From assembly GCA_028821605.1 (NCBI GenBank), contig JAPPFM010000010.1:124001-188000 (forward strand): DNA of 64,000 nucleotides. The letters are read 5' to 3'. The translations under genes and the position numbers were made by a program. Every line of letters starts with the position of its first letter. The stretch's first letter is position 1. A model generated the notes under the pieces. That model had not been told where the DNA came from. It saw nothing but the letters and a program-made list of their open reading frames with translations, and did not search any database. The stretch comes from Candidatus Poribacteria bacterium. GTDB lineage: Bacteria > Poribacteria > WGA-4E > WGA-3G. This document shows, piece by piece, positions 1 through 64,000 of this stretch.

Positions 1-525
1 ACTTTCATCACCCGTACAGAAGAAGGTGATCGCTGGATCGTGATTAATCGCCTCAGTGTGTACCGTCTTGATAATCGCAAGGTCTTTCGCCATTGATCCA
101 GTATGCGGTAACAACTCGCTGATCCATACACCGTCGCCACCGTTGTCGTACTTCTTGAATTCAAATATAGAGGGGGCGATTGGGAACTTATCCTGTCCTG
201 ATGTCATCGTTGTGAGACGTTGACCCATCCGGACGGATTCTGGGAGGTCGGTGTCAAACCATTTTCCCATATCCGGTTTGTAATCGTAGAGATCCAATTG
301 GGACGGGGCACCGGACATGAATAAGTAGATAGCACGTTTCGCCTTCGGCGCAAAGTGTGGTAACTCTGGTAGACCTCCGAATCTCGGTTTCGCTTGGCTT
401 TCGAGCGCATTGGCGACGACGTTGGGTAGCAGCGAGGCGAGTGCTGCACCACCGAGTCCTGACGCACATTTCCCGAAGAATTGGCGACGGGTTTCAAGTT
501 TCAGATATTCCTTAATTGGGTCCAT
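1..525 (-). CDS. DUF1501 domain protein, 5' part only
   Basis: The reading frame starts at ATG 525 and runs off the left edge; 175 codons are visible. The N-terminus carries a twin-arginine-like start (ETRRQFFGK, residues 11-19) followed by a small-residue hydrophobic stretch ([12 protein letters not shown]). A conserved block [17 protein letters not shown] follows near residue 70, and later [25 protein letters not shown]. These are hallmarks of DUF1501, exported proteins of the sulfatase/alkaline phosphatase superfamily common in planctomycetes and relatives. It lies downstream of the PSD1/cytochrome c gene on the same strand, which is the usual pairing; the two probably act together in the periplasm. 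The substrate is unknown. Confidence 0.9.
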
Positions 526-669
526 TGTGTACTAACTCCTTGCGCGGTTACAAACCGCACTGACGCAAGCCGCGTGTGGGCTTGCGGTTAACCATCTACT
601 CATCTCTGATACAATATTTAAATGCACGAGTAGATGGTTAAAATGTAGAAGGGCAAGTGATATGTCCTG
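526..669. repeat. intergenic inverted repeats between PSD1 and DUF1501 genes
   Basis: This gap holds a perfect 14-base inverted repeat, TTAACCATCTACTC at 588-601 and its complement at 628-641, separated by a 26-base AT-rich loop. Next to it is a shorter hairpin, CGCAAGCC/GGCTTGCG with a 7-base loop, and a GCGGTT/AACCGC pair of the kind seen elsewhere in the window. It could be a processing hairpin or attenuator between two cotranscribed genes, or a dispersed palindromic element. There is no T-run typical of a strong terminator. Confidence 0.7.
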
Positions 670-3600
670 CTATCCCTTATTTAGGACTTCGTCCAGATTG
701 AGAATCAGATTTGCAATCATCGTCCATGCAGCGACTTCGACTGCATCTAAGGTTTCATCAGGCGGTGATTCACCGACAGCAATCAGTTCTTTGGCTGCTT
801 CTGGGTTCGCCTCAAACTCTTGATAGTGGATTTGGAACGTCTCCAGTAGCAATGTTTCCTCCTTCGGTTTCGGGAGACGGGCAGTTGCCATCTCAAAGAT
901 GTAAGCGATGCGTGCTTCCGGTGTTTCGCCACCCTCCTTGATGGTGCGTTCTGCAAAAGCGCGCGCCGCTTCAAAGAACTGCGGATCGTTCATCAGCATT
1001 AACGCCTGCATCGGTGTATTGGTACGTTCACGACGGATTGTGCAAGCTTCACGCGATGGTGCGTCCAGAATGTTCATCTGTGGCGGCGGTGCAGTACGTT
1101 TCCAGAATGTGTAGAGGCTCCGGCGATACACTTTATCAGCACCGGTATCTTTAACAAACGTGTCGGTGTTGGATCCGGTAAACCCGACTGCTTTCCAGAG
1201 TCCGTCCGGTTGCGGCGGTTTGACGCTCGGACCCCCAACTTTAGTATACAACAAATTGCTGAGGGCAAGCGCGTTATCACGCACGATTTCGGCATCAAGC
1301 CGGTATCTTGGACTGCGGGAGAGCAAGGCGTTATCCGCATCACGCTCCAGTTTTTCAGGTGTGACCTGTGCGCTCTGTCGGTATGTTGCCGAGGTGAGCA
1401 TCAATTTCAACATCGTTTGCACATCCCATCCAGACGCAATAAATTCGGTCGCGAGCCAATCGAGAAGTTCCGGATGCACCGGCGGTGTGCCTTGTGTGCC
1501 GAAATCCTCTGATGTTTTCACAATCCCCATGCCGAAGACGTTTTGCCAGAATCGGTTAATGGCGACACGCGCAGTAAGCGGGTGTTCCGGTGAAAGGAGC
1601 CATTTCGCAAAGCCGAGACGGTTCGGTGTTGCGTCTTCCGGCATCGGTGATAGTATTGCCGGGGTTTGCGGATAAACCTGTTCCTCTCGGTTTTGGTATT
1701 CACCGCGTGCTAAGACATAAGCACCTCTCGGTTCCTCTCGCTCTTGCATCACGAGTGTAGTCGTGAGGGACCCATCGAGTGTATTCCGCTTTCCCTGGAC
1801 CTCTGATAAGTCAGCGAATAGATCTTTCAGATCTGCGAATGCGCGCTGTGCATTTTCATTGACTGTCTTATCAAGTGGGATATTCCTTCGATAATAATCC
1901 CGAATTTGGTCTTTCTGTGCAGTCTCACGTTCGCCGCGAGATGTGCCAGCGATATCGACAATATTTGATGGAATCATCGGTGGCGCGCTTTCGAGACGGA
2001 AATAGAAGCCAGAAGGTCCTGAATAGTTGACAACTTTCAGAAGTAGGGTATTGTTACCCGGTTTGAGATTGACCTGTACCTGTTCTTGATCGGCGGCAGC
2101 ATCTCGTTGGACATTTTTGGCGAGGAGTTCAGTGCCGTTCATCCAAACCTTCAGGGCATCGTTGCTCCCGATGTGCAAAAGTGCTTTCTGTTGTGTGACA
2201 GAAGATATGTTTCGGAAGAGATAGGTCGCACTGTTTTCACCGACAATATCGTTATGTACCTGTTCGTCAACCCAGTGTGTCTGCTGCTCCCACTTGATGG
2301 TCTTACCGTTCACCTCATAAGTAGCCCCTGTGTTGACGTTTTTCGTTTCGGGTTCGTAGACCTGATAGAAGGCGAGATTACCGTGTTCAGCGGTGAACGG
2401 ACCCGCAGCGTGCCAGTTTCCTAATCCTATCTTAGAACCGATGGGGTAAATCGTTGCTGCATCTGTGAGCGCAAGTCGGAATCGCCCTAATTGCTTCTGA
2501 CGTAGGTCAAACTCATGTTTCAGACGAATTTTCAACTGACCGCCTTCCGTTCCAAAGGGCGCAGCGACAAGAAAGATCGCTTGTCGATTTTGGTTTCTTC
2601 TGTCGAGTGCCCATCCAGTCTCGGGTTTATCGTCAATAGCGTTTGCGATGACACCACCGAGATTGCCTTCACCCATGACTTGCTCGTGGTCTGCCCACGC
2701 TTGCACGACTTGGATAGGTGTCCATGGATCGTCGGGGTCGGGGCTTTCGGTTTCGCCTTCCACGCTTGCATCATCTGTCGATGTGACTTCTGTTTCCGCT
2801 TCAGTGTCAGCGGTGGTTTCACTTTCCGTTTCCGCTTCAGCGTCAGGCGTATTTTCTGCCTGTGCTTCTTCAGCATCAGCATCAACGGTGCTTCCTGCCT
2901 CTGCTTGCGTTTCAGCATTAGCCTCGGTATCGGTGTTTTCCGTTTCGGCAGGTGTCTCGCCATCATCCGCTGCGGGTGGCGCAATGAAAAGCGCGAAGTC
3001 GGTCAAGACGACGTTACCGTTACTACTTCTACCGATTCCACCTTTCGGCAGGGATTCGTGCTTGATACCTTCTAATCGCACCGCACTCCATTTGCCGGGC
3101 GGTAGGTCTACAATAACCTCGTAGGTTTCCTGTTCAGGATTGGGACCGCTGGCTAATATAGAGTTATCCTCTAAGATTTCAAGCGTCGCCCCACCTTTTG
3201 AGGAGAGCGAGGTCGGTTTCAGTGTTGTCCAATGCGGTATCCTGTTTTCCCAAGCGATTTGCGTCGCATCGAGCTCCGGGATAGATGCTTTGGTCTGTGC
3301 GTCTAACTCGGTGATCTGTTCATCAAACGCGGCGAGTTCTGCTTCCTGCTCCGGGGTCGGCAACTTCACAACCGGGGGCGAATCCTTGCGGTTGCCGTCC
3401 ATCGCGTTTTCAGTGATATTGTTGAAATAGGCGTAGAGTTGATAGAATTCCTTCTGCGTGATCGGATCGTATTTATGATCGTGGCACTGCGCGCATCCCA
3501 CAGTTAATCCCATCCAGACGCTGGAGGTGGTGTCGGCTCTGTCGATCGCGTACTGAACATAGTATTCCTCATCAATCGAACCGCCTTCACTTGTCGTGAC

Positions 3601-4515
3601 GTGGCATCTGTTAAAGCCGGTGGCGATCTTTTGTTCAAGCGTCGGTTCTGGTAAGAGGTCCCCTGCCAACTGCTCAATCGTGAACTGATCGAACGGCATA
3701 TTTTTGGTAAATGCCTCAATAACCCAATCGCGATAGGGCCACATTTCACGGTAGTTATCTAAATGGAGTCCGTGCGTATCGCCGTAGCGTGCGACATCGA
3801 GCCAGAAGCGTGCAAGGTGCTCGCCGTATTCGGGCTTTGCCATGAAAGCATCAATAACTTTTTCGTAAGCGTCGGGTGAATCGTCTGCAAGGAATTGATG
3901 GATCTCTTCGCGTGTTGGTGGTAAGCCAGTAAGATCAAAACTTAGGCGGCGGATGAGCGTCCGTTTATCGGCTTCACTTGCGGGTTGTAAGCCTTCCTTT
4001 TCAAGGCGTGAGAGGATGAAGGCATCAATCGGATTTCTGACCCAACCATCGTTCTTCACATCCGGTGGTGTCGGGCTGACTGGTGTGGTGAACGCCCAGT
4101 GCTCTTCCCATTTCGCACCTTCGCGAATCCATTGTGTGATGGCTTCGATCTGCTCCGGTGTCAGGGTCTTATTGAAGCCCGCTGGGGGCATGCGGTAGGT
4201 GTCATCATCGGATATGATGCGGAGATGGAGTTCACTCTCTTCCGGTTTATTGGGGACGATTATCGGGTAACCGCTCGGTTCAGAGAATGCTCCCGCTTTC
4301 GTATCAAGCCGCAGATTAGCCTGTCGAGCCTTGGCATCCGGTCCATGGCAGGCATAGCAATTGTTCGCAAGAATCGGACGGATGTCGAGATTGTAATTTA
4401 TATTCGCTTGTTCCGTTTCGTGATGTTCTGCAGATGCCGTGGATAGTCCTAACACGGCGAGGCAGAAACACGCCAATAGAGCTATTAGTGGAATCGTAGT
4501 GTTAGCGATCTTCAC
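670..4515 (-). CDS. PSD1 / planctomycete cytochrome c (DUF1549-DUF1553) protein
   Basis: An exported 1,281-residue protein, probably periplasmic. After a signal peptide (TIPLIALLACFCLAVLGLSTASA) comes a heme-binding CYACH motif with the PSCyt1 context GPDAKARQANLRLD. DUF1549 follows (VRNPIDAFILSRL...RLSFDLTGLPPT), and DUF1553 is C-terminal (LTARVAINRFWQNVFG..IVKTSEDFG). Between them lies an unusual acidic Ala/Glu/Thr-rich insert at about residues 510-598, which makes the protein longer than most family members. I place the start at GTG 4515 because GGGAGAG lies just upstream and the signal peptide begins there. An upstream in-frame ATG at 4626 lies 9 bases past a consensus -10 and could be a leaderless alternative. 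The family's reaction is not established. Confidence 0.9.
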   Translation of the reverse strand: MKIANTTIPLIALLACFCLAVLGLSTASAEHHETEQANINYNLDIRPILANNCYACHGPDAKARQANLRLDTKAGAFSEPSGYPIIVPNKPEESELHLRIISDDDTYRMPPAGFNKTLTPEQIEAITQWIREGAKWEEHWAFTTPVSPTPPDVKNDGWVRNPIDAFILSRLEKEGLQPASEADKRTLIRRLSFDLTGLPPTREEIHQFLADDSPDAYEKVIDAFMAKPEYGEHLARFWLDVARYGDTHGLHLDNYREMWPYRDWVIEAFTKNMPFDQFTIEQLAGDLLPEPTLEQKIATGFNRCHVTTSEGGSIDEEYYVQYAIDRADTTSSVWMGLTVGCAQCHDHKYDPITQKEFYQLYAYFNNITENAMDGNRKDSPPVVKLPTPEQEAELAAFDEQITELDAQTKASIPELDATQIAWENRIPHWTTLKPTSLSSKGGATLEILEDNSILASGPNPEQETYEVIVDLPPGKWSAVRLEGIKHESLPKGGIGRSSNGNVVLTDFALFIAPPAADDGETPAETENTDTEANAETQAEAGSTVDADAEEAQAENTPDAEAETESETTADTEAETEVTSTDDASVEGETESPDPDDPWTPIQVVQAWADHEQVMGEGNLGGVIANAIDDKPETGWALDRRNQNRQAIFLVAAPFGTEGGQLKIRLKHEFDLRQKQLGRFRLALTDAATIYPIGSKIGLGNWHAAGPFTAEHGNLAFYQVYEPETKNVNTGATYEVNGKTIKWEQQTHWVDEQVHNDIVGENSATYLFRNISSVTQQKALLHIGSNDALKVWMNGTELLAKNVQRDAAADQEQVQVNLKPGNNTLLLKVVNYSGPSGFYFRLESAPPMIPSNIVDIAGTSRGERETAQKDQIRDYYRRNIPLDKTVNENAQRAFADLKDLFADLSEVQGKRNTLDGSLTTTLVMQEREEPRGAYVLARGEYQNREEQVYPQTPAILSPMPEDATPNRLGFAKWLLSPEHPLTARVAINRFWQNVFGMGIVKTSEDFGTQGTPPVHPELLDWLATEFIASGWDVQTMLKLMLTSATYRQSAQVTPEKLERDADNALLSRSPRYRLDAEIVRDNALALSNLLYTKVGGPSVKPPQPDGLWKAVGFTGSNTDTFVKDTGADKVYRRSLYTFWKRTAPPPQMNILDAPSREACTIRRERTNTPMQALMLMNDPQFFEAARAFAERTIKEGGETPEARIAYIFEMATARLPKPKEETLLLETFQIHYQEFEANPEAAKELIAVGESPPDETLDAVEVAAWTMIANLILNLDEVLNKG

Positions 4516-4635
4516 AGGAATTCTCTCCCTTTTCAGCGTTGTAGGCAGCATAACATAAAAACGCACGCTGCAACTTGCTATAACAATTAGCAATTGTGAC
4601 GCTTCATTAACCAAAAGGTTTAGCAATGTTGTTAT

Positions 4636-4664
4636 ATTTTACGGTACGGTTGCGCTTTTGTCAA
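4636..4664 (-). promoter_or_regulatory. sigma70-type promoter for the PSD1/DUF1501 pair
   Basis: On the minus strand TTGACA (plus 4659-4664) and TAAAAT (plus 4636-4641) are separated by exactly 17 bases. Transcription would begin near 4629 and leave an untranslated leader of about 114 bases before GTG 4515. Confidence 0.7.
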
Positions 4665-4673
4665 ACATTTTTC

Positions 4674-4702
4674 TTGACAATTTCAAAAAATTGTCCTACA
4701 AT
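4674..4702 (+). promoter_or_regulatory. near-consensus promoter with palindromic spacer
   Basis: TTGACA at 4674-4679 and TACAAT at 4697-4702 are 17 bases apart. A perfect palindrome, GACAATTT-CAAA-AAATTGTC (4676-4695), overlaps the -35 and fills most of the spacer, so a dimeric repressor could sit there. It drives the PD-(D/E)XK gene at 4818 and lies back-to-back with the minus-strand promoter at 4636-4664. Confidence 0.75.
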
Positions 4703-4817
4703 GTTCTCAACGGGGATTACCTAAGTTAATACGTTTTTTCATTGTTGCTCACACCAGTCAGCACGCTTTGATGAACATTCAGATGCCGTAATTGGCAGGC
4801 AGTTCGAGGATTCCACA

Positions 4818-5441
4818 ATGGCATTTAGTGATTTCAAGACGATCCCTGACGTTCAGAAAAAATTTGGCATCCGACACATCGAAAATGATTTTATAAAGAT
4901 TGAAAAAAACGTGTCACCTTCGGAACAATTTCTGCAAGAATTGGAATTTAGCAGACAGTACATTCCTATTTTTGCTTCCGAGGGAGCGAGGTGTGAAGCT
5001 GTTATCTTTCCCATTTTGCGAGAGGTCTACAAAAAGTACGCTAAACACTACGCCCTCTGGATAAAGGAACCCCTTGCCTACGATGAAACGCTGAGCGGCA
5101 CGCCCGATTACTTTGTCTCAACAAGATCCGAATTGGGCAAGCTCATTGTAGGCACTCCGTTGATAATACTCGTTGAGGCAAAGAAGAACGACTTTGAGCA
5201 AGGCTGGGGACAATGTTTAGCGGAATTGGTAGCGGCACAAAAAATAAACGAGAACGCGGAGGTGCCCGTGCACGGTATTGTCAGTGACGGGAGATCGTGG
5301 GAATTTGGACACCTCGTTGGTGATGCCTTTACTCAGAACAGAACGAGTTTTAGTGTGGAGGATATGCCGTCCCTTTTTGGGGCAATTAATTCTGTCTTCA
5401 AAGCGGCAAACGAGTTTTCTCGGAAGACATCCGCCGAGTAA
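4818..5441 (+). CDS. PD-(D/E)XK nuclease-like protein
   Basis: A 207-residue soluble protein. Residues 94-97 (GTPD), 120-122 (EAK) and Q132/E136 give the order G-x-P-D ... E-x-K ... Q-x(3)-E of the restriction-endonuclease-like fold, with hydrophobic strands (LIILVEAK) around it. The N-terminal part resembles the nuclease-like lobe often found at the front of type I restriction HsdR-type proteins, but no helicase or methyltransferase gene is adjacent. It is a single-gene unit with its own strong promoter. Possible roles are a solitary restriction-type nuclease or a protein that only kept the fold. I do not recognise a named family. Confidence 0.6.
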   Translation: MAFSDFKTIPDVQKKFGIRHIENDFIKIEKNVSPSEQFLQELEFSRQYIPIFASEGARCEAVIFPILREVYKKYAKHYALWIKEPLAYDETLSGTPDYFVSTRSELGKLIVGTPLIILVEAKKNDFEQGWGQCLAELVAAQKINENAEVPVHGIVSDGRSWEFGHLVGDAFTQNRTSFSVEDMPSLFGAINSVFKAANEFSRKTSAE

Positions 5442-5459
5442 AATACTGATGTAATCTGT

Positions 5460-6227
5460 CTATTGCCCGCCAATTTTCTCAAAAATAATAACATGCTGCC
5501 ACGGTAGGTCCTTGAGTGTCTCTATCCAAGAAAGCGGATGCGGTGTCGCCTCCTTAATCACTTGCAACTCACTCATCTTGTGCAAACGTTTGATCGGAAC
5601 ATGCGGGTCTTCAGCGCGGTATTCTACGAAAACGACTCTGCCGCCCGGTTTGAGCGCACGGCAGATATTCTGCATCATCTCATACGGATGCGAAAACTCA
5701 TGATAGACATCTACCATAATGGCGAGATCAACCGAATTCGGGGGCAATTTCGGATCGGTAATTGTGCCTAAGACTCCTTTGATATTGGTAATACCTTCTT
5801 CTGCCATCTTCTCAGCAAGGATATCAAGCATTTCCTGCTGAATTTCAACACCGTAAATGACACCTGTCTCGCCGATTTTCGGTGAGATTTTCCGAGCGAT
5901 ATAGCCTGTGCCGATCCCGATATCCGCAACAACATCCCCCTCTTTGAGGTTCAGCAGCTCAACGAGGCGGTTCGGCATCTCTTCACGTTCACGTTCCGGA
6001 CGTTCCAACCATTCCGCCCCTTGGTGCCCCATTACGTGAGAAATTTCGCGACCCATATAGAACTTGCCGATCCCGTCTCGACTTGGTGTACGCTGTTCAT
6101 AGCGTGTACTCGCTGGACGTGTGTACGCTGTCTCTGATTGCGACTCGCCGCTTGGCACCGTTGGGGCATACGTTAGCAGAAAACCCACGCCGACAATGCA
6201 TGTCAAAACATAAAATTTCCTAAGCAT
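5460..6227 (-). CDS. exported class I SAM-dependent methyltransferase
   Basis: A 255-residue protein with an N-terminal hydrophobic segment (FYVLTCIVGVGFLLTYAP) that looks like a signal peptide or anchor. The catalytic domain shows motif I VADIGIGTGYIAR, an acidic end to strand 2 (GVEIQQEML), motif III-like VDLAIMVDVYHEF and motif IV LKPGGRVVFVEY. A methyltransferase predicted to leave the cytoplasm is odd, because SAM is cytoplasmic; the segment may instead anchor the enzyme with its domain inside. It is the last gene of the minus-strand operon that starts with two PhyH-like genes. The substrate is unknown. Confidence 0.8.
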   Translation of the reverse strand: MLRKFYVLTCIVGVGFLLTYAPTVPSGESQSETAYTRPASTRYEQRTPSRDGIGKFYMGREISHVMGHQGAEWLERPEREREEMPNRLVELLNLKEGDVVADIGIGTGYIARKISPKIGETGVIYGVEIQQEMLDILAEKMAEEGITNIKGVLGTITDPKLPPNSVDLAIMVDVYHEFSHPYEMMQNICRALKPGGRVVFVEYRAEDPHVPIKRLHKMSELQVIKEATPHPLSWIETLKDLPWQHVIIFEKIGGQ

Positions 6228-6297
6228 CGGTTTTGTACTACCCTCCTTTTATCCTGGCAATCCTAAAATCCTGCAAATCCTGATTTAGATAATAGTT

Positions 6298-7338
6298 TTA
6301 CCACCTTCCGAGGTAAAGTCCCCGGTTTTCCATCGGCATCGGCACCCGTATACCTTGCTGTCGTTGTGAATCAACGATTGCGAAGACCATCTCGGTGCTT
6401 CGGTGTGCAAGATGAATATTGCCTTGTGTCTCGGTATCGGTGTCAATCGCATCAACGATGTCTTCAATACAACCGACAGTACCACTTTTCCGTTCATAAG
6501 GTGGAAATTGCGTTTCCAAAATCTCGTTAAATTGTCCTTGCCGTTTGCGGAGATGAAAACCGAGTCCATTATTGAGCGCACGCACTGTGCCGTTGCTACA
6601 ATTCACCTCGAATTCGTAAGCCGTGCCGGGGATACTGATACCGTTGATACCATTCTGAAAACGGATAAATCCCATGACGATACCGGGATCGGATTCCGTG
6701 CGGTTGTCCTCGAAATCAGCGTCGTCAACGGCAACGTTGCCTTGCACGTATTCTATTGGAGAATCGCTTGCCAAAAAGAGGAGCATATCCGCTGCGTGTG
6801 TATATCCCCAAAGCGCAGAGCCTCCGCTGTAAGCGATAATAGAACGTCTGTCGCCAAGTTCACCGCTTTCGAGAATTTCACGCATTTTGATGTATCCTGG
6901 TGTGTAACGCCGCTGCGTGCCGAGGTTGAACTTGACATTATATTTTTCGCATACCTCTACCATCGCATCTGCTTCTTCCATAGAAGCGCAAAGCGGTTTG
7001 TCGCAATAGATACCCTTCACGCCGTTTTCAGCAGCAAATTCTGTAATCTCAGCGTGGTTGCCGGGACGTGTAGCGATGCTGACAATATCCGGTTTTTCTT
7101 CAACGATCATCTCGCGATAATCTAAGTAGTACTTCGGTATCTCCCATTTGTTGCAGACGTATTGTGCCTTCTCTTCGACCACATCTGCGGCGGCGACAAG
7201 TTCTGTCCGCTCGAAAGCAGTATATCCCGCTGCGTGCGAATAGGGTAACGTGCCGTGTGGTGTCGCACGAACTTCCTCATCAATTGTACCACCCATTCTG
7301 CCACAGCCAACAATACAAACACGGTATTGAGTTCCCAT
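6298..7338 (-). CDS. Gfo/Idh/MocA family oxidoreductase
   Basis: A 346-residue NAD(P)-dependent oxidoreductase. The Rossmann fingerprint VCIVGCGRMGG is at the N-terminus, and the family's EKP-like motif appears as CDKPLCASMEEAD around residue 115. The C-terminal alpha/beta domain follows. GGAGGA lies 5 bases before ATG 7338. It sits between the PhyH-like pair and the methyltransferase on one strand with short gaps (64 and 70 bases), so the four are probably cotranscribed. Family members oxidise or reduce sugars, inositols and related compounds; the substrate cannot be read from the sequence. Confidence 0.9.
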   Translation of the reverse strand: MGTQYRVCIVGCGRMGGTIDEEVRATPHGTLPYSHAAGYTAFERTELVAAADVVEEKAQYVCNKWEIPKYYLDYREMIVEEKPDIVSIATRPGNHAEITEFAAENGVKGIYCDKPLCASMEEADAMVEVCEKYNVKFNLGTQRRYTPGYIKMREILESGELGDRRSIIAYSGGSALWGYTHAADMLLFLASDSPIEYVQGNVAVDDADFEDNRTESDPGIVMGFIRFQNGINGISIPGTAYEFEVNCSNGTVRALNNGLGFHLRKRQGQFNEILETQFPPYERKSGTVGCIEDIVDAIDTDTETQGNIHLAHRSTEMVFAIVDSQRQQGIRVPMPMENRGLYLGRW

Positions 7339-7402
7339 TGGATTCCTCCATTGCGTTTCGCTGTTGAGATCAGGAGATTGTTCCTATCGTGAAAAGTTTC
7401 CG

Positions 7403-8242
7403 CTAAACTGTCAACTTCACAACGTCTTGTTTGACGATCTCTTTTGTATGTCCATAGGATGCCGTTTGCACGAGTTCTTGAACTTCAGGTGTTAAACGGT
7501 TGACGATTTTCTCTGGTAAACTTTGCTTACCGTCGTATTGCGGACGGTAGCGGAGAATAAGGAAACGTCTGTCACGATCCTTCGGTTTCCAGCGCAAGAC
7601 CCCGTGCGTCAAGAGTTCAGAGATAACGAGAAAATCGCCCGCCTTAGGTGTGAGATTGGTGAAAACATCATCTGGTTCGGGGTCAATGCCGTCGGGTCCT
7701 GGGGTAAGGAGGTCTTCAGGTCTCTCGAATTTGCTCTTATGCGAACCCGGGATGACAATAAGCCCACCGTCGCCGGGCTCGACATCCGTCAGATAGAAGA
7801 ACGCCACGAAGTCGTTGCAGTAGATTTGGCTATTTTGAACTTCATAGCGGGTGAGCCAGTGCCGTCCTTCGCGTGCGCAGTGCAAACCTGCTGGATTTGT
7901 TCCCATTGCTAGTCTGTCCGGATTGTGCTGTTCAAGTGTGAGCGTGCCAGTAACAAACCGCGGCTTATCGAAGGTGAACTCTTTGATAAGGGGCCAGATA
8001 GCCGGATGCACTGTCATCGCTTCAAGTGACCGATCGAAAGCGAATCCGTGTTCGTATCTTCCACCTTTGCCGGGTTCTAAGTCGCGGGGACGCGTCGTAA
8101 ATTCTTCGGGACGTTCATCAAGGGGCGTATGAATATATCGATCCACAGCCTCTTGTGCCTCCTTGAGTGCATCCCCTTTGACTGCCCCTTTGATGTGTAA
8201 ATAGCCTGTAACGTCAAATAGATAACGTTGTTCTGGTGTCAT
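7403..8242 (-). CDS. phytanoyl-CoA dioxygenase (PhyH)-family protein
   Basis: A 279-residue member of the Fe(II)/2-oxoglutarate oxygenase superfamily. It starts TPEQRYLFDVTGYLHIKGAV, the usual PhyH opening, and has the core GDGGLIVIPGSHKSKFERP and the distal histidine-arginine region LTHGVLRW...RFLILRYRPQ. The first metal motif is not a plain HxD: the conserved candidates are LHCARE and YCNDFV. It is a tandem paralogue of the next gene upstream (8255-9070), with only 12 bases between them, and AAGGAA precedes the ATG. The natural substrate is unknown; the family hydroxylates many small molecules. Confidence 0.88.
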   Translation of the reverse strand: MTPEQRYLFDVTGYLHIKGAVKGDALKEAQEAVDRYIHTPLDERPEEFTTRPRDLEPGKGGRYEHGFAFDRSLEAMTVHPAIWPLIKEFTFDKPRFVTGTLTLEQHNPDRLAMGTNPAGLHCAREGRHWLTRYEVQNSQIYCNDFVAFFYLTDVEPGDGGLIVIPGSHKSKFERPEDLLTPGPDGIDPEPDDVFTNLTPKAGDFLVISELLTHGVLRWKPKDRDRRFLILRYRPQYDGKQSLPEKIVNRLTPEVQELVQTASYGHTKEIVKQDVVKLTV

Positions 8243-8254
8243 TTTTCGTTCCTT

Positions 8255-9070
8255 TTAGGTGAGTTGGACATGTTCACTTTTGACAATATCCTTGATATGT
8301 GTATAAGATGCGGGTTGTGAAAGTTCAAGGGTTTCGGGGGAAAGTCGTTTCATTACTTCAGGTGGAAATGGGTCCCGGTGTCCTCTGGCATCTTGGAAAA
8401 ACTGTGTTTTGTAACGCAAGATGAGGAACCTTCGATATCGATCCTTCGGTTTCCAGATGAGCACCCCGTGTGTCAGCAGTTCGGACAGGACAATCGCATC
8501 GCCAGCGCGCGCTGTCACATTAACTAACGCCGGATGCAGTTCGTCCGCTGGATTCTCTGGATCCGGGAAGAAGAGCCCCTCTGGACGTTCAAATTTCGCT
8601 TTGTGGGAACCCGGTAGTACGACTAAACCCCCATCGCCGGGAAGGACATCGGCGAAATAAAAGAAAACAACGAAGTCGTTGCAGTGAACCCGTCCGTCCC
8701 TGACATCATGGCGACGCGTCTGCCATCCACAATCTTCACGCGCACAGTGCAACTTGCCGATAACCTGATCATGTTCTGGTCTTTTGGCAACGAGACTGCC
8801 TCGATTAAAACGAGGTTTATTACCGGTGAGTTCCTTCACAATTGGCCATGTTTTCGGGTGAAGTGTGAGTGCCTCAAGCGATTTGTCGAACGAGAAACCG
8901 TTGGAATAGCCACCACCGCCATAACTAATACCGGGCGGGAGTTCATCCTCTGGTGTTTGGACGCATCGTTCAACAGCATCCTGTGCGTTTTTCAATTCTT
9001 CATCACTGAGGACGTTTTTGAGGTGGATGTACCCTGTTAAGTCAAAAAGGTATCGCTGTTTGGGTGTCAT
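8255..9070 (-). CDS. phytanoyl-CoA dioxygenase (PhyH)-family protein, tandem paralogue
   Basis: A 271-residue PhyH-like protein, first gene of the minus-strand operon. The start is ATG 9070, preceded by GGAGAGGGG, rather than an upstream ATG at 9115. Key segments are TPKQRYLFDLTGYIHLKNV, LHCARED, VHCNDFVVFFYFADV, GDGGLVVLPGSHKAKFERP and LTHGVLIW...RFLILRY. It is strongly similar to the 7403-8242 protein along its whole length, so the two arose by duplication. As in that protein, the standard HxD iron ligands are not obvious. Confidence 0.88.
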   Translation of the reverse strand: MTPKQRYLFDLTGYIHLKNVLSDEELKNAQDAVERCVQTPEDELPPGISYGGGGYSNGFSFDKSLEALTLHPKTWPIVKELTGNKPRFNRGSLVAKRPEHDQVIGKLHCAREDCGWQTRRHDVRDGRVHCNDFVVFFYFADVLPGDGGLVVLPGSHKAKFERPEGLFFPDPENPADELHPALVNVTARAGDAIVLSELLTHGVLIWKPKDRYRRFLILRYKTQFFQDARGHRDPFPPEVMKRLSPETLELSQPASYTHIKDIVKSEHVQLT

Positions 9071-9132
9071 TATGCCCCTCTCCGTCTGTAATTGACGTAT
9101 GTTGATAAAGTCCACTGACCGTTTGCGCGAGA

Positions 9133-9161
9133 ATTATACGGGCGATTTTTATTTTTGTCAA
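9133..9161 (-). promoter_or_regulatory. consensus promoter for the PhyH-Gfo-methyltransferase operon
   Basis: The minus strand reads TTGACA (plus 9156-9161), 17 bases, then TATAAT (plus 9133-9138), a perfect sigma70 consensus. The predicted start of transcription is near 9126, which leaves a leader of about 56 bases before ATG 9070. Confidence 0.8.
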
Positions 9162-9248
9162 ACGTTTTTCTCAGCGGAGTCATTCAATCCTTCTGTAGGA
9201 GGGATTTCCGAATCCCGACTCCCTGAATGGAGCAATCTCAATATGCAC

Positions 9249-9277
9249 TTGCGAGCTGCACCTTTCTGTAGTAAAAT
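9249..9277 (+). promoter_or_regulatory. promoter for the sugar isomerase-like gene
   Basis: TTGCGA (9249-9254), a 17-base spacer and TAAAAT (9272-9277) lie 27 bases before ATG 9304, and AGAGG lies just before that ATG. It diverges from the minus-strand promoter at 9133-9161. Confidence 0.55.
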
Positions 9278-9303
9278 GTCCAAAAACGAAAAGAGGTTAC
9301 ATA

Positions 9304-10218
9304 ATGAAACTTGGATTTGTAAGTGCAATTTTGCCGGAGCAGACGTTGGCGCAGGTCGTCCAATTCGCTGCTGACACCGGTTATGATTGCGTCGAATTGA
9401 TGTGCTGGCCCAAAGGGAAAGCGGAACGGCGTTATGCAGGCGTTACGCACGTTGACGTAGCGACACTTTCCGATGCGGAAGTGGATGGAATCCTGCAATG
9501 TGTCTCGGATGCGGGGATAACAATCAGCGGCTTAGGTTACTACCCTAACCCGCTGACACCTGACGAAACGGAAGCGGCTATCTATAGCGAACACCTCAAG
9601 CAGCTGATTCTGGCAGCGGAACGCCTATCGGTAGACATCGTAAACTCGTTCATTGGTAGAGACCAGACGCGCACAATAGATGAGAATTGGCACCGCTTTA
9701 AGCAGGTATGGGAGCCTCTAATCCAATTCGCCGCCGACCACGGTATCCGTATCGGTATTGAGAATTGTCCCATGTTCTTCACAGAGGACGAGTGGCCCGC
9801 CGGGCAAAACCTCGCCTATTGTCCCGCAGTTTGGGAGCGGATGTTTGAGGAGATTCCTTCCCCCAACTTCGGGCTTAACTTCGATCCATCCCATTGTATA
9901 TGGCTCCAAATAGACTACCTAAAACCACTCGTTACCTTTGCTGATCGGATCTTCCACGTGCATGCAAAAGATGTGCGATTGGATAGAGCAAAATTGGACG
10001 AAGTTGGTATCCTCGCAACGCCTTTATCTTATCATACCCCGAAATTGCCGGGACTTGGCGATGTGGATTGGGGCAGCTTTTTCTCCGTTTTGAGTGATAC
10101 CGGGTATAACGGTGCCGTCTGTGTTGAAGTAGAAGATCGGGCTTATGAAGAGACATTGGAGACGCGGCAGCGTGCTTTAAGCCAAAGCCACATCTTTCTG
10201 AGACAGTTCATCGGATAG
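9304..10218 (+). CDS. sugar phosphate isomerase/epimerase family protein (xylose isomerase-like TIM barrel)
   Basis: A 304-residue protein. It opens [22 protein letters not shown] and has [11 protein letters not shown] (strand plus glutamate), [39 protein letters not shown] and [15 protein letters not shown]. These are the metal-binding E/D/H/E positions at successive barrel strands of AP-endonuclease-2/xylose isomerase-like enzymes. Such genes commonly sit with Gfo/Idh/MocA dehydrogenases in catabolism of inositol-like compounds, and one lies in the divergent operon. The exact substrate is unknown. Confidence 0.88.
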
Positions 10219-10237
10219 GCAGGCGTGCCACTCGCTG

Positions 10238-10256
10238 GCGAGGTTTGCTACCTCGC
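10238..10256. repeat. dispersed palindrome (GCGAGGT / ACCTCGC)
   Basis: A 7-base-pair hairpin with loop TTGCT lies between the isomerase-like gene and bioF. A related hairpin (GAGGAT/ATCCTC) is at 18034-18048. The bioF reading frame can be extended back through it only with a GTG at 10225, which I consider an artefact. Confidence 0.7.
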
Positions 10257-10278
10257 TTGTTTTCAGAATTTATTTTTT

Positions 10279-11442
10279 ATGACGTATAACTACGACTGGT
10301 TGGACACAGAATGTGCAGCACTTGAGCAATCTGACTTACGCCGCCACCTACGCACCGTCATGAGTGCCCCAACAGGAACAATCAATCTTGATGGACGCGA
10401 CGTTGTGTTGCTCGGTTCAAACAACTATTTGGGGTTAAGCACGCATCCAGTGGTTATCGCTGCTGCTGTTGAAGCCACACAAACTTTCGGCACAGGGGCG
10501 AGCGGTTCCCGCCTCATTTCAGGGAATAACAAGCTCTACACGGCTTTGGAAACCAATCTTGCAAAGACGAAAGGTACCGAAGCCGCGCTTGTTTTCAGTT
10601 CCGGCTATGCTGCCAATACAAGCGTTATTCCAGTTCTTGCGGGTGAAGGCGACCTCATCTTAAGCGATGCGCTTAACCACGCCAGCATCATAGACGGATG
10701 CCGCCTCAGTCGTGCTACCAAAAAAGTCTATCGGCACTGTGATATGGAACATCTCAATGTCTTGTTATCGGAGTCTGCTACATTTCGGCGGCGACTCATC
10801 GTGACAGATGGTGTTTTTAGCATGGATGGCGATATTGCCCCCCTGCCCGATATTTGCCATCTCGCTGCGGAACACGAGGCGATGGTGTTGTTAGATGACG
10901 CACACGGGTTTGGCGTGTTAGGAGAGGATGGAAGCGGCACCGTTGCGCACTTTGGACTGGAAGAGGAAGCCATTATCCAGATGGGTACGTTCAGTAAGGC
11001 GATTGGTGCGCTCGGCGGGTATATAGCGGGGAATCACGCATTGATTGAACTGCTTATTAACAGAGCGCGGGGCTTCATCTTCACAACGGGGCTGCCACCC
11101 GCGACCTTAGCAGCGGCGAATGCTGCGCTTAATGTGATGCGTTCTTCGCCGCATTTACGGCAACGTCTGTTCTCGCACGCGAAGTGCCTCAAAAAGGCGT
11201 TGATTGATTTAGGTTACACGCTACTGCCGAGCGAAACACAGATTCTTCCAGTGGTACTGGGAAATCCGCAGCGAGCTACAAGTGTAGCAGAAGCATTACT
11301 TGCCGAGGGGGTGTTCGCGCCAGCGATCCGTCCACCGGCTGTGCCGCCGGACACGAGTCGTCTAAGGCTTACCGTCATGGCGACACACACCGAAGCGGAG
11401 ATACAAAAGGCGATTGCTGGATTTGCGGCGATTCTTCCCTAA
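10279..11442 (+). CDS. bioF: 8-amino-7-oxononanoate synthase / 2-amino-3-ketobutyrate ligase family
   Basis: A 387-residue PLP-dependent alpha-oxoamine synthase. Visible family segments are [72 protein letters not shown] and the PLP lysine in [16 protein letters not shown], then [11 protein letters not shown]. This best fits BioF, which condenses pimeloyl thioester with alanine in biotin synthesis; glycine C-acetyltransferase (Kbl) is a close alternative. No other bio gene is in the window. I start it at ATG 10279, since the 18 codons upstream come from a dispersed palindrome; no clear Shine-Dalgarno is seen. Confidence 0.82.
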
Positions 11443-12019
11443 ATTTCATCAAAGCAATCCCAAAATCTCTTCCAATCCGCGTCATCCGTGTAATCTGTGA
11501 TAATCCGCGGTTCAGACAATTAGTCCCCCAACCTGCCCATCAGCAAAACGCCACTCTTCCTGCCTTCTAAACACCTAACCTAAACTTCTAACAAAATATG
11601 CACATCCCTTTATCAACACCTTTATACCATTAGTGATATATTTTATTCAACTATATGTTAAATAATTATACACAAATGTGAATTTCAGAGTAAACTTTCC
11701 AGCAACATTGCAGAAAAACACACAGAACCCAGTCACCGTATAGGTTCACAACCCTTTCAAAACTTATCGCATTTCACGATTTACTCTGAAATACTCTGAA
11801 AAAATGTCATTTCCTTGAGACGGATATAAACATGCCACTGCTACGGTATACAACCGCGTGCCTCTCAGACTTCCCACCTTTCATCCTTCCTGCTTCTACT
11901 CGCTCAACCTAAACTTCTGACAAAATATCTACACCCTTCCACCCTTCCTTTATCCTTTGCAATTTTTCCCTCTTCGTGCTAAACTGAAGCAAATCTTAAC
12001 GAAAAGCGATGGATGAGAG
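11443..12019. other. 577-base non-coding gap with repeats
   Basis: No reading frame here looks coding. It holds a dispersed element at 11473-11523 (AATCCGCGTCATCCGTGTAA ... TTCAGACAATTAG) that recurs at 50131-50182. A local direct repeat, CTAAACTTCT(A/G)ACAAAATAT, occurs near 11580 and 11908. A perfect 12-base inverted repeat, TTTCAGAGTAAA, is at 11683-11694 with its complement at 11780-11791. The promoter of the cupin gene is at the right end. Confidence 0.65.
11957..11985 (+). promoter_or_regulatory. promoter for the cupin gene
   Basis: TTGCAA (11957-11962), 17 bases and TAAACT (11980-11985) lie 34 bases before ATG 12020. The TGCTAAA(A/C)T form of the -10 also occurs before the genes at 25168 and 50370. 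Confidence 0.6.
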
Positions 12020-12433
12020 ATGAGCACAAAAGCACACATCATCGATTTTGAGAAACAGAACCCTATCGACCGAGGCACCGGCGTGAAAACCGTCCCGTTA
12101 GCCGGTAAATGGATCGACTCCACTTCACTCACCAACGGCGTGACGATGTTTGACCCGGGTGCCGCAATTGCACGCCACTACCACAACTGCGATGAATCCG
12201 TTACGATTCTTGAAGGTGAAGCCTCTTGCGAGGTTGATGGCGAGGTTTTCACTATGAACGCCTTTGACACGACATTCGTTCCCGCGGGCATTCCACACCG
12301 ATTTTGGAATGAGAGCGATGCACCCATGAAAATATTGTGGACGTATGCCTCTGTTAGCGTGACCCGCACCTTCACGGAAACGGGTGAAACCGTCGAACAC
12401 TTGTCACCTGGGGATCAAGCAGTTGTTAAATAA
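12020..12433 (+). CDS. small cupin-domain protein
   Basis: A 137-residue single-domain cupin. Motif 1 is [20 protein letters not shown] (two histidines and a glutamate) and motif 2 is [14 protein letters not shown] (final histidine), which together give the usual metal site. It has no DNA-binding domain and no signal peptide. Such proteins act as isomerases, dioxygenases or storage-type binders; the substrate cannot be assigned. The M20 peptidase begins 21 bases downstream, so the two are probably cotranscribed. Confidence 0.85.
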
Positions 12434-12454
12434 TGGCGACTGAGGAGATCTAAA

Positions 12455-13693
12455 ATGTCCGTTCAAACCTATATCAAGGACAATCAAACCGCGCTCTGTG
12501 CGTTGCTGCAGGAGCTTGTCAGAATTCCTACGGTCAATCCACCCGGTGAAAATTATGCCGAGATTGTTGGGCTACTTGAGACGAAATGTAAAGCATTAGG
12601 GATGCAAACACGGGTTGCCAAGGTCCCGAAACGTCGTGCGGAACAGGTTATTCCGAATGCGGACAGCCATCCACGACTGAACCTCATCGCACGTTGGGAT
12701 GTCGGCGCAGAAAAGACGGTGCATTTCAACGCACACTACGATGTGGTTCCCGTTGCCGGAGACTGGCGTTTCGGTGATCCGTTCAGTGGTGAGATTGACG
12801 GCGAGTGGCTCTACGGACGCGGTGCCGACGATATGAAAGATGCTATCGCGGCACTTCTATTTGCGATTGTGGCTGTCCAAGAAACTGGGATTAAACCCAA
12901 ATTCAACGTCGAATGCTCATTCACCTGCGATGAAGAAACCGGCGGACAGTTAGGGGCGGGATACGTCGTTGAGGAAGGTTTGGTCAATGCGGACTATGTT
13001 GTCAACTGTGAGGGCGGTTCAGAAATGAACATCGGCAACGGACATAACGGCGTGCTCTGGTTGGAAATTGAGGTCAAGGGCAAAGCGGCGCACGGCGCGC
13101 AGCCGGATAAGGGAATAAATGCCTTTGAGAAGGCTGCCGAGCTTGTGACAGCACTCCAACGCGTTAAACGGAATTTAAAATCGTCGGAACGCGCATTTAA
13201 ACTCCCTGATGGCAGCGACCGGTATCCAACGTTAAACATCGGTGGGACATTTCGCGGCACCGATGGCGACAAAGTCAACACTGTCCCCGCAAGCGTCACA
13301 TTTTCAGTTGACCGGCGGATTACGCCAAACGAGGAACTTGAATTTGCCGAACTTGAATTGCGAGAGGCAATTTCTGGTGCCTGTCAATACTATCCCGATT
13401 TGGAAGCAGAAGCACGCGCTATCTTGCGGATTGAACCGTGCCTCACGGATACCGATTCGCCGATAGCACAAGCGTTCGCCGACGCAGTCCGTATCGTCCG
13501 TTTCAATCAACCGCGGTTTAAAGGCACTACCGGATTTACAGACTTGCACTATTTCGTCAATACAGGCTTGCCCGGTGTCGGGTATGGACCACGAGGTGAG
13601 GGCGGACATGCCATCAATGAGCGCGTGCATATTCCTGATCTGGTCAGGACCTCCGCTATCTACGCAACCTTCATGACCCGCGCAGAACTTTAA
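12455..13693 (+). CDS. M20-family metallopeptidase / deacylase (ArgE-DapE type)
   Basis: A 412-residue cytoplasmic zinc hydrolase. Metal-site segments are HFNAHYDVVP, GRGADDMKDAIA and CDEETGGQLGAGY, followed by the dimerisation domain (EIEVKGKAAHGAQPDKG) and a C-terminal TTGFTDLHYF...GHAINERVHI segment with the last ligands. This matches the ArgE/DapE/ACY1/CPG2 group, which removes acyl groups from amino acids or cuts dipeptides. GAGGAGAT lies before ATG 12455. The pairing with a cupin gene does not fix the substrate. Confidence 0.88.
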   Translation: MSVQTYIKDNQTALCALLQELVRIPTVNPPGENYAEIVGLLETKCKALGMQTRVAKVPKRRAEQVIPNADSHPRLNLIARWDVGAEKTVHFNAHYDVVPVAGDWRFGDPFSGEIDGEWLYGRGADDMKDAIAALLFAIVAVQETGIKPKFNVECSFTCDEETGGQLGAGYVVEEGLVNADYVVNCEGGSEMNIGNGHNGVLWLEIEVKGKAAHGAQPDKGINAFEKAAELVTALQRVKRNLKSSERAFKLPDGSDRYPTLNIGGTFRGTDGDKVNTVPASVTFSVDRRITPNEELEFAELELREAISGACQYYPDLEAEARAILRIEPCLTDTDSPIAQAFADAVRIVRFNQPRFKGTTGFTDLHYFVNTGLPGVGYGPRGEGGHAINERVHIPDLVRTSAIYATFMTRAEL

Positions 13694-13774
13694 AATACCA
13701 GAACCTTAAAATACCCTGTAGCGCGAGGCCCCGTGTCTCAGCGCATTCCATAAAACATAAAAGAGGTTAATACA

Positions 13775-15874
13775 ATGCAAAACCGAAAACCAGCACCGTT
13801 CAATGTAGTACCAGAGGACACCATAGGAACAACATGGGCATTGCCGGAAGGCGCAATTGCCCGATTTGGGAAGGGGGACGTAGATCACGGTAATGTTAAG
13901 GTATCTCCAGATGGCACATATTTTGCCGTTGGGACTGGCATGGGACTTTGGTGGTATGATGTGTCCTCAATGTCTCCGATTTCATTATGGGAAACGAAAA
14001 GGGGAATGGTTAATTCCATCGATTTCTCTCATGATGGCAAATGGATTATCATTGATACTTCAGATGGCATCATTAAAATGTTGGATGTTCAAAGTGGGGA
14101 GTGCGTCACGCAGATAGAAGGGCGCGATGCTTATGCGGGACTTGCCTGTTCATCGAACGGTAGATGGATTGCTATTGCTGCTTCAAATGGCGTTGTTAAA
14201 GTATTGGATGTTCATAGCGGTGGATGCATCGCGCAGATGGATCGAAGCGCGCACGAAGTCCAACCAAATGATATTCACCAACTCGAATTTTCACCCGATG
14301 GCAAACTCCTTGCTGCTAGGGCAGACAACCCTGAAGTTTCGCGCGATGGACAGGTTCTGAATCCTGATACGGAAGGCACGCAAACTTACGTGTGGCATCC
14401 AGAGACGGGTGAGGCAATCATCAAGTTTGCGGGTAGAAATTTTGCCTTTTCTCCAGACAGTCGCCTGCTGGCGGGTGCAGCTGCTGATGAAACCGTGAGT
14501 GATACCGATCGCGTTGACCGTTGCGTTTCAGTATGGGATATAACAACCGGTGAACGCATCTCACACTTCTCAGGGCATAGTGATTGGGTGGATGTTGTAA
14601 CCTTTTCGCCGTGTGGTGAATTTCTGGTGTCGAGTAGTCGGGATAAAAGCCTAAGCGTATGGGATATCGCAAAGGGTGTGCAAAAGAAGATTTATACCGA
14701 CTTCGGAAGTGCTTGGAAGCAACCGTTCTACTCGCCGAAAGGCACACTACTCACGGCTGTGTTCGGTGGTACGGGTGCGATTCAGACCATTGAAATATGG
14801 AATGTTGAACCCCGTGAAAGACTGCAAAGAATTGAATTTCCGGTAGGGAGCATTGGTGCTGACTGGTTTTTCAAATGTCCGCAGCTGGCTATCGCCTATG
14901 CACTGTCCAACAATCGATCGGATGGCAAGACGCAAACGTTTGCGACACTTCATGAGCCTAATTTTCCCTGGCCCGACCCGAAAGTGGTTTGGCTGGACGA
15001 TCAAACCCTCGCGAGTACACGAATAGGAAGGGGTATGTTTGGAAGAGGTATCGCGCGATGGGATGTTAAAGGTAAACGGATACAAGAGACATTAGTTGAA
15101 AATAAAACTATCCATTCTTTCACTGTTTTACCTTGTGGAAAGATATTGGGCACTCACCTCCGCAATGAAACAGAGGTGTGGGATGTCAGTAAACCCGACA
15201 AACCTATTGCTGAGTTTACGGCTCCTAAGGAACCCTCGGATTGGGTCCGCCACGAGGTATTTGCTCCAACGGGCGATCGGATCGCAGCGGGGAGTCGAGA
15301 AGGCATGGTCTATGTATGGAACTTCCAGAATCCAGAGGAGCCAACACGCCTCACTGGACATACGGATTACATTTGGGCATTGGCGTTTTCGCCAGATGGA
15401 AAACGACTCGCGAGTGGAGCCGACGACGAGACTGCCCGCTTGTGGGATGTTGAGTCAGGCGGGCAAATTGCCGTATTGCCTCTGGATGAACCTCGCACGA
15501 TTATGGGGATAGCGTTTTCACCGTGCGGTAAGATAATTGCTGGCGGAATGGACGACGAAATTCGCTTGTGGTGTGCTGAGCAATGGACAAAGTTACGCAC
15601 AATTCCACAACCAAAGGATAATAGGAGAACATACGCACTTGCCTTTTCGCCTTGTGGCAAGTATCTCGCATCGGGAACGTGGTGGCAAAAGGGGATGGAG
15701 AAGATGGCAATCCGGTTGTGGGATGTTGAAACCGCAGAGAATATCCATACCTTCTGGGGACATACGTCAGACGTGCAATCACTCGCTTTTTCACCCGATG
15801 GTATGCTACTGGCGAGTGGGAGTTTTGATGGCACGATCCTATTGTGGGATGTTAAGCCGTTTATCGGTTCTTAA
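13775..15874 (+). CDS. WD40-repeat protein, first of three tandem paralogues
   Basis: A 699-residue protein built almost entirely of WD40 blades (FSPDG/FSPCGK...LASG....RLWD), probably two propellers. It has no signal peptide or membrane segment and no catalytic domain that I can see. The first 35 residues (MQNRKPAPFNVV...TWALPEGAIARFGKG) are shared with the two downstream copies and are not a blade. AGAGG lies before ATG 13775. WD40 proteins of this type act as scaffolds; nothing adjacent identifies a partner. Internal divergence is highest in the middle (residues about 330-470). Confidence 0.9.
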   Translation: MQNRKPAPFNVVPEDTIGTTWALPEGAIARFGKGDVDHGNVKVSPDGTYFAVGTGMGLWWYDVSSMSPISLWETKRGMVNSIDFSHDGKWIIIDTSDGIIKMLDVQSGECVTQIEGRDAYAGLACSSNGRWIAIAASNGVVKVLDVHSGGCIAQMDRSAHEVQPNDIHQLEFSPDGKLLAARADNPEVSRDGQVLNPDTEGTQTYVWHPETGEAIIKFAGRNFAFSPDSRLLAGAAADETVSDTDRVDRCVSVWDITTGERISHFSGHSDWVDVVTFSPCGEFLVSSSRDKSLSVWDIAKGVQKKIYTDFGSAWKQPFYSPKGTLLTAVFGGTGAIQTIEIWNVEPRERLQRIEFPVGSIGADWFFKCPQLAIAYALSNNRSDGKTQTFATLHEPNFPWPDPKVVWLDDQTLASTRIGRGMFGRGIARWDVKGKRIQETLVENKTIHSFTVLPCGKILGTHLRNETEVWDVSKPDKPIAEFTAPKEPSDWVRHEVFAPTGDRIAAGSREGMVYVWNFQNPEEPTRLTGHTDYIWALAFSPDGKRLASGADDETARLWDVESGGQIAVLPLDEPRTIMGIAFSPCGKIIAGGMDDEIRLWCAEQWTKLRTIPQPKDNRRTYALAFSPCGKYLASGTWWQKGMEKMAIRLWDVETAENIHTFWGHTSDVQSLAFSPDGMLLASGSFDGTILLWDVKPFIGS

Positions 15875-15917
15875 AACATCGAATACTGAGGATCAGACCT
15901 GTTACAGAGTGGATACA

Positions 15918-17987
15918 ATGCAAAATCGAAGACCAGCACCACTTAACGTTGTTCAGGGGGATCCCGAAGGAATCACATGGGCCCTACCGGAAGGTGTGAT
16001 CGTCCGGTTGGGGAAGGGATTTCAATCTTATCAAAACGATAGCGATATTGCACTTTCTCCTGATGGCGCGTATTTTGTTGTTGGCACTCGTGTAGGGCTT
16101 TGGTGGTATGATGTATCATCCATGTCTCTCATCGCGTTGTGGGAAACAGAGCGAGGAATGATCTCGGCTGTCGATTTTTCGCCGAATGGTAAGTGGATTG
16201 CCACCGCGAATTGGGATGGCGTTATTAAGATGCTGGATGTTCAAAGCGGCGAATGTATCGCTCAGATGAAGCGGTCAGAGGAGCGTAATATCTATGAACA
16301 CATTGCTTTTTCGCCTGACAGTAAATGGATTGCCACCGCGAATGAGGTGGGTGTTATTGAGGTATTGGATGTTCAAAAGGATGTGTGCATCGCACAGATG
16401 AAGCGGGAATTGCGTGATGGACAATCAAACCATATTTCTCGACTCGGATTTTCACCAGATGGACAGTATATCGCTGCTACAGTAGAAGGGCAAACTTACA
16501 TCTGGGATCCGAGAACGGATGTGCCAATCGCCAAATTTACAGGCATAAAATTTGCATTTTCGCCAGATAGCCGCCTGCTGGCGTGTGAGAATCCTTATAC
16601 AATCCCTAATATGACTCCCCCTCGCGCTGCCAGCAATATCTCAGTGTGGGATATAGCGACAAGCGAGCGCATCGCTCACTTCACGGAGCATGGCAATATA
16701 CTGAGGACTATCACATTTTCACCGTGCAGCCAATTCCTTGCATCAAGTGATAGAAATAGTACACTACACGTATGGGATCTCACAGAGGGTTTACTGAAGG
16801 AAACTTATACGGATTATGAAATGTCGCGGGTAGAACCTTTCTATTTGTCAGAGGGAATGCTACTTGCCACCGTGTTTACCCAAAGCACGATTGAGGTATG
16901 GAACGTCCAACAGCGTCAAAAACTATGGACTTATGAACAGCAGATTGAGAGTATTGGTGATAAATGGTTTTCAAAATGCCCGGAGCTGCCTATCGCCCAT
17001 CTCCAATCTAATGGCCTGAAGACAACTGACGAAAAACACACCTTTCCAATGCTTCATGAGTCTCTCTGTTATCTATATCCCGTGGTGTTTTCTCCTAATG
17101 GAGAGACACTTGCCAGCAGGAGGAATCTCAAAGGTCTTGTGCTATGGGATGTTGAACGTAAGCAAGCGCGTGACATATTAATCCATGATAAATTTTTTAC
17201 TGCTTTTGATGCTTTGAATTTTTTACCTTCTGGAGACATACTTGCTATCAGCAGATACCGCAGGGACCGTAATGTTTTCGTTTTCAATATCTGGTCTATT
17301 GGAAAAAAAGGCGAGGATGTAATTGCTGAATTCACATCCACTGTAGAATTGGGACGGCATGTGTTTGCGTTCTCAGGCTGTCAAGTTGCCTTTGGTGGTA
17401 AAGGTGGCACGCTTTATCTGTGGGACCTCAAGCACAACGAAAAACCGAAATCACTTACTGGACATACAGAGCACATTTGGTCGTTGGCGTTTTCACCGGA
17501 TGGCAAGCAACTCGCAAGTGGGTCAAAGGACGGGACCGCTCGGTTGTGGGATGTTGAATCGGGTGAACAAATCGCAACATTTCCCTTAGATGAACCTTGT
17601 ACACTTATGGCGATAGCATTTTCGCCGTGTGGCAACGTGATTGCTACAGGGATGTTCGGTGAACTCCGGTTGTGGTGTGCTGAAACGCTGACAACACTTT
17701 TTGTGATACCGCAACCACAGACACAGAAACCTTATGCCCTCACTTTTTCGCCGTGTGGTAAGTATCTCGCGTCCGGGACTTGGTGGCAGAAGGGGATGGA
17801 GAAGGTGGCAATCCGTTTATGGAAGGTTAAAACCGCAGAGAATGTCCATACCTTCTGGGGACATACAACAGACGTACAGGCCCTCGACTTCTCTCCGGAC
17901 GGTACGCTTCTGGCGAGTGGAAGTTTTGATGGGACAATCCTATTGTGGGATGTGAAGCCCTTCATCAGTTCTTATAATAAAGCCTGA
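15918..17987 (+). CDS. WD40-repeat protein, second tandem paralogue
   Basis: A 689-residue paralogue of the flanking two genes. The frame is open back to 15537, but that part overlaps the previous gene; the true start is ATG 15918, where the shared N-terminus MQNRRPAPLNVV...ALPEGVIVRLGKG begins. The C-terminal third (HTEHIWSLAFSPDGKQLASG..., FSPCGKYLASGTWWQKGMEK, DGTILLWDVKPFI) is nearly the same as in the first and third copies, while the middle has diverged. That pattern is expected after duplication with partial gene conversion. Function unknown. Confidence 0.9.
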   Translation: MQNRRPAPLNVVQGDPEGITWALPEGVIVRLGKGFQSYQNDSDIALSPDGAYFVVGTRVGLWWYDVSSMSLIALWETERGMISAVDFSPNGKWIATANWDGVIKMLDVQSGECIAQMKRSEERNIYEHIAFSPDSKWIATANEVGVIEVLDVQKDVCIAQMKRELRDGQSNHISRLGFSPDGQYIAATVEGQTYIWDPRTDVPIAKFTGIKFAFSPDSRLLACENPYTIPNMTPPRAASNISVWDIATSERIAHFTEHGNILRTITFSPCSQFLASSDRNSTLHVWDLTEGLLKETYTDYEMSRVEPFYLSEGMLLATVFTQSTIEVWNVQQRQKLWTYEQQIESIGDKWFSKCPELPIAHLQSNGLKTTDEKHTFPMLHESLCYLYPVVFSPNGETLASRRNLKGLVLWDVERKQARDILIHDKFFTAFDALNFLPSGDILAISRYRRDRNVFVFNIWSIGKKGEDVIAEFTSTVELGRHVFAFSGCQVAFGGKGGTLYLWDLKHNEKPKSLTGHTEHIWSLAFSPDGKQLASGSKDGTARLWDVESGEQIATFPLDEPCTLMAIAFSPCGNVIATGMFGELRLWCAETLTTLFVIPQPQTQKPYALTFSPCGKYLASGTWWQKGMEKVAIRLWKVKTAENVHTFWGHTTDVQALDFSPDGTLLASGSFDGTILLWDVKPFISSYNKA

Positions 17988-18033
17988 AAATAAGTTGACA
18001 TTTGACAAACAAAAACCCCTCTCCTTTGCTGGC

Positions 18034-18048
18034 GAGGATTGTATCCTC
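18034..18048. repeat. short palindrome in the gap between WD40 copies 2 and 3
   Basis: GAGGAT-TGT-ATCCTC forms a 6-base-pair hairpin within a CTGGCGAGG context like that at 10238-10256. It belongs to the group of short-loop palindromes scattered through the window. Confidence 0.6.
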
Positions 18049-18125
18049 ACCCTTTCGTTGGTGTATAGATAGTTACGGGCTTTAGTATAACAAGGGATAC
18101 TGAACTTATTAAGGGAATAAATACA

Positions 18126-20243
18126 ATGCAAAGCCGAAAACCAGCACCATTCAATGTAGTATCAGGCGACTCTGAAGGAACAACATGGGCATTACCAGAA
18201 GGCGCGATTGCCCGATTGGGAAAAGGAATTGTATCGTCTGGTCCGGGACCGAAACTGTCATTCCCTCCCAGCGGTGTATATTTCGCCATTCAAACCCGCA
18301 TAGGACTCTGGTGGTATGAAATGTCGTCAAAGTCCCCTATTGCATTGTGGGAAACAGAGCGAGGGTTGATTGCCAGTGCTGATTTTTCACCCGATGGCGA
18401 GTGGATCGCTATCGCCAATTGGGATGGTGTTCTCAAAGTGATGGATGTTCAGAGTGGTGAGTGCATCGCACGGATGGATAGGACAGAAGCGCAGAATATC
18501 TATGCGCATGTTGTCTTTTCCCCAGATCGCAAGTGGATTGCCATAGCGAATCGGGATGGCAATGTTGAAGTATTGGATGTTCATCAAGGCGTGTGCATCG
18601 CGCGAATGAATCGAGGTGAACGTGATACACAATCGAATGATGTTTCCCATCTTGAGTTTTCTCCGGACAGCAAATTCCTCGCTGCTACTGCAAGCAATCC
18701 TAAAGTTTATTCGTTCCGCGACGGTGAACGTAAACTCATTAACCCTAACACAGAAGGAATACAAACTTACGTATGGCATCCAGAAACGGGTGAGGCAATC
18801 GCTAAGTTTGCGGGTAGAAATTTTGTCTTTTCTCCAGATAGTCGTCTGATAGCGTGTGCGTGTCCCGATGAAACTTTAAGCAAAACTGAGGCTGCCGGCA
18901 GTCCTTACAATTTTATCTCGGTATGGGAAATCGCGACGGGTGAACGCTTCATTTACCTCACAGGACATAGTAATTGGGGACATCGTATTGTCTTCTCGCC
19001 ATGTGGTCTATTCTTAGCATCATCTGCATCAAGTGGTGAGGAGGGTGAAGAAAAAATACTGCGTGTATGGGAGCTCCGAAAGGGTGGACAAAAGATGGTC
19101 TATACAGACTCAGGTAAATCCTGGAAAGAGCCATTCTACTCCCCAGAAGGTGTGCTGCTTGCCGCTGTTGATCGGGAAGATACGATTGAGATTTGGAATA
19201 TGGAACGCCGTGAAAAACTACACACGCTTAAATTGCACCCGAAGAGTATTGATGCCAAATGGTTTAAGAAGTTCCCACACTTGGCTATTGAGAATAAAAA
19301 GACTAAGTTTGGTAATATTCATACATCTTCAACATTTCGTGAGTTTGTCTGTTATCCAGACCCCGTCCTGTTTTTGCCGGATGGCGCAACCCTTGCTACA
19401 AAGGGCTATCGTAACGGGATTGTGTTATGGGATATTAGAGATAAACACCCACGGAAAACATTACTGGAGGGGAAACGTATCTCCTCTTTTACTGTTTTGC
19501 CGTGCGGAAACATGTTGGCTGCTACTGTTCAGAACGAAGAAAATGTCAAGGTGTGGGATGCTGAGAAGCCTGATGAACCGATTGCTGAATTTACTGAACA
19601 GTCACACTTAGTTTGGCGTATGGCATTCGCACCGACGGGGGATCAGATTGCAGTTGGAAGTAGAGAGGGCGTAATCTATCTATACGATCTCAAACGTAAC
19701 GAAAAGTTGAGAGTTTTCACAGGACATACAGATTTCATCTGGTCAGTGTCCTTCTCACCGGACGGCAAGCGACTGGTCAGTAGTTCAAGCGATAAAACCT
19801 CCAAGTTATGGGATGTTGCGTCGGGTGAACAAATTGGGACATTTCCCTTGGATGAACCTCGGACGCTTATGGGAGTAGCGTTCTCACCATGTGGCAGCGT
19901 AATTGCTACAGGGATGTTCGGCGGACTCCGTTTGTGGTGCGCTGAAACGCTGGCAACACTTTTGGAGATACCCCAGCCACAGGCACAAAAGCCATACGCT
20001 CTTACTTTTTCACCGTGTGGTAAGTATCTTGCATCCGGGACTTGGTGGCGGAGGGATGAACGGATGGAGAAAATGGCGATCCAGTTGTGGGATGTTGCTA
20101 CCGGTGAGAAGATCACGACCTTTTGGGGACATCCGACGGATGTACAGTCCCTCGCCTTTTCGCCAGATAATACGCTTCTCGCAAGCGGGAGTCACGACTG
20201 CACAATCCTGCTGTGGGATCTAAAACCCTTCATAGACGTTTAA
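18126..20243 (+). CDS. WD40-repeat protein, third tandem paralogue
   Basis: A 705-residue WD40 protein closely related to the two upstream genes. It has the same N-terminal block (MQSRKPAPFNVV...TWALPEGAIARLGKG), the same LWWYEMSS..P(I)ALWETERG segment and the same C-terminal blades ending TILLWDLKPFIDV. AAGGGA precedes ATG 18126. It is shared with copy 1 over YVWHPETGEAI.KFAGRNF and with copy 2 over AFSPCG.VIATGMFGGLRLW, so it looks like a mosaic. Cytoplasmic scaffold role inferred; partner unknown. Confidence 0.9.
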   Translation: MQSRKPAPFNVVSGDSEGTTWALPEGAIARLGKGIVSSGPGPKLSFPPSGVYFAIQTRIGLWWYEMSSKSPIALWETERGLIASADFSPDGEWIAIANWDGVLKVMDVQSGECIARMDRTEAQNIYAHVVFSPDRKWIAIANRDGNVEVLDVHQGVCIARMNRGERDTQSNDVSHLEFSPDSKFLAATASNPKVYSFRDGERKLINPNTEGIQTYVWHPETGEAIAKFAGRNFVFSPDSRLIACACPDETLSKTEAAGSPYNFISVWEIATGERFIYLTGHSNWGHRIVFSPCGLFLASSASSGEEGEEKILRVWELRKGGQKMVYTDSGKSWKEPFYSPEGVLLAAVDREDTIEIWNMERREKLHTLKLHPKSIDAKWFKKFPHLAIENKKTKFGNIHTSSTFREFVCYPDPVLFLPDGATLATKGYRNGIVLWDIRDKHPRKTLLEGKRISSFTVLPCGNMLAATVQNEENVKVWDAEKPDEPIAEFTEQSHLVWRMAFAPTGDQIAVGSREGVIYLYDLKRNEKLRVFTGHTDFIWSVSFSPDGKRLVSSSSDKTSKLWDVASGEQIGTFPLDEPRTLMGVAFSPCGSVIATGMFGGLRLWCAETLATLLEIPQPQAQKPYALTFSPCGKYLASGTWWRRDERMEKMAIQLWDVATGEKITTFWGHPTDVQSLAFSPDNTLLASGSHDCTILLWDLKPFIDV

Positions 20244-20390
20244 AGTTTCATTAGGCGTAATTTCCTTGTTATCTTACCCTTCTAAGGACGGGACAGGCTA
20301 TCCGTTTTGGTTTGATTTCTTGCCTTGGATATGTTATTATTTCCATATCACATTCGCGGAAATAGAAATTTTTTAAAGGAACTGATCATT

Positions 20391-21545
20391 ATGATTGTCA
20401 ATCGGCTTATCGTAAAGAATTGGCGAAATTTTCAACAGATTAATGTGCCACTTAGGGAACGCCAATTTATTGTCGGTCCGAATGCGTCAGGTAAATCCAA
20501 TCTGTTAGATATCTTTCGTTTTCTCCGCGATATCGCCAAAGCCGAAGGTGGCGGACTCCAAAAGGCAATCAGTGATCGAGGTGGTGTTTCCAAAATTCGG
20601 TGCCTGTCCGCGACACAGGACGTAGAAGTTTCTATTGAAATTCATATCGCCGATACAGCAGATGCACCTGCAACATGGCGATATGGTATCGGATTCCAGC
20701 AAGAACCGCGTGGGCATCGCCAGACCTATCTCACTTATGAACGCGTCTGGAGAGAGGATGAATGCCTTCTTGATAGACCTGATGCAGAGGACAACGAAGA
20801 CCCGGATCGCCTTACGCAGACCGCACTTGAGCAGATCGCTGCCAACGCGAAGTTTCGGGAGATTGGGGGATTTCTTCGGAATGTTACCTATCTCCATCTG
20901 GTCCCGCAACTCATTCGTTTTGCTGATTCGATACAAGGTAAAATTATTGAAGACGACCCTTTTGGTCAGGCTTTCCTTGAAAGAGTCGCGAGTGTGCATC
21001 CGAGTACCCGCCGTGCTCGTCTCAAAAGGATTGAACGTGCCTTGAAAATTGTGGTGCCGCAGTTTGAGGAATTAGCGTTTATTCAAAATAAACGCACAGG
21101 GCATCCACATTTACAAGCGCGTTATTCCCATTGGCAGTTGAACGAAGCGTGGCAGCGCGAAGACCAATTTTCGGATGGAGTGCTTCGGTTGATTGGGCTT
21201 TTGTGGGCACTCCTTGAAAATGAATCGCTTGTTTTGTTGGAGGAGCCTGAACTCTCCTTAAACATAGGCATTGTCTCTAAACTTGCACCGCTGTTTGCCC
21301 GTATACCGAGAATCCACCAGGGTCAAGTATTTGTTAGCACGCATAGCAGTACGCTTCTAACAGAACCGTGCATTGACGGCACAGAAGTGCTTTTGCTCAC
21401 ACCTGCAAGGGCAGGAACATCGGTTAAAGTCTCGTCTGATATTGAGGACATTCGCATCCTTTTAGAAAATGGGTTCACAGTAGGTGAGGTTGTCCTTTCA
21501 CGAACCAGACCCAAAAATACTGCCGGAGTAAGTCTGATACGATGA
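20391..21545 (+). CDS. AAA/ABC-type ATPase (AAA_21, OLD-like without nuclease)
   Basis: A 384-residue ATPase. It has Walker A VGPNASGKSN (residues 28-37), an ABC-like signature (FSDGVLRLIGLLW), Walker B LVLLEEPELSLN and the switch histidine STHSSTLL. The start is ATG 20391 after AAAGGAACTG; an upstream ATG at 20325 has no such support. The stop overlaps the start of the next gene (ATGA, 21542-21545), and that gene encodes a TOPRIM-like protein. This two-gene layout is common in defence modules, where the ATPase senses and the partner cuts. That role is inferred here. Confidence 0.85.
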   Translation: MIVNRLIVKNWRNFQQINVPLRERQFIVGPNASGKSNLLDIFRFLRDIAKAEGGGLQKAISDRGGVSKIRCLSATQDVEVSIEIHIADTADAPATWRYGIGFQQEPRGHRQTYLTYERVWREDECLLDRPDAEDNEDPDRLTQTALEQIAANAKFREIGGFLRNVTYLHLVPQLIRFADSIQGKIIEDDPFGQAFLERVASVHPSTRRARLKRIERALKIVVPQFEELAFIQNKRTGHPHLQARYSHWQLNEAWQREDQFSDGVLRLIGLLWALLENESLVLLEEPELSLNIGIVSKLAPLFARIPRIHQGQVFVSTHSSTLLTEPCIDGTEVLLLTPARAGTSVKVSSDIEDIRILLENGFTVGEVVLSRTRPKNTAGVSLIR

Positions 21546-22152
21546 GATTAAAGCACGTAATTCTGGCAGTTGAGGATGAACTCAGTGAGGCAGTTTCAAC
21601 GCAAATTCTTAAGAAGTTTGATATCGAAATTTGGGCCACAGTCTTCGGTGAAGGTTATACTTATCTTCAGTGCAAAGCAATGGAGTTCAACCGTTCTGCT
21701 AACGGCGCAGCTATTTTTATGTTGACCGATTTAGATTCACCCCAAAATTGTCCACCACGACTCATTCAATCTTGGATTAAGGGTGCTTTAAATCCTCAGT
21801 TCTTCTTCCGCATCGCAGTTATGGAGGTAGAGTCTTGGGTTATGGCAGATCGGGACGGTACAGCGGATTTTCTATCAATTTCTGTTGAGCGCATCCCGAG
21901 AAACACTGATGAGATTCCGAATCCCAAAGAATTTCTGGTTTCACTTGCACGTCGGAGTCAAAAGAGAACGGTGCGTGGAGCATTGATTCCAGCACAGGGC
22001 GCGATTTTTCCCGTAGGCAATGAATACAATGCATTTTTGAGCGAATTTGTCAAGACCATTGGGATTTAGAACGCGCTGCTACCGCATCTCCGAGTCTAAA
22101 ACGAACATTAGACCGACTTGCACATGGCAAGAATATAAGCACTGACCAGTGA
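21542..22152 (+). pseudogene. TOPRIM-like DUF4276-type protein, frameshifted near its C-terminus
   Basis: The open frame gives 175 residues and stops at 22069. It has the acidic pattern of a TOPRIM-like fold: VEDE (10-13), LTDLDSP with D63/D65, and VMEVESW with E95/E97. Beyond the stop, the frame one base over continues from about 22057 as HWDLERAATASPSLKRTLDRL and ends at TGA 22150-22152, which overlaps the GTG of the next gene. That typical family tail and the GTGA overlap show that the real gene ended at 22152. One base, probably a G in AAG(G)ACCATTGG, is missing near 22054. It is either a recent mutation or an assembly error. Partner of the ATPase at 20391. Confidence 0.75.
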
Positions 22153-22454
22153 ACAAAAAATTTCAACGCCATATTGAAGATTTTACTTGCTCACATTGCG
22201 GTGTTTCTGTCACGGGAGACGGCTACACCAACCACTGTCCAGAATGTCTCTGGAGCCAGCACGTTGATGTGAATCCCGGCGACCGAGCCGCATCTTGTCG
22301 TGGGTTGATGGAACCGGTAGGGTTTACTGTAAAGCACGGCAATTATATCCTGACACACCGCTGCATGACGTGCGGCATAGAGAAAAAGAACAAGACCTCA
22401 AAAAATGATAACTTTGAAGCCATCCTTAGCCTACAAGGAGAACTAAATGTCTAA
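22149..22454 (+). CDS. RNHCP-domain zinc protein
   Basis: A 101-residue protein with FTCSHCG, YTNHCPECLWS.HVD, NPGDRAASCRGLMEP and HRCMTCG, which are the paired CxxC-type ligands and the Arg-Asn-His-Cys-Pro core of the RNHCP family. The start is GTG 22149, overlapping the restored stop of the upstream TOPRIM-like gene (GTGA). The end overlaps the OmpA-like gene by 8 bases. Family members are thought to bind zinc and perhaps RNA; the exact role is not known to me. Confidence 0.8.
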   Translation: MNKKFQRHIEDFTCSHCGVSVTGDGYTNHCPECLWSQHVDVNPGDRAASCRGLMEPVGFTVKHGNYILTHRCMTCGIEKKNKTSKNDNFEAILSLQGELNV

Positions 22455-23349
22455 AAAAGGAATTCTGGCGATTGTATCTATTTGTATTGTTGCTGTTGCT
22501 GCCATCGTTCTGGCGGTACGACTCCATTCAACCTCGGACGAACTCAAACAGACGCAAGCTGAATTGGCTACGACCAAAGCCACATTGCAAGAAACTGAAA
22601 CTGCCAAAACCGATCTGGAAAAGAAGTTAGCTGAAACGCAAGCCTCGCTGGAGGAAACGCGTTCAGAGTTGAGTCAAACGCAAGAGATATTGCAAAATGC
22701 AAGCGAAGCCGCTCGGAAAATCGCAGCGGAACGGAACGCGCTTCAACAGGACAAAAGTGCACTTGAGCAAGAGAAAGAAAGTCTCCGCGCAAAACTCACT
22801 GAGATTGAATCTGAATTACAGAGGATTCGGGAGCAGTCGCAACGTTCAATTGCGGCTATCCAAGAGCGGTTTAAAGATACAGTGGGTGCTGTGTTGGATG
22901 AGGCAGGACGGTTGACACTTGATGTTAAAGGAAAAATTCTGTTTGAGACAGGCAGTGCGATTCTGAGTGCCGAAGGAAAAGAACTTCTGGACGCAATTTC
23001 GGAAGAGGTGTTGCTAAACGCAGACTATTCGGATTACGCGATTCGGATTGAGGGACATACGGATAATACACCCATCGGCGGCTCAGCACTGCGGAACTGG
23101 AACCTCTCCACCGAACGCGCAATCGCAGCGGTGAAGTACTTGCAAGAACACGCCAACGTTAGTGCGGAACGTTTGGCTGCGACAGGGTACGCCTTCTATC
23201 AACCCATAGATACCGCGGAAACACCGGAAGCAAAAGCCAAAAATCGGAGGATCGAAATTATACTCGTGCCACCCCAAGATTTTTTGTCTGAACTTCTGAC
23301 CTCGCTTCAAAAAGTGATGGAATCTATTGAGGCGAAGGTGTCTCAGTAG
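22447..23349 (+). CDS. OmpA-family protein with membrane anchor and coiled coil
   Basis: A 300-residue envelope protein. One transmembrane helix is at residues 5-25 (ILAIVSICIVAVAAIVLAV), then a long heptad-rich coiled coil (about 28-135, Q/E/K/L-rich), then an OmpA-like peptidoglycan-binding domain (LFETGSAILSAEGKELL, IEGHTDNTPIG, NLSTERAIAAVKYL, ATGYAFYQPID, NRRIEIIL). AAGGAG precedes ATG 22447. The layout resembles MotB or other wall-tethered inner-membrane proteins, but no MotA-like gene is next to it. It converges on and overlaps the barrel gene by 26 bases. Confidence 0.88.
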   Translation: MSKKGILAIVSICIVAVAAIVLAVRLHSTSDELKQTQAELATTKATLQETETAKTDLEKKLAETQASLEETRSELSQTQEILQNASEAARKIAAERNALQQDKSALEQEKESLRAKLTEIESELQRIREQSQRSIAAIQERFKDTVGAVLDEAGRLTLDVKGKILFETGSAILSAEGKELLDAISEEVLLNADYSDYAIRIEGHTDNTPIGGSALRNWNLSTERAIAAVKYLQEHANVSAERLAATGYAFYQPIDTAETPEAKAKNRRIEIILVPPQDFLSELLTSLQKVMESIEAKVSQ

Positions 23350-24214
23350 TTTTATCCGCTTTTCCTTTCTCTGCAATCGAGCGTTTTGCCTCGATTACAA
23401 GTTTTGTTGCTTGTGTGATGAGTCGTCTCGTTTCCTTGATCTGTTCAAGCATCTGCTCATTTGACCATGAGACGACAACGAGATAGCGTAATTCGTCTGG
23501 GTTGTTCAACGTCTCGGCACCGAGTGCGACCTGAAGGCCACTTGGTGTGATATACCGCAGCCCCGCGTTCACACCTGTCCCATCGAATTCCAAACTCGTC
23601 GTAATGTCGCCTCTCGCGAAAGCCGGTTGAAATTCCTTGCTCAACCCAACAAATAGACCTATGGGACCTTCCTCAGTCGCAAAACGCTGCGTCCCCATGC
23701 CGATGTGTCCAGCGAATTGGTGAATCCGCGGCAGGTTAAAGGTTTTACTGATGGCGAGAAACGCTGAGGGGGTTTCATTTGCTTCCGCTTTCGAGTCCCA
23801 CGGAAGAAGTTTATTGCCGACGTTCTCAATCCCTATCGCTACACTCGGAATTGCTCCAACCTCTTGTTCCCTTAAGAGTTGTACTTTCAGGTTTCCGCTC
23901 CGTTCAGTGGAAGGTTCAGAACCGTATTCATTCCATAGGTGGGTCAACCCAATTTCAACCCGATCGAGCAGCCCGAAATTAAAGCGAACCGCAACGGCAT
24001 CGCCGAGGGCACTATTCTCGTTAGTTAGGGATGTATTTTCAGAGGGGTGTTGGAAAGCGATATACGTACTTGCCCCGAATATCCCGTGTTTCATCACATT
24101 GCCCGTCGGTATATCTACCAATCCACTTTCCGTGAATATTTCACCCCTGACCGGGTTGGAAGCCGTGATAGATGCGAAAAAGAGGAGAAAAATCAAAGTC
24201 AGGTGTCGAACCAT
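23324..24214 (-). CDS. outer-membrane beta-barrel protein, YjbH-like
   Basis: A 296-residue protein with a signal peptide (LTLIFLLFFASITASNPVRG) and then many amphipathic, glycine-spaced strands (GIFGASTYIAFQHP, VRFNFGLLDRVEIGLTHLW, GPIGLFVGLSKEF, GVNAGLRYITPSGLQVALGAE). It ends in a charged coiled segment (QIKETRRLITQATKLVIEAKRS). The opening TESGLVDIPTGNVMKHG resembles YjbH-type lipopolysaccharide/exopolysaccharide export barrels. The family call is tentative; the barrel nature is fairly clear. It lies just downstream of rpiA on the same strand. Confidence 0.6.
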   Translation of the reverse strand: MVRHLTLIFLLFFASITASNPVRGEIFTESGLVDIPTGNVMKHGIFGASTYIAFQHPSENTSLTNENSALGDAVAVRFNFGLLDRVEIGLTHLWNEYGSEPSTERSGNLKVQLLREQEVGAIPSVAIGIENVGNKLLPWDSKAEANETPSAFLAISKTFNLPRIHQFAGHIGMGTQRFATEEGPIGLFVGLSKEFQPAFARGDITTSLEFDGTGVNAGLRYITPSGLQVALGAETLNNPDELRYLVVVSWSNEQMLEQIKETRRLITQATKLVIEAKRSIAEKGKADKTTETPSPQ

Positions 24215-24219
24215 TAATG

Positions 24220-24909
24220 TTACCCCATATACTGGATACCGGAGGATGTACCGATAATAATCTTATCAGCACGATTGACAAAAATTCCGTTCTCCACTAC
24301 GCCCGGAATGTTATTTAGCTGCAGTTCAACCTCTGCCGGTGTCGGAATACCGTCAAAATGGCAGTCGAGGATATAATTGCCGTTGTCGGTGATTAGCGGG
24401 TTTTGCTTTCCGCCCTGGGTGGATGCGACGCGTAACGTCGATCTTCCACAAATCCGATTGACCTCAGTTTGCGTGGCTTCCCATCCAAACCGCACAATTT
24501 CGACAGGAAGCGGAAACGTCGTGCCGAGAACACGTGACACCTTGCTTTCATCAACGACAATCAGTATTTTTTTCGACGCGTTGGCGATAATCTTTTCTCT
24601 GACGAGTGCTGCGCCACCCCCTTTGATGAGGTTGAGGTCTTTATCGACCTCATCGGCACCGTCAATCGTCAGGTCAATGGTAGGGTGTGTCGCGAGCGTT
24701 GTGAGTGGTATCTTTTGTTCTAATGCGATTTTCTCGGTCCCCTCAGAGGTAGGAATACCGATAATATCAAGTCCTTCTCGCACCATCGCACCGAGTTTCA
24801 GGAGTGCGTAATAGACGGTGGAACCCGTTCCTAATCCGACAACCATGCCTGACTGGATACTCTCTGTTGCTTTTTCTGCGGCAATTTTCTTTTGGTTTTC
24901 AGTGTTCAT
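24220..24909 (-). CDS. rpiA: ribose-5-phosphate isomerase A
   Basis: A 229-residue cytoplasmic enzyme that interconverts ribose 5-phosphate and ribulose 5-phosphate in the pentose phosphate pathway. Family motifs are VVGLGTGSTVYYAL, IGIPTSEGTEKIAL, IDLTIDGADEVD.DLNLIKGGGAALVREKI and NGIFVNRADKIIIG. I use ATG 24909 because the enzyme's normal N-terminus begins there. No Shine-Dalgarno is present; a promoter ends only 10 bases before this ATG, so the message is probably close to leaderless. Confidence 0.95.
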   Translation of the reverse strand: MNTENQKKIAAEKATESIQSGMVVGLGTGSTVYYALLKLGAMVREGLDIIGIPTSEGTEKIALEQKIPLTTLATHPTIDLTIDGADEVDKDLNLIKGGGAALVREKIIANASKKILIVVDESKVSRVLGTTFPLPVEIVRFGWEATQTEVNRICGRSTLRVASTQGGKQNPLITDNGNYILDCHFDGIPTPAEVELQLNNIPGVVENGIFVNRADKIIIGTSSGIQYMG

Positions 24910-24919
24910 GATGCATATA

Positions 24920-24948
24920 AGTTTACCAGAAAATCCCCTTGAAATCAA
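24920..24948 (-). promoter_or_regulatory. promoter immediately upstream of rpiA
   Basis: On the minus strand TTGATT (plus 24943-24948), 17 bases and TAAACT (plus 24920-24925) lie so close to ATG 24909 that the untranslated leader would be only a few bases. Confidence 0.6.
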
Positions 24949-24956
24949 GTTTTTAT

Positions 24957-25117
24957 ATAGTTATTAGTCATCAGTTATTAGTTCGATTTTTCTGCGAAAA
25001 ACCTTCAGTTTTCAGAAAGAGAGTTGGGATATTCCCAAAACCTCTTAACTGATAACCGACAACTGAGTACTGACAACTATTCCTCTGAAAACTGATAACC
25101 GATAACTGACAACTGAT
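24957..25117. repeat. TCAGTT-heptad inverted-repeat element
   Basis: The left half carries repeats of (A/T)CAGTT(A/T)T and the right half repeats of AACTGA(T/C)AA, so the whole stretch can fold back on itself around a unique centre (GTTGGGATATTCCC). Similar elements are at 36312-36450 and 51810-51905, with left halves only near 61805 and 63331. It separates rpiA from the divergent aspartoacylase-like gene. Confidence 0.7.
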
Positions 25118-25131
25118 AGCCAATAAAATTT

Positions 25132-25160
25132 TTGATTCTTTTTACCAATTGTGCTAAAAT
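25132..25160 (+). promoter_or_regulatory. promoter giving a leaderless aspartoacylase-like message
   Basis: TTGATT (25132-25137), 17 bases and TGCTAAAAT (the -10 is 25155-25160) end 7 bases before ATG 25168. Initiation 7-8 bases after the -10 would put the start of transcription at or next to the A of the ATG. Confidence 0.65.
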
Positions 25161-25167
25161 AGCCGTT

Positions 25168-26154
25168 ATGAGGAATAAGATTCGCCATAGTCAACTGGTA
25201 GTTGGGCAATTGGTTACCGAACCCGGAACTCGGATGGAAGGACATATCAAGGTCGGCAGCATGCCCGATGGGACGGCTGTCCGGTTGCCTGTTGTCCTAA
25301 TCAACGGGAGGTACCCGGGTAAAACACTCTACATCCAAGCGATCAGTGATGGAGACGAACTCAATGGAATTGCTGTTATTCACAAGGTGCTCTCTACGAT
25401 TACGCCCGAGCAGTTGCACGGCAGGGTTATCGCCGTTCCGCTCGTTAATTTCCATGCATTTCACACGAAACAGGCACTAAACCCCGTGGATAACCGCAAG
25501 ATGAACCGATGTTTCCCAGGAAAACGGGACGGAACATCGAGCGAGCGGATAGCCTATCACCTATTTCAGCGCGCTATTAAGCAAGCCGATTACTGCCTCG
25601 ACCTGCACCAAGGCGGTGTACACCCGATGATTGATGAGGTGCGTGTCCGTGTTGACGAAAAGCATGCCCTACATAATGACTGCCTTGAACTCGCTCGTGT
25701 CTTCGGCATAGGACATATTCTCAATCAGAAGGGACCGGAAGGACAACTCGCACAAGCAGCACCAGAGCTTGGCATTCCCACCATTGATCCCGAATTGGGC
25801 GGAACCCACGGATGGGATGTGGAGAGCATTGAAAAAGGCGTACGCGGTGTGTTCAATGTACTGCAATACTATAAATTCATTGCTGGGACACCGCAGATTC
25901 CTGAACGGCAAATCGTTGTTAAGAAATTCGTGCCGCTCCTCAGTAATGAAGGCGGGTTTGTTTATTACAAAGCGGAGTTGTATGAGCAACTTGCCATGTA
26001 TCAACATGTTGCTGACATCTGTGATGTGTTCGGCAATGTCCGAGAATCCATCCGTGCCCCAGTCGATGGTATTTTCTGGGCAAAGCCCGTCTATCCAATG
26101 GTAGCGAGCGGTGGCATCATCGGAAAAATCGGGACACCCATTGAGTATCTCTAA
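25168..26154 (+). CDS. succinylglutamate desuccinylase / aspartoacylase-family protein
   Basis: A 328-residue M14-like zinc hydrolase. The region DYCLDLHQGGVHPMID supplies a metal histidine, and the C-terminal part (GGFVYYKAELYEQL, IRAPVDGIFWA...VASGGIIGKIG) is the barrel-like domain of the family. The first expected metal motif (usually HG-D/N-E) reads AISDGDELNG, so the histidine is replaced by serine/aspartate and the zinc site may differ. The start is ATG 25168, which is preceded by a promoter and no Shine-Dalgarno. Members remove acyl or amide groups from amino-acid derivatives. Confidence 0.8.
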   Translation: MRNKIRHSQLVVGQLVTEPGTRMEGHIKVGSMPDGTAVRLPVVLINGRYPGKTLYIQAISDGDELNGIAVIHKVLSTITPEQLHGRVIAVPLVNFHAFHTKQALNPVDNRKMNRCFPGKRDGTSSERIAYHLFQRAIKQADYCLDLHQGGVHPMIDEVRVRVDEKHALHNDCLELARVFGIGHILNQKGPEGQLAQAAPELGIPTIDPELGGTHGWDVESIEKGVRGVFNVLQYYKFIAGTPQIPERQIVVKKFVPLLSNEGGFVYYKAELYEQLAMYQHVADICDVFGNVRESIRAPVDGIFWAKPVYPMVASGGIIGKIGTPIEYL

Positions 26155-26186
26155 CAATCGCTTGATCTTTATAAGGAGGAAACGGC

Positions 26187-27494
26187 TTGCATAAGCAGAA
26201 TCGCAAAGCCTTTATTAAAAAAATGGGACCTGGAGGAGTTGCTATCTTCGCCAGTGCCTCCCCGGCAAAATGGAACCACGACACCGAATATAATTATCGT
26301 CCGGATCCGAATTTTTATTACTTGACGGGGTTTGAAGAACCAGAGTCGATCTGTGTTATCGCTCCTGATCACCCGAAGCATCAGTATATTCTTTTCGTCC
26401 GCCCGAAAGACAGACAGGCGGAGATATGGAATGGTAAGCGCGTCGGCGTTAAGAATGCTCGTAGACACTATGGGGCAGATAAAGCCTATTCGATAGAGAA
26501 ATTCAGTGAAAAAATCGGGAAGTATCTACAGGGTGCTGAAAGACTTTACTATACCCTTGGTTCCAATCAAGATGTTGACACAGAAATCCTTGCGCGCTTT
26601 ACGCAGTCTGTCAGGTCACGAATTCGCTCGGGGAAAGGGTTTGACACGCTGGTTGATCCGAGTCCGATTCTCAGTGAACTGCGGTTAATCAAAAATGAGA
26701 CGGAACAACAACGTCTCCGATTGGCGACGGAGATTACAGGTGCCGGTCACGTTGCGGCAATGAAGGCGGTTCGACCAGGGCTGTATGAATACGAGTTGGA
26801 GGCTCTCGTTGATTCCACGTTCCGTATGAACGGCGCGAACGGTCCAGCCTTTCCTACTATTGTTGCGAGTGGCGGAAACGCGACGACACTCCACTATACA
26901 ACGAATGACTGCCGAATTGAAGACAACACGCTCGTACTTATTGACGCAGGCGCAGAATACGAACGATACTCCGGCGATGTAACCCGCACCTTCCCCGCAA
27001 ATGGCACCTTCACTGACGCACAGAGAGAAATCTATCAGCTTGTCCTTGAAGCCCATTATGCCATTATTGATTGTATCCGTCCGGGTGTTTCTATTGACGA
27101 ACCACACCAAAAATCAATTGAGTTATTGACAGAGGGTATGCTCAGTCTCGGTCTTCTCAAGGGAAAAGCGAAGCAATTGATAGAGAAAGAGAAATACCGG
27201 AAGTTTTACATGTACCGAGTCGGACACATGCTCGGTTTAGATGTACACGATGTCAATTGTGTCCACGAATCGAGCGGTGATTTCAAAACCTTCCAACCGG
27301 GGATGGTGATGACGATTGAACCGGGGCTTTATGTCGCTGAAGATAGAGGGAATGTTCTACCAGCCTACTTAGGTATCGGTGTCCGTATAGAGGACGATAT
27401 CCTCGTCACTGAGACGGGTTGTGAGGTCCTAACAAGCGGCGTTCCAAAAGAGATTGATGAAGTCGAAGACCTTATAAACTCGACAAAGTGGTAG
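26187..27494 (+). CDS. Xaa-Pro aminopeptidase (M24, with AMP_N domain)
   Basis: A 435-residue cytoplasmic dinuclear metallopeptidase that removes residues in front of proline. The N-terminal AMP_N domain includes NYRPDPNFYYLTGFEEPES. The catalytic domain shows VLIDAGAEYERYSGDVTRTFP (two aspartates), YRVGHMLGLDVHD (histidine), MVMTIEPGLYV (glutamate) and GVRIEDDILVTETG (glutamate). The start is TTG 26187, supported by AAGGAGG at 26173-26179 with 7-base spacing. No ATG alternative fits. Confidence 0.93.
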   Translation: MHKQNRKAFIKKMGPGGVAIFASASPAKWNHDTEYNYRPDPNFYYLTGFEEPESICVIAPDHPKHQYILFVRPKDRQAEIWNGKRVGVKNARRHYGADKAYSIEKFSEKIGKYLQGAERLYYTLGSNQDVDTEILARFTQSVRSRIRSGKGFDTLVDPSPILSELRLIKNETEQQRLRLATEITGAGHVAAMKAVRPGLYEYELEALVDSTFRMNGANGPAFPTIVASGGNATTLHYTTNDCRIEDNTLVLIDAGAEYERYSGDVTRTFPANGTFTDAQREIYQLVLEAHYAIIDCIRPGVSIDEPHQKSIELLTEGMLSLGLLKGKAKQLIEKEKYRKFYMYRVGHMLGLDVHDVNCVHESSGDFKTFQPGMVMTIEPGLYVAEDRGNVLPAYLGIGVRIEDDILVTETGCEVLTSGVPKEIDEVEDLINSTKW

Positions 27495-27532
27495 GTGCAC
27501 ATCGCGCCGGTGTTTCTTGCAGGAGTTTTGTC

Positions 27533-27820
27533 ATGATTGAAGAATTAAAAAAAATAGTTGCGGAAGAGAAAGACGAAATTCGCAAGTAGTATAAAGCCGA
27601 AGTTAAAGCCATTTTCGGTTCCTACGCGCGCGGGGATTTCGATGCAGATAGCGATTTAGACCTTTTGGTTGATTTAGATGCTGGTGCTACTCTGTTGGAT
27701 CTTGTCGGTCTGCAACATTTTTTGGAGGACAGACTCGGGTGTAAAGTGGATGTCGTGCCGCGACGTTCACTCCGAGAAGAATTTCGTGCCGCCGTGTTTA
27801 GCGAAGCGATATATCTATAA
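27533..27820 (+). pseudogene. MNT-type nucleotidyltransferase with an in-frame TAG
   Basis: The 96-codon frame from ATG 27533 (AGGAG upstream) to TAA 27818-27820 encodes a minimal nucleotidyltransferase: AIFGSYARGDFDADSDLDLLVDL followed by VDVVPRRSL and FRAAVFSEAIYL. Codon 19 is TAG (27587-27589), after MIEELKKIVAEEKDEIRK. Everything downstream of the stop is intact and conserved, so the lesion is recent, a suppressed stop, or a sequence error. MNT proteins are usually antitoxins of HEPN toxins, but no HEPN gene follows it. Confidence 0.8.
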
Positions 27821-27916
27821 AGGTTTGGAAAAGTAAGCCTATATTCTTCCGCATTTGTTGATTAACTGGAAGAAGTTGAAAAACTTGTGTTACAATTCTA
27901 ATAACGGAGGCAACAG

Positions 27917-28479
27917 ATGCCAAAACATGGAGTTCCGAAGGAAAAAAAATGAAAGGTATGAACAAATATCAGAAGAATGCACATCGTCGCCGCGAAGACC
28001 GACTGCGCGGTAATGAAGTAGAATACTATCTCTCGCTTGCGTATTCTTCCAACCCGGATGATCGCGTCGAGGCAATGGATAATCTCTGTCCCTGTCATGT
28101 TCGGAAAAGTGTTGACAAAGTTTGGGTGGCACTCTACAAAGGGTTGGTTGATCCCGATCTGCGTGTCCGCAAAGCCGCGTGGCATACACTCGAGGACGGC
28201 GGGAATCCGAACGATCCGAGACTGCAACCGCTCCTTGAAAAGATCGCCAAAGAGGAAACCGATCAGAAACTCCGCCAAAACGCACTTGACCTCATCGCTG
28301 CGACCCGAAAGGTTGAAGAACAGAAGGAGATGCTGTTGGGACAGAAAGCGCACACCTTTTCTGGACGATGCGATTGGTGTGGCGCGTCAAACGTGCCGGT
28401 CAGTTACGATTACGAAACCGAGTTTGAGACGAACAATGCCAAACGCTTTGCCTTGGTCTGTGAGGCGTGTGAAGTTTGA
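27917..28479 (+). CDS. small HEAT-repeat protein with C-terminal zinc ribbon, split start
   Basis: The main frame (ATG 27949-28479, 176 residues) has a basic start, HEAT-like helices (VEAMDNLCPCHVRKSVDKVW, PDLRVRKAAWHTLED, QKLRQNALDLIAATRK) and a C-terminal CDWCG...CEAC zinc ribbon. The strong ribosome site GGAGG (27906-27910) instead serves ATG 27917, which opens an 11-codon frame, MPKHGVPKEKK, ending at TGA 27950. An A8 run (27942-27949) lies at the junction. A -1 slip there would fuse the short frame to the long one. Otherwise translation couples through the overlapping ATGA. I give the span including the upstream start. Function unknown. Confidence 0.7.
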
Positions 28480-28823
28480 CACTTCTGCTCGCTGGACACT
28501 GTCATCTGTGGCGTTTACCAGAAAACTAACGATAATACAGATAATTGGTTCGCAGTTTCCTCTCTCCACCCTCAAAAACGAGAGAAAATAAAAAATTTGA
28601 AGGAAAATCGATTCCGATACAACAAAATAAATAACATCCCATTTTTAAGGGATGGGAGTCGGGTGTTTGTAGTGGTGGTCCAAATTAGAAAGTTGTCTGT
28701 GAGAAGTCTTTGTATTCTTAGCCGCGAAAACGTAAGCCCGTAACGTAGTGGAGGGCTGGTTCTACGTGGAGGAACGTCAAGTATGAAATCCACTTTCACC
28801 GAACCGCAAGGTAAATTAGAAAT
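28480..28823. other. 344-base gap with hairpin and dispersed leader element
   Basis: No protein gene is supported. A hairpin CATCCC-ATTTTTAA-GGGATG is near 28638-28658, of the kind found at IS200/IS605 ends, but no transposase gene accompanies it. The right part (28736-28820) is copy A of the dispersed leader element that ends in CCGCAAGG-AAATTA and provides the ribosome-binding region of the sigma factor gene. Confidence 0.5.
28736..28820 (+). repeat. dispersed leader element, copy A
   Basis: It contains GCCCGTAA, TGGAGGGC, GGAACG(T), CGTCAA and CCGCAAGGTAAATTAGAAA in this order, matching copy B at 52955-53040. GCCC/GGGC can pair. AAGG at 28808-28811 lies 12 bases before the sigma factor ATG. 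The 3' tail also occurs at 61925-61945 and 63463-63485. Confidence 0.65.
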
Positions 28824-29381
28824 ATGATTCCTGATGATGTGTACGTACACAAAACAGTAGAAGGCGATGCCGAGGCATTCAATGAGCTCGTCAATCGGCA
28901 TCATTCAAAGATTTATGGGCTTGCCTACCGGATGCTTGGTAATCCAGAAGATGCCGCCGACGCAACGCAGGAAACGTTTTTAGAGGCATACAAATCAATT
29001 AAATCGTTTCGATTTCAGTCGCAGTTCGGGACATGGTTATATAGTATCGGCATCAATACATGCCAACAGCATATTCGTAAATCGCAATCGCATGAACGCA
29101 AACTTACCGCTTACACCAGAGAAACAGAGATTGATAGTGCAGCTTCTGAAGAGGACTCGCCTGAACGGTCGGTGATTAAGACCGAGCAGAGCGAGGTGAT
29201 CCAGGGTGCTATTAATCGTTTACCGGCAAAGCAACGCGAGGTCGTCACGCTTTATTATATGCAGCACCTTAAATATCGGGAAATTGCTGAGATATTAAAG
29301 TGCTCAGAAGGCACTGTGGCTTCACGGTTGAATCAGGCGCTGAAAAATCTCAAGCGGAAGTTGAGCAAATATTATCTCTAA
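28824..29381 (+). CDS. ECF-type RNA polymerase sigma factor
   Basis: A 185-residue sigma factor of the extracytoplasmic-function type. Region 2 is clear (FNELVNRHHSKIYGLAYRMLGNPEDAADATQETFLEAYKSI...FGTWLYSIGINTCQQHIRK), as is region 4 (INRLPAKQREVVTLYYMQHLKYREIAEILKCSEGTVASRLNQALKNLKRKL); region 3 is absent as expected. The zinc-type anti-sigma gene follows after 16 bases, which is the standard pairing. The promoter it recognises is not evident in the window. Confidence 0.95.
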   Translation: MIPDDVYVHKTVEGDAEAFNELVNRHHSKIYGLAYRMLGNPEDAADATQETFLEAYKSIKSFRFQSQFGTWLYSIGINTCQQHIRKSQSHERKLTAYTRETEIDSAASEEDSPERSVIKTEQSEVIQGAINRLPAKQREVVTLYYMQHLKYREIAEILKCSEGTVASRLNQALKNLKRKLSKYYL

Positions 29382-29397
29382 GGAAGGGAGTCTTTCA

Positions 29398-30117
29398 ATG
29401 AATTGCGAACAAACTCTTAACAATCTACCGCATCTTGTCGTGAAAAAGGATGCTCAGATGGCAGATCCAATTTCTGAGGAAGTTTCACGGCGTGCGCTTT
29501 TGGAACATCTGCGGACCTGTCCAGAATGCCAGATGGAATACGAAGCGTTGTGGAACACCGCGAATGTATTGGAGAACGCAGAGGCACCGACTCCACCACC
29601 GGAATTAGTCGGGAACATTCAACAACGCGTCCTGCAACTTCACCGACGACGGCAACTCGCGTTCTTCGCGAACCCGTTCGTGTGGTGTTTTGACCGGTTG
29701 AAGTTAGAACTTTCCCCGAGGCTTGTCAACGCCATTGCTCTGCTTTTCTATCTCGTTGCTTCCGGTTTTGTCCTCAAAGTTGCATTCTTTACAGACCCAA
29801 TAGAACCAGAGTTTGACTTAACTGCGATGGAAAAAACGCGACTTCAATACGTCAAAATCTCACCGTCTCCGTGGGCAGGGATTAAGAACACCGATACAAA
29901 AGTGGAGGACACACACACGCAACAGCAATCGATAACTACTGTTCAACGCGATCCTGATTATTTCTTCAGTACAACGCCAGATGCGTCGAAGATATGGCGT
30001 GCCGATACTGCAGCTTATGAGAAGCAGACAGGCGAAGCCAGCGTCGTCAACTATTCGCGAGATGTTGCGAGCGAGAAACTTACTGTATTTTGGAATCATA
30101 TTAAAACAGCACTGTAG
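29398..30117 (+). CDS. anti-sigma factor with zinc-finger N-terminus and one membrane helix
   Basis: A 239-residue protein. It begins MNCEQTL and has LLEHLRTCPECQMEY (H-x3-C-x2-C), the zf-HC2 zinc module that holds ECF sigma factors. A membrane helix is at about residues 102-122 (LVNAIALLFYLVASGFVLKVAFF) and the rest is predicted outside. AAGGGAG precedes ATG 29398. It is coupled to the sigma gene upstream. It probably keeps that sigma factor inactive at the membrane until an envelope signal arrives. Confidence 0.88.
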   Translation: MNCEQTLNNLPHLVVKKDAQMADPISEEVSRRALLEHLRTCPECQMEYEALWNTANVLENAEAPTPPPELVGNIQQRVLQLHRRRQLAFFANPFVWCFDRLKLELSPRLVNAIALLFYLVASGFVLKVAFFTDPIEPEFDLTAMEKTRLQYVKISPSPWAGIKNTDTKVEDTHTQQQSITTVQRDPDYFFSTTPDASKIWRADTAAYEKQTGEASVVNYSRDVASEKLTVFWNHIKTAL

Positions 30118-30162
30118 GCTTTTTGTTGCCCTAAAACCCAGTTTTCTTTGGTATTTGTATGT

Positions 30163-30209
30163 TACGGTAAACGCGGGCGTTTTGAAGGGTTCAATTCCCT
30201 TCTACCGTA
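30163..30209 (+). ncRNA. tRNA-like minihelix (acceptor plus T-arm, no anticodon arm)
   Basis: TACGGTA (30163-30169) and TACCGTA (30203-30209) form a perfect 7-base-pair acceptor-like stem. Directly before the 3' strand is a T-arm look-alike, GAAGGG-TTCAATT-CCCTTC (30184-30202), with the canonical GGTTCAATTCC sequence. The 14 bases between hold only a tiny AACG/CGTT stem. D and anticodon arms are absent and no CCA follows, so this is not a working tRNA. It could be a tRNA mimic, a decayed tRNA gene or part of the structured region that follows. Confidence 0.5.
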
Positions 30210-30239
30210 TTCAGTAGCGTTGTGTAATAACCAAACACG

Positions 30240-30520
30240 CCCCGACGAGAACCATGTCGGTGCTACTGGAGAGGTTCATATACGAGTGAGACGAACCTTG
30301 ACATTGTGAGGACACTCGGAAGAAGAAAAAGCGTTAGCATTTCGGTGCTAACTTTGAGGGTTACTCCACGTCACGTGTTTCCTTTGTGGCGTGCAAGTCG
30401 CTTATATCTTCTGCCACGTAGCAGGTTGAGTTGGATGTAGGCAGGCTAAGACACTGACGAGTGTCGTAACAGGGGCTTAAGGAATCCCGTAAGAAACTAC
30501 ATTTACCTACGAAAACGCAG
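30240..30520 (+). ncRNA. structured RNA resembling HEARO / IscB omega RNA, without an IscB gene
   Basis: This gap folds into many clean stems: CCGAC/GTCGG (30242-30260), AGGTTC/GAACCT (30272-30298), GTTAGCA/TGCTAAC around TTTCGG (30333-30352) and CTGC/GCAG (30411-30424). A multibranch core is closed by ATGTAG (30435-30440) and CTACAT (30497-30502), holding GACACT-GACG-AGTGTC (30450-30465) and a GGG/CCC stem. Single-stranded parts read GCAAGTCG, GGTTGAGTTGG, GCAGGCTAAG and TCGTAACA...GCTTAAGGAA...CGTAAGAA, the kind of A/G-rich conserved loops I recall from HEARO RNAs, the IscB guide scaffold. The family match is from memory and needs a covariance search. No IscB-like frame is nearby. Confidence 0.5.
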
Positions 30521-30551
30521 GTTTACGCAGTTTTTTACTAACAGTATATTC

Positions 30552-31010
30552 TTGAATCGCGTTCACACTCTTCTTGCCGCAATTGTTATCGCAGTGGCGG
30601 TTTCCATTATTAACGGCTGTTCAGAGACCGACAAAGTGACCGTTAGCGACGAAGGCGAAGAATCTAACACTGAACTCACATTGAATGAGCAATACGATAA
30701 AGTGCGAAACGGTGCCCGACTGATTTTAACTTATGATGCGCAAACCAATTCCTTCAAAGGGACTGTGGAAAACACGACAAACGAAACTTTGAAGCAGGTC
30801 AGGGTTGAAGTTCACTTATCAAACGGAAAAGAGCTCGGGCCTACGCCTTCAGGGGACCTCGCCCCCGGTGAAATAAGGGCAGTTGAACTCTTGGCAACCA
30901 GTACAGGATTTAACGGCTGGACTGCCCATGCCGAAGTCGGTGAAGGTGAACATAGTAGTGGTGAATCTCACGGGGAGCACGATCGCGAAGGCGGTGGCGA
31001 ACACAATTGA
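30552..31010 (+). CDS. lipoprotein with FxLYD-like domain
   Basis: A 152-residue exported lipoprotein. After a hydrophobic segment (LLAAIVIAVAVSII) comes the lipobox NGC. The body (LTYDAQTNSFKGTVENTTNETLKQVRVEVHLSNGKELGP...LAPGEIRAVEL) matches the beta-sandwich FxLYD type, and the tail is rich in His/Gly/Glu (GEHSSGESHGEHDREGGGEHN), possibly metal-binding. The start is TTG 30552, as no ATG precedes the signal region in frame; no obvious Shine-Dalgarno is seen. Confidence 0.65.
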   Translation: MNRVHTLLAAIVIAVAVSIINGCSETDKVTVSDEGEESNTELTLNEQYDKVRNGARLILTYDAQTNSFKGTVENTTNETLKQVRVEVHLSNGKELGPTPSGDLAPGEIRAVELLATSTGFNGWTAHAEVGEGEHSSGESHGEHDREGGGEHN

Positions 31011-31067
31011 TCCCACGCGTACTGTTTAAATTCTTGTCGTAGACTAATTTTCGCTCATCTATTGGAG

Positions 31068-31092
31068 GCGCGGTTCTTAACCGCGCTTCTCT
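31068..31092 (+). terminator. hairpin terminator after the lipoprotein gene
   Basis: GCGCGGTT (31068-31075), loop CTT, AACCGCGC (31079-31086), then a pyrimidine run TTCTCTTTTTT. The GCGGTT/AACCGC palindrome type recurs at 38600-38620. Confidence 0.6.
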
Positions 31093-31131
31093 TTTTTATA
31101 ACGCTTGACATATAAAATTTAGAGAAAATAT

Positions 31132-31160
31132 TTGACGCGCAACAGTTTTTTGTGTATAAT
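31132..31160 (+). promoter_or_regulatory. promoter for the peptide transporter operon
   Basis: TTGACG (31132-31137), a 17-base spacer and a perfect TATAAT (31155-31160) lie 40 bases before ATG 31201. Confidence 0.75.
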
Positions 31161-31200
31161 TGCCTAAAGTTTGGCACATCTTCTGAGGTAACCCAAGAGA

Positions 31201-32235
31201 ATGGCTTCAGCAGAAAAAATATCTCACGAAAAACCGCTCCTGGAAATTTCTGGCTTAAAAACGGTCTTTCCAACAGACGACGGCATCGTGAACGCTGTGA
31301 GTGATGTCAGTTTTGAAATCGGTCCCGGACAGACCGTCGGCGTTGTCGGCGAAAGTGGCTGTGGAAAAAGCATCACTGGACTATCCCTGCTTCAACTCGT
31401 GCCATCGCCGGGGCGAATCGAAACGGGCGAGATCTTGTTTCATCGCAATGGTGATGGTGAGCCGCTGGATATCGCACAGGTGTCACCGAAGAGTGAATTG
31501 ATGCGCCAAATCCGCGGCAACGAAATTGCCATCATTTTCCAGGAACCGATGACCTCCCTCAATCCAGTTTATACTGTCGGGAACCAGATTGCCGAAGCAA
31601 TTGTGTTACACGAGCAGGTTGACAAAAAAACGGCACGTGAACGCGCTATTGAGATGATTGCACGCGTCGGCATACCTGCCCCTGCGCAACGCGTTGATGA
31701 ATATCCGCACCAACTCTCCGGTGGTATGCGTCAACGGGTCATGATTGCGATGGCACTCTGTTGTTCGCCCACGTTGCTCATCGCTGATGAACCGACAACA
31801 GCACTTGATGTGACGATCCAGGCACAAGTACTCGGCCTTATGCAGGAACTCCAGGCGGAAATGGGAATGGCAATTATGCTCATCACCCATGATCTTGGTG
31901 TTATTGCGGATCTCGCTGATGAAGTCGTTGTCATGTACGCAGGGCGCGTCGTCGAAAAAGGCACCGTTGATGACATCTTCTATAATCCGTTGCACCCTTA
32001 CACGCAAGGATTGCTGAAATCTATACCCATCCTTGGAAAAACGCCGCAGAAAACCTTGCCCTCTATACCCGGGACAGTGCCACATCCGTTAGGGCTGCCG
32101 GGCGGATGTTCATTTCAACCCAGATGTTCGGAACGGATGCCAGAGTGTGAACAGATGCCGGAACTCGCGGTCATCAACGGAGAATCGGAGGAAGGTGGGC
32201 ATGCTGTCCGATGCTGGCTTCACACAGATATTTAA
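31201..32235 (+). CDS. oligopeptide/dipeptide ABC transporter ATP-binding protein (OppD/DppD type)
   Basis: A 344-residue ATPase of the inner-membrane peptide/nickel importer family. It shows Walker [14 protein letters not shown]-loop FQEPMTSLNP, signature LSGGMRQRVMIAMAL, Walker B LLIADEPTTALDVT and H-loop LITHDLGV. The C-terminal cysteine region (GGCSFQPRCSERMPECEQM) is typical of OppD/DppD. It is the first gene of an operon that runs to 38552 and includes a second ATPase, a binding protein and two permeases. Confidence 0.93.
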   Translation: MASAEKISHEKPLLEISGLKTVFPTDDGIVNAVSDVSFEIGPGQTVGVVGESGCGKSITGLSLLQLVPSPGRIETGEILFHRNGDGEPLDIAQVSPKSELMRQIRGNEIAIIFQEPMTSLNPVYTVGNQIAEAIVLHEQVDKKTARERAIEMIARVGIPAPAQRVDEYPHQLSGGMRQRVMIAMALCCSPTLLIADEPTTALDVTIQAQVLGLMQELQAEMGMAIMLITHDLGVIADLADEVVVMYAGRVVEKGTVDDIFYNPLHPYTQGLLKSIPILGKTPQKTLPSIPGTVPHPLGLPGGCSFQPRCSERMPECEQMPELAVINGESEEGGHAVRCWLHTDI

Positions 32236-32397
32236 TTTTACCTTGCGGTTCGGTAAGGGGAGTTTGGATATTGAAGTGCCTTTCCGTATATCTAGGGGAA
32301 ACGCCCAAGCAAAAACCCCTCCACTACATTACAGGCTACATAATTTGGATTAATATATGAAACCTATTTCTGATTTTCCTAAAATAAGAGATAAACA
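32236..32397. other. gap between the two transporter ATPase genes
   Basis: No gene is supported in these 162 bases. It holds AAAAACCCCTC, which recurs at 18011, and AT-rich sequence before the AGATAAACA that precedes ATG 32398. The gap is unusually long for this operon. Confidence 0.4.
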
Positions 32398-33396
32398 ATG
32401 GCAAAACTGCTTCAAGTAAACAACCTCAGAAAATACTTTCCGATACAAAAAGGCCTCTTTCAACGCACCATCGGTTATGTCAAGGCGGTTGATGGTATCA
32501 GCTTCGACGTGCATCGCGGTGAAACGCTTGGTCTCGTTGGTGAGAGTGGTTGTGGAAAGACGACGGCTGGTCGATGTTTACTCCGGTTAATTCCACCGAC
32601 AAGTGGGCGTTTCATTTTCGGCGAGGAACAGGTCGATCTGGCGAAATTGACACACCGAGAGATGCGCCCCTTTCGCAGACGCATCCAGATGATCTTCCAA
32701 GACCCCCACGCATCGCTCAATCCACGGATGACGGTAGGAGATATCGTCGGGGAACCGATGCGCGTCAATCAGACCGAAAAAGGGACAGCACTTCAAGACC
32801 GAATTGTTGAGTTGCTGGAATCTGTAGGCTTGAAATCACAGGATATGCGTCGTTATCCACACGCCTTCAGCGGCGGACAACGCCAACGTATCGGCATTGC
32901 GCGGGCGTTAGCACTCCAACCCGAACTCATCGTCGCAGATGAACCAGTATCTGCATTGGATGTTTCCGTCCAAGCACAGATTCTCAACCTACTCGCGGAA
33001 CTCCGCGAAGAATTCAATCTCTCCTATATCTTTATCGCACACGACTTGAGCGTTGTTGAACATATTAGTGACCGTGTCGCAGTCATGTATCTCGGCAAAA
33101 TTGTGGAGATCAGCGATGCTGAAACGCTCTATCAATCGCCGCAGCATCCATACACTGAAGCGTTGATATCGGCTGTACCACTTCCCGATCCGAGCGCGCA
33201 GCGCAAACGTGAACACATTCGGCTTGAAGGTGATGTCCCCGATCCGTCTCAGCCACCGACTGGCTGTTATTTTCACCCACGGTGCCGTTATGCGACCGAT
33301 ATATGCAAGCAAGAAACGCCAGAACTCCGAGAGGTAGCATCGGGTGTTCAGGTGGCATGTCACCACAGTGATACGTTGGCGTTACAAGGAGTCTAA
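32398..33396 (+). CDS. oligopeptide/dipeptide ABC transporter ATP-binding protein (OppF/DppF type)
   Basis: A 332-residue partner ATPase. The N-terminus [16 protein letters not shown] is typical of OppF/DppF. Walker A is [13 protein letters not shown]-loop [11 protein letters not shown], signature [15 protein letters not shown], Walker [15 protein letters not shown] and H-loop FIAHDLSV. The C-terminal [17 protein letters not shown] carries the family's cysteine motif. It should form a heterodimer with the OppD-type protein upstream and power peptide uptake. Confidence 0.93.
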
Positions 33397-33398
33397 AA

Positions 33399-34358
33399 AT
33401 GTCAAGCCCAAAAATGTCTCCAGCTGAACGCTCGGCATGCAGAAAACGGTTGGAACAAGTCTGGAAAAATCGAGTGGTGGACGAAGGTTTGCTCCATCAG
33501 GCATGGCGTGACGCGCAGGAAGTGGCAATGCTGCTTTATAAGGAGTTCGGTGCAACCCAGGTCGTTGTCTTCGGCTCACTCACAGAACCGATGTGGTTCA
33601 TGAAGGGATCAGATATTGATATTGCTGTGTCGGGACTTTCCAATGATCTATACCATAAGGCGTGTATAAGGATTATGAATTTCGATTCGGCGTTCAGAAT
33701 AGACTTAATCAATTTCGACACGTCGAACGGGCTTTTCCGAGAACGGATAAAACACCAAGCGATGCCCATCGAAAAAGGGACGCGTCCCCCCAATGGTGTG
33801 CCAGATGTGTGGCAGACACTTTACAAACACTTACAGCGACAGGTTTTTCCGACTGAGGATGGAGAAATTTATGAAATGAACCGAAAAAGAATTACCCAAC
33901 GCATCAACGATGAACTTGATAAAATAGACGGAATACGTGAAAGAATCCAAAGAGGACTGGAAAAGATTGAGGTGGTTTCCATTGATGTCAGAGAATTCGT
34001 CGAAAATACAATCGCTACAGATCTCGCCGATGTCTATAGAGGCATAGAGAATATATTTCTCCGAATTGCCCGTGAGGTGGATATGCACGTGCCGACTGGG
34101 AGTAGATGGCATAAAAATCTACTTGCACAAATGGCAGAAAAACGACCGGAAAGGTGTCCGGTGATTTCAGAAAATACACGCCGCGAACTCGAAGAACTTT
34201 TAGAATTCCGTCACAAGGTGAACAACATCTATGGCAAGGAATTGAAATATGAAAAGACCATACCGCATGCGAAGTCGATTGACGAACTCTTTGCAAGCGT
34301 ATCTGAAGACCTTAGTATATTCACCGATTCCCTCGCTAAACGTGAGGAGGACGCTTGA
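33399..34358 (+). CDS. MNT nucleotidyltransferase fused to a HEPN (HepT-like) domain
   Basis: A 319-residue fusion. Residues about 35-125 are a minimal nucleotidyltransferase with VVVFGS (G59-S60), SDIDIAV (D72, D74) and a third acid in FRIDLINFD (D102). Residues about 160-315 are an all-helical HEPN-like domain (DVYRGIENIFLRIARE, FRHKVNNIYGKEL). The HEPN RNase motif R-x(4-6)-H appears as R271-HKVNN-I-Y, so the expected histidine is replaced and the RNase may be dead. The gene begins 2 bases after the OppF-type stop and ends next to the binding-protein GTG, so it is translated as part of the transporter operon, an unexpected place for a toxin-antitoxin-type protein. Confidence 0.75.
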   Translation: MSSPKMSPAERSACRKRLEQVWKNRVVDEGLLHQAWRDAQEVAMLLYKEFGATQVVVFGSLTEPMWFMKGSDIDIAVSGLSNDLYHKACIRIMNFDSAFRIDLINFDTSNGLFRERIKHQAMPIEKGTRPPNGVPDVWQTLYKHLQRQVFPTEDGEIYEMNRKRITQRINDELDKIDGIRERIQRGLEKIEVVSIDVREFVENTIATDLADVYRGIENIFLRIAREVDMHVPTGSRWHKNLLAQMAEKRPERCPVISENTRRELEELLEFRHKVNNIYGKELKYEKTIPHAKSIDELFASVSEDLSIFTDSLAKREEDA

Positions 34359-34359
34359 A

Positions 34360-36312
34360 GTGCAAAAAACAACAGGAACTTTCCAACCTATTCTGAATCG
34401 CATTAAATTACTGTTCATCTTACCGATTCTTATCGTTGGGTGTTCGGGCGGTCAATTAGAGGATACCTCTGACTTTCCGAGTGGGATTGAGGCGAAAGAG
34501 GCACCGATGTGGGCAAAGCAGGTCTCTGAGGGAAAACTCCGACCGCTTTCAGAACGACTCCCACAAAATCCGCTCGTTGCCAAAACCGATTTCGATGGGT
34601 ATGAACGTCCTGGTCCATACGGTGGGACGTGGCACCGGTTTCACACACATCCGGATTTAGGGACGTGGAAGATGACAGCGGGGTATGCTCCACTCATCCG
34701 GTGGAAATTTGATGCCTCTGGCCTGGAGCCCGGTCTTGCCGAATCGTGGGAGTTTAACGAAGATGGCAGTATGTTGACTTTACATCTCCGTAGGGGGATC
34801 AAATGGTCGGATGGACACCCCTATACATCAGCCTCATTTGCTTTCTATTATGAACTCTGTCTTGATGAACGGCACAAGTACAGCCCACCGGTTTGGTGCA
34901 AGGTAAACGGCATCCCGATGGAGGTCGAAACCCCTGATGACCACACAATTGTGATGAAATTCGCCGGTCCCAACTGGCTCGTACCACTTTGGTTGGCGAC
35001 CGGATTTTGGTGGTGTAATCAGTATAACATTCCCAAACACCACATGATACAGTTTCATCCAGATGGCAACGCCAAATATGCCGATTTCATTCAATTTGAG
35101 AAGGAAAACATCCCACATCAGAACCCGGAACGTCCAACGTTGTGGCCCTGGCGGGTGATAAAATATGAAAAAGGGGGCTTCCGCGTTGAATTAGAACGTA
35201 ACCCATATTACTACGTCGTTGATACACTCGGCAGACAACTCCCTTACATCGACAGGGTCAAGACAAGTTTGGTTCCCGAACCCCAGGTGCGCGTGCTCAA
35301 AATCCTCGCTGGCGAAATCGATTGCCAGTACCGTGGGATGGAACTCCGCGATCTCGCACTTTATCTGAAAGGACAGGAGAAGGGCGGTTATAAGGTTCGC
35401 CGGTGGAAAAGCACTGCCGGAGCGCAACCTGCTATTCTGATTAACTGGACTGCCCCCGATCCTGTCTTAAGAAAAATCATCCGCGACCAGCGGTTCCGAA
35501 AGGCACTCGCTTACGGCATCGACCGTGTAAAATGTAACGAAATCGCATGGCGCGGCTTGCTGGAACCCCAAGCAGCAACTGTCAGTCAAGAGGGATGGCA
35601 TTTCGCCGATGAGGATGGGCAAACCCTCTTTGAGGAATGGAAGCGAGCCGACGCTGATTTTGATATTGATGCGGGAAACCGTCTCTTAGATGAAATGGGA
35701 CTCACAGCGCGTGATAAAAACGGTTATAGGCTACGTCCGGATGGTGATCCGATTGAAATACTCATGGACGTACCGAGTTCCAATCTCAACAGCCAAGAAA
35801 ATGACATCGGGTTAATTATTCAGGACGGATGGGAGGAACTCGGCTTAAAAACACTGCTCTATACGCCTCCGGGTGCCGAATTGAGTTTACGTCGCACGCT
35901 CGGCAAATTCACGATCAGTATGCACGGTGAGGCGGAAATGGATCTCTTTACGTATCCCGATTGGGTGTTTCCGACACTCCCGAAGTATTGGCATCCCAAG
36001 GTAGGGAAATGGTATGAAACAGGCGGTGAAAAGGGCGAACCTGCCACCGGACCGCTAAAAAAATTGCTTGATTTATACGATGAGATTAAGCGAGAGCCCG
36101 ATGAAAAACAGCGACATCAATATGTCCGGGATGCCGTCAGGATTCATATTGATGAGGGACCCTTTCATCTCGGTTCTGCAGCGCGTTCGCCATCGCTTTT
36201 GGTCGTAGCGGACCATTTTCACAATGTGCCTAACGATGGCATTTTGGGCCCGTGGGCAATTGTCACGCCTGCAACCCATTATCCCGAACAGTGTTGGCTG
36301 TCTAAGGAATAG
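34360..36312 (+). CDS. peptide/nickel ABC transporter substrate-binding lipoprotein
   Basis: A 650-residue SBP_bac_5 protein of the DppA/OppA type. I start it at GTG 34360, which has GAGGAGG 10 bases upstream and is followed by a lipoprotein signal (LLFILPILIVGC, Cys28); the longer frame from 34249 overlaps the MNT-HEPN gene. Core segments are YAPLIRWKFDASGLEPGLAESWEFNEDG, LHLRRGIKWSDGHPYTSASFAFYYE and RNPYYYVVDTLGRQLPYIDRV. It is larger than the usual 520-550 residues. It delivers peptides or similar ligands to the permeases downstream. Confidence 0.9.
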   Translation: MQKTTGTFQPILNRIKLLFILPILIVGCSGGQLEDTSDFPSGIEAKEAPMWAKQVSEGKLRPLSERLPQNPLVAKTDFDGYERPGPYGGTWHRFHTHPDLGTWKMTAGYAPLIRWKFDASGLEPGLAESWEFNEDGSMLTLHLRRGIKWSDGHPYTSASFAFYYELCLDERHKYSPPVWCKVNGIPMEVETPDDHTIVMKFAGPNWLVPLWLATGFWWCNQYNIPKHHMIQFHPDGNAKYADFIQFEKENIPHQNPERPTLWPWRVIKYEKGGFRVELERNPYYYVVDTLGRQLPYIDRVKTSLVPEPQVRVLKILAGEIDCQYRGMELRDLALYLKGQEKGGYKVRRWKSTAGAQPAILINWTAPDPVLRKIIRDQRFRKALAYGIDRVKCNEIAWRGLLEPQAATVSQEGWHFADEDGQTLFEEWKRADADFDIDAGNRLLDEMGLTARDKNGYRLRPDGDPIEILMDVPSSNLNSQENDIGLIIQDGWEELGLKTLLYTPPGAELSLRRTLGKFTISMHGEAEMDLFTYPDWVFPTLPKYWHPKVGKWYETGGEKGEPATGPLKKLLDLYDEIKREPDEKQRHQYVRDAVRIHIDEGPFHLGSAARSPSLLVVADHFHNVPNDGILGPWAIVTPATHYPEQCWLSKE

Positions 36313-36469
36313 TTATCAGTTGTCAGTTCGGCTAACCTGCTCCGCAGGTTAGCCTTTCAGTAGTCAGTTAAGATGGACTTTCTGTATATCAAACGGATTC
36401 CATTAAATGAGTGCCTTAACTGAAAACTGAAAACTGGTAACTGACAACTAACAAGAAGGAGATACACCC
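36313..36469. repeat. TCAGTT-heptad element plus perfect 11-base-pair hairpin inside the transporter operon
   Basis: AGTTATCAGTTGTCAGTT on the left is balanced by AACTGAAAACTG...GGTAACTGACAACT on the right (to about 36450). Inside lies GGCTAACCTGC-TCC-GCAGGTTAGCC (36330-36354), a perfect hairpin with a 3-base loop. It sits between the binding-protein and permease genes and could set their relative expression. AAGGAG (36456-36461) for the permease gene is at the right end. Confidence 0.7.
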
Positions 36470-37456
36470 ATAATTACCTATATCATTCGCCGATGTTTGA
36501 TCGCGATTCCGACACTCATGGCGATTTCTATCATCTCTTTTATCATCATCCAGCTCCCGCAAGGCGATTACCTCGATCGGGAAATTCAGCGGTTGGAAGA
36601 GGAGTTCGGCGATAGCAGCTCACTGGCACATGTTGAGGAATTACGGGCACGCTACGGCTTGAACGACCCTTTGTGGAAACGCTACTTTATCTGGATCGGT
36701 GGCTTTGTGCGTGGCGACTTCGGCGAGTCGTTTGAGTATAAGCGGGAAGTCGATGAACTGATCTGGGATCGGATAGCCTTCACCCTGATTATCTCTGTCG
36801 GATCGCTCATCTTCACCTATGTTGTCGCTATTCCCCTCGGGGTCTATTCTGCAACGCACCAATACAAGTGGTCGGATAACTTTCTCACCTTCCTCAGTTT
36901 TGTCGGGATGTCAATACCGGCGTTTCTCTTGGCATTATCGTTGATGGTATTTGCGTTTGACATCTTCGGCGTTCCTCTTTTTGGACTGTTCTCGGCTTAC
37001 TATGAAGGCGCGCCGTGGACCTGGGGTAAACTGAACGACCTTTTCAAACATCTCTGGATTCCTGTCATCGTCGTTGGGATTAACGGAACCGCAAGCCTGA
37101 TGCGGATCATGCGCGGCAATTTGCTTGATGTTCTGGGACAACCTTTCGTCCAAACGGCACGAGCGAAAGGGCTTAAAGAAATCGTCGTGGTGAGTAAACA
37201 TGCGGTGCGGATTGCGATCAATCCACTCATCAGTATTTTAGGAATGAGTCTACCCGGCATTCTCTCCGGTTCAGCGATTGTCTCAATTGTCTTGGGCTTA
37301 CCGACAGTCGGACCGATTCTCTTACGCAGTCTATTGAACGAGGACATCTATCTCGCGGGGACGTTAATTATGATGTTGAGTCTCCTTTTAGTTATTGGCA
37401 ACCTGCTTGCAGACATAGCCCTCGCTTGGGTGGATCCGAGGATTCGATATGAATGA
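36470..37456 (+). CDS. ABC transporter permease (DppB/OppB type), probable ATA start
   Basis: A 328-residue inner-membrane permease with six predicted helices and the BPD_transp_1 loop (LMRIMRGNLLDVLGQPFVQTARAKGL). The longest frame with a standard codon starts at TTG 36497 and would begin MIAIPTLMAISIISF. The family N-terminus (ITYIIRRCLIAIPTL) is encoded 9 codons earlier and begins with ATA 36470, 8 bases after AAGGAG. Start by ATA, or an ATG-to-ATA change, is therefore likely. It overlaps the next permease by 8 bases. Confidence 0.9.
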   Translation: MITYIIRRCLIAIPTLMAISIISFIIIQLPQGDYLDREIQRLEEEFGDSSSLAHVEELRARYGLNDPLWKRYFIWIGGFVRGDFGESFEYKREVDELIWDRIAFTLIISVGSLIFTYVVAIPLGVYSATHQYKWSDNFLTFLSFVGMSIPAFLLALSLMVFAFDIFGVPLFGLFSAYYEGAPWTWGKLNDLFKHLWIPVIVVGINGTASLMRIMRGNLLDVLGQPFVQTARAKGLKEIVVVSKHAVRIAINPLISILGMSLPGILSGSAIVSIVLGLPTVGPILLRSLLNEDIYLAGTLIMMLSLLLVIGNLLADIALAWVDPRIRYE

Positions 37457-38552
37457 GATACAAAGCATCCCTGATCAAGACATCGCAGTTACGGAAGAAA
37501 TTGCGGATGCGGGCGCAGTAGGACAATTAAGTTATCGTCAACTCATCTGGCGACGGTTTCGCAAAAATCGGATGGGGCTTATCGCTGGTGTACTCCTGCT
37601 GCTCTTCTACATTCTCGCGATCGGTGCAGACTTCTTCGCGCCCTATCACTATAACGAGATTAACATGCGGCTGCGGCACGTGCCACCCCAACGCCTCCAT
37701 TTCTCGATCAAAGATGGCTTCTATGTGCACGGGTTAAAATCCGTCCGTAACCCAGAAAGTCTTGAATTGGAATTCACCAAGGATATGACACAACGGCATC
37801 CCATTGAATTCTTCTTTAAGGATGCGGAGGGCAGGAGACATTTCTTTAGTTCCGCCGGCCCCATGTTCCTGTTAGGCACTGATCGGATGGGGCGCGACCT
37901 ACTTTCACGAATCATGTATGGGGCGCGGGTCTCAATGACGCTTGGTTTAGTCGGTGTGCTTCTGAGTATCGTCCTCGGTTCTATCCTCGGCACCATATCT
38001 GGATACTGGGGTGGATGGGTGGACAACCTGATCCAACGTATTATTGAAATCCTCTCGGCGTTCCCGGACATCCCGCTGTGGATGGCACTCGGTGCCGCAC
38101 TGCCACCCGGTTGGTCGAGCATCCAAATCTACTTCGGGATTACAGTTATTTTGTCGATTATACGTTGGGGTGGATTGGCGCGGCAAGTGCGCGGTAAGGT
38201 CTTAGCGTATCGGGAGAGTGATTTCGTCATGGCAGCGCGTGCCGCAGGCGCGGGACATTGGCACATTATCACACGGCACTTGCTACCCGGATGTTATAGC
38301 CATATCATTGTTATCGCCACGCTCGCTATCCCCGGCATGATTTTAGGAGAGACCGCGCTCAGTTTCTTAGGATTGGGTATCCGTCCACCGATGACCAGTT
38401 GGGGTGTTTTGCTGGAAGAAGCACAGCGCGTCACTGTCCTGCTCCATTACCCCTGGCTCATTTTCCCTGCTGTTCCAGTCCTTATCGTGGTCATTGCTTT
38501 TAACTTCTTAGGAGATGCCCTCCGCGATGCCGCAGACCCATATTCAGATTAA
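37449..38552 (+). CDS. ABC transporter permease (DppC/OppC type)
   Basis: A 367-residue second permease of the peptide/nickel importer. The OppC_N segment (LIWRRFRKNRMGLIAGVLLLLFYILAIGADFFAP) precedes the transmembrane core with the EAA-like loop YRESDFVMAARAAGAGHWHIITRHLLP and the end DALRDAADPY. It is longer than the usual 280-300 residues because of an insert of about 70 residues between the first helix and the core (RLRHVPPQRLHF...GRRHFFSSAG). Its start overlaps the DppB-type gene. Confidence 0.92.
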   Translation: MNEIQSIPDQDIAVTEEIADAGAVGQLSYRQLIWRRFRKNRMGLIAGVLLLLFYILAIGADFFAPYHYNEINMRLRHVPPQRLHFSIKDGFYVHGLKSVRNPESLELEFTKDMTQRHPIEFFFKDAEGRRHFFSSAGPMFLLGTDRMGRDLLSRIMYGARVSMTLGLVGVLLSIVLGSILGTISGYWGGWVDNLIQRIIEILSAFPDIPLWMALGAALPPGWSSIQIYFGITVILSIIRWGGLARQVRGKVLAYRESDFVMAARAAGAGHWHIITRHLLPGCYSHIIVIATLAIPGMILGETALSFLGLGIRPPMTSWGVLLEEAQRVTVLLHYPWLIFPAVPVLIVVIAFNFLGDALRDAADPYSD

Positions 38553-38560
38553 AAGTAGCA

Positions 38561-38620
38561 GGCACACTCCGTGTGCCGTCTCGGTCCCCAGGCCCGGTAG
38601 GTGCGGTTTGGAACCGCACC
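38561..38620. repeat. two short-loop palindromes after the transporter operon
   Basis: GGCACAC-TCC-GTGTGCC (38561-38577) and GGTGCGGTT-TGG-AACCGCACC (38600-38620). Both have 3-base loops. They lie between the transporter operon and the SDR gene, may act as terminator or mRNA-end hairpins, and belong to the same style of palindrome seen at 31068, 36330 and 60256. Confidence 0.75.
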
Positions 38621-38662
38621 GGATTTTAGGCAGAAACCTTAATTGACACTTATGGAGAAAAT

Positions 38663-39490
38663 ATGCCAACAGATAAAGACCTTGGATTTTTCGCAACAGA
38701 CGTTTCATTCACAGACAAGTCCGCAATCGTGACAGGTTCCAGTCGAGGTATCGGGCGCGCAATCGCAATCGAATTGGCGCGCCAAGGTGCCAACGTGCTT
38801 ATCAACTACAACCAAAACCGTGATGCCGCTGAATCTGTCCAACAAGAGGTGGAGGCACTGGGCAGAAAAGCGGTTATCATCCAAGCCGACATCAGCGACC
38901 TTGATGCACATGAAAGATTGCTTAACACCGCACGCGATGCCTTCGGAAAGGTAGACATCCTCATCAATAACGCTGGTATCACCCGTATCGCCGATATTCT
39001 TGAAGAAACGCCGGAACAGTTTGACCTGATCGTTAATACGAACCTCAAGGCAACCCACTTCCTCACACAACGCGTCGCAAACTACATGGTCGCAAACGAG
39101 ATCCGCGGGTGCATTATCTACACGCTCTCAATTTCCGATATCATGGCATCCGACAACCGCACCGCCTACTGTATCTCAAAAGCAGGATTGGAGATGAGCA
39201 TGCGCGCCTTTGCTGGACGCTTAGCGACGCATGGGATTAAGGTCAATGGCATCGCCGCAGGTGTGATTGATACGGACCTCTCGCGCGTCCGTATCCCGGA
39301 TTATGAGGAGGCGGCGGAGAAAGGCTACATCTTTATGGTCCGTGCGGGTGCTCCTGAAGATGTCGCACATGCCACCGTTTCCGCTATGAAGCTTTACGAT
39401 ACCGGAGTCGTCCTCCCCGCTGCTGGCGGCGTGATGACACCGCTATTGAATCTCAGGTCTATGGCGGAATTGAATATGAATAAAGAATAG
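38663..39490 (+). CDS. SDR-family NAD(P)-dependent oxidoreductase
   Basis: A 275-residue short-chain dehydrogenase. Cofactor motif VTGSSRGIGRAIA, NNAG (LINNAGITRIAD), catalytic Ser in TLSISDIM and YCISK (Tyr-x3-Lys) are all present. The order and length fit the classical 3-oxoacyl-ACP reductase/glucose dehydrogenase group. Substrate unknown. It follows the transporter operon by 110 bases that hold two palindromes, so cotranscription is uncertain. Confidence 0.92.
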   Translation: MPTDKDLGFFATDVSFTDKSAIVTGSSRGIGRAIAIELARQGANVLINYNQNRDAAESVQQEVEALGRKAVIIQADISDLDAHERLLNTARDAFGKVDILINNAGITRIADILEETPEQFDLIVNTNLKATHFLTQRVANYMVANEIRGCIIYTLSISDIMASDNRTAYCISKAGLEMSMRAFAGRLATHGIKVNGIAAGVIDTDLSRVRIPDYEEAAEKGYIFMVRAGAPEDVAHATVSAMKLYDTGVVLPAAGGVMTPLLNLRSMAELNMNKE

Positions 39491-39503
39491 GATTTACCAT
39501 TTC

Positions 39504-39577
39504 CTCTTAAAGTCCCTGATAAGTGGATTTAGTTCCTCTTAAAGTCCCCCTGATAAGGGGGATTTAGGGGGTTAAAT
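39504..39577. repeat. CCCCTGATAAGGGG repeat at the left edge of the defence island
   Basis: Two adjoining copies of CTCTTAAAGTCCC(CC)TGATAAG.GGATTTAG occur, the second complete (CCCCCTGATAAGGGGGATTTAGGGGG). The same repeat in several copies lies at 48230-49030 on the other side of the restriction/defence genes. Confidence 0.75.
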
Positions 39578-39664
39578 ACAACCAACTATTCTCACTGCGA
39601 GACATTTTCAGCAAAATATACTGTCTTTCTGTTCAATTTGCATACGTTCTAAAGAGAAGTGATT

Positions 39665-42358
39665 ATGGCTTTACACCCGGATTTTCCCGAATCTCCTCAT
39701 GAAATCATTGATCCTTCAGTGCGTTGGCTTCCAGATCAGTCACTGCTGTTCGATTTGGACTACGGAATGCTACTCCCGCCACTTGTGCAAAAGATTCGTG
39801 AGCAGGTCAAAACGTGGCGGGACAACAACTATAGTGGTGCTTCTGCAACAAGTAAAGCACTGCTCAATTGGTGGTTCAATACTCCACATCCGCAAGAACA
39901 GACTGACGGAACAATGAGCGAGTTTCGGTATTACTTCGCGCAACGTGAGGCAATCGAAACTATCATCTACCTATACGATGTCGTCAAGGTAAGAGATGAA
40001 TTCGATCTGATGCGTTTCGACAGTTCTGGCGCTGTCTCGGCGAATATGTTTGACGAAAACTGGCGGCGGTTTGTGATAAAGATGGCGACAGGCACGGGCA
40101 AAACAAAGGTGATGAGTCTCGCAATCGCGTGGAGTTTCTTCCACAAGTTGTATGAACAGGACTCCGAACTCTCCCGAAACTTCCTCGTTATTGCCCCCAA
40201 TATCATTGTGTTAGACCGACTCTATCACGATTTCCAAGGTTTACGCATCTTCTTAGAAGATCCGGTGCTGCCCGATAACGGTTTTGAGGGTCGCGATTGG
40301 CGAAACGATTTTCAACTCACGTTACATGTCCAAGACGAGGTACGTACCGTCCGTTCTACCGGCAATATCTTTCTCACCAATATCCACCGCGTCTATTCCA
40401 GCGATCAGTCCCCACCAGCACCCGATGACGAAAACAGCATGGACTACTTCTTGGGCAAAAAGCCAACCGGCGAAACAACAGATTCTAAAGTGGACCTCGG
40501 AGACATTGTCCGGGACATTGACGAACTGATGATCCTCAACGATGAGGCACATCACGTCCACGATCCGAAGTTGGCGTGGTTCAAATCCATTGAGGATATT
40601 CATAACCGTCTCCTGCAGAAAGGCAGCGAGTTGGCGTTGCAAGTAGACGTAACCGCCACCCCAAAACATAGCAATGGTGCAATTTTCGTGCAAACAGTCT
40701 CGGATTATCCACTCGTAGAGGCGATTTCACAAAATGTCGTCAAACACCCTGTCCTACCCAATGCCGAGAGCAGAGCGAAACTTGCTGAACGACAGAGCGT
40801 GAAGTACACCGAGAAATATGCAGACTACCTTGAGCTCGGTATCATTGAGTGGCGCAAAGCAGCCGAAGAACATGAAAAAATGGGGAAGAAAGCCATTCTA
40901 TTCGTAATGACCGATAATACCCAGAACTGCGACGAAGTGGCAGCGTCCCTCGAAAATCTGCATCCTGCTCTCAAGGATGCTGTCTTGGTAATTCATACCA
41001 ACAAAAGTGGTGAAATCTCTGAAGCGAAGTCCAGCAAGAAGCAAGCAGAATTGGCGAAGCTCCGTGAACAGGCAAATGACATTGATTCGCTGGAAAGTCC
41101 ATATAAGGCTATCGTCTCCGTCCTGATGCTCAAGGAAGGATGGGATGTCAAAAATGTAACGACTATTGTCGGGCTGCGCGCTTATTCGGCTAAACCCAAT
41201 ATCTTACCGGAGCAGACTTTAGGGCGCGGGTTACGCCTGATGTACGCCGTTACCGCCGAGGAAACGGTGAGCGTTATCGGCACTGATAAGTTCATGGAAT
41301 TTGTTGAATCCATTAAATCAGAAGGGGTCGAGTTGGAACGCAAACCCATGGGCGAAGGCACGAAACCGAAAGCACCCCTCGTCATTGAAGTAGACAAAAC
41401 CAATGTGAACAAAGATATTAACGCACTTGACATTGAGATCCCGATACTCACGCGCCGCATCTACCGCGAGTACACGAATCTGGCAGAATTGGACGTTACA
41501 CAACTCGATTTTTCCCCTGTAACCTATCAGGCGTTTGGCGAAGCGGAGATACGGGAAATTGTGTTTAAAGACATGACGACGGGCGAGGTTACACACACCA
41601 CGGTGATGGATAGTAACGGAGTCGCGGACTACCGCAACGTGGTCGGCTATTTTGCCGAAACGATTCGCAAGGACTTGCGGCTTGTCAGCGGCTACGATGT
41701 CTTGTATGGAAAGGTTAAGGACTTCGTCCAGCACCAACTTTTCGGTGAAACGGTGATATTGGAGGATCCGAATACCCTACAAAATCTGTCGGAACTTCCT
41801 GCCACAAAAACCGTCATGGAAACCTTCAAGTACGCCATTAACGACCTCACGATACAAGATAGCGGAGATGCAGAGTTGAGCGAGACAACGCGTGCCCAGG
41901 ACGCACGTCCCTTTATGGTTAAAGAACAAGAATACCTGGTTCCCCAAAAATCTGTGTTCAATAGGATCACCGGTGATGGTCATTTTGAATTGGAATTTGC
42001 TGCGTTTCTCGAAAACTGTCTGGATGTCATCTCTTACGCCAAAAACTACTACGGCATCCATTTCAAACTCGATTATATCAACGCCGATGGCGACATTTCC
42101 AACTACTATCCCGATTTCCTTGTCAGGTTGACGGATGGACGCGTGGTTGTTGTAGAGACGAAAGGAAGAGAAGATCTGGATGTCCCTCTCAAGATGCAAC
42201 GTTTATCCCAATGGTGTGAAGATGTCAACAGAATCGCAACAGATGTTACCTATGATTTTGTCTATGTGGATCAGGAGAGTTTTGATGTATATAGACCTGA
42301 TACATTCCAGCAACTTCTTGATGGTTTTACGGAATACAAAATGAATACTTATGATTAA
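39665..42358 (+). CDS. type III restriction-type Res subunit (DEAD/DEAH helicase with PD-(D/E)XK)
   Basis: An 897-residue restriction subunit. It has Walker A MATGTGKT (140-147), DEAH box NDEAHH (D293-H296), helicase motif III-like VDVTATP and motif VI-like EQTLGRGLRLM. The C-terminal nuclease domain has YYPDF (P816-D817) and VVETKG (E831-x-K833). I start at ATG 39665 after AGAGAAG. Res would cut DNA after the methyltransferase partner (Mod at 44054) finds unmodified sites. In this locus Res precedes Mod, and three unknown AT-rich genes lie between them. Confidence 0.9.
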   Translation: MALHPDFPESPHEIIDPSVRWLPDQSLLFDLDYGMLLPPLVQKIREQVKTWRDNNYSGASATSKALLNWWFNTPHPQEQTDGTMSEFRYYFAQREAIETIIYLYDVVKVRDEFDLMRFDSSGAVSANMFDENWRRFVIKMATGTGKTKVMSLAIAWSFFHKLYEQDSELSRNFLVIAPNIIVLDRLYHDFQGLRIFLEDPVLPDNGFEGRDWRNDFQLTLHVQDEVRTVRSTGNIFLTNIHRVYSSDQSPPAPDDENSMDYFLGKKPTGETTDSKVDLGDIVRDIDELMILNDEAHHVHDPKLAWFKSIEDIHNRLLQKGSELALQVDVTATPKHSNGAIFVQTVSDYPLVEAISQNVVKHPVLPNAESRAKLAERQSVKYTEKYADYLELGIIEWRKAAEEHEKMGKKAILFVMTDNTQNCDEVAASLENLHPALKDAVLVIHTNKSGEISEAKSSKKQAELAKLREQANDIDSLESPYKAIVSVLMLKEGWDVKNVTTIVGLRAYSAKPNILPEQTLGRGLRLMYAVTAEETVSVIGTDKFMEFVESIKSEGVELERKPMGEGTKPKAPLVIEVDKTNVNKDINALDIEIPILTRRIYREYTNLAELDVTQLDFSPVTYQAFGEAEIREIVFKDMTTGEVTHTTVMDSNGVADYRNVVGYFAETIRKDLRLVSGYDVLYGKVKDFVQHQLFGETVILEDPNTLQNLSELPATKTVMETFKYAINDLTIQDSGDAELSETTRAQDARPFMVKEQEYLVPQKSVFNRITGDGHFELEFAAFLENCLDVISYAKNYYGIHFKLDYINADGDISNYYPDFLVRLTDGRVVVVETKGREDLDVPLKMQRLSQWCEDVNRIATDVTYDFVYVDQESFDVYRPDTFQQLLDGFTEYKMNTYD

Positions 42359-42380
42359 TAAAGTTTTTTTGCTTATTTCT

Positions 42381-42409
42381 TTGAATCTTGGGGATTTTTG
42401 TAGTATAAT
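42381..42409 (+). promoter_or_regulatory. promoter inside the defence island
   Basis: TTGAAT (42381-42386), 17 bases and TATAAT (42404-42409) lie 95 bases before ATG 42504. The island thus has an internal promoter separate from that of Res. Confidence 0.65.
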
Positions 42410-42503
42410 ATTGGTAAATGGACCGAGAATATAGGTAGCCTTTCGTTTTTCGTAATACAAGATCAGACGGGTTTATACTTTTCCTCACATACGGGAATTT
42501 GAA

Positions 42504-43202
42504 ATGAATGTACAGTACTCTAAAAACTTATCAGATGCCTTTGTTGCTAGTTCGGATAGTTTGAAGAAGTTAGTTGAACTACTCCAAAATTACGTTGGCA
42601 AGGTGGATATTAGTACCGATTGTGCAGATGGTTTCTCACGGGATTTCAATACCATAGAGGCCCTAATTGATTACGAAAATCCCAAATCAAAGGAGATTCG
42701 GCGTATTGATCTAAGTGCGCGTTCCGACGATTATAAAACATCTGCCAGTATTGATTTTAATAGTAGTATCTTTCGGCGAAAAATCTCAATTCATTTTGAA
42801 GGATGCCAGGAAATTGTTTTGAAATTGCGCGACGAAACACAAATTATCATTGAAGGAATGAGACCATGGTATAATGTAGTGTCTCGTATCAGCAATTCCG
42901 AATATGCAGTTGTTATTCTCGTTTTTAGCATTTATCTGGTAGCAAGGTTAACAAATTTATGGTTGTCTATATCAGATTACGAAGTAGAACTATTAGATGT
43001 CATCATAATTCCATTGCTATTCATAATCCTACTTATAGCTTTGTTTTTTGGGAAAAGACTATTTCCCTCCGCAGTTTTCACCATTGGTCAGGGTAAATCA
43101 CGTTTTAGAACATTAGAAAAAGTTCAATGGAGTGTGGTAATCGCTTTCATTGTCTCATTTGCTGCCGGCCTTGTGGTTCCGATAATCGTGATCATCTTTT
43201 GA
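42504..43202 (+). CDS. unknown membrane protein in the defence island
   Basis: A 232-residue protein of no family I recognise. The first 125 residues are soluble and polar (alternating strands, IDLSARSDDYKTSASIDFNSSIFRR, IVLKLRDETQIIIEG). Three hydrophobic segments follow: VVILVFSIYLVARL, VIIIPLLFIILLIALFF and WSVVIAFIVSFAAGLVVPIIVIIF. Base composition is more AT-rich than the Res gene upstream. It lies between Res and Mod in place of their usual adjacency and could be a cargo effector or sensor. Confidence 0.65.
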   Translation: MNVQYSKNLSDAFVASSDSLKKLVELLQNYVGKVDISTDCADGFSRDFNTIEALIDYENPKSKEIRRIDLSARSDDYKTSASIDFNSSIFRRKISIHFEGCQEIVLKLRDETQIIIEGMRPWYNVVSRISNSEYAVVILVFSIYLVARLTNLWLSISDYEVELLDVIIIPLLFIILLIALFFGKRLFPSAVFTIGQGKSRFRTLEKVQWSVVIAFIVSFAAGLVVPIIVIIF

Positions 43203-43227
43203 CAAACGCTATATTTTTTGATACAAT
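43199..43227 (+). promoter_or_regulatory. promoter giving a near-leaderless message for the 43236 gene
   Basis: TTGACA (43199-43204), 17 bases and TACAAT (43222-43227) end 8 bases before ATG 43236. The -35 overlaps the stop region of the preceding gene. Confidence 0.7.
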
Positions 43228-43235
43228 GTCAAGTT

Positions 43236-43727
43236 ATGAAAAACTTAAATTGGATCCTCGCAAGTTTACTAATCCTAATCTCTTTAGGTGTATCAGTTTT
43301 ACTCATTTACACAACAACCACAAGAGCTTTAACTGCTGTAGAAAGTACAATTTGGCAAGTCTTTGTCCTTACTGCAGGACTTGTGGGTTCTTTTATTTTT
43401 GGTCAACAGTCTGCTAAAGAAGCGGCAAGAGAAATAATCAAACCGCATGCACGGTCTGCATTCAGGCGGCTTGTTTCTCTATACGAAAGTCTTTCCCGGG
43501 CTTCAACTGTGATAGAATTGACGGAAAGTTCAGAATCTTCTGAAGACATTCGAGTAACAATTGCCAAACTTGACGCAATTGTTACTGAGCAACTAAACAC
43601 AGCAGATGATGCGTTAGAAGATTGGAGAGACATTGTACCTGAAGATGTAGAAGAGTTAAAACAAAAACTCGAATCTAAAATACAAGGAGGGATAGGCAGT
43701 GACTCAAACTCAACCAATTCGCGGTAA
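43236..43727 (+). CDS. unknown small protein with N-terminal membrane segments
   Basis: A 163-residue protein starting MKNLNWILASLLILISLGVSVLLIY. It has a second hydrophobic segment (WQVFVLTAGLVGSFIFG) and then a long helical, acidic region (FRRLVSLYESLSRASTVIELTESSE...LEDWRDIVPEDVEELKQKLES). A TTG at 43218 would extend the frame, but it overlaps the -10 of a promoter, so I use ATG 43236. No family recognised. It is one of three AT-rich genes between Res and Mod, and its end overlaps the next gene. Confidence 0.65.
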   Translation: MKNLNWILASLLILISLGVSVLLIYTTTTRALTAVESTIWQVFVLTAGLVGSFIFGQQSAKEAAREIIKPHARSAFRRLVSLYESLSRASTVIELTESSESSEDIRVTIAKLDAIVTEQLNTADDALEDWRDIVPEDVEELKQKLESKIQGGIGSDSNSTNSR

Positions 43728-44049
43728 AGTAGCACGAATTTTAAGCGATAAGGCACTCGTAATAAATATAGGTGAGGCAGATGGTGTAACTGACGACATG
43801 GAATTTTATATCTCAGAAATTATTCCCGTAAAAGATCCTGATACATCTATAGAATTAGGTAAGATTGAATGGCCTATTGTTTCTTTATGGGTTTATGATG
43901 TTCAAGAGCATATAACTGTTTTATACTCACAAAACAAGATTCTTTCATCAGGTGAGAAAGGGTCATTTAGTAGATCTCTATTATCCTCGAGCAGAGCATT
44001 AGTAAATATTGGAGATCCTGTCGTTCAAGTCATTGAGGAAACGGAATAG
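43699..44049 (+). CDS. unknown small protein before Mod
   Basis: A 116-residue soluble protein starting at GTG 43699 (GGAGG upstream) and overlapping the previous gene by 29 bases. The pattern IRGKVARILSDKALVINIGEADGVTDDMEFYI, ending LVNIGDPVVQVIEE, looks like a small beta-barrel with an OB or FlgT C-terminal-like repeat, but I cannot name it. Its stop lies 4 bases before the Mod start, so Mod translation may be coupled to it. Confidence 0.65.
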   Translation: MTQTQPIRGKVARILSDKALVINIGEADGVTDDMEFYISEIIPVKDPDTSIELGKIEWPIVSLWVYDVQEHITVLYSQNKILSSGEKGSFSRSLLSSSRALVNIGDPVVQVIEETE

Positions 44050-44053
44050 CACT

Positions 44054-46174
44054 ATGCCAAGACTCACCGAACAAGAACAACAAGAAATTATCCGCTTTAT
44101 TGAGGCAGACAAACCGCTGCCAGAAAAATACCGCTTTCTGCTGTTTGAAGACAAACGCGAGGTCGAACTCGTTTGGAACGGCAAGACTAATGAGGTCTGC
44201 AACATCGTCCTCCCCTTTCAAACGATTGAGCAGGTAGATGAGCCCCGCGCCGAAAAACCTTCTGAAGACAATCTGCAACTCGGTTTATTTGACACACGTG
44301 GTCGGCAACGCAAAGGTTGGACAAACAAACTGATTTGGGGCGACAACAAACTGGTTTTGTCATCGCTCAAGAACGGACCGCTGCGCGAGGAAATTGAAGC
44401 ACAAGGCGGACTCAAACTCATCTATATTGATCCACCCTTTGATGTGGGCGCGGATTTTTCTATGGATATCGAAATCGGCGAGGAAACCTTTACCAAAGAT
44501 CCGAATATCCTTGAAGAGATCGCCTATCGAGATACTTGGGGACAAGGAGCAGATTCGTTTCTTTCAATGATTTACGAACGGTTAGTGTTAATGCGAGATC
44601 TACTAACAGAAGATGGGAGTATCTATGTGCATTGTGATTGGCGGGTTAATAATTATATCAGGTCGGTGTTAGATGAAGTTTTTGGGAATTTTCGTGACGA
44701 AATTATATGGTTCTATCCAAACTCTGGATTAAAAGCAAAATCAAGAAAATTCCATCAAGTTCATGATGTGCTTTTTCATTTCATTAAAGGTAATAATTTT
44801 ATTTGGAACGAACAGCGGGAGCCGTTTGATGACGGTAAAGTTAAACGACAACCCATGCGAAAATTTAATTCTACCACTAAAAAAGCGGATGTTGTACGAG
44901 ATCACGAGGGCAAGATTCTGTATGTTGAAGTAATTGATAAACTTGTGAATAGTGTTTGGCGAATTCCTATGTTGAATATTGGAGGTGAGATTCTCGGTTA
45001 CCCCACTCAGAAACCGGAAGCTCTCCTTGAACGCATTATCAAAGCGTCCTCCAATGAAGGCGATCTCGTCGCTGACTTCTTCTGCGGTTCCGGTACCACC
45101 GCTGCCGTTGCTGAAAAATTGGGACGCAAATGGATTGCCACAGACCTGGGCAAGTTCGCCATTCATACCACACGCAAACGGATGATCGGAGTACAACGTC
45201 AACTAAAAGCGGATGGTGAAGACTACCGCGCCTTTGAAATCCTCAACCTCGGCAAGTATGAGCGACAGCACTACATCGGTGTTAATCCGAACCTACGTGA
45301 GGTTGAACAACAGAAGCAATCAATAGAAAAGGAAGCAGCATTTATTGATCTCATCTTGCGTGCTTACGCTGCAGAGAAGACCGACGGGTTCAGTAATTTT
45401 CAGGGTAAAAAAGCAGGAAGACTTGTCGCAGTCGGTCCCGTCAATCTGCCGGTGACACGCCTGTTTGTGGAGGAAATTATCCTTGAATGCCGCAAACATC
45501 AGATTACGCGTGTGGACGTTCTCGGTTTTGAGTTTGAGATGGGACTGTTTCCCAACTTGCTGGATGAAGCGAAAAGCAAAGGTATCAACATCGCACCCAA
45601 ACTCATCCCCGCCGAGGTGTTCGACAAACGGGCAGTAGAGCAAGGGCAGGTGGTGTTTCACGACATGGCGTTTATTGAAGTCAAACCGCATATCACCGCT
45701 GGAGAGAAAGACAAACCCGCAACCGTGGCGGTAGAGCTAACTGATTTCTCCGTCTTTTACGCACAGGATTCTATCTCCAACGCCGAGCAGACACTCAAGA
45801 ATAAGGGCAGTAGAATCGTAGTGGAAAAGGGACAGGTCGTAAAGGTGAGCAAAGATGCGAATGGGATTGTAAGTCGTGAGGTGCTAACTAAACACTGGAC
45901 AGACTGGATTGATTATTGGTCCGTCGATTTTGACTTTGAGAGCAAACGCGAAATTATCCGTGTGCAAGATCCAGACACCGGTGAATGGCAGGAGCAATGG
46001 ACAGGCGATTACGTCTTTGAAAATGAGTGGCAAAGTTTCCGCACTAAGCAAGACCGCTCATTGGAATTAACCAGCGTCGCCCACGAATGCCCGCTCGGTC
46101 CCCGCAAACTCGCCGTTAAGGTGGTTGACATCTTCGGCAACGATACAATGACGATTATAGAGGTTTTAGTGTGA
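44054..46174 (+). CDS. type III-like adenine DNA methyltransferase (Mod)
   Basis: A 706-residue methyltransferase of the beta order: catalytic IYIDPPFDVGADF (DPPF at 126-129) comes before the SAM motif FFCGSGTTAAVAEKLG (343-348). The start is ATG 44054; the frame is open further back but overlaps the previous gene. The C-terminal 300 residues are the Mod-type tail that contacts Res. The stretch between the two motifs (44560-45000), where the target-recognition domain lies, is visibly more AT-rich than its flanks, which suggests exchange of that domain. It ends GTGA, overlapping the OLD-like gene. Confidence 0.92.
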   Translation: MPRLTEQEQQEIIRFIEADKPLPEKYRFLLFEDKREVELVWNGKTNEVCNIVLPFQTIEQVDEPRAEKPSEDNLQLGLFDTRGRQRKGWTNKLIWGDNKLVLSSLKNGPLREEIEAQGGLKLIYIDPPFDVGADFSMDIEIGEETFTKDPNILEEIAYRDTWGQGADSFLSMIYERLVLMRDLLTEDGSIYVHCDWRVNNYIRSVLDEVFGNFRDEIIWFYPNSGLKAKSRKFHQVHDVLFHFIKGNNFIWNEQREPFDDGKVKRQPMRKFNSTTKKADVVRDHEGKILYVEVIDKLVNSVWRIPMLNIGGEILGYPTQKPEALLERIIKASSNEGDLVADFFCGSGTTAAVAEKLGRKWIATDLGKFAIHTTRKRMIGVQRQLKADGEDYRAFEILNLGKYERQHYIGVNPNLREVEQQKQSIEKEAAFIDLILRAYAAEKTDGFSNFQGKKAGRLVAVGPVNLPVTRLFVEEIILECRKHQITRVDVLGFEFEMGLFPNLLDEAKSKGINIAPKLIPAEVFDKRAVEQGQVVFHDMAFIEVKPHITAGEKDKPATVAVELTDFSVFYAQDSISNAEQTLKNKGSRIVVEKGQVVKVSKDANGIVSREVLTKHWTDWIDYWSVDFDFESKREIIRVQDPDTGEWQEQWTGDYVFENEWQSFRTKQDRSLELTSVAHECPLGPRKLAVKVVDIFGNDTMTIIEVLV

Positions 46175-47712
46175 GAATTAGATCTATACGCTTGAAAGAT
46201 TTTAAACGATTTGCAGACTTAACAATCGAAGATATTCCCAACACAGCAAAGCTTGTTATTTTAGTTGGTCCCAGTGGTAGCGGGAAATCATCTCTATTTG
46301 AAGCTATTAATGTTTGGGGAAAAGACTATAGTTATAGCCACTATGACCCTGAATACTATAAGAGAGATGTACAACCAACAGATTCCCAGGCTAGGGAAAG
46401 TTTCCATAATCTCGGCGTAACTATTGAAGCTGATGATCTGCCTTCAAATTTAGGCGCGGCTTGTTATATCCGTTCAGCATATAGGCATACTCCAAAATTC
46501 AGTATTTCTTCCATGACAAAAATTGATGAAACTGAATATTGGCGATATCAAGAACAACGAAATTTCTCTACACCCGATGATGAAGTACAAAGAAATTATC
46601 AGAGAGTATACGGACAAATGATGAAAGAAATTTTTAACCCTAAAGTCCTCACTAACGCGAATATTAGAGAACAAGTTATTGGTTTGGTCCGTGATTCTTT
46701 ACAATCAATTTTTCCTAATTTGCGCTTGCATTCTCTTGAAGACCCAGAAGGTAGAGGTACTTTCTATTTTGAGAAGGGGACAGCTAAAAAATATAACTTT
46801 GTAAATCTATCAGGTGGTGAGAAAGCAGCTTTTGATCTGCTCCTTGATTTTATCGTTCGAAGGGAATATTACTCAAATGCGGCAATGTGTATTGATGAAC
46901 CGGAAGGGCATATGGGCTTAAGTGCACAGGGAAAATTGCTTGAGGTTTTGTACAATTTGATTCCTGAGAAGTCCCAACTTTGGCTTGGAACACATTCCAT
47001 TGGAATTTTACGAGCATCAAAAAAAATCTTGGAAGAAAACCCCGGTGAAGTAGTTTTCTTGGATTTTTCCGGACACGACTTTGACCAAAGAGTCGAGATG
47101 AAGCCCATTACCCAACCTGATCGAGAGCTTTGGCAAAAACTCCATCAAAGTGTTTTGGAAGATCTTTCTGGCTTGCTGGCACCAGAAAAAATCATTGTTT
47201 GCGAATCTGATCCAAATAGCGCGGCTTTTGATGCCCGTTGCTACAATAAAATTTTCGCTAAAAATTACCCCGATGCTTTGTTTGTTTCAGCCGGAGGCAA
47301 ATCGGAATTAAATAAAATTATTCCTGTGCTTCAGGATATCATACAAAAAGCGGAAATCTTCGTTGTACGAGATCGCGATGACTTGCTTGATGAAAAACGT
47401 GATGAACTCATCCAAGAAGGAATCCGTGTTTTGACTCGCCGCCGTATAGAAGATTATCTTATTGATGACGAAGTGCTGAAAAAATTCGCTGATGAGAATG
47501 GTTTAGATGCGTGCCAATTGCAAAAATTAAAAAGCATTAGCGGAAACGATGCTAAAGCAAAGAGCGGACAAATATATCAAAAAATTAGTAAAGGATACGG
47601 ATTGATCGTTGGAGACGATAGAGAAGAATTTCTTTCCGATGTGCTTGCTCGTTTGTTCAGCGAAGATATGACTGTTTATCAAGAATTGGAAAAAGATATT
47701 TTTGGGAATTAA
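46171..47712 (+). CDS. OLD-like ATPase with C-terminal TOPRIM domain
   Basis: A 513-residue protein starting at GTG 46171 inside the Mod stop (GTGA). ATPase parts are Walker A VGPSGSGKSS (32-41), signature LSGGEKAA (213-220), Walker B MCIDEPEGHM with D242-E243 and switch GTHSIGIL. The C-terminal part has a TOPRIM layout: IIVCESDPNS (E345, D347), FVSAGGKSEL and VVRDRDD (D401, D403). That ATPase-TOPRIM order is the OLD/overcoming-lysogenization family, usually antiphage nucleases. The translational coupling to Mod suggests it works with, or is regulated by, the restriction system. AT-rich compared with Mod. Confidence 0.82.
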   Translation: MRIRSIRLKDFKRFADLTIEDIPNTAKLVILVGPSGSGKSSLFEAINVWGKDYSYSHYDPEYYKRDVQPTDSQARESFHNLGVTIEADDLPSNLGAACYIRSAYRHTPKFSISSMTKIDETEYWRYQEQRNFSTPDDEVQRNYQRVYGQMMKEIFNPKVLTNANIREQVIGLVRDSLQSIFPNLRLHSLEDPEGRGTFYFEKGTAKKYNFVNLSGGEKAAFDLLLDFIVRREYYSNAAMCIDEPEGHMGLSAQGKLLEVLYNLIPEKSQLWLGTHSIGILRASKKILEENPGEVVFLDFSGHDFDQRVEMKPITQPDRELWQKLHQSVLEDLSGLLAPEKIIVCESDPNSAAFDARCYNKIFAKNYPDALFVSAGGKSELNKIIPVLQDIIQKAEIFVVRDRDDLLDEKRDELIQEGIRVLTRRRIEDYLIDDEVLKKFADENGLDACQLQKLKSISGNDAKAKSGQIYQKISKGYGLIVGDDREEFLSDVLARLFSEDMTVYQELEKDIFGN

Positions 47713-47824
47713 CGTAGAGGAACACGCAATGTCCTCACGGGGAAAATAGTTTCAACGGTAGATATACATTCTTGCAAACCTACTTCCGAACTGGACGCGG
47801 GGAACACCTTTTAAGGACATAACT

Positions 47825-48151
47825 ATGCCAGAAGGTATTAGAATATCCCTATTTGAAGTCGTAGGCAGTCCTTTGTGTGTTGCTTCCGATGATGGACAGA
47901 AGGTTTATAAGCGACTCGCGACTGCGCTTAAAACAGATCGGGATGTCTCACTCTCATTTCACAATATTACTGCACTGACAGCAGCTTTCCTGAACGCTGC
48001 TATTGGTCAGTTGTATGGGACGTTCAGCGAAGAAAAAATTCGCTCCCACTTGAAAGTTGAGGACGCGGAACAGGATGATCTTGCGCTGTTAAAACGCGTT
48101 GTTGATAATGCCAAGTTGTACTTCAAAGATCCAAAAAGATATAAGATATAA
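47825..48151 (+). CDS. STAS-like DUF4325 protein, C-terminus truncated
   Basis: A 108-residue protein. FHNITALTAAFLNAAIGQLYGTFSEEKIRSHL and LLKRVVDNAKLYFKDPKRY are the typical DUF4325 STAS-like signature. AAGGACATAACT precedes ATG 47825. A 7-base tandem duplication, AGATATA twice (48137-48150), brings a stop straight after KRYKI. With one copy removed the frame would continue YNQVIREVLEDEA and end at 48188. A partial second copy of this gene end lies at 48313-48375. DUF4325 proteins often pair with a histidine-kinase-like ATPase; none is here. Confidence 0.8.
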   Translation: MPEGIRISLFEVVGSPLCVASDDGQKVYKRLATALKTDRDVSLSFHNITALTAAFLNAAIGQLYGTFSEEKIRSHLKVEDAEQDDLALLKRVVDNAKLYFKDPKRYKI

Positions 48152-48312
48152 TCAAGTAATTCGGGAAGTGTTAGAAGATGAAGCATAAATCATAGCAGTA
48201 GGGCAAGAGCGAGTTGTGTCACACTTTTAAACCCCCTAAATCCTCCAACCCCCCATATCCCCCCTTATCAGGGGGTAGAGGGACTTTAAGAGGCAGTGCG
48301 TAAGTCCTATTG

Positions 48313-48375
48313 TATTTCAAAGACCCAAAAAGATATACCGAAGCGATTCAGAAAGTGTGGGAAGATGAAACCTAA
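48313..48375 (+). pseudogene. duplicated 3' fragment of the DUF4325 gene
   Basis: The 21 codons YFKDPKRYTEAIQKVWEDET plus stop repeat the end of the 47825 gene and its downstream flank (similarity continues to about 48419). This copy keeps the reading frame that the full gene lost. Nothing upstream of it codes, so it is a fragment produced by duplication. Confidence 0.7.
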
Positions 48376-48553
48376 AACAATAGCGGTCAGGCAAGAGCAG
48401 GTGGTGTCACACTCTTACCCCGCTGATAAGGGGACAAGGGAATTTCCCTGTTGTGCTTCAAAGAGGGCAGCCGATGTAATCAAGTCTTACCCCGCTGATA
48501 AGGGGGCAAGGGGGGGTTGTTCTATTTTTCCGCTGATGACAGGAGGTAAGGGC

Positions 48554-48927
48554 GTGTACATCCCTTACAACAAAACGCTAACCCAAAAGGCGCGCGAAAA
48601 CCGTAAAAATCCAACCCCTGCAGAAAAGAAACTCTGGTATGAGGTGTTGGGTAACAAAAGATTAAACAATCTAAAATTCACCCGTCAAAAACCCTTGGAT
48701 AAATACATTGTTGATTTTTATTGCGCTGAACTGATGCTTGCTATTGAGATTGATGGGGATACACACGCACATCAAGAACAGTACGATAAACGCAGGACTG
48801 AAATCTAAACAAATATGGTGTTGAAGTAATCCGATACACCAATGCAGAAGTGCTAAATAATCTTGAAGGGGTGTATCAGGATTTGTGTAAACGTACCTCT
48901 GAAAGGAAACGAAAGAAAACCCCCTAA
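48554..48927 (+). pseudogene. DUF559 endonuclease-like gene with a frameshift
   Basis: The start is GTG 48554 with AGGAGG 7 bases upstream. The protein reads VYIPYNKTLTQKARENRKNP...LWYEVLGNKRLNNLKFTRQKPLDKYIVDFYC...LAIEIDGDTHAHQEQYDKRRTEI, a DUF559/very-short-patch-repair-like nuclease (VDFYC, EIDG). It stops at 48808. The frame one base back continues NLNKYGVEVIRYTNAEVLNNLEGVYQDLCK to a stop at 48927, which is the normal family ending. A single T lost in ATTCTAAAC near 48804 explains it. Confidence 0.8.
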
Positions 48928-49043
48928 ATCCCCCTTATCAGGGGGACTTTAAGAGGATGCGATAAAATCGGCTAAATCCCCTTATCAGGGGGACTTTGAT
49001 ACTAACCCGCTAAATTTCCCTTATAAGAGGTTTTGTGCGCACA

Positions 49044-49964
49044 TCACATAATCCCAATATCTCGTAGAATAGACTTTTTGATTTTGCAAACCATCGTATA
49101 CGCTGGATCGAACACGTTGCCCATATCGTACTCTACCGCTTGCCCTAACAAAATGTGTGCTGCCTGTTTCTCCAGACCGAGTTCACCCAACCACCGGAGA
49201 AGTTCTGTTGTCGCGTGCTGTACCGCCTGATCTAACGGACGCGCGTTGCCTGCTGTCAGAATGTAATCACTATTTTCGGCGCGGGGCCAGTTGATGCCTT
49301 TTCCTTTAAGCACTTCAACTGTAAACTGAACGTCGAAAGAGATTTCGATGCCGGTACCGACGATTTCGCCGTCACCCTGTACAGCGTGTCCGTCGCCGAG
49401 ATGAAAGAGCGCACCGGAGACAAAAACCGGAAGGTAGACGGTGACACCCTCCTGAAAACCGCGATAATCCATGTTTCCTCCGTGTGTAGAGGAGGTAGCT
49501 GTCGAAATCGCCTGTCCACGGGGTGGTGCCACCCCGAAACATCCGACCATCGGTTCAAGCGGTAGTGTGAGTTTACCCAACTGCGTCTCTGGGGTCATCA
49601 ATGTTGCTGTCCATTTCTCTACATCCACATGCCATTCTGCGAGACCGCCTTCCGGCATCTCGGATGCGACATAGTGCGGATCCAAAACATTGGGCGCGAC
49701 GACCATAGCCGTGCGTCCGATCGAACGGTTCGGGACGATCCGATCGAAATGAACTGATAGTGTATCTCCCGGTTCTGCCGATTCGATATAAAACGGGCCT
49801 GTTTGTGGGTTCCCTCTTTCGGTGACCTGCGTATCCGTAGCATCGTACCCTGCGTTGTCCACGGTAGTTGTGAAGACGGTGTCGCCGCTCTCGATATGGA
49901 GCACCGGTTCATGCGCGCCAATCGCTGTATAATAGACTGTCGGTTCAAAGTGATGTGTCGCCAT
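49044..49964 (-). CDS. acetamidase/formamidase family protein
   Basis: A 306-residue member of the FmdA_AmdA family, which hydrolyses formamide or acetamide to ammonia and the acid. Family segments are HIESGDTVFTTTVDNAG, GPFYIESAEPGDTLSVHFDRI, GCFGVAPPRGQAISTATSSTHGGNMDYR, VSGALFHLGDGHAVQGDGEIVGTGIE and the tail VDNVFDPAYT-like GNVFDPAYTMVCKI. It is a monocistronic minus-strand gene at the right edge of the repeat cluster. Confidence 0.92.
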   Translation of the reverse strand: MATHHFEPTVYYTAIGAHEPVLHIESGDTVFTTTVDNAGYDATDTQVTERGNPQTGPFYIESAEPGDTLSVHFDRIVPNRSIGRTAMVVAPNVLDPHYVASEMPEGGLAEWHVDVEKWTATLMTPETQLGKLTLPLEPMVGCFGVAPPRGQAISTATSSTHGGNMDYRGFQEGVTVYLPVFVSGALFHLGDGHAVQGDGEIVGTGIEISFDVQFTVEVLKGKGINWPRAENSDYILTAGNARPLDQAVQHATTELLRWLGELGLEKQAAHILLGQAVEYDMGNVFDPAYTMVCKIKKSILRDIGIM

Positions 49965-50369
49965 TTCTCAAGTTCCTCTCCTACTTAAGGCTATTCGATG
50001 TAGTTTACAAGTTTCTGGAGTTTGTTATGTAAAAGTGTCAATAATATATCAGATTCGAGAAGCACCGTCAAGAGCTGCTGTTTTATAGATGCCATTATTA
50101 TAGAAGTAAAACCTTCAATGAAAGTCGATTAAAATCCGCGTCATCCGCGTCATCCGTGTAATCCGCGATTCAGACAATTAGTACTTGTAGCACCCAATTA
50201 CAGCAGAACCCGTAATTATTTGCACACGCGGAGGGAACTGTAGGGATTGCGTTTCCCAACCCGTATCCGCTTATGTTTAATCGGCTTTGAAAAATGATTT
50301 GACATCTCTACACCGCTGTGCTAAACTCTTAAAAAATTAAAAAACATTCCAAAGTAGAAAAGGATGATC
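49965..50369. other. 405-base gap with dispersed repeat and promoter
   Basis: No gene is supported. A copy of the AATCCGCGTCATCCG...GATTCAGACAATTAGT element (50131-50182, with GCGTCATCC present twice) matches that at 11473-11523. The right end holds the promoter of the protease gene. Confidence 0.6.
50299..50327 (+). promoter_or_regulatory. promoter for the trypsin-PDZ protease gene
   Basis: TTGACA (50299-50304), 17 bases and TGCTAAACT (the -10 is 50322-50327) lie 42 bases before ATG 50370. Confidence 0.75.
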
Positions 50370-51812
50370 ATGAAACAGATTTTTGGAAGTGTGGTTAGAA
50401 ACTACACAAGCAGTGCAATTTTGGCGATGTTCTTGCTCTTTACGCTGGTTATAAACGCCAATGCCCAACACGATTGGACAGAACAGGTTGCCGCCTACAA
50501 ACCGATGGTGGTAAATGTCGAAACCTCCTCAGAGGTCGTCTTTGAGACGGAAGTGAAGGGCACAAATTTTGCTACCGGTTTTGTTGTAGATGCGGAGCAC
50601 GGTATTATCGCCACGAACCGCCATGTCACCGGCAGCAGCCCTTCTTACGTCAAAATTAACTTCCACGACGGTAGTTTTACAGAAGCACGCATTCTCTACT
50701 ACGATCCGACACACGACTTCGGGTTTTATCAGATTGATCCCGCCGAGGTCGATTTTGAACTCAAGGCGGTTGAACTCGGCGAATGGGATTCGCTCTCTCT
50801 TGGTGATGAACTCTTACTCATTGGGAACAACGAGAAAGAGGAATATACCATCAAATTCGGAAGAATTACGAACCTCAACGTTAACAAAGGTGACCGACAC
50901 TCCAGTTACATTCACACCACGTTTGACCGGACGGGCGGCTCAAGTGGAAGCCCGGTGTGGAATACCGCAGGCAAAGTTATCGCGATTCACGCACGCGGCA
51001 CGGATACCTCCAGTTTTGAACTGCCGATCGACTATCTCTACGATGCGCTTGAATTGATTCGGAACAAGACATCGATCCAACGCGGCGAAATTGGTGTAGA
51101 TCTGGAACTCATCTCTATTGGCGAAGCCATCAAGCACTTTAATTTCCCCGCGGCACTACGAAAAGAGATTGGTCCCTCCAAAGCCGGGACACCCAAGGTC
51201 ATCCAAATTGAATCCATTGTACCAAGAACAACGGGTGAAGCCGACCTTCGCGCATCCGATATTATCTATCGTATCAATAGCGAACTTATCAAGGACGACC
51301 TCTATACCTTCGATGCTGTCCTGAATCAGAACGTCGGGAAGAATGTCAATTTGGACATCTATCGGAATGGGGAAAATCTGAGTATTGATGTCCCTGTGGA
51401 AGATTTGGAGGCAAAGAAGGTCAGTCGATTCGTCAGGTTTGGTGGCGCGATCTTTCACGATATTACACCCCAGCTGCGTCGCATACTTTTCTTGGAAGCC
51501 GACGGTGTTTATTTACCCCATGCCGTTGCTGGTAGTAGTTTCTCGCGGGTCGGTTTGCAGGAGCGGAATGGGAACTCTAAAGTCGTTATCCTTGATATAA
51601 ACGGAAAACAGATCCGTAACTTAGACGACTTCATTGAGGCTTGCAAGACGATTACCGATGGACAGCACACTTATGTTGTCGTTCGTGATTTCAATCTGTT
51701 TGACAGTTCGCCGACACCGAAAAGTTTAACGGTCAATCTCAAATTTGGTCCATTGCAACAATTTGAATGGAGCCAAGAGGTATTGGACTGGAAAGAGACA
51801 GGTGATGAATAG
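50370..51812 (+). CDS. trypsin-like serine protease with PDZ domains (DegP/HtrA-like)
   Basis: A 480-residue exported protease. The signal peptide spans about residues 12-32 (SAILAMFLLFTLVINANA). The catalytic triad is H85 (ATNRHVTG), D116 (PTHDFGFY) and S194 (GGSSGSPVW). The rest holds one clear PDZ domain (VPRTTGEADLRASDIIYRINSE) and a second (GLQERNGNSKVVILDINGKQIRNLDDF). I prefer ATG 50370 (AAAAGGA upstream) to ATG 50364. It probably degrades or guards misfolded periplasmic proteins. Confidence 0.9.
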   Translation: MKQIFGSVVRNYTSSAILAMFLLFTLVINANAQHDWTEQVAAYKPMVVNVETSSEVVFETEVKGTNFATGFVVDAEHGIIATNRHVTGSSPSYVKINFHDGSFTEARILYYDPTHDFGFYQIDPAEVDFELKAVELGEWDSLSLGDELLLIGNNEKEEYTIKFGRITNLNVNKGDRHSSYIHTTFDRTGGSSGSPVWNTAGKVIAIHARGTDTSSFELPIDYLYDALELIRNKTSIQRGEIGVDLELISIGEAIKHFNFPAALRKEIGPSKAGTPKVIQIESIVPRTTGEADLRASDIIYRINSELIKDDLYTFDAVLNQNVGKNVNLDIYRNGENLSIDVPVEDLEAKKVSRFVRFGGAIFHDITPQLRRILFLEADGVYLPHAVAGSSFSRVGLQERNGNSKVVILDINGKQIRNLDDFIEACKTITDGQHTYVVVRDFNLFDSSPTPKSLTVNLKFGPLQQFEWSQEVLDWKETGDE

Positions 51813-51888
51813 TTTTCAGTTTTCGGTTATCGGTTGTCAGTTAAAAGAAATCTTGACTTGGGCGTAGCACATCTTAACTGATAACTAA
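51813..51888. repeat. TCAGTT-heptad element between convergent genes
   Basis: The stretch AGTTTTCAGTTTTCGG...GTTGTCAGTT is mirrored by CTTAACTGATAACTAACTACTGAAGACTG, which runs just into the next gene's end (to about 51905). It can form a long hairpin and may end transcription from both sides. Confidence 0.6.
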
Positions 51889-52773
51889 CTACTGAAGACT
51901 GATGGCTATCGCAATAAAATCCGATGCAGCCGGCTTCTCAAAAATTCGAGCGTAGTTGATACCAATCCCTTTCCACGCAACACCTATCCCGGTTGTCAAG
52001 GTACCGTTTGAACTGCCGAGACGCATACAAAGAAACTGAAAGGGAAACCACTCCGCACCGATGTATAATTCGGGTGTTTCGCCTACTGTGGAGATAGCGA
52101 CATCGACTGAAAATTCGCAAGGCGCACTTTTCAACCAGTGTTCTGCATAACGATAGGCGATACCGAGCGTCAGCCATTGGATGCCGTAGCCATCCAAATT
52201 CTGCGCGAGACACCCGAATTTGAAATCTGGGTGTGGTTTGAAAAGGACTCCGAGGTCATACGTCGTCTCATAGCCGAAGAATTGATAGACATTGGACGGG
52301 TGTTTTCGTTTAAATTTAAGGCTCAATCCCGCGGCAGCATACGGACCGAGTTGGCGAGCAATGCCATAATAGTTGAAATCAGGAACGCCGCTGTCAACAC
52401 CGAGCGCGATTTTGTTTCCCCAAAAAAGGCTATAGCCGCGGTAACTATAGCCGATACCTTTTGGATCAAAGCGGTAATCGCTTCGGTCATGAAACTTATT
52501 GACAGCGAAGAGTTTCACACCTTGCCACTGAATTAGACCGGCAGGGTTCCAAAAACCTGCACTGGCATCATCGGCGACAGCGGTGAAGGCATTGCCCATA
52601 CCTAAAGCCCGCGCACCGACGTAGAGCGGACGTGCCGATTCAAATGGTCTTTTATCAGGGGTCGCCTCCGCACATAGTGGGATTATCAGCCAGAGAAGAC
52701 ATAGCGTAGTATATTTTAATTTTGCCTTGCGGGGAGATAACGTAGGTTTCATCTTTTTTAAATATCTTTTCAC
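51889..52773 (-). CDS. PorV/UPF0164-like outer-membrane barrel protein
   Basis: A 294-residue exported protein. After a signal peptide (YTTLCLLWLIIPLCAEA) comes ARPLYVGARALGMGNAFTAVADDASAGFWNPAGL, a signature of PorV/UPF0164-like beta-barrels. The remainder is a run of amphipathic strands with aromatic girdles (GYSYRGYSLFWGNKIALGV, AAAGLSLKFKRK). The start may be GTG 52773 or the Met at 52752; neither has a clear ribosome site. Confidence 0.75.
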   Translation of the reverse strand: MKRYLKKMKPTLSPRKAKLKYTTLCLLWLIIPLCAEATPDKRPFESARPLYVGARALGMGNAFTAVADDASAGFWNPAGLIQWQGVKLFAVNKFHDRSDYRFDPKGIGYSYRGYSLFWGNKIALGVDSGVPDFNYYGIARQLGPYAAAGLSLKFKRKHPSNVYQFFGYETTYDLGVLFKPHPDFKFGCLAQNLDGYGIQWLTLGIAYRYAEHWLKSAPCEFSVDVAISTVGETPELYIGAEWFPFQFLCMRLGSSNGTLTTGIGVAWKGIGINYARIFEKPAASDFIAIAISLQ

Positions 52774-52954
52774 TGGAGTTGCCTACGCCATTGTTGCAGG
52801 CTTACGATTTCACATCTAAGGATACAATGCAATTTAGCATTATATCTACAATATCGCAAGACTTTTAATTTATTGGACTCTATGGACCGCTCTCCAGCGA
52901 GGTATCAAACCTTACCAGCAACGAGTGGGTTCTTAGTGTAATACAAAACCTATA

Positions 52955-53040
52955 GCCCGTAATGAAATGGAGGGCGGATTTAAGGAACGTACGTCAAATG
53001 TCCAAAGGCACGTCATTCCTCCGCAAGGAAAAATTAAAAA
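52955..53040 (+). repeat. dispersed leader element, copy B
   Basis: It shares GCCCGTAA, TGGAGGGC, GGAACGT, ACGTCAA and CCGCAAGG-AAATTAAAAA with copy A at 28736-28820 in the same order. It overlaps the N-terminal extension of the rsmI reading frame. Confidence 0.65.
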
Positions 53041-53731
53041 ACCCGGCACACTTTACCTCGTGAGTACACCGATCGGGAATTTAGAGGATATTACCTTGCG
53101 TGCGCTACGTATTCTTGAAGAGGTAGACCTCATTGCTGCTGAGGATACGCGTCAGACACGTCGCCTGCTAACGCATTATGATATTCAAACACCACTGACA
53201 AGTTACTTTGAAGGTAACGAGCAATCGAAATCTGATAAACTGATCGCGCGCCTACAGATCGGTGAGGCGATTGCCCTTGTTTCAGATGCTGGCACGCCTA
53301 TTATTTCCGATCCGGGGTATCCACTCTTACGTGCATGCATCGCCGCAGAAATTCCAATCGTTCCCATTCCCGGTGCATCAGCAGCTATCGCTGCGGCATC
53401 CATCTCTGGGCTGCCCTTACACAACTTTACCTTTGAAGGTTTTCTCTCTCCAAAATCAGGGAAAAGAAAACGTCAATTGCGTGTCCTCGCTGCTGAAGGA
53501 AGGACGTTAATTCTTTTTGAGTCCCCGCATCGACTCTGCCGTTTCCTTGAAGATGTCCTTGAAGTGATGGGTGAACGCGACATCGTTGTCACGCGCGAGT
53601 TGACGAAACGGTTTGAGGAGATCTTCCGAGGACAGGTCAGTGCCGCATTGGAAAAGTTTCAGAGCACCACACCGCGGGGCGAATTTACGATCGTTATTGC
53701 CGGTGAAAGGAGAAAAAGTGATAACTCATAA
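52967..53731 (+). CDS. rsmI: 16S rRNA (cytidine1402-2'-O)-methyltransferase
   Basis: A methyltransferase of the tetrapyrrole-methylase fold that modifies C1402 of 16S rRNA. Family segments are GTLYLVSTPIGNLEDITLRAL, AAEDTRQTRRLL, LVSDAGTPIISDPGY, PIPGASAAIAAASISGLP and ILFESPHRL. The frame begins at ATG 52967, 254 residues, but the first 24 residues come from a dispersed leader element. The conserved protein begins at about PGTLYL (53042) and no ATG or GTG lies closer, so the true start is uncertain. It overlaps the next gene by 14 bases. Confidence 0.93.
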   Translation: MEGGFKERTSNVQRHVIPPQGKIKKPGTLYLVSTPIGNLEDITLRALRILEEVDLIAAEDTRQTRRLLTHYDIQTPLTSYFEGNEQSKSDKLIARLQIGEAIALVSDAGTPIISDPGYPLLRACIAAEIPIVPIPGASAAIAAASISGLPLHNFTFEGFLSPKSGKRKRQLRVLAAEGRTLILFESPHRLCRFLEDVLEVMGERDIVVTRELTKRFEEIFRGQVSAALEKFQSTTPRGEFTIVIAGERRKSDNS

Positions 53732-54656
53732 CATTTCCCACATCGCTGTCATCGGCGCGGGACTGATGGGACACGGCATCGCGCAAGAGTTCGCGAGCGC
53801 AGGCTATCACGTGCGTTTGCATGATGTCACCGACGAACAACTCCAAACAGCATACACGCAGATTGAGAAAAATCTTGATGTGCTTGCAGAGAATGCCATT
53901 ATTGAAAAGGGGAGTATCCCTTCAACGCTGCAGCGGATTCAGACTGCCACCGAACTCGCAACAGTCGCCGAAAATGCGGACTTTGTTGTTGAAGCCGTCA
54001 CTGAGAATTTACCACTCAAGCAGCAGATATTCGAGGAATTAGATGAAATATGCCCACCCCACACGATTCTGGCAAGCAATACGACGGCATTAATGCCGAG
54101 CCAGATCGGTGTGAAGGCGAAACGCAAGGATAAGATACTCAATACACACTATTTTAATCCACCCTATCTGATTCCGTTGGTTGAACTGATTCGCAGTCCC
54201 GATACTTCTGATGAAACAGTTGCGGTGGCGTTTGAACTCCTAACGGCTATCGGTAAGACTCCCGCGATTATTGAGAAAGAGGCACTCGGTTTTGTCGGAC
54301 CAAGATTGCAAGCCGCCTTGATTCGTGAAGCATTCGCTATTGTAGAGCGAGGCATTGCCAGTGCAGAAACTGTAGACCTCGTCGTACGGAATAGTTTCGG
54401 ACGAAGACTCAGTGTCGCGGGCCCCTTTGAAGTCTTTGAACTCGCGGGTTGGGACCTCGTACTTGCCGCCTTTGAAGAGCTCTATAAAGACCTCAACAGT
54501 TCGGCTGACATCAATCCACTTCTCCGACAAATGGTTGAATCCGATAAACTCGGCGTAAAGTCTAAGGAGGGTTTCTACGAGTGGACAGATGAGAAGGTGC
54601 AAGCACTTCGGGATCGAATGAATCGCGCATTGATACAGCAGGCAAAAGATGCGTAA
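53718..54656 (+). CDS. 3-hydroxyacyl-CoA dehydrogenase family protein
   Basis: A 312-residue NAD-dependent dehydrogenase. The NAD site is IAVIGAGLMGHGIAQEFASAGYHVRLHD, followed by ADFVVEAVTENLPLKQQIFEELDEICP, LASNTTALM, HYFNPPYLIPLVELI and a C-terminal domain (GFVGPRLQAALIREAFAIVERGIA). It could act in beta-oxidation or butyrate-type metabolism. The start is GTG 53718 with AAAGGAG 5 bases upstream; the frame open further back overlaps rsmI. It overlaps the TVP38 gene by 8 bases. Confidence 0.92.
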   Translation: MITHNISHIAVIGAGLMGHGIAQEFASAGYHVRLHDVTDEQLQTAYTQIEKNLDVLAENAIIEKGSIPSTLQRIQTATELATVAENADFVVEAVTENLPLKQQIFEELDEICPPHTILASNTTALMPSQIGVKAKRKDKILNTHYFNPPYLIPLVELIRSPDTSDETVAVAFELLTAIGKTPAIIEKEALGFVGPRLQAALIREAFAIVERGIASAETVDLVVRNSFGRRLSVAGPFEVFELAGWDLVLAAFEELYKDLNSSADINPLLRQMVESDKLGVKSKEGFYEWTDEKVQALRDRMNRALIQQAKDA

Positions 54657-55350
54657 AATCATAGGCAGACTCCGTTCGGTTTCCGTCCATAAAAAGCGTT
54701 TCCTTGTGTTTTTGCCTGTGATACTGGTTGGTTTAGTCCTTCTCGGGGTCTACCACAAACAGGTTTGGGATTATCTTCTTGAACTTACCGCTGCTTTTCA
54801 GAATGTCGAAACAGCACGGGAGTACATCGCGAGTTATGGAGCACTTGCGCCTGTTGTGTCGGCAATCCTGATGATTTTTCAGAGTGTGATTGCTCCTTTG
54901 CCAGCGTTCCTGATCACCTTTGCAAACGGATTGCTGTTTGGTGTTTGGTGGGGCGCGGCGTTGTCTTGGAGCAGCGCGATGTTGGGGGCTACCCTCTGTT
55001 TTTTTCTCGCGCGCCTCCTTGGTCGCCCCGTCATTGTTAGATTATTAAGTGAATCTGCCGTCAACACATCTGACCGGTTTTTTCAACGGTACGGTAAACA
55101 TGCAGTCCTCATCGCACGGTTGGTTCCAGTCATCTCTTTTGACGCTATCAGTTATGGTGCAGGACTCACCGGCATGCGGTTTTTATGGTTTGGTATTGCC
55201 ACCGGAATTGGACAACTGCCAGCGACGTTACTTTATTCCTACCTCGGTGATCGCGTGACTGGAAGTATCAAGGCACTGTTTTGGGGGTTCGGGATCGTCA
55301 TAGCGGTTTCGATTATAATCGGACTCGTAAAACATCGAGAAAAGCAGTAA
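54649..55350 (+). CDS. TVP38/TMEM64 (DedA-like) membrane protein
   Basis: A 233-residue inner-membrane protein. Helices are at FLVFLPVILVGLVLLGVY, LAPVVSAILMIFQSVIAPLPAFLITFANGLLFG, GAALSWSSAMLGATLCFFLARLLG and the C-terminal ALFWGFGIVIAVSIIIGLV. The SNARE-associated core (GRPVIVRLL...HAVLIARLVPVISFDAISYGAGLTGM) is typical of the family, which is linked to lipid movement across the membrane. It is coupled by overlap to the upstream dehydrogenase. Confidence 0.9.
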   Translation: MRKIIGRLRSVSVHKKRFLVFLPVILVGLVLLGVYHKQVWDYLLELTAAFQNVETAREYIASYGALAPVVSAILMIFQSVIAPLPAFLITFANGLLFGVWWGAALSWSSAMLGATLCFFLARLLGRPVIVRLLSESAVNTSDRFFQRYGKHAVLIARLVPVISFDAISYGAGLTGMRFLWFGIATGIGQLPATLLYSYLGDRVTGSIKALFWGFGIVIAVSIIIGLVKHREKQ

Positions 55351-55389
55351 GCGTAGTCCTTGTGCCATTGATAAAAAACTTGTAAAGTT

Positions 55390-56160
55390 ATGAAACTACA
55401 CCTTATCATCTCCCTCAGTTTTATGATGACCTTTTCTTGCCAACTAACAGAGCCGCAAAGCTTCAAAGACAAGCAGCAAAGATACCCTCGCGTCGGGACA
55501 GCGTTTGAAGAAAAAGACAGCCATCTGCGCAGTCTGTTTGCAGACCAGGATATCCCCTATCCGCCACAGAAGCTCTTTATCCGAATCTTCAAAGCGGAAA
55601 AAATCTTGGAAGTTTGGGCGTTTTCAACATCCGAGGCAGTTTTCAAACCTGTGAAACACTATGCTATCTGCCGCACATCAGGAAATTTGGGACCCAAAAG
55701 ACGCGAAGGTGACTTGCAAATTCCGGAAGGCTTTTATTATATCGATAGATTTAACCCCAAAAGCAACTTTTACCTATCACTTGGGATTAATTATCCAAAC
55801 CAGGCGGATAAGATTTTGGGTAGAAAAGGCGAACTCGGGGGCGATATATTTATACACGGTGGATGTGTCACGATCGGCTGTGTTCCAATCACTGATGAAT
55901 ATATTAAGGAGGTCTATTGGTTGGCAGTTCAAGCGAAATCAAACGGACACGCGAAGATCCCTGTGCATATTTTCCCAACAAAATTAGATGATCGTGCAAT
56001 GACGCGCTTACAAAACACTTTTCCAAATGATGATACTCTGATAAACTTTTGGAAAAATCTGAAAATCGGATATAATTGGTTTGAACAGTACCAGAAATTG
56101 CCGACGATCTCAATAAATCGGGACGGCACATATCAGTTCTCGGATTCTTCAGAGGAATAA
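55390..56160 (+). CDS. L,D-transpeptidase (YafK-like) lipoprotein
   Basis: A 256-residue exported protein. The signal LIISLSFMMTFSC carries a lipobox-like end at Cys17. The YkuD-type catalytic segment GGDIFIHGGCVTIGCVPIT supplies H156 and nucleophile C164, in the YafK subfamily form. It probably modifies or cuts crosslinks in peptidoglycan. It lies 39 bases after the TVP38 gene and 13 before the Gfo/Idh/MocA gene, so cotranscription is possible although the roles differ. Confidence 0.9.
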   Translation: MKLHLIISLSFMMTFSCQLTEPQSFKDKQQRYPRVGTAFEEKDSHLRSLFADQDIPYPPQKLFIRIFKAEKILEVWAFSTSEAVFKPVKHYAICRTSGNLGPKRREGDLQIPEGFYYIDRFNPKSNFYLSLGINYPNQADKILGRKGELGGDIFIHGGCVTIGCVPITDEYIKEVYWLAVQAKSNGHAKIPVHIFPTKLDDRAMTRLQNTFPNDDTLINFWKNLKIGYNWFEQYQKLPTISINRDGTYQFSDSSEE

Positions 56161-56173
56161 AAGGAGATTGAAA

Positions 56174-57151
56174 ATGGTTCGTATAGGTGTAGTTGGAGTC
56201 GGCGGCATGGGAAACGGCCATTGCAACGCGCTCCCTAACGTTGAAAATTGTGAATTTGTAGGCGTGGCTGACCTTCGTTTGGACGCAGCGCAAGCCGTTG
56301 CTGAACAGCATAAGATCCGCGCCTTCCAAGATTATCAGGAATTGTTTGCTGTTGTGGACGCTGTCGTCGTCGCGACACCGCCTGTGGCACATACGCAGGT
56401 CGTCGTTGATGCCGCAGCGGCGGGTGTGCATGCGTTCTGTGAAAAACCGCTCTCCTTGACGCTTGCCGAGGCAGACACTATGATTGAGGCATCGGATAAG
56501 GCGGGTACGCATCTGATGGTAGGGCAGGTATTACGCTTCTATCCTGTCCATGAACTCGGTAGACAGATGGTGGATAATGGTGACATCGGAGACATTACCT
56601 ACATCGAAACCGACTACTCGGGTCCCTATAACGCCCCGCGCGGTCGTCCCGATAGTTGGTACGGCACCGTCGGTGGACTCTTGGAAAACGGTATCCACAA
56701 ATCCGATCTGATTAATTGGTTCGGTGGCACGGCTCTGACTGTCGCCGCCGAAGTAGGAAGTTTCTCCGGACACGACGATTGGGAGGATTATACGATCTCT
56801 CTCATCCGTTACGATTTGGGCGCGGTCGGTATTTTGCGGTGGGGCGGTTTCCTCGGTGCCCGCGGTACCAACGATACGATTATTGACGGAACCGAGGGGT
56901 CACTCCGTTTAAATATGTCAGCCGATCTCGCCTATCTCAAAAAACGCGGTGGTGACTGGGAGGAAATTGTTCCAAATCGTGAGGGACCGCACGGTGTCGT
57001 CGGTGAGCTAACCCATTTTGTTGATTGTGTCCGAGAAGATAGAACCCCTATGATCGATGGTAGGGGTGGAAAACACGCCGTAGAAGTCGTTTTGGCAACC
57101 TATCAATCTGCGAAAGAGAAAACCAAAGTCGCGCTGCCGATGGAGGAATAG
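56174..57151 (+). CDS. Gfo/Idh/MocA family oxidoreductase
   Basis: A 325-residue oxidoreductase. Rossmann motif RIGVVGVGGMGNGH, EKP motif FCEKPLSLTLAEAD and the C-terminal segment SWYGTVGGLLENGIHKSDLINWFGG are clear. The start is ATG 56174, with AAGGAG 7 bases upstream, not the TTG two codons before. The substrate is unknown. Confidence 0.93.
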   Translation: MVRIGVVGVGGMGNGHCNALPNVENCEFVGVADLRLDAAQAVAEQHKIRAFQDYQELFAVVDAVVVATPPVAHTQVVVDAAAAGVHAFCEKPLSLTLAEADTMIEASDKAGTHLMVGQVLRFYPVHELGRQMVDNGDIGDITYIETDYSGPYNAPRGRPDSWYGTVGGLLENGIHKSDLINWFGGTALTVAAEVGSFSGHDDWEDYTISLIRYDLGAVGILRWGGFLGARGTNDTIIDGTEGSLRLNMSADLAYLKKRGGDWEEIVPNREGPHGVVGELTHFVDCVREDRTPMIDGRGGKHAVEVVLATYQSAKEKTKVALPMEE

Positions 57152-57300
57152 AAGGACTTGGCTGGAAGAATGGAAGGGAGGAAGGATCTCGGATGGAAGG
57201 CTGGAAGGGTGGAGGGATGGAAAAGGGTTCCAACTTCCAATCTTCCAATCTTCCGACTTTCCAATCTTTCAACCTTCCAACCTTCCAACTTTTAAAGCCT
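57152..57300. repeat. GGAAGG / CTTCCAA heptad tract
   Basis: Purine-rich GGAAGG(A/C)TGGAAG... units (57165-57222) are followed by pyrimidine-rich CTTCCAA(T/C) heptads (57232-57290), which are nearly the reverse complement, so the region can form a long hairpin. Related tracts are at 58778-58880. In frame it adds 36 low-complexity residues to the next gene, which I discard. Confidence 0.7.
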
Positions 57301-58170
57301 ATGCTTTTCCTCGCCCTCAATATCGTCCTGCTTTCCGGCTTCGGGCTTTTCCTCAAACACGCCAAAAACAACCAACAACGCTTAAACCCTATCGGCTTTA
57401 TCAACTATCTCAGCGCGTTCTTCATCAGCATCTGGGTCCTCTCACAAGAACAAGACTTTGAATTCTCAAAGCTGACCTTCGCCTTAGGTATATCAAACGG
57501 CGTGACGTATGCGCTCGGATTTGAGTTGTTCACTATCGGTATCCAGCTCAGCGGGATAGTCGTCACGGCTGCACTCGTCAGACTGTCAATCGTATTACCG
57601 ATTCTGGTGGCGATGATATTCTGGCAAGAGATTCCAAACGTATGGCAAACCATAGGACTTCTCTTAACCTTCGTAGCGATTCCACTCCTCAGCCAGCGGG
57701 AAAAAGAGCCGACGTATGCATTCACACCTGACAAACCCGAAGTGCCTCAAGGTTTAGGATTCGCTATTGCTATTACGATTCTGCTGGTCACCGGTATCTC
57801 CCGACTCACGATGAAAGCTTTCAACGAAATGTGTCCTATTGATGAAAAGTCGCTCTATATGAGTCTGCTTTTCGGTGTCGCCACGGTTATCTATTTAGGG
57901 ATATGCCTCTATCAGAGAACGTGGCCGAATTGGTGGGAGGTCTTCTACGGTGTGCTGATAGGTGTCTGTAATGTCGGTGGCAGTTGGGCACTCCTTATCG
58001 CGTTGGATCAGGTGAGTGCCTTGATCGCCTTTCCGATGTCAAGTTCGGGTGGCGTGTTGTTCACCATGTTCGTCGGCATGGTATTCCTCCATGAACGGCT
58101 GAGCCGTACCTCTCTCATCGGTGCATTCCTGGCAGTGATCGCATTGATTTTTGTCAATTTGAAAACATAA
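57301..58170 (+). CDS. DMT/EamA-like transporter
   Basis: A 289-residue membrane protein with about nine or ten hydrophobic segments (MLFLALNIVLLSGFGLFL, GFINYLSAFFISIWVL, LSGIVVTAALVRLSIVLPILVAMIFW, GLLLTFVAIPLL, FAIAITILLVTGIS, GVATVIYLGICLY, ALDQVSALIAFPMSSSGGVLFTMFVGMVFLHERL, GAFLAVIALIFVNL). The late HERLSR...GAFLAVIAL element is typical of EamA. I start it at ATG 57301; upstream frame is repeat. The substrate is unknown. Confidence 0.8.
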   Translation: MLFLALNIVLLSGFGLFLKHAKNNQQRLNPIGFINYLSAFFISIWVLSQEQDFEFSKLTFALGISNGVTYALGFELFTIGIQLSGIVVTAALVRLSIVLPILVAMIFWQEIPNVWQTIGLLLTFVAIPLLSQREKEPTYAFTPDKPEVPQGLGFAIAITILLVTGISRLTMKAFNEMCPIDEKSLYMSLLFGVATVIYLGICLYQRTWPNWWEVFYGVLIGVCNVGGSWALLIALDQVSALIAFPMSSSGGVLFTMFVGMVFLHERLSRTSLIGAFLAVIALIFVNLKT

Positions 58171-58211
58171 GTTGGAAGAGTTAAATGATGCCACCTCACG
58201 CCAAATCAAAT

Positions 58212-58240
58212 TTGACTTTGTGTGCAGAATATGGTATCAT
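58212..58240 (+). promoter_or_regulatory. promoter for the CopD-like gene
   Basis: TTGACT (58212-58217), 17 bases and TATCAT (58235-58240) lie 28 bases before ATG 58268. Confidence 0.55.
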
Positions 58241-58267
58241 TTATGAAAAATGGAATTCTAAAGAAGA

Positions 58268-58753
58268 ATGCGGGAAAGCGTAGAACTTTTCATCCGAAGT
58301 GTCCACCTAATCGCTGCGATCGTCTGGTTCGGAGGTGCCATCTTTTCTACCTTTGTCGCGATGCCAATCCTGCAGCAAAGTTTGCCACCGCAAAGCCTTT
58401 TGGCTGTTCACAACCGTTTTCGCACCTGGATACGATTGATGATTCATATACTCCTAATAACAGGTGCGATGGTATTCTTTATTGTTGCATGGAATAACGG
58501 ATTTTTCGCGGCGCAGAACGAAAATCACGATTTCAAAGCCTATATGCTAACGTTTGTCGCGAAACTTGGAGCGTTCGGTGTAATGACGCTCTTTTGGGGA
58601 CTGTACAGTTCACTCTATCGACGACACCTTGAGGTAATCCCGCCTGACGACAAAACATATCGCAACCCAAGCCCGTATATCAATGTGTGGAGAGGCTTGA
58701 TGTTGGTAGCAGGCTTGATCGTTTTCGCACTTACACTACTGTTGAAAAACTAA
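58268..58753 (+). CDS. four-helix membrane protein, CopD/DUF4149-like
   Basis: A 161-residue integral membrane protein. Helices are at FIRSVHLIAAIVWFGGAIFSTFVAMP, WIRLMIHILLITGAMVFFIVAW, LTFVAKLGAFGVMTLFWGLYSSLY and WRGLMLVAGLIVFALTLLL. A histidine in the first helix (SVHLIAAIVWFGG) and another in the second (IHILL) recall heme- or copper-linked CopD/DUF4149-type proteins. No cop gene is near. It may be an envelope redox or metal protein. Confidence 0.6.
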   Translation: MRESVELFIRSVHLIAAIVWFGGAIFSTFVAMPILQQSLPPQSLLAVHNRFRTWIRLMIHILLITGAMVFFIVAWNNGFFAAQNENHDFKAYMLTFVAKLGAFGVMTLFWGLYSSLYRRHLEVIPPDDKTYRNPSPYINVWRGLMLVAGLIVFALTLLLKN

Positions 58754-58901
58754 TTTTGAAACATCATATCTCTTTGGAAAACTGGAAGATTGGAAGCGAC
58801 ACTTTCGCATCCTTCCACCCTTCCTTCGGTAAATAGGAAGATTGGAAGATTAGAAAAGCGTTCCTTCCATCCTTCCGTCTCTTCTCAATCATCTAAGAAA
58901 C
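58754..58901. repeat. GGAAGATT / CCTTCC low-complexity gap
   Basis: It is made largely of GGAAGATTGGAAG and ATCCTTCCACCC units, like those at 57152-57300, in both orientations. No gene is seen. Confidence 0.6.
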
Positions 58902-60242
58902 ATGCAAAATACCAAAGTTCAGGCAGTTTCGTGGAATATCACCCGATTATGTAATCTGAAATGCACACATTGCTACCTCCCCGCAGGCTTCGTTGACACA
59001 AACGAATTAGGGGATGGAACCTTTCAAGTATCCGATATTCAAGGTTCACAAGAATATTCCAGAGATGCGGAACTAAGCCAATCACAATGTTTTCGCGTCA
59101 TTGATGAAATCGCCGAAATCAATCCACACATCCTCCTCATTCTCACCGGTGGAGAACCCTTATTACGCCCGGATATCTTGGAGATATCAAAGTATGCCTC
59201 CGATACCGGGTTTCTTGTTGTCATGGGCACGAACGGTGTGCTGTTGAACGATGGGGTCGTTGAGAAAATGCAACAGCACGGTGTTACCGGTGCAGGCATC
59301 AGTCTTGATTCTGTCCAACCCACAAACCATGATCGGTTTCGGGGTATGGAAGGCGCGTGGAAAGCAACGATGAACGGTGTAGAGGCACTCAAACGCGCAC
59401 AACTCGATTTCCTCGTTCAAACCTCCGTGACACAGTGGAATTACGACGAAATTCCGAAGATTGTAGAATTCGCATATCAACTCGGTGCGAAGGTGCTGAA
59501 TCTCTATTTTCTCGTCCGGACGGGAAGGGGTAAGACGGTAATGGACATTACGCCAGAGCAGTATGAAAAGGCGTTTGAAACGTTTTTCGAGTTGCAAGCA
59601 GCTTATGCTGGGAAGATGCTCATCGCGGCGAAGTGCGCACCGCATTATAAACGCGTTATCTATGAACAGCAATCCGATTCTGCTTTCCTTCAGGGCTACC
59701 CAAGTGGTACCTGTCCGTGTGGGATCTACTACTGCCGCATCACACCTGAGGGCGATCTAACACCTTGTCCCTATCTACCTGTTAGCGTCGGTAACCTCAA
59801 GGAGGAGAGTTTTGTCAAACTCTGGAATGAATCGGAAACCTTTCAGGACTTACGAAATCGAGATCTGCTTGAAGGGAAGTGCGGCGCGTGTGAATTCAAG
59901 GAAGTATGTGGCGGTTGTCGGGCGCGTGCTTATGCGACTACCAATAACTACCTCGCTGAAGATGCGTCGTGTGAGTATCAGCCCGGACAACACAACGCAC
60001 CTCCTGTTCAAATAGAGAAAAAGATTGCTTTTGCAACCGAAACCGATTATGATTTGCAGTGGAGCGAAGCAGCAGAAAAGCGGTTGAAGCGCGTGCCGTC
60101 ATTTGCGCGTGGTATGGTGGTCAAAAGCGTTGAAAAATATGCACGCGAACACGGTTATCGTGAGATTACACCTGAGTTGATGCAAGCCGTCAAAAAACGA
60201 TTTGACAAAACCGGCATCCCATCTTTCCGACCAAAACGCTAA
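58902..60242 (+). CDS. radical SAM/SPASM protein with C-terminal PCP_red domain
   Basis: A 446-residue iron-sulfur enzyme. The radical SAM cluster motif is C17-x3-C21-x2-C24 (RLCNLKCTHCYLP), followed by LLILTGGEPLLRPD. A SPASM region (GTCPCGIYYCRITPEGDLTPCPYLP, CGACEFKEVCGGCRARAYA) would bind extra clusters. The last 65 residues (LQWSEAAEKRLKRVPSFARGMVVKSVEKYAREHG...ITPELMQAVKKRF) are a PCP_red-like domain. This layout resembles heme d1/alternative heme maturation proteins (NirJ/AhbC/AhbD type) and peptide-modifying enzymes. No substrate peptide or heme gene is adjacent. A stand-alone PCP_red protein lies at 61956. Confidence 0.88.
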   Translation: MQNTKVQAVSWNITRLCNLKCTHCYLPAGFVDTNELGDGTFQVSDIQGSQEYSRDAELSQSQCFRVIDEIAEINPHILLILTGGEPLLRPDILEISKYASDTGFLVVMGTNGVLLNDGVVEKMQQHGVTGAGISLDSVQPTNHDRFRGMEGAWKATMNGVEALKRAQLDFLVQTSVTQWNYDEIPKIVEFAYQLGAKVLNLYFLVRTGRGKTVMDITPEQYEKAFETFFELQAAYAGKMLIAAKCAPHYKRVIYEQQSDSAFLQGYPSGTCPCGIYYCRITPEGDLTPCPYLPVSVGNLKEESFVKLWNESETFQDLRNRDLLEGKCGACEFKEVCGGCRARAYATTNNYLAEDASCEYQPGQHNAPPVQIEKKIAFATETDYDLQWSEAAEKRLKRVPSFARGMVVKSVEKYAREHGYREITPELMQAVKKRFDKTGIPSFRPKR

Positions 60243-60255
60243 TGTAAGGTCGTAG

Positions 60256-60274
60256 GGGCGAGGGCACCTCGCCC
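60256..60274. repeat. palindrome GGGCGAGG-GCA-CCTCGCCC
   Basis: An 8-base-pair hairpin with a 3-base loop lies between the radical SAM gene and the first PhyH gene. It is one of the short-loop palindromes of the window and could be a transcript-end hairpin. Confidence 0.7.
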
Positions 60275-60312
60275 GTGTGAGCCGTTGTCCCCTAAACGGT
60301 AGAGGAACTCGT

Positions 60313-61038
60313 ATGCTGACAACAGAACAGATAACATTTTTTCAAGAACACGGATACTTGATTCTTAAAAACCTCATTGATTCAGAGGTAATCGATGGGT
60401 GGCGAACACAGGTATGGGAACATTTTGGTTCCAGTTTTGAAACGCCAGAGACGTGGCCCAACGACTATGAGATTCCGGGCTTCACCTTCTCGCCGTTATT
60501 TGGGCATTTGCCTGTGATGCAAGAGATTACTGAGCAGCTTGGGGGTGGACAATTTTTTACAGGGGGTGGCGGTTCACCAATTATCAAATGGCCCAAGCCT
60601 GAAGAAGCGTGGTCAATGCCCAAGGATGGACACATCGACGCGTATGGTGCCGTTGCTGGTTGGAGTCCTTTCATGATAGGCGCGACAACCTACCTTTATG
60701 ATGCTGAACCCAAGGGCGGTGCTTTCATCTTTTGGCCCCAAAGCCACTATTCAACGCATAAATACTTTCTCCAATATCCAGAGCAGATTGATGGCAGTTT
60801 CTACGATATCGAAGGTTGGAACTGGGATGTGCTTTCGGATTTATCCCCAGAGGGACCCCGCGAATTTATAGGTGCTGCGGGGGATGTTGTGCTGTGGCAC
60901 GCGTTTCTCTGCCACACCGGATCGGAAAATGTGAGAGATGTTCCTCGTTTTGGTCTCTTCGCTCGCTATGCCCACAAACAACAGGAAGAGTTCAAATACG
61001 AGATTCCAGAGGATCTCTGGAAATATTGGGCAATATAA
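60313..61038 (+). CDS. phytanoyl-CoA dioxygenase (PhyH)-family protein, HxD type
   Basis: A 241-residue Fe(II)/2-oxoglutarate oxygenase. The opening MLTTEQITFFQEHGYLILKNLI is typical. Metal ligands are H107 and D109 (DGHIDAYG), with the distal histidine in LWHAFLCHTGS and the 2-oxoglutarate arginine in VPRFGLFARY. The start is ATG 60313 (GAGGA upstream), not the GTG at 60277 in the palindrome region. The next gene is a close tandem copy. Substrate unknown. Confidence 0.9.
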   Translation: MLTTEQITFFQEHGYLILKNLIDSEVIDGWRTQVWEHFGSSFETPETWPNDYEIPGFTFSPLFGHLPVMQEITEQLGGGQFFTGGGGSPIIKWPKPEEAWSMPKDGHIDAYGAVAGWSPFMIGATTYLYDAEPKGGAFIFWPQSHYSTHKYFLQYPEQIDGSFYDIEGWNWDVLSDLSPEGPREFIGAAGDVVLWHAFLCHTGSENVRDVPRFGLFARYAHKQQEEFKYEIPEDLWKYWAI

Positions 61039-61077
61039 GAAATGGTTATCAGCCCTTTACCGATAGAGGGAACTTAG

Positions 61078-61797
61078 ATGCTTACGACAGAACAGATTGC
61101 ATTTTTTCAGGAACATGGATACCTTATCCTTGAAAATTTTATTGACTCCGAGATAATTGACGAATGGCGAGAACAGATCTGGAACCATTTTGATTCCAGT
61201 TTAGAAACACCGGAGACATGGCCCAACGACTATGTGGTACAGAACTTCAGTTTCTCACCGCTGTTTGGGCAGCTGCCTGCGATGCAAGAAATTACCGAGC
61301 AGCTCGGCGGCGGGCAATTTACCGGTGGAGGCGGTTCACCGCTTGTCAAATGGCCCAATCCAGAGGAAGAGTGGTCGATCCCCGGTAGCGGACACATTGA
61401 TGCCTACGGTCCCGGTGGCTGGAGTCCGTTTATGCTCGGTGCGACGACCTATCTCTATGATGTCAAACCCGGCGGCGGTGCGTTTGTTTTTTGGCCCCAA
61501 AGCCACTACTCAACGCACAAATATTTCCTTCAATATCCAGAGCAGATTGATGGCAGTTTCTACGATATTGAGGATTGGGGATGGCATGTGCTTTCAGATT
61601 TATCGCCGGATGGACCTCGTGAGTTTATAGGTGCTGCGGGTGATGTCGTGTTGTGGCACGCGTTTCTCTGCCATACCGGCTCAGCGAATATAAGAGACAT
61701 TCCGCGTTTTGGTATTTTTGCACGCTATTCCCATAAAAAACGGGAAGAGATTAAATACGAAATTCCAGAGGATCTTTGGAAATATTGGGTCATTTAG
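61078..61797 (+). CDS. phytanoyl-CoA dioxygenase (PhyH)-family protein, tandem paralogue
   Basis: A 239-residue protein that aligns with the upstream gene over its whole length; most positions are identical, including GHIDAYG, FFWPQSHYSTHKYFLQYPEQIDGSFYDIE-type stretches and LWHAFLCHTGS. One or two residues are missing in the glycine-rich GGGQF(F)TGGGGSP stretch. GAGGGAA precedes ATG 61078. The iron ligands are intact, so both copies should be active. A recent duplication. Confidence 0.9.
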   Translation: MLTTEQIAFFQEHGYLILENFIDSEIIDEWREQIWNHFDSSLETPETWPNDYVVQNFSFSPLFGQLPAMQEITEQLGGGQFTGGGGSPLVKWPNPEEEWSIPGSGHIDAYGPGGWSPFMLGATTYLYDVKPGGGAFVFWPQSHYSTHKYFLQYPEQIDGSFYDIEDWGWHVLSDLSPDGPREFIGAAGDVVLWHAFLCHTGSANIRDIPRFGIFARYSHKKREEIKYEIPEDLWKYWVI

Positions 61798-61924
61798 AGA
61801 ATGGAAACTGTCAGTCATCGGTTTCCGTCGGCTGTCAGTCTTTGAAGCACGGCATGTAAGTCAAAGCAACGCACCGGGAAACCGGGTATATGGAAAAGAT
61901 CTTTTCGAGAAGCCTTCCTTACTG

Positions 61925-61945
61925 AAACGCAAGGAAAATTAAAAA
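61925..61945 (+). repeat. dispersed leader element tail, copy C
   Basis: GAAACGCAAGGAAAATTAAAA directly precedes the AGAGGAGAAAC ribosome site of the gene at 61956. Only the 3' tail of the element is recognisable here. Confidence 0.6.
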
Positions 61946-61955
61946 GAGGAGAAAC

Positions 61956-62369
61956 ATGAACGAACAAAACAGTGCCAACGAACGGCTTACAGATGTAGAA
62001 GAACGCTTGACACGTGTGGAAAATCTACTCGTCAGTATCAACGAGAAGTTGGGACAACGTTCTGATGTCGGTCAAGTTGATACCGAAAAGGCAGAAGGGC
62101 TTAAACAGTGGGTAACCGATTACGTCTCAATGCGTTTACAGCAGTTAGTGCCAGAGACGTGCGATCATCCTGATGAGATTGCCCTTCAGGACGGTCCCTA
62201 TCTTGACAACACCACGGTGCCTTGTACTGAGGAAGTCGAGCATCGGGTCAAGCGGATACCGATTCCGTTTGTTCGCGAGATGGTTGTGCAGCGCGTCGCT
62301 GACAATGCCCGGCAAGCCGGTGTTGAACGTGTAGATATTGAGTTCTTTGAGAAAGCAGCAACTTTTTGA
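61956..62369 (+). CDS. coiled-coil plus PCP_red-domain protein
   Basis: A 137-residue protein. Residues 5-35 are a heptad coiled coil (ERLTDVEERLTRVENLLVSINEKLG), and the last 50 (EVEHRVKRIPIPFVREMVVQRVADNARQAGVERVDIEFFEKAA) match the PCP_red-like domain that also ends the radical SAM protein at 58902. Cysteines at CDHPDE and PCTEEVE could bind a cluster. AGAGGAG precedes ATG 61956. The shared domain and closeness suggest the two proteins work together or bind a common partner; this is an inference. Confidence 0.75.
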   Translation: MNEQNSANERLTDVEERLTRVENLLVSINEKLGQRSDVGQVDTEKAEGLKQWVTDYVSMRLQQLVPETCDHPDEIALQDGPYLDNTTVPCTEEVEHRVKRIPIPFVREMVVQRVADNARQAGVERVDIEFFEKAATF

Positions 62370-62456
62370 CAATGCAAAGCCACAGAGGAGTTTCCTCTGC
62401 CCAATTTTGATTGGAAGGACTTCTTAAAGGCTCCAGTGTAATGACAACCACTTACT

Positions 62457-62834
62457 ATGGACTGGGTTTTCAACACGTTCTCGGAATATCTTGAGAACGA
62501 CTTCAAAAAACGAATCGGGAACGCAAATCCCACCGTTGGTGATCTGTGGGAAGCATTTCAAGTGCTTTTCCCTGCGACATCAGCGCAGCTCCTCGTGCAG
62601 GAACCGGTCGGCAATACGGTGCGATTTAAACCGCTCGCGTTCTATCATGCGGACGAAATGGGTCCCTTGATTGAAACTCCATTGGCGTATCTCAGAAAGA
62701 ATTTCGGGGGCGGTAAATTCAAAATCAACTTCTATCACGGCATGCAGTTCATCGCGACCATTAATTTCAAACCGGAGGGTCCTGAAATCTGGCGCGAACT
62801 ACCGGAAATGGAAACCAATCCTACGATCGACTAA
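62457..62834 (+). CDS. small conserved-looking unknown protein
   Basis: A 125-residue soluble protein (MDWVFNTFSEYLENDFKKRIGN...). The N-terminal half is helical and the C-terminal half alternates strands (GGGKFKINFYHGMQFIATINFKPEGPEIW). No family, signal or membrane segment recognised. It has no strong ribosome site and lies between the PCP_red protein and a HEAT-repeat protein on the same strand. Confidence 0.55.
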   Translation: MDWVFNTFSEYLENDFKKRIGNANPTVGDLWEAFQVLFPATSAQLLVQEPVGNTVRFKPLAFYHADEMGPLIETPLAYLRKNFGGGKFKINFYHGMQFIATINFKPEGPEIWRELPEMETNPTID

Positions 62835-62852
62835 ACTGACACTTAAAGGAGT

Positions 62853-62873
62853 AGGCACACCAAGGTATGTGCC
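62853..62873. repeat. GGCACA palindrome
   Basis: GGCACA-CCAAGGTA-TGTGCC is a 6-base-pair hairpin of the same look as GGCACAC-TCC-GTGTGCC at 38561. It lies between two small genes. Confidence 0.5.
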
Positions 62874-62886
62874 GTAACCGTAGACA

Positions 62887-63327
62887 ATGGACATAAGTCA
62901 GCAACTGGTATTTGAGGAATGCCCCGCTTGTAGAAATGCGAACCTCCGACAGTTGGATGGTAATTCTTGGTTTTGCTTGGATTGTGACTGGGATAACCTT
63001 GCAGTTATTCCGAAAGACAATGACGAATTGATCGCCTCTCTCCGTCATGGAGACCTTCATTCTCGGCGTATCGCTGCGCAAGCGTTGATTAATATCGGTG
63101 ATGCAGATCGACACCTCGCCACCATGATGGACACAAATGCACTGCTGGAAGCGTTGGACGACGAGGATGCGGATGTCCGCTACTTCGTTGCCGTTGCTCT
63201 CGGCAAACTGGAGGCGAGTCTTAGTCTCGGCAAACTCAAGCAGCTTGCCCAAAACGATGCTTCCGCACTTGTACGAGAAGGTGCTAAGACGGCGGTTGAG
63301 CAGATAGAATCTCGCCAGTTGTCTTAG
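62887..63327 (+). CDS. small zinc-ribbon plus HEAT-repeat protein
   Basis: A 146-residue protein. The N-terminus holds a zinc ribbon (CPACRNANLRQLDGNSWFCLDCDWD, four cysteines in two CxxC pairs). HEAT-like helices follow (ELIASLRHGDLHSRRIAAQALINIGD, ALLEALDDEDADVRYFVAVALGKLE, QLAQNDASALVREGAKTAVEQI). The order is the reverse of the protein at 27917-28479, which has HEAT first and zinc last. Probably a binding protein; partner unknown. Confidence 0.75.
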   Translation: MDISQQLVFEECPACRNANLRQLDGNSWFCLDCDWDNLAVIPKDNDELIASLRHGDLHSRRIAAQALINIGDADRHLATMMDTNALLEALDDEDADVRYFVAVALGKLEASLSLGKLKQLAQNDASALVREGAKTAVEQIESRQLS

Positions 63328-63330
63328 TGG

Positions 63331-63370
63331 TTATTGGTTATCAGTTGTCAGTCTTGAGGTAGTGTTAGTT
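63331..63370. repeat. TCAGTT-heptad half element
   Basis: TTATTGGTTATCAGTTGTCAGTC is the left arm of the heptad element, without the full right arm. Another left arm lies at 61805-61840. Confidence 0.55.
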
Positions 63371-63462
63371 GATAAGCGCAACCAACGGGCGCGCTGGGTA
63401 TACGGAGTGGAACTTTCTTGGCACATCCTGCCTGATCGAACTGCAAAGTATAATTAAAAAAT

Positions 63463-63485
63463 CGAACCGCAAGGAAAATTAAAAA
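63463..63485 (+). repeat. dispersed leader element tail, copy D
   Basis: The tail CCGCAAGGAAAATTAAAAA (after GAA) ends 2 bases before ATG 63487. AAGGA within it is the only Shine-Dalgarno for the oxidoreductase gene, so the element appears to supply its translation start region. Confidence 0.65.
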
Positions 63486-63486
63486 C

Positions 63487-64000
63487 ATGGAGAAAGTTCG
63501 ACTTGGTTATATCGGCTGTGGATTCATGGCACAGAAGGTCCACATCCCGAATTTTACAAGCATTCCTGACTGTGAACTCATCGGGCTTGCAGAGGTGCGA
63601 TCCGAACTCGGTAAAAAAGTCCAAAGCCGTTTCGGTATCCGGCACCTTTATCGGGACCATGAAGAACTTGCACAAAACGTTGATATTGAGGCGGTTGCTG
63701 TCTCCGCGGACTTCGCATTACAAGGCGAGATCGCGAAGGATCTCCTTTTAGCTGGCAAGCATGTCTTCATGGAAAAACCGATGGCGGTTTCCACTGAACA
63801 AGCCGAGGCAATTGTGGCGGCATCACAGAAGTCTGGGAAGAAGTTGATGGTCGGCTATATGAAGCGTTACGATGCCGGAAACGAGATTGTCAAGTCACGG
63901 GTCTCACAGTTTCGAGAAACCGGTGAACTCGGACGCTTGACTTACGCCAGAAATCATGGCTTCGGTGGGGATTGGGTGTGTAATCTTGATACCCACATGG
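63487..64000 (+). CDS. Gfo/Idh/MocA family oxidoreductase, 5' part only
   Basis: The frame starts at ATG 63487 and runs off the right edge; 171 codons are visible. The Rossmann fingerprint VRLGYIGCGFMAQKVH and the EKP motif VFMEKPMAVSTEQAE are clear, then VGYMKRYDAGNEIVK. Related at family level to the 6298 and 56174 genes but not a close copy. The ribosome-binding region is provided by a dispersed leader element. Confidence 0.9.
   Translation, partial: MEKVRLGYIGCGFMAQKVHIPNFTSIPDCELIGLAEVRSELGKKVQSRFGIRHLYRDHEELAQNVDIEAVAVSADFALQGEIAKDLLLAGKHVFMEKPMAVSTEQAEAIVAASQKSGKKLMVGYMKRYDAGNEIVKSRVSQFRETGELGRLTYARNHGFGGDWVCNLDTHM

What the first reader, a model, noticed from the sequence alone, without database searches (positions are those of the whole stretch)
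30240..30520. Orphan HEARO / IscB omega-RNA-like structured RNA with no IscB gene
The gap folds into at least seven clean stems, including a multibranch core closed by ATGTAG/CTACAT (30435-30440, 30497-30502) with GACACT/AGTGTC inside. Unpaired A/G-rich stretches (GCAGGCTAAG, TCGTAACA, GCTTAAGGAA, CGTAAGAA) look like conserved tertiary contacts. From memory this matches HEARO, the guide scaffold of IscB. IscB should follow directly; instead an FxLYD lipoprotein does. An orphan scaffold could be a remnant, a trans-acting guide RNA for an IscB elsewhere, or domesticated. The first bases 5' of the scaffold would be its guide.
Basis: partly seen in the sequence, partly recalled or inferred. Interest (0 to 1): 0.78.

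Follow-up and report, generated by a model that had tools for sequence, protein, structure and literature searches.

The report
Gene-less IS607 element with TnpB guide-RNA
The stretch is not an IscB (HEARO) RNA: it is a gene-less copy of an IS607-type jumping element that carries the guide-RNA scaffold of the nuclease TnpB plus a new tRNA-like/pseudoknot RNA part, and its relatives sit exactly between the ribosome-binding site and start codon of host genes, including essential ribosomal-protein genes, so something must keep those genes working.

Summary
A real structured RNA is present, but it is larger than reported (about 30141-30544) and is not HEARO. Rfam finds no HEARO match there, and the genome's eight IscB/IsrB genes carry unrelated RNAs. 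The 3' part (30352-30544) is homologous to the region directly after tnpB in IS607 elements (tnpA serine recombinase plus tnpB) of this Candidatus Poribacteria genus. It is 97% identical over 91 nt to the copy in the same genome. It is therefore a TnpB omega/reRNA with the right end at 30544; the guide would lie 3' (30545 onward), not 5'. The 5' part (30164-30318) is a new covarying module: a tRNA-like elbow, a three-way junction and a pseudoknot. It occurs in 33 ORF-less copies in the genus and 3 in another genus, never with tnpA/tnpB. Empty sites at three loci show insertion exactly after the Shine-Dalgarno AGGAG, which matches the published IS607 TnpB TAM 5'-AGGAG; 37 of 41 right ends are followed by a start codon within 15 nt. 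Module-bearing copies precede single-copy rplU and rplV, plus rpsT, rpmB, rpsU and nuoD, so the module probably keeps insertions harmless; how is unknown. The window copy has lost its left tip and the SD.

The parts
30118..30140 (+). host intergenic remnant after the anti-sigma gene; the Shine-Dalgarno AAAAGGAG that stands before the FxLYD gene in empty-site relatives is missing here
   Evidence: alignment by eye to empty sites L137/L138
30141..30163 (+). inner remnant of the IS607-type left end; the outer tip ([AGGAG]-N3-TTCCTAAATAG) is deleted
   Evidence: alignment with 20 other copies; left-end consensus
30164..30208 (+). tRNA-like domain: 6-bp acceptor-like stem, D-arm-like hairpin with a GG-containing loop, 6-bp T-arm with TTCAATT loop
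   Evidence: covariation; other members weakly hit Rfam mascRNA, a tRNA-like RNA
30212..30268 (+). three-way junction closed by CAGTAG/CTACTG, with two hairpins whose loops share the motif AAnAACCA
   Evidence: covariation; same architecture in another genus
30272..30318 (+). H-type pseudoknot: stem AGGTTC/GAACCT, loop CGAGTG with CACTCG
   Evidence: CGAGTG/CACTCG invariant in the genus, replaced by AGCAGA/TCTGCT in genus G040
30333..30352 (+). linking hairpin GTTAGCA/TGCTAAC
   Evidence: sequence and alignment
30352..30544 (+). TnpB omega/reRNA scaffold and right end; GGTTA (30359-30363) pairs with TAAC (30539-30542) at the 3' end
   Evidence: same RNA directly 3' of tnpB in IS607 elements; 27 of 44 pairs compensatory; right boundary from empty sites
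30545..30564 (+). predicted guide (host flank): TATATTCTTGAATCGCGTTC
   Evidence: IS607 reRNA architecture (PMC11061315, PMC10711439) and empty site AAAAGGAG|TATATTC TTG
30552..31010 (+). downstream FxLYD-domain gene, TTG start 7 nt after the right end; reading frame conserved, its SD no longer adjacent

Best explanation
The feature is a decayed copy of an ORF-less IS607-family element. Its parts are a left-end remnant, a 5' tRNA-like/pseudoknot RNA module, a TnpB omega/reRNA scaffold, and a right end at 30544. The family is inserted by an IS607 tnpA serine recombinase acting in trans, by crossover at an AG dinucleotide inside the Shine-Dalgarno AAGGAG. AGGAG is also the TnpB TAM. The element therefore lands, always in sense orientation, between a gene's SD and its start codon. 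The reRNA would pair with TnpB made by intact IS607 copies elsewhere in the genome and direct it, through the 3' flank as guide, to cut TAM plus target at emptied or allelic sites, which favours retention. The 5' module is most likely what makes insertion tolerable, at the RNA level, for the downstream gene. Shown: homology, boundaries, empty sites, target motif, structure, association with essential genes. Inferred: trans-activity of TnpA and TnpB on this RNA, and the role of the 5' module. The window copy lacks its left tip and the SD, so it is probably no longer mobile.
For: Autonomous IS607 elements (tnpA: NF033518, E 2e-46; tnpB: NF040570, E 8e-34) share the left end and the 3' RNA. Empty sites: FxLYD locus, rplU and rplV loci. 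Left flank AGGAG in 19 of 26 left ends matches the published IS607 TnpB TAM 5'-AGGAG (PMC11061315). 37 of 41 right ends have an ORF start 2-15 nt downstream against 11.8% at random positions. Strong covariation in both RNA halves. Module-bearing copies precede rplU, rpsT, rpmB, nuoD, rplV, rpsU, trxA, coxIII, sodA, jag and pup, whereas none of 8 autonomous copies precedes such a gene (Fisher 0.019); rplU and rplV are single-copy.
Against: No expression or cleavage data. The reRNA does not match Rfam's RAGATH-18 or any other family. The window copy's own left end is too degraded to show the junction directly. The 'core gene' grouping is my own classification and the numbers are small.
Confidence: 0.85

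Rival explanations
1. Orphan HEARO/IscB omega-RNA, with a 5' guide.
For: Eight RRXRR (IscB/IsrB) genes exist in this genome; multibranch RNA with purine-rich joints.
Against: No HEARO match at the locus; the IscB/IsrB RNAs of the genome are unrelated in sequence; the homologous RNA follows tnpB; the right boundary is at the 3' end of the RNA.
Confidence: 0.02
2. The 5' module is a self-splicing intron of a new kind: an IStron-like element whose RNA removes itself and rejoins SD and start codon.
For: Architecture (structured 5' part, guide RNA 3' part, IS607 ends, ORF-less copies) equals that of group B IStrons (PMC4227781); insertion separates SD from AUG in essential single-copy genes; left ends hold TCCT complementary to the AGGA of the flank, also in the second genus.
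Against: No group I intron match; the pseudoknot topology does not resemble P3/P7; TTCCT is also in autonomous elements without the module; some retained copies have lost the left end and SD yet keep the module (window, L034/L044, L127/L120).
Confidence: 0.25
3. The 5' module acts without splicing: as a translation-enabling or RNA-processing leader (tRNA-like part cut by RNase P/Z, or ribosome recruitment) that lets the downstream gene be read although its SD is 400 nt away.
For: tRNA-like elbow with conserved T-loop and GG loop; module kept in copies that lost the left end and most of the reRNA; related tRNA-like leaders lie between genes in other Poribacteria loci.
Against: No direct evidence; the module lies 230-380 nt upstream of the start codon; several right ends offer no SD at all.
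Confidence: 0.35
4. The 5' module is passive cargo or a 5' extension of the reRNA used only for TnpB; host genes survive through alternative start sites.
For: It lies in the same transcript direction as the reRNA; some right ends provide a weak SD (AGGAACAG).
Against: Autonomous elements have the reRNA without the module; copies with a gutted reRNA keep the module; essential genes are hit.
Confidence: 0.2

Closest known systems
IS607-family TnpB reRNA (RAGATH-18-derived RNAs, ISFba1; PMC11061315)
   Same: RNA at the right end of IS607, 3' of tnpB, about 190-nt scaffold, guide from the 3' flank, AGGAG at the left flank (their measured TAM), pairing of the scaffold's 3' end with its 5' part
   Different: No RAGATH-18 match; here no tnpA/tnpB in the element; extra 5' module
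Group B IStrons (IS607 plus group I intron; PMC4227781)
   Same: IS607 ends and target type, structured 5' RNA part, some copies without ORFs
   Different: 5' part is not a group I intron by Rfam; insertion is in the SD-start spacer rather than inside coding sequence; splicing untested
HEARO / IscB omega-RNA (RF02033)
   Same: OMEGA-type guide scaffold of a transposon
   Different: No covariance-model match, no IscB relation, opposite guide polarity
PATE/MITE-type non-autonomous IS200/IS605 elements
   Same: ORF-less, moved in trans
   Different: IS607 ends, and carries a conserved reRNA plus a long structured module

Membership tests
HEARO (RF02033) / IscB omega-RNA | covariance-model match | tested here: not met
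   no match at the locus up to E 10
HEARO (RF02033) / IscB omega-RNA | iscB/isrB directly downstream here or in homologues | tested here: not met
   no IscB in 1.5-kb flanks of homologues; downstream genes are host genes
IS607 TnpB omega/reRNA | homologous RNA directly 3' of tnpB, ending at the element's right end | tested here: met
IS607 TnpB omega/reRNA | left flank of the element equals the TAM (AGGAG) | tested here: met
   family; empty sites; published TAM. Lost by deletion in the window copy itself
IS607 TnpB omega/reRNA | binds TnpB and guides cleavage | not testable with these tools
   needs RNP purification or interference assay
RAGATH-18 RNA | Rfam covariance-model match | tested here: not met
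IS607-family mobile element (non-autonomous) | ends shared with autonomous tnpA/tnpB elements and precise empty sites | tested here: met
IStron | group I intron in the 5' part | tested here: not met
   no RF00028 match at E 5-10 in about 20 loci
IStron | RNA-level excision of the element | not testable with these tools
   no transcript data

The most novel reading that the evidence does not exclude
The tRNA-like/pseudoknot module is a new class of mobile RNA domain that lets an element sit between the Shine-Dalgarno sequence and start codon of essential genes without silencing them, by new-type self-splicing or by a ribosome-recruiting or RNA-processing leader. Its partner guide RNA uses the SD itself (AGGAG) as TAM, so the element spreads over the SD sites of a genome.
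Probability: 0.5. Interest if true: 0.9.

Novelty: new variant of a known kind. Interest (0 to 1): 0.74.

Why it matters
It gives a natural case where a TnpB TAM equals the Shine-Dalgarno sequence, which explains orientation and position of every copy, and where gene-less elements split SD from start codon in single-copy ribosomal-protein genes. Either bacteria here translate without a near SD, or an undescribed RNA domain repairs the message; both are directly testable. It also shows that guide-RNA scaffolds persist as independent parasites of TnpB-encoding elements.

Tried and rejected
HEARO: rejected. Group I intron / classical IStron: no Rfam match. tRNA or tmRNA gene: ARAGORN finds none. 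Trans-acting guide for another site in the genome: best other match to the first 16 guide bases has one mismatch, and none of the matches inspected has an AGGAG TAM. Viral relatives: none by pattern. The Nocardia pattern hit (L110) was set aside as a chance match because every other hit is Poribacteria; it was not examined further. Literature: no paper in the library joins TnpB or IS607 with Shine-Dalgarno; the library is incomplete.

Full report
What was claimed and what is there. But Rfam gives no HEARO match in the window, nor at E up to 10 on the locus or in a genome search with RF02033. The genome has eight IscB/IsrB-type genes, four of them with a weak HEARO match next to them. All eight share one upstream RNA (GTCAACTACCC...CTACAGTAATATATCGCAGT...) unrelated to this one.

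Homologues. The 435-bp gap has 73-82% identical relatives at many different loci in 22 other genomes of the same genus and none beyond it at DNA level. The collection scan names them Candidatus Poribacteria. Partial matches of 90-97% over 83-91 bp (97% in the window's own genome) lie directly behind a TnpB-like reading frame. Larger regions show complete IS607 elements: tnpA (IS607 transposase NF033518, E 2e-46; MerR plus resolvase domains) and an overlapping tnpB (NF040570, E 8e-34; TNB and HTH_OrfB domains). They share the left end TTCCTAAATAGTT..TTTTTCTATGTTTTTCTTG and the right end ..TTTTT...AACAG with the ORF-less family. The 3' half of the feature, 30352-30544, is thus a TnpB omega/reRNA. 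Its structure is supported by compensatory change in 27 of 44 pairs over 29 sequences, including pairing of GGTT(A/C) near its 5' end with (T/G)AAC at the right end; such a pseudoknot is required for activity in ISXfa1 (PMC10711439).

The 5' module. 30164-30318 is absent from the autonomous elements. It is present in 33 ORF-less copies in the genus, one of them the window's. None of the 32 copies checked with flanks has tnpA or tnpB. It comprises a tRNA-like elbow (acceptor-like stem, D-arm-like hairpin with GG loop, T-arm with TTCRANT loop), a three-way junction and a pseudoknot. Pairing holds in 96.2% of cells with covariation score 0.265 (shuffles 0.123; slid versions at most 0.067). Three copies in another genus (G040) keep the architecture with diverged sequence. 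There the pseudoknot helix CGAGTG/CACTCG becomes AGCAGA/TCTGCT. The tRNA-like part of some members weakly resembles Rfam's mascRNA (25 bits, below the gathering score). ARAGORN does not call it a tRNA. No group I intron is found.

Insertion site. In G009 and G012 the orthologous locus (anti-sigma gene, FxLYD gene) reads ...AAAAGGAG|TATATTC TTGAATCG. In the window the element ends ...ACTAACAG|TATATTC TTGAATCG. Two more empty sites, at rplU and rplV, show the same: AGAAAGGAG|TAATATT..ATG and TTAGGAG|(AG)ACACTG ATG. The element thus enters at the AG of AAGGAG, between SD and start codon. 19 of 26 candidate left ends have AGGAG. 37 of 41 right ends are followed within 2-15 nt by a start codon of an ORF of at least 60 codons, against 11.8% of random positions. 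AGGAG is the TAM measured for 18 of 22 strains with IS607 TnpBs (PMC11061315). That paper never mentions Shine-Dalgarno or start codon, and no paper in the library joins the two ideas.

Consequence for host genes. In all 22 copies where both junctions are readable, insertion weakens anti-SD pairing at the start codon (median -3.5 against -8.75 kcal/mol in the rejoined sequence). Yet module-bearing copies sit before nuoD, rplU, rpmB, rpsT, rpsU, rplV, trxA, cytochrome oxidase III, sodA, jag and pup, whereas the eight autonomous copies precede no such core gene (Fisher one-sided 0.019 on my own classification). rplU in G010 and rplV in G040 are single-copy. This is the main argument that the 5' module makes insertion tolerable. 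Several shortened copies (L034/L044 before pup; L127/L120 before a metal-binding gene, where L100 in a third genome is full-length) have lost the left end and most of the reRNA but keep the module at full model score and carry an SD-like AAAGGA in the right end. That suggests a role of the module in cis for the gene.

The window copy. Its left tip and the SD are deleted, so it is probably immobile. The downstream FxLYD gene still looks selected (dN/dS near 0.14 against both empty-site relatives) but has no SD near its TTG start. The gene has three further paralogous matches in this genome. The predicted guide, 30545-30564, would address the empty allele; no AGGAG-flanked match was found among the other sites inspected in the genome.

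Mechanism, shown and inferred. Shown: element identity, boundaries, target motif, RNA structures, gene association. Inferred from established IS607/TnpB biology: mobilisation in trans, processing of the reRNA and cutting of emptied sites by TnpB made by the intact copies. Open: whether the 5' module works by splicing (IStron-like, but not group I), by recruiting ribosomes, or by processing of its tRNA-like part.

Noticed in passing
L171 (180-294), L172, L173 (2313-2433): tRNA-like RNA leaders related to the 5' module sit directly after stop codons in clusters of small ORFs (one with an integrase-like ORF) in other Poribacteria genomes.
   Followed up: partly
L127, L120, L100: A small metal-binding (HMA-like) gene after the element reads GMT-UGA-GNC, with UGA where cysteine is expected: a likely selenoprotein.
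   Followed up: no
L034/L044: A shortened element copy lies directly before a Pup gene (prokaryotic ubiquitin-like protein, PF05639) in two genomes.
   Followed up: no
G000 genome: Eight IscB/IsrB-like genes of about 310-400 aa, apparently without HNH domain, flanked by their own RNA GTCAACTACCC...; only two Y1 transposases in the genome.
   Followed up: partly
L039, L046, L109: Other ORF-less elements with the same reRNA. L039 and L046 carry a different 5' module, and L046 lies before the acyl carrier protein gene; L109, before a BMC shell gene, has an altered 5' module found by the same model (121 bits).
   Followed up: no
L048-L055 tnpB: The TnpB of this lineage has lost zinc-ribbon cysteines (YTSKTVSWTGEV in place of the usual CxxC) while acidic residues in RuvC-like motifs (ALDPxVRDF, DRDLNGARGI) are present.
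   Followed up: no
L043 2767-3045: T-box leader above the gathering score (100 bits) in a Poribacteria genome.
   Followed up: no
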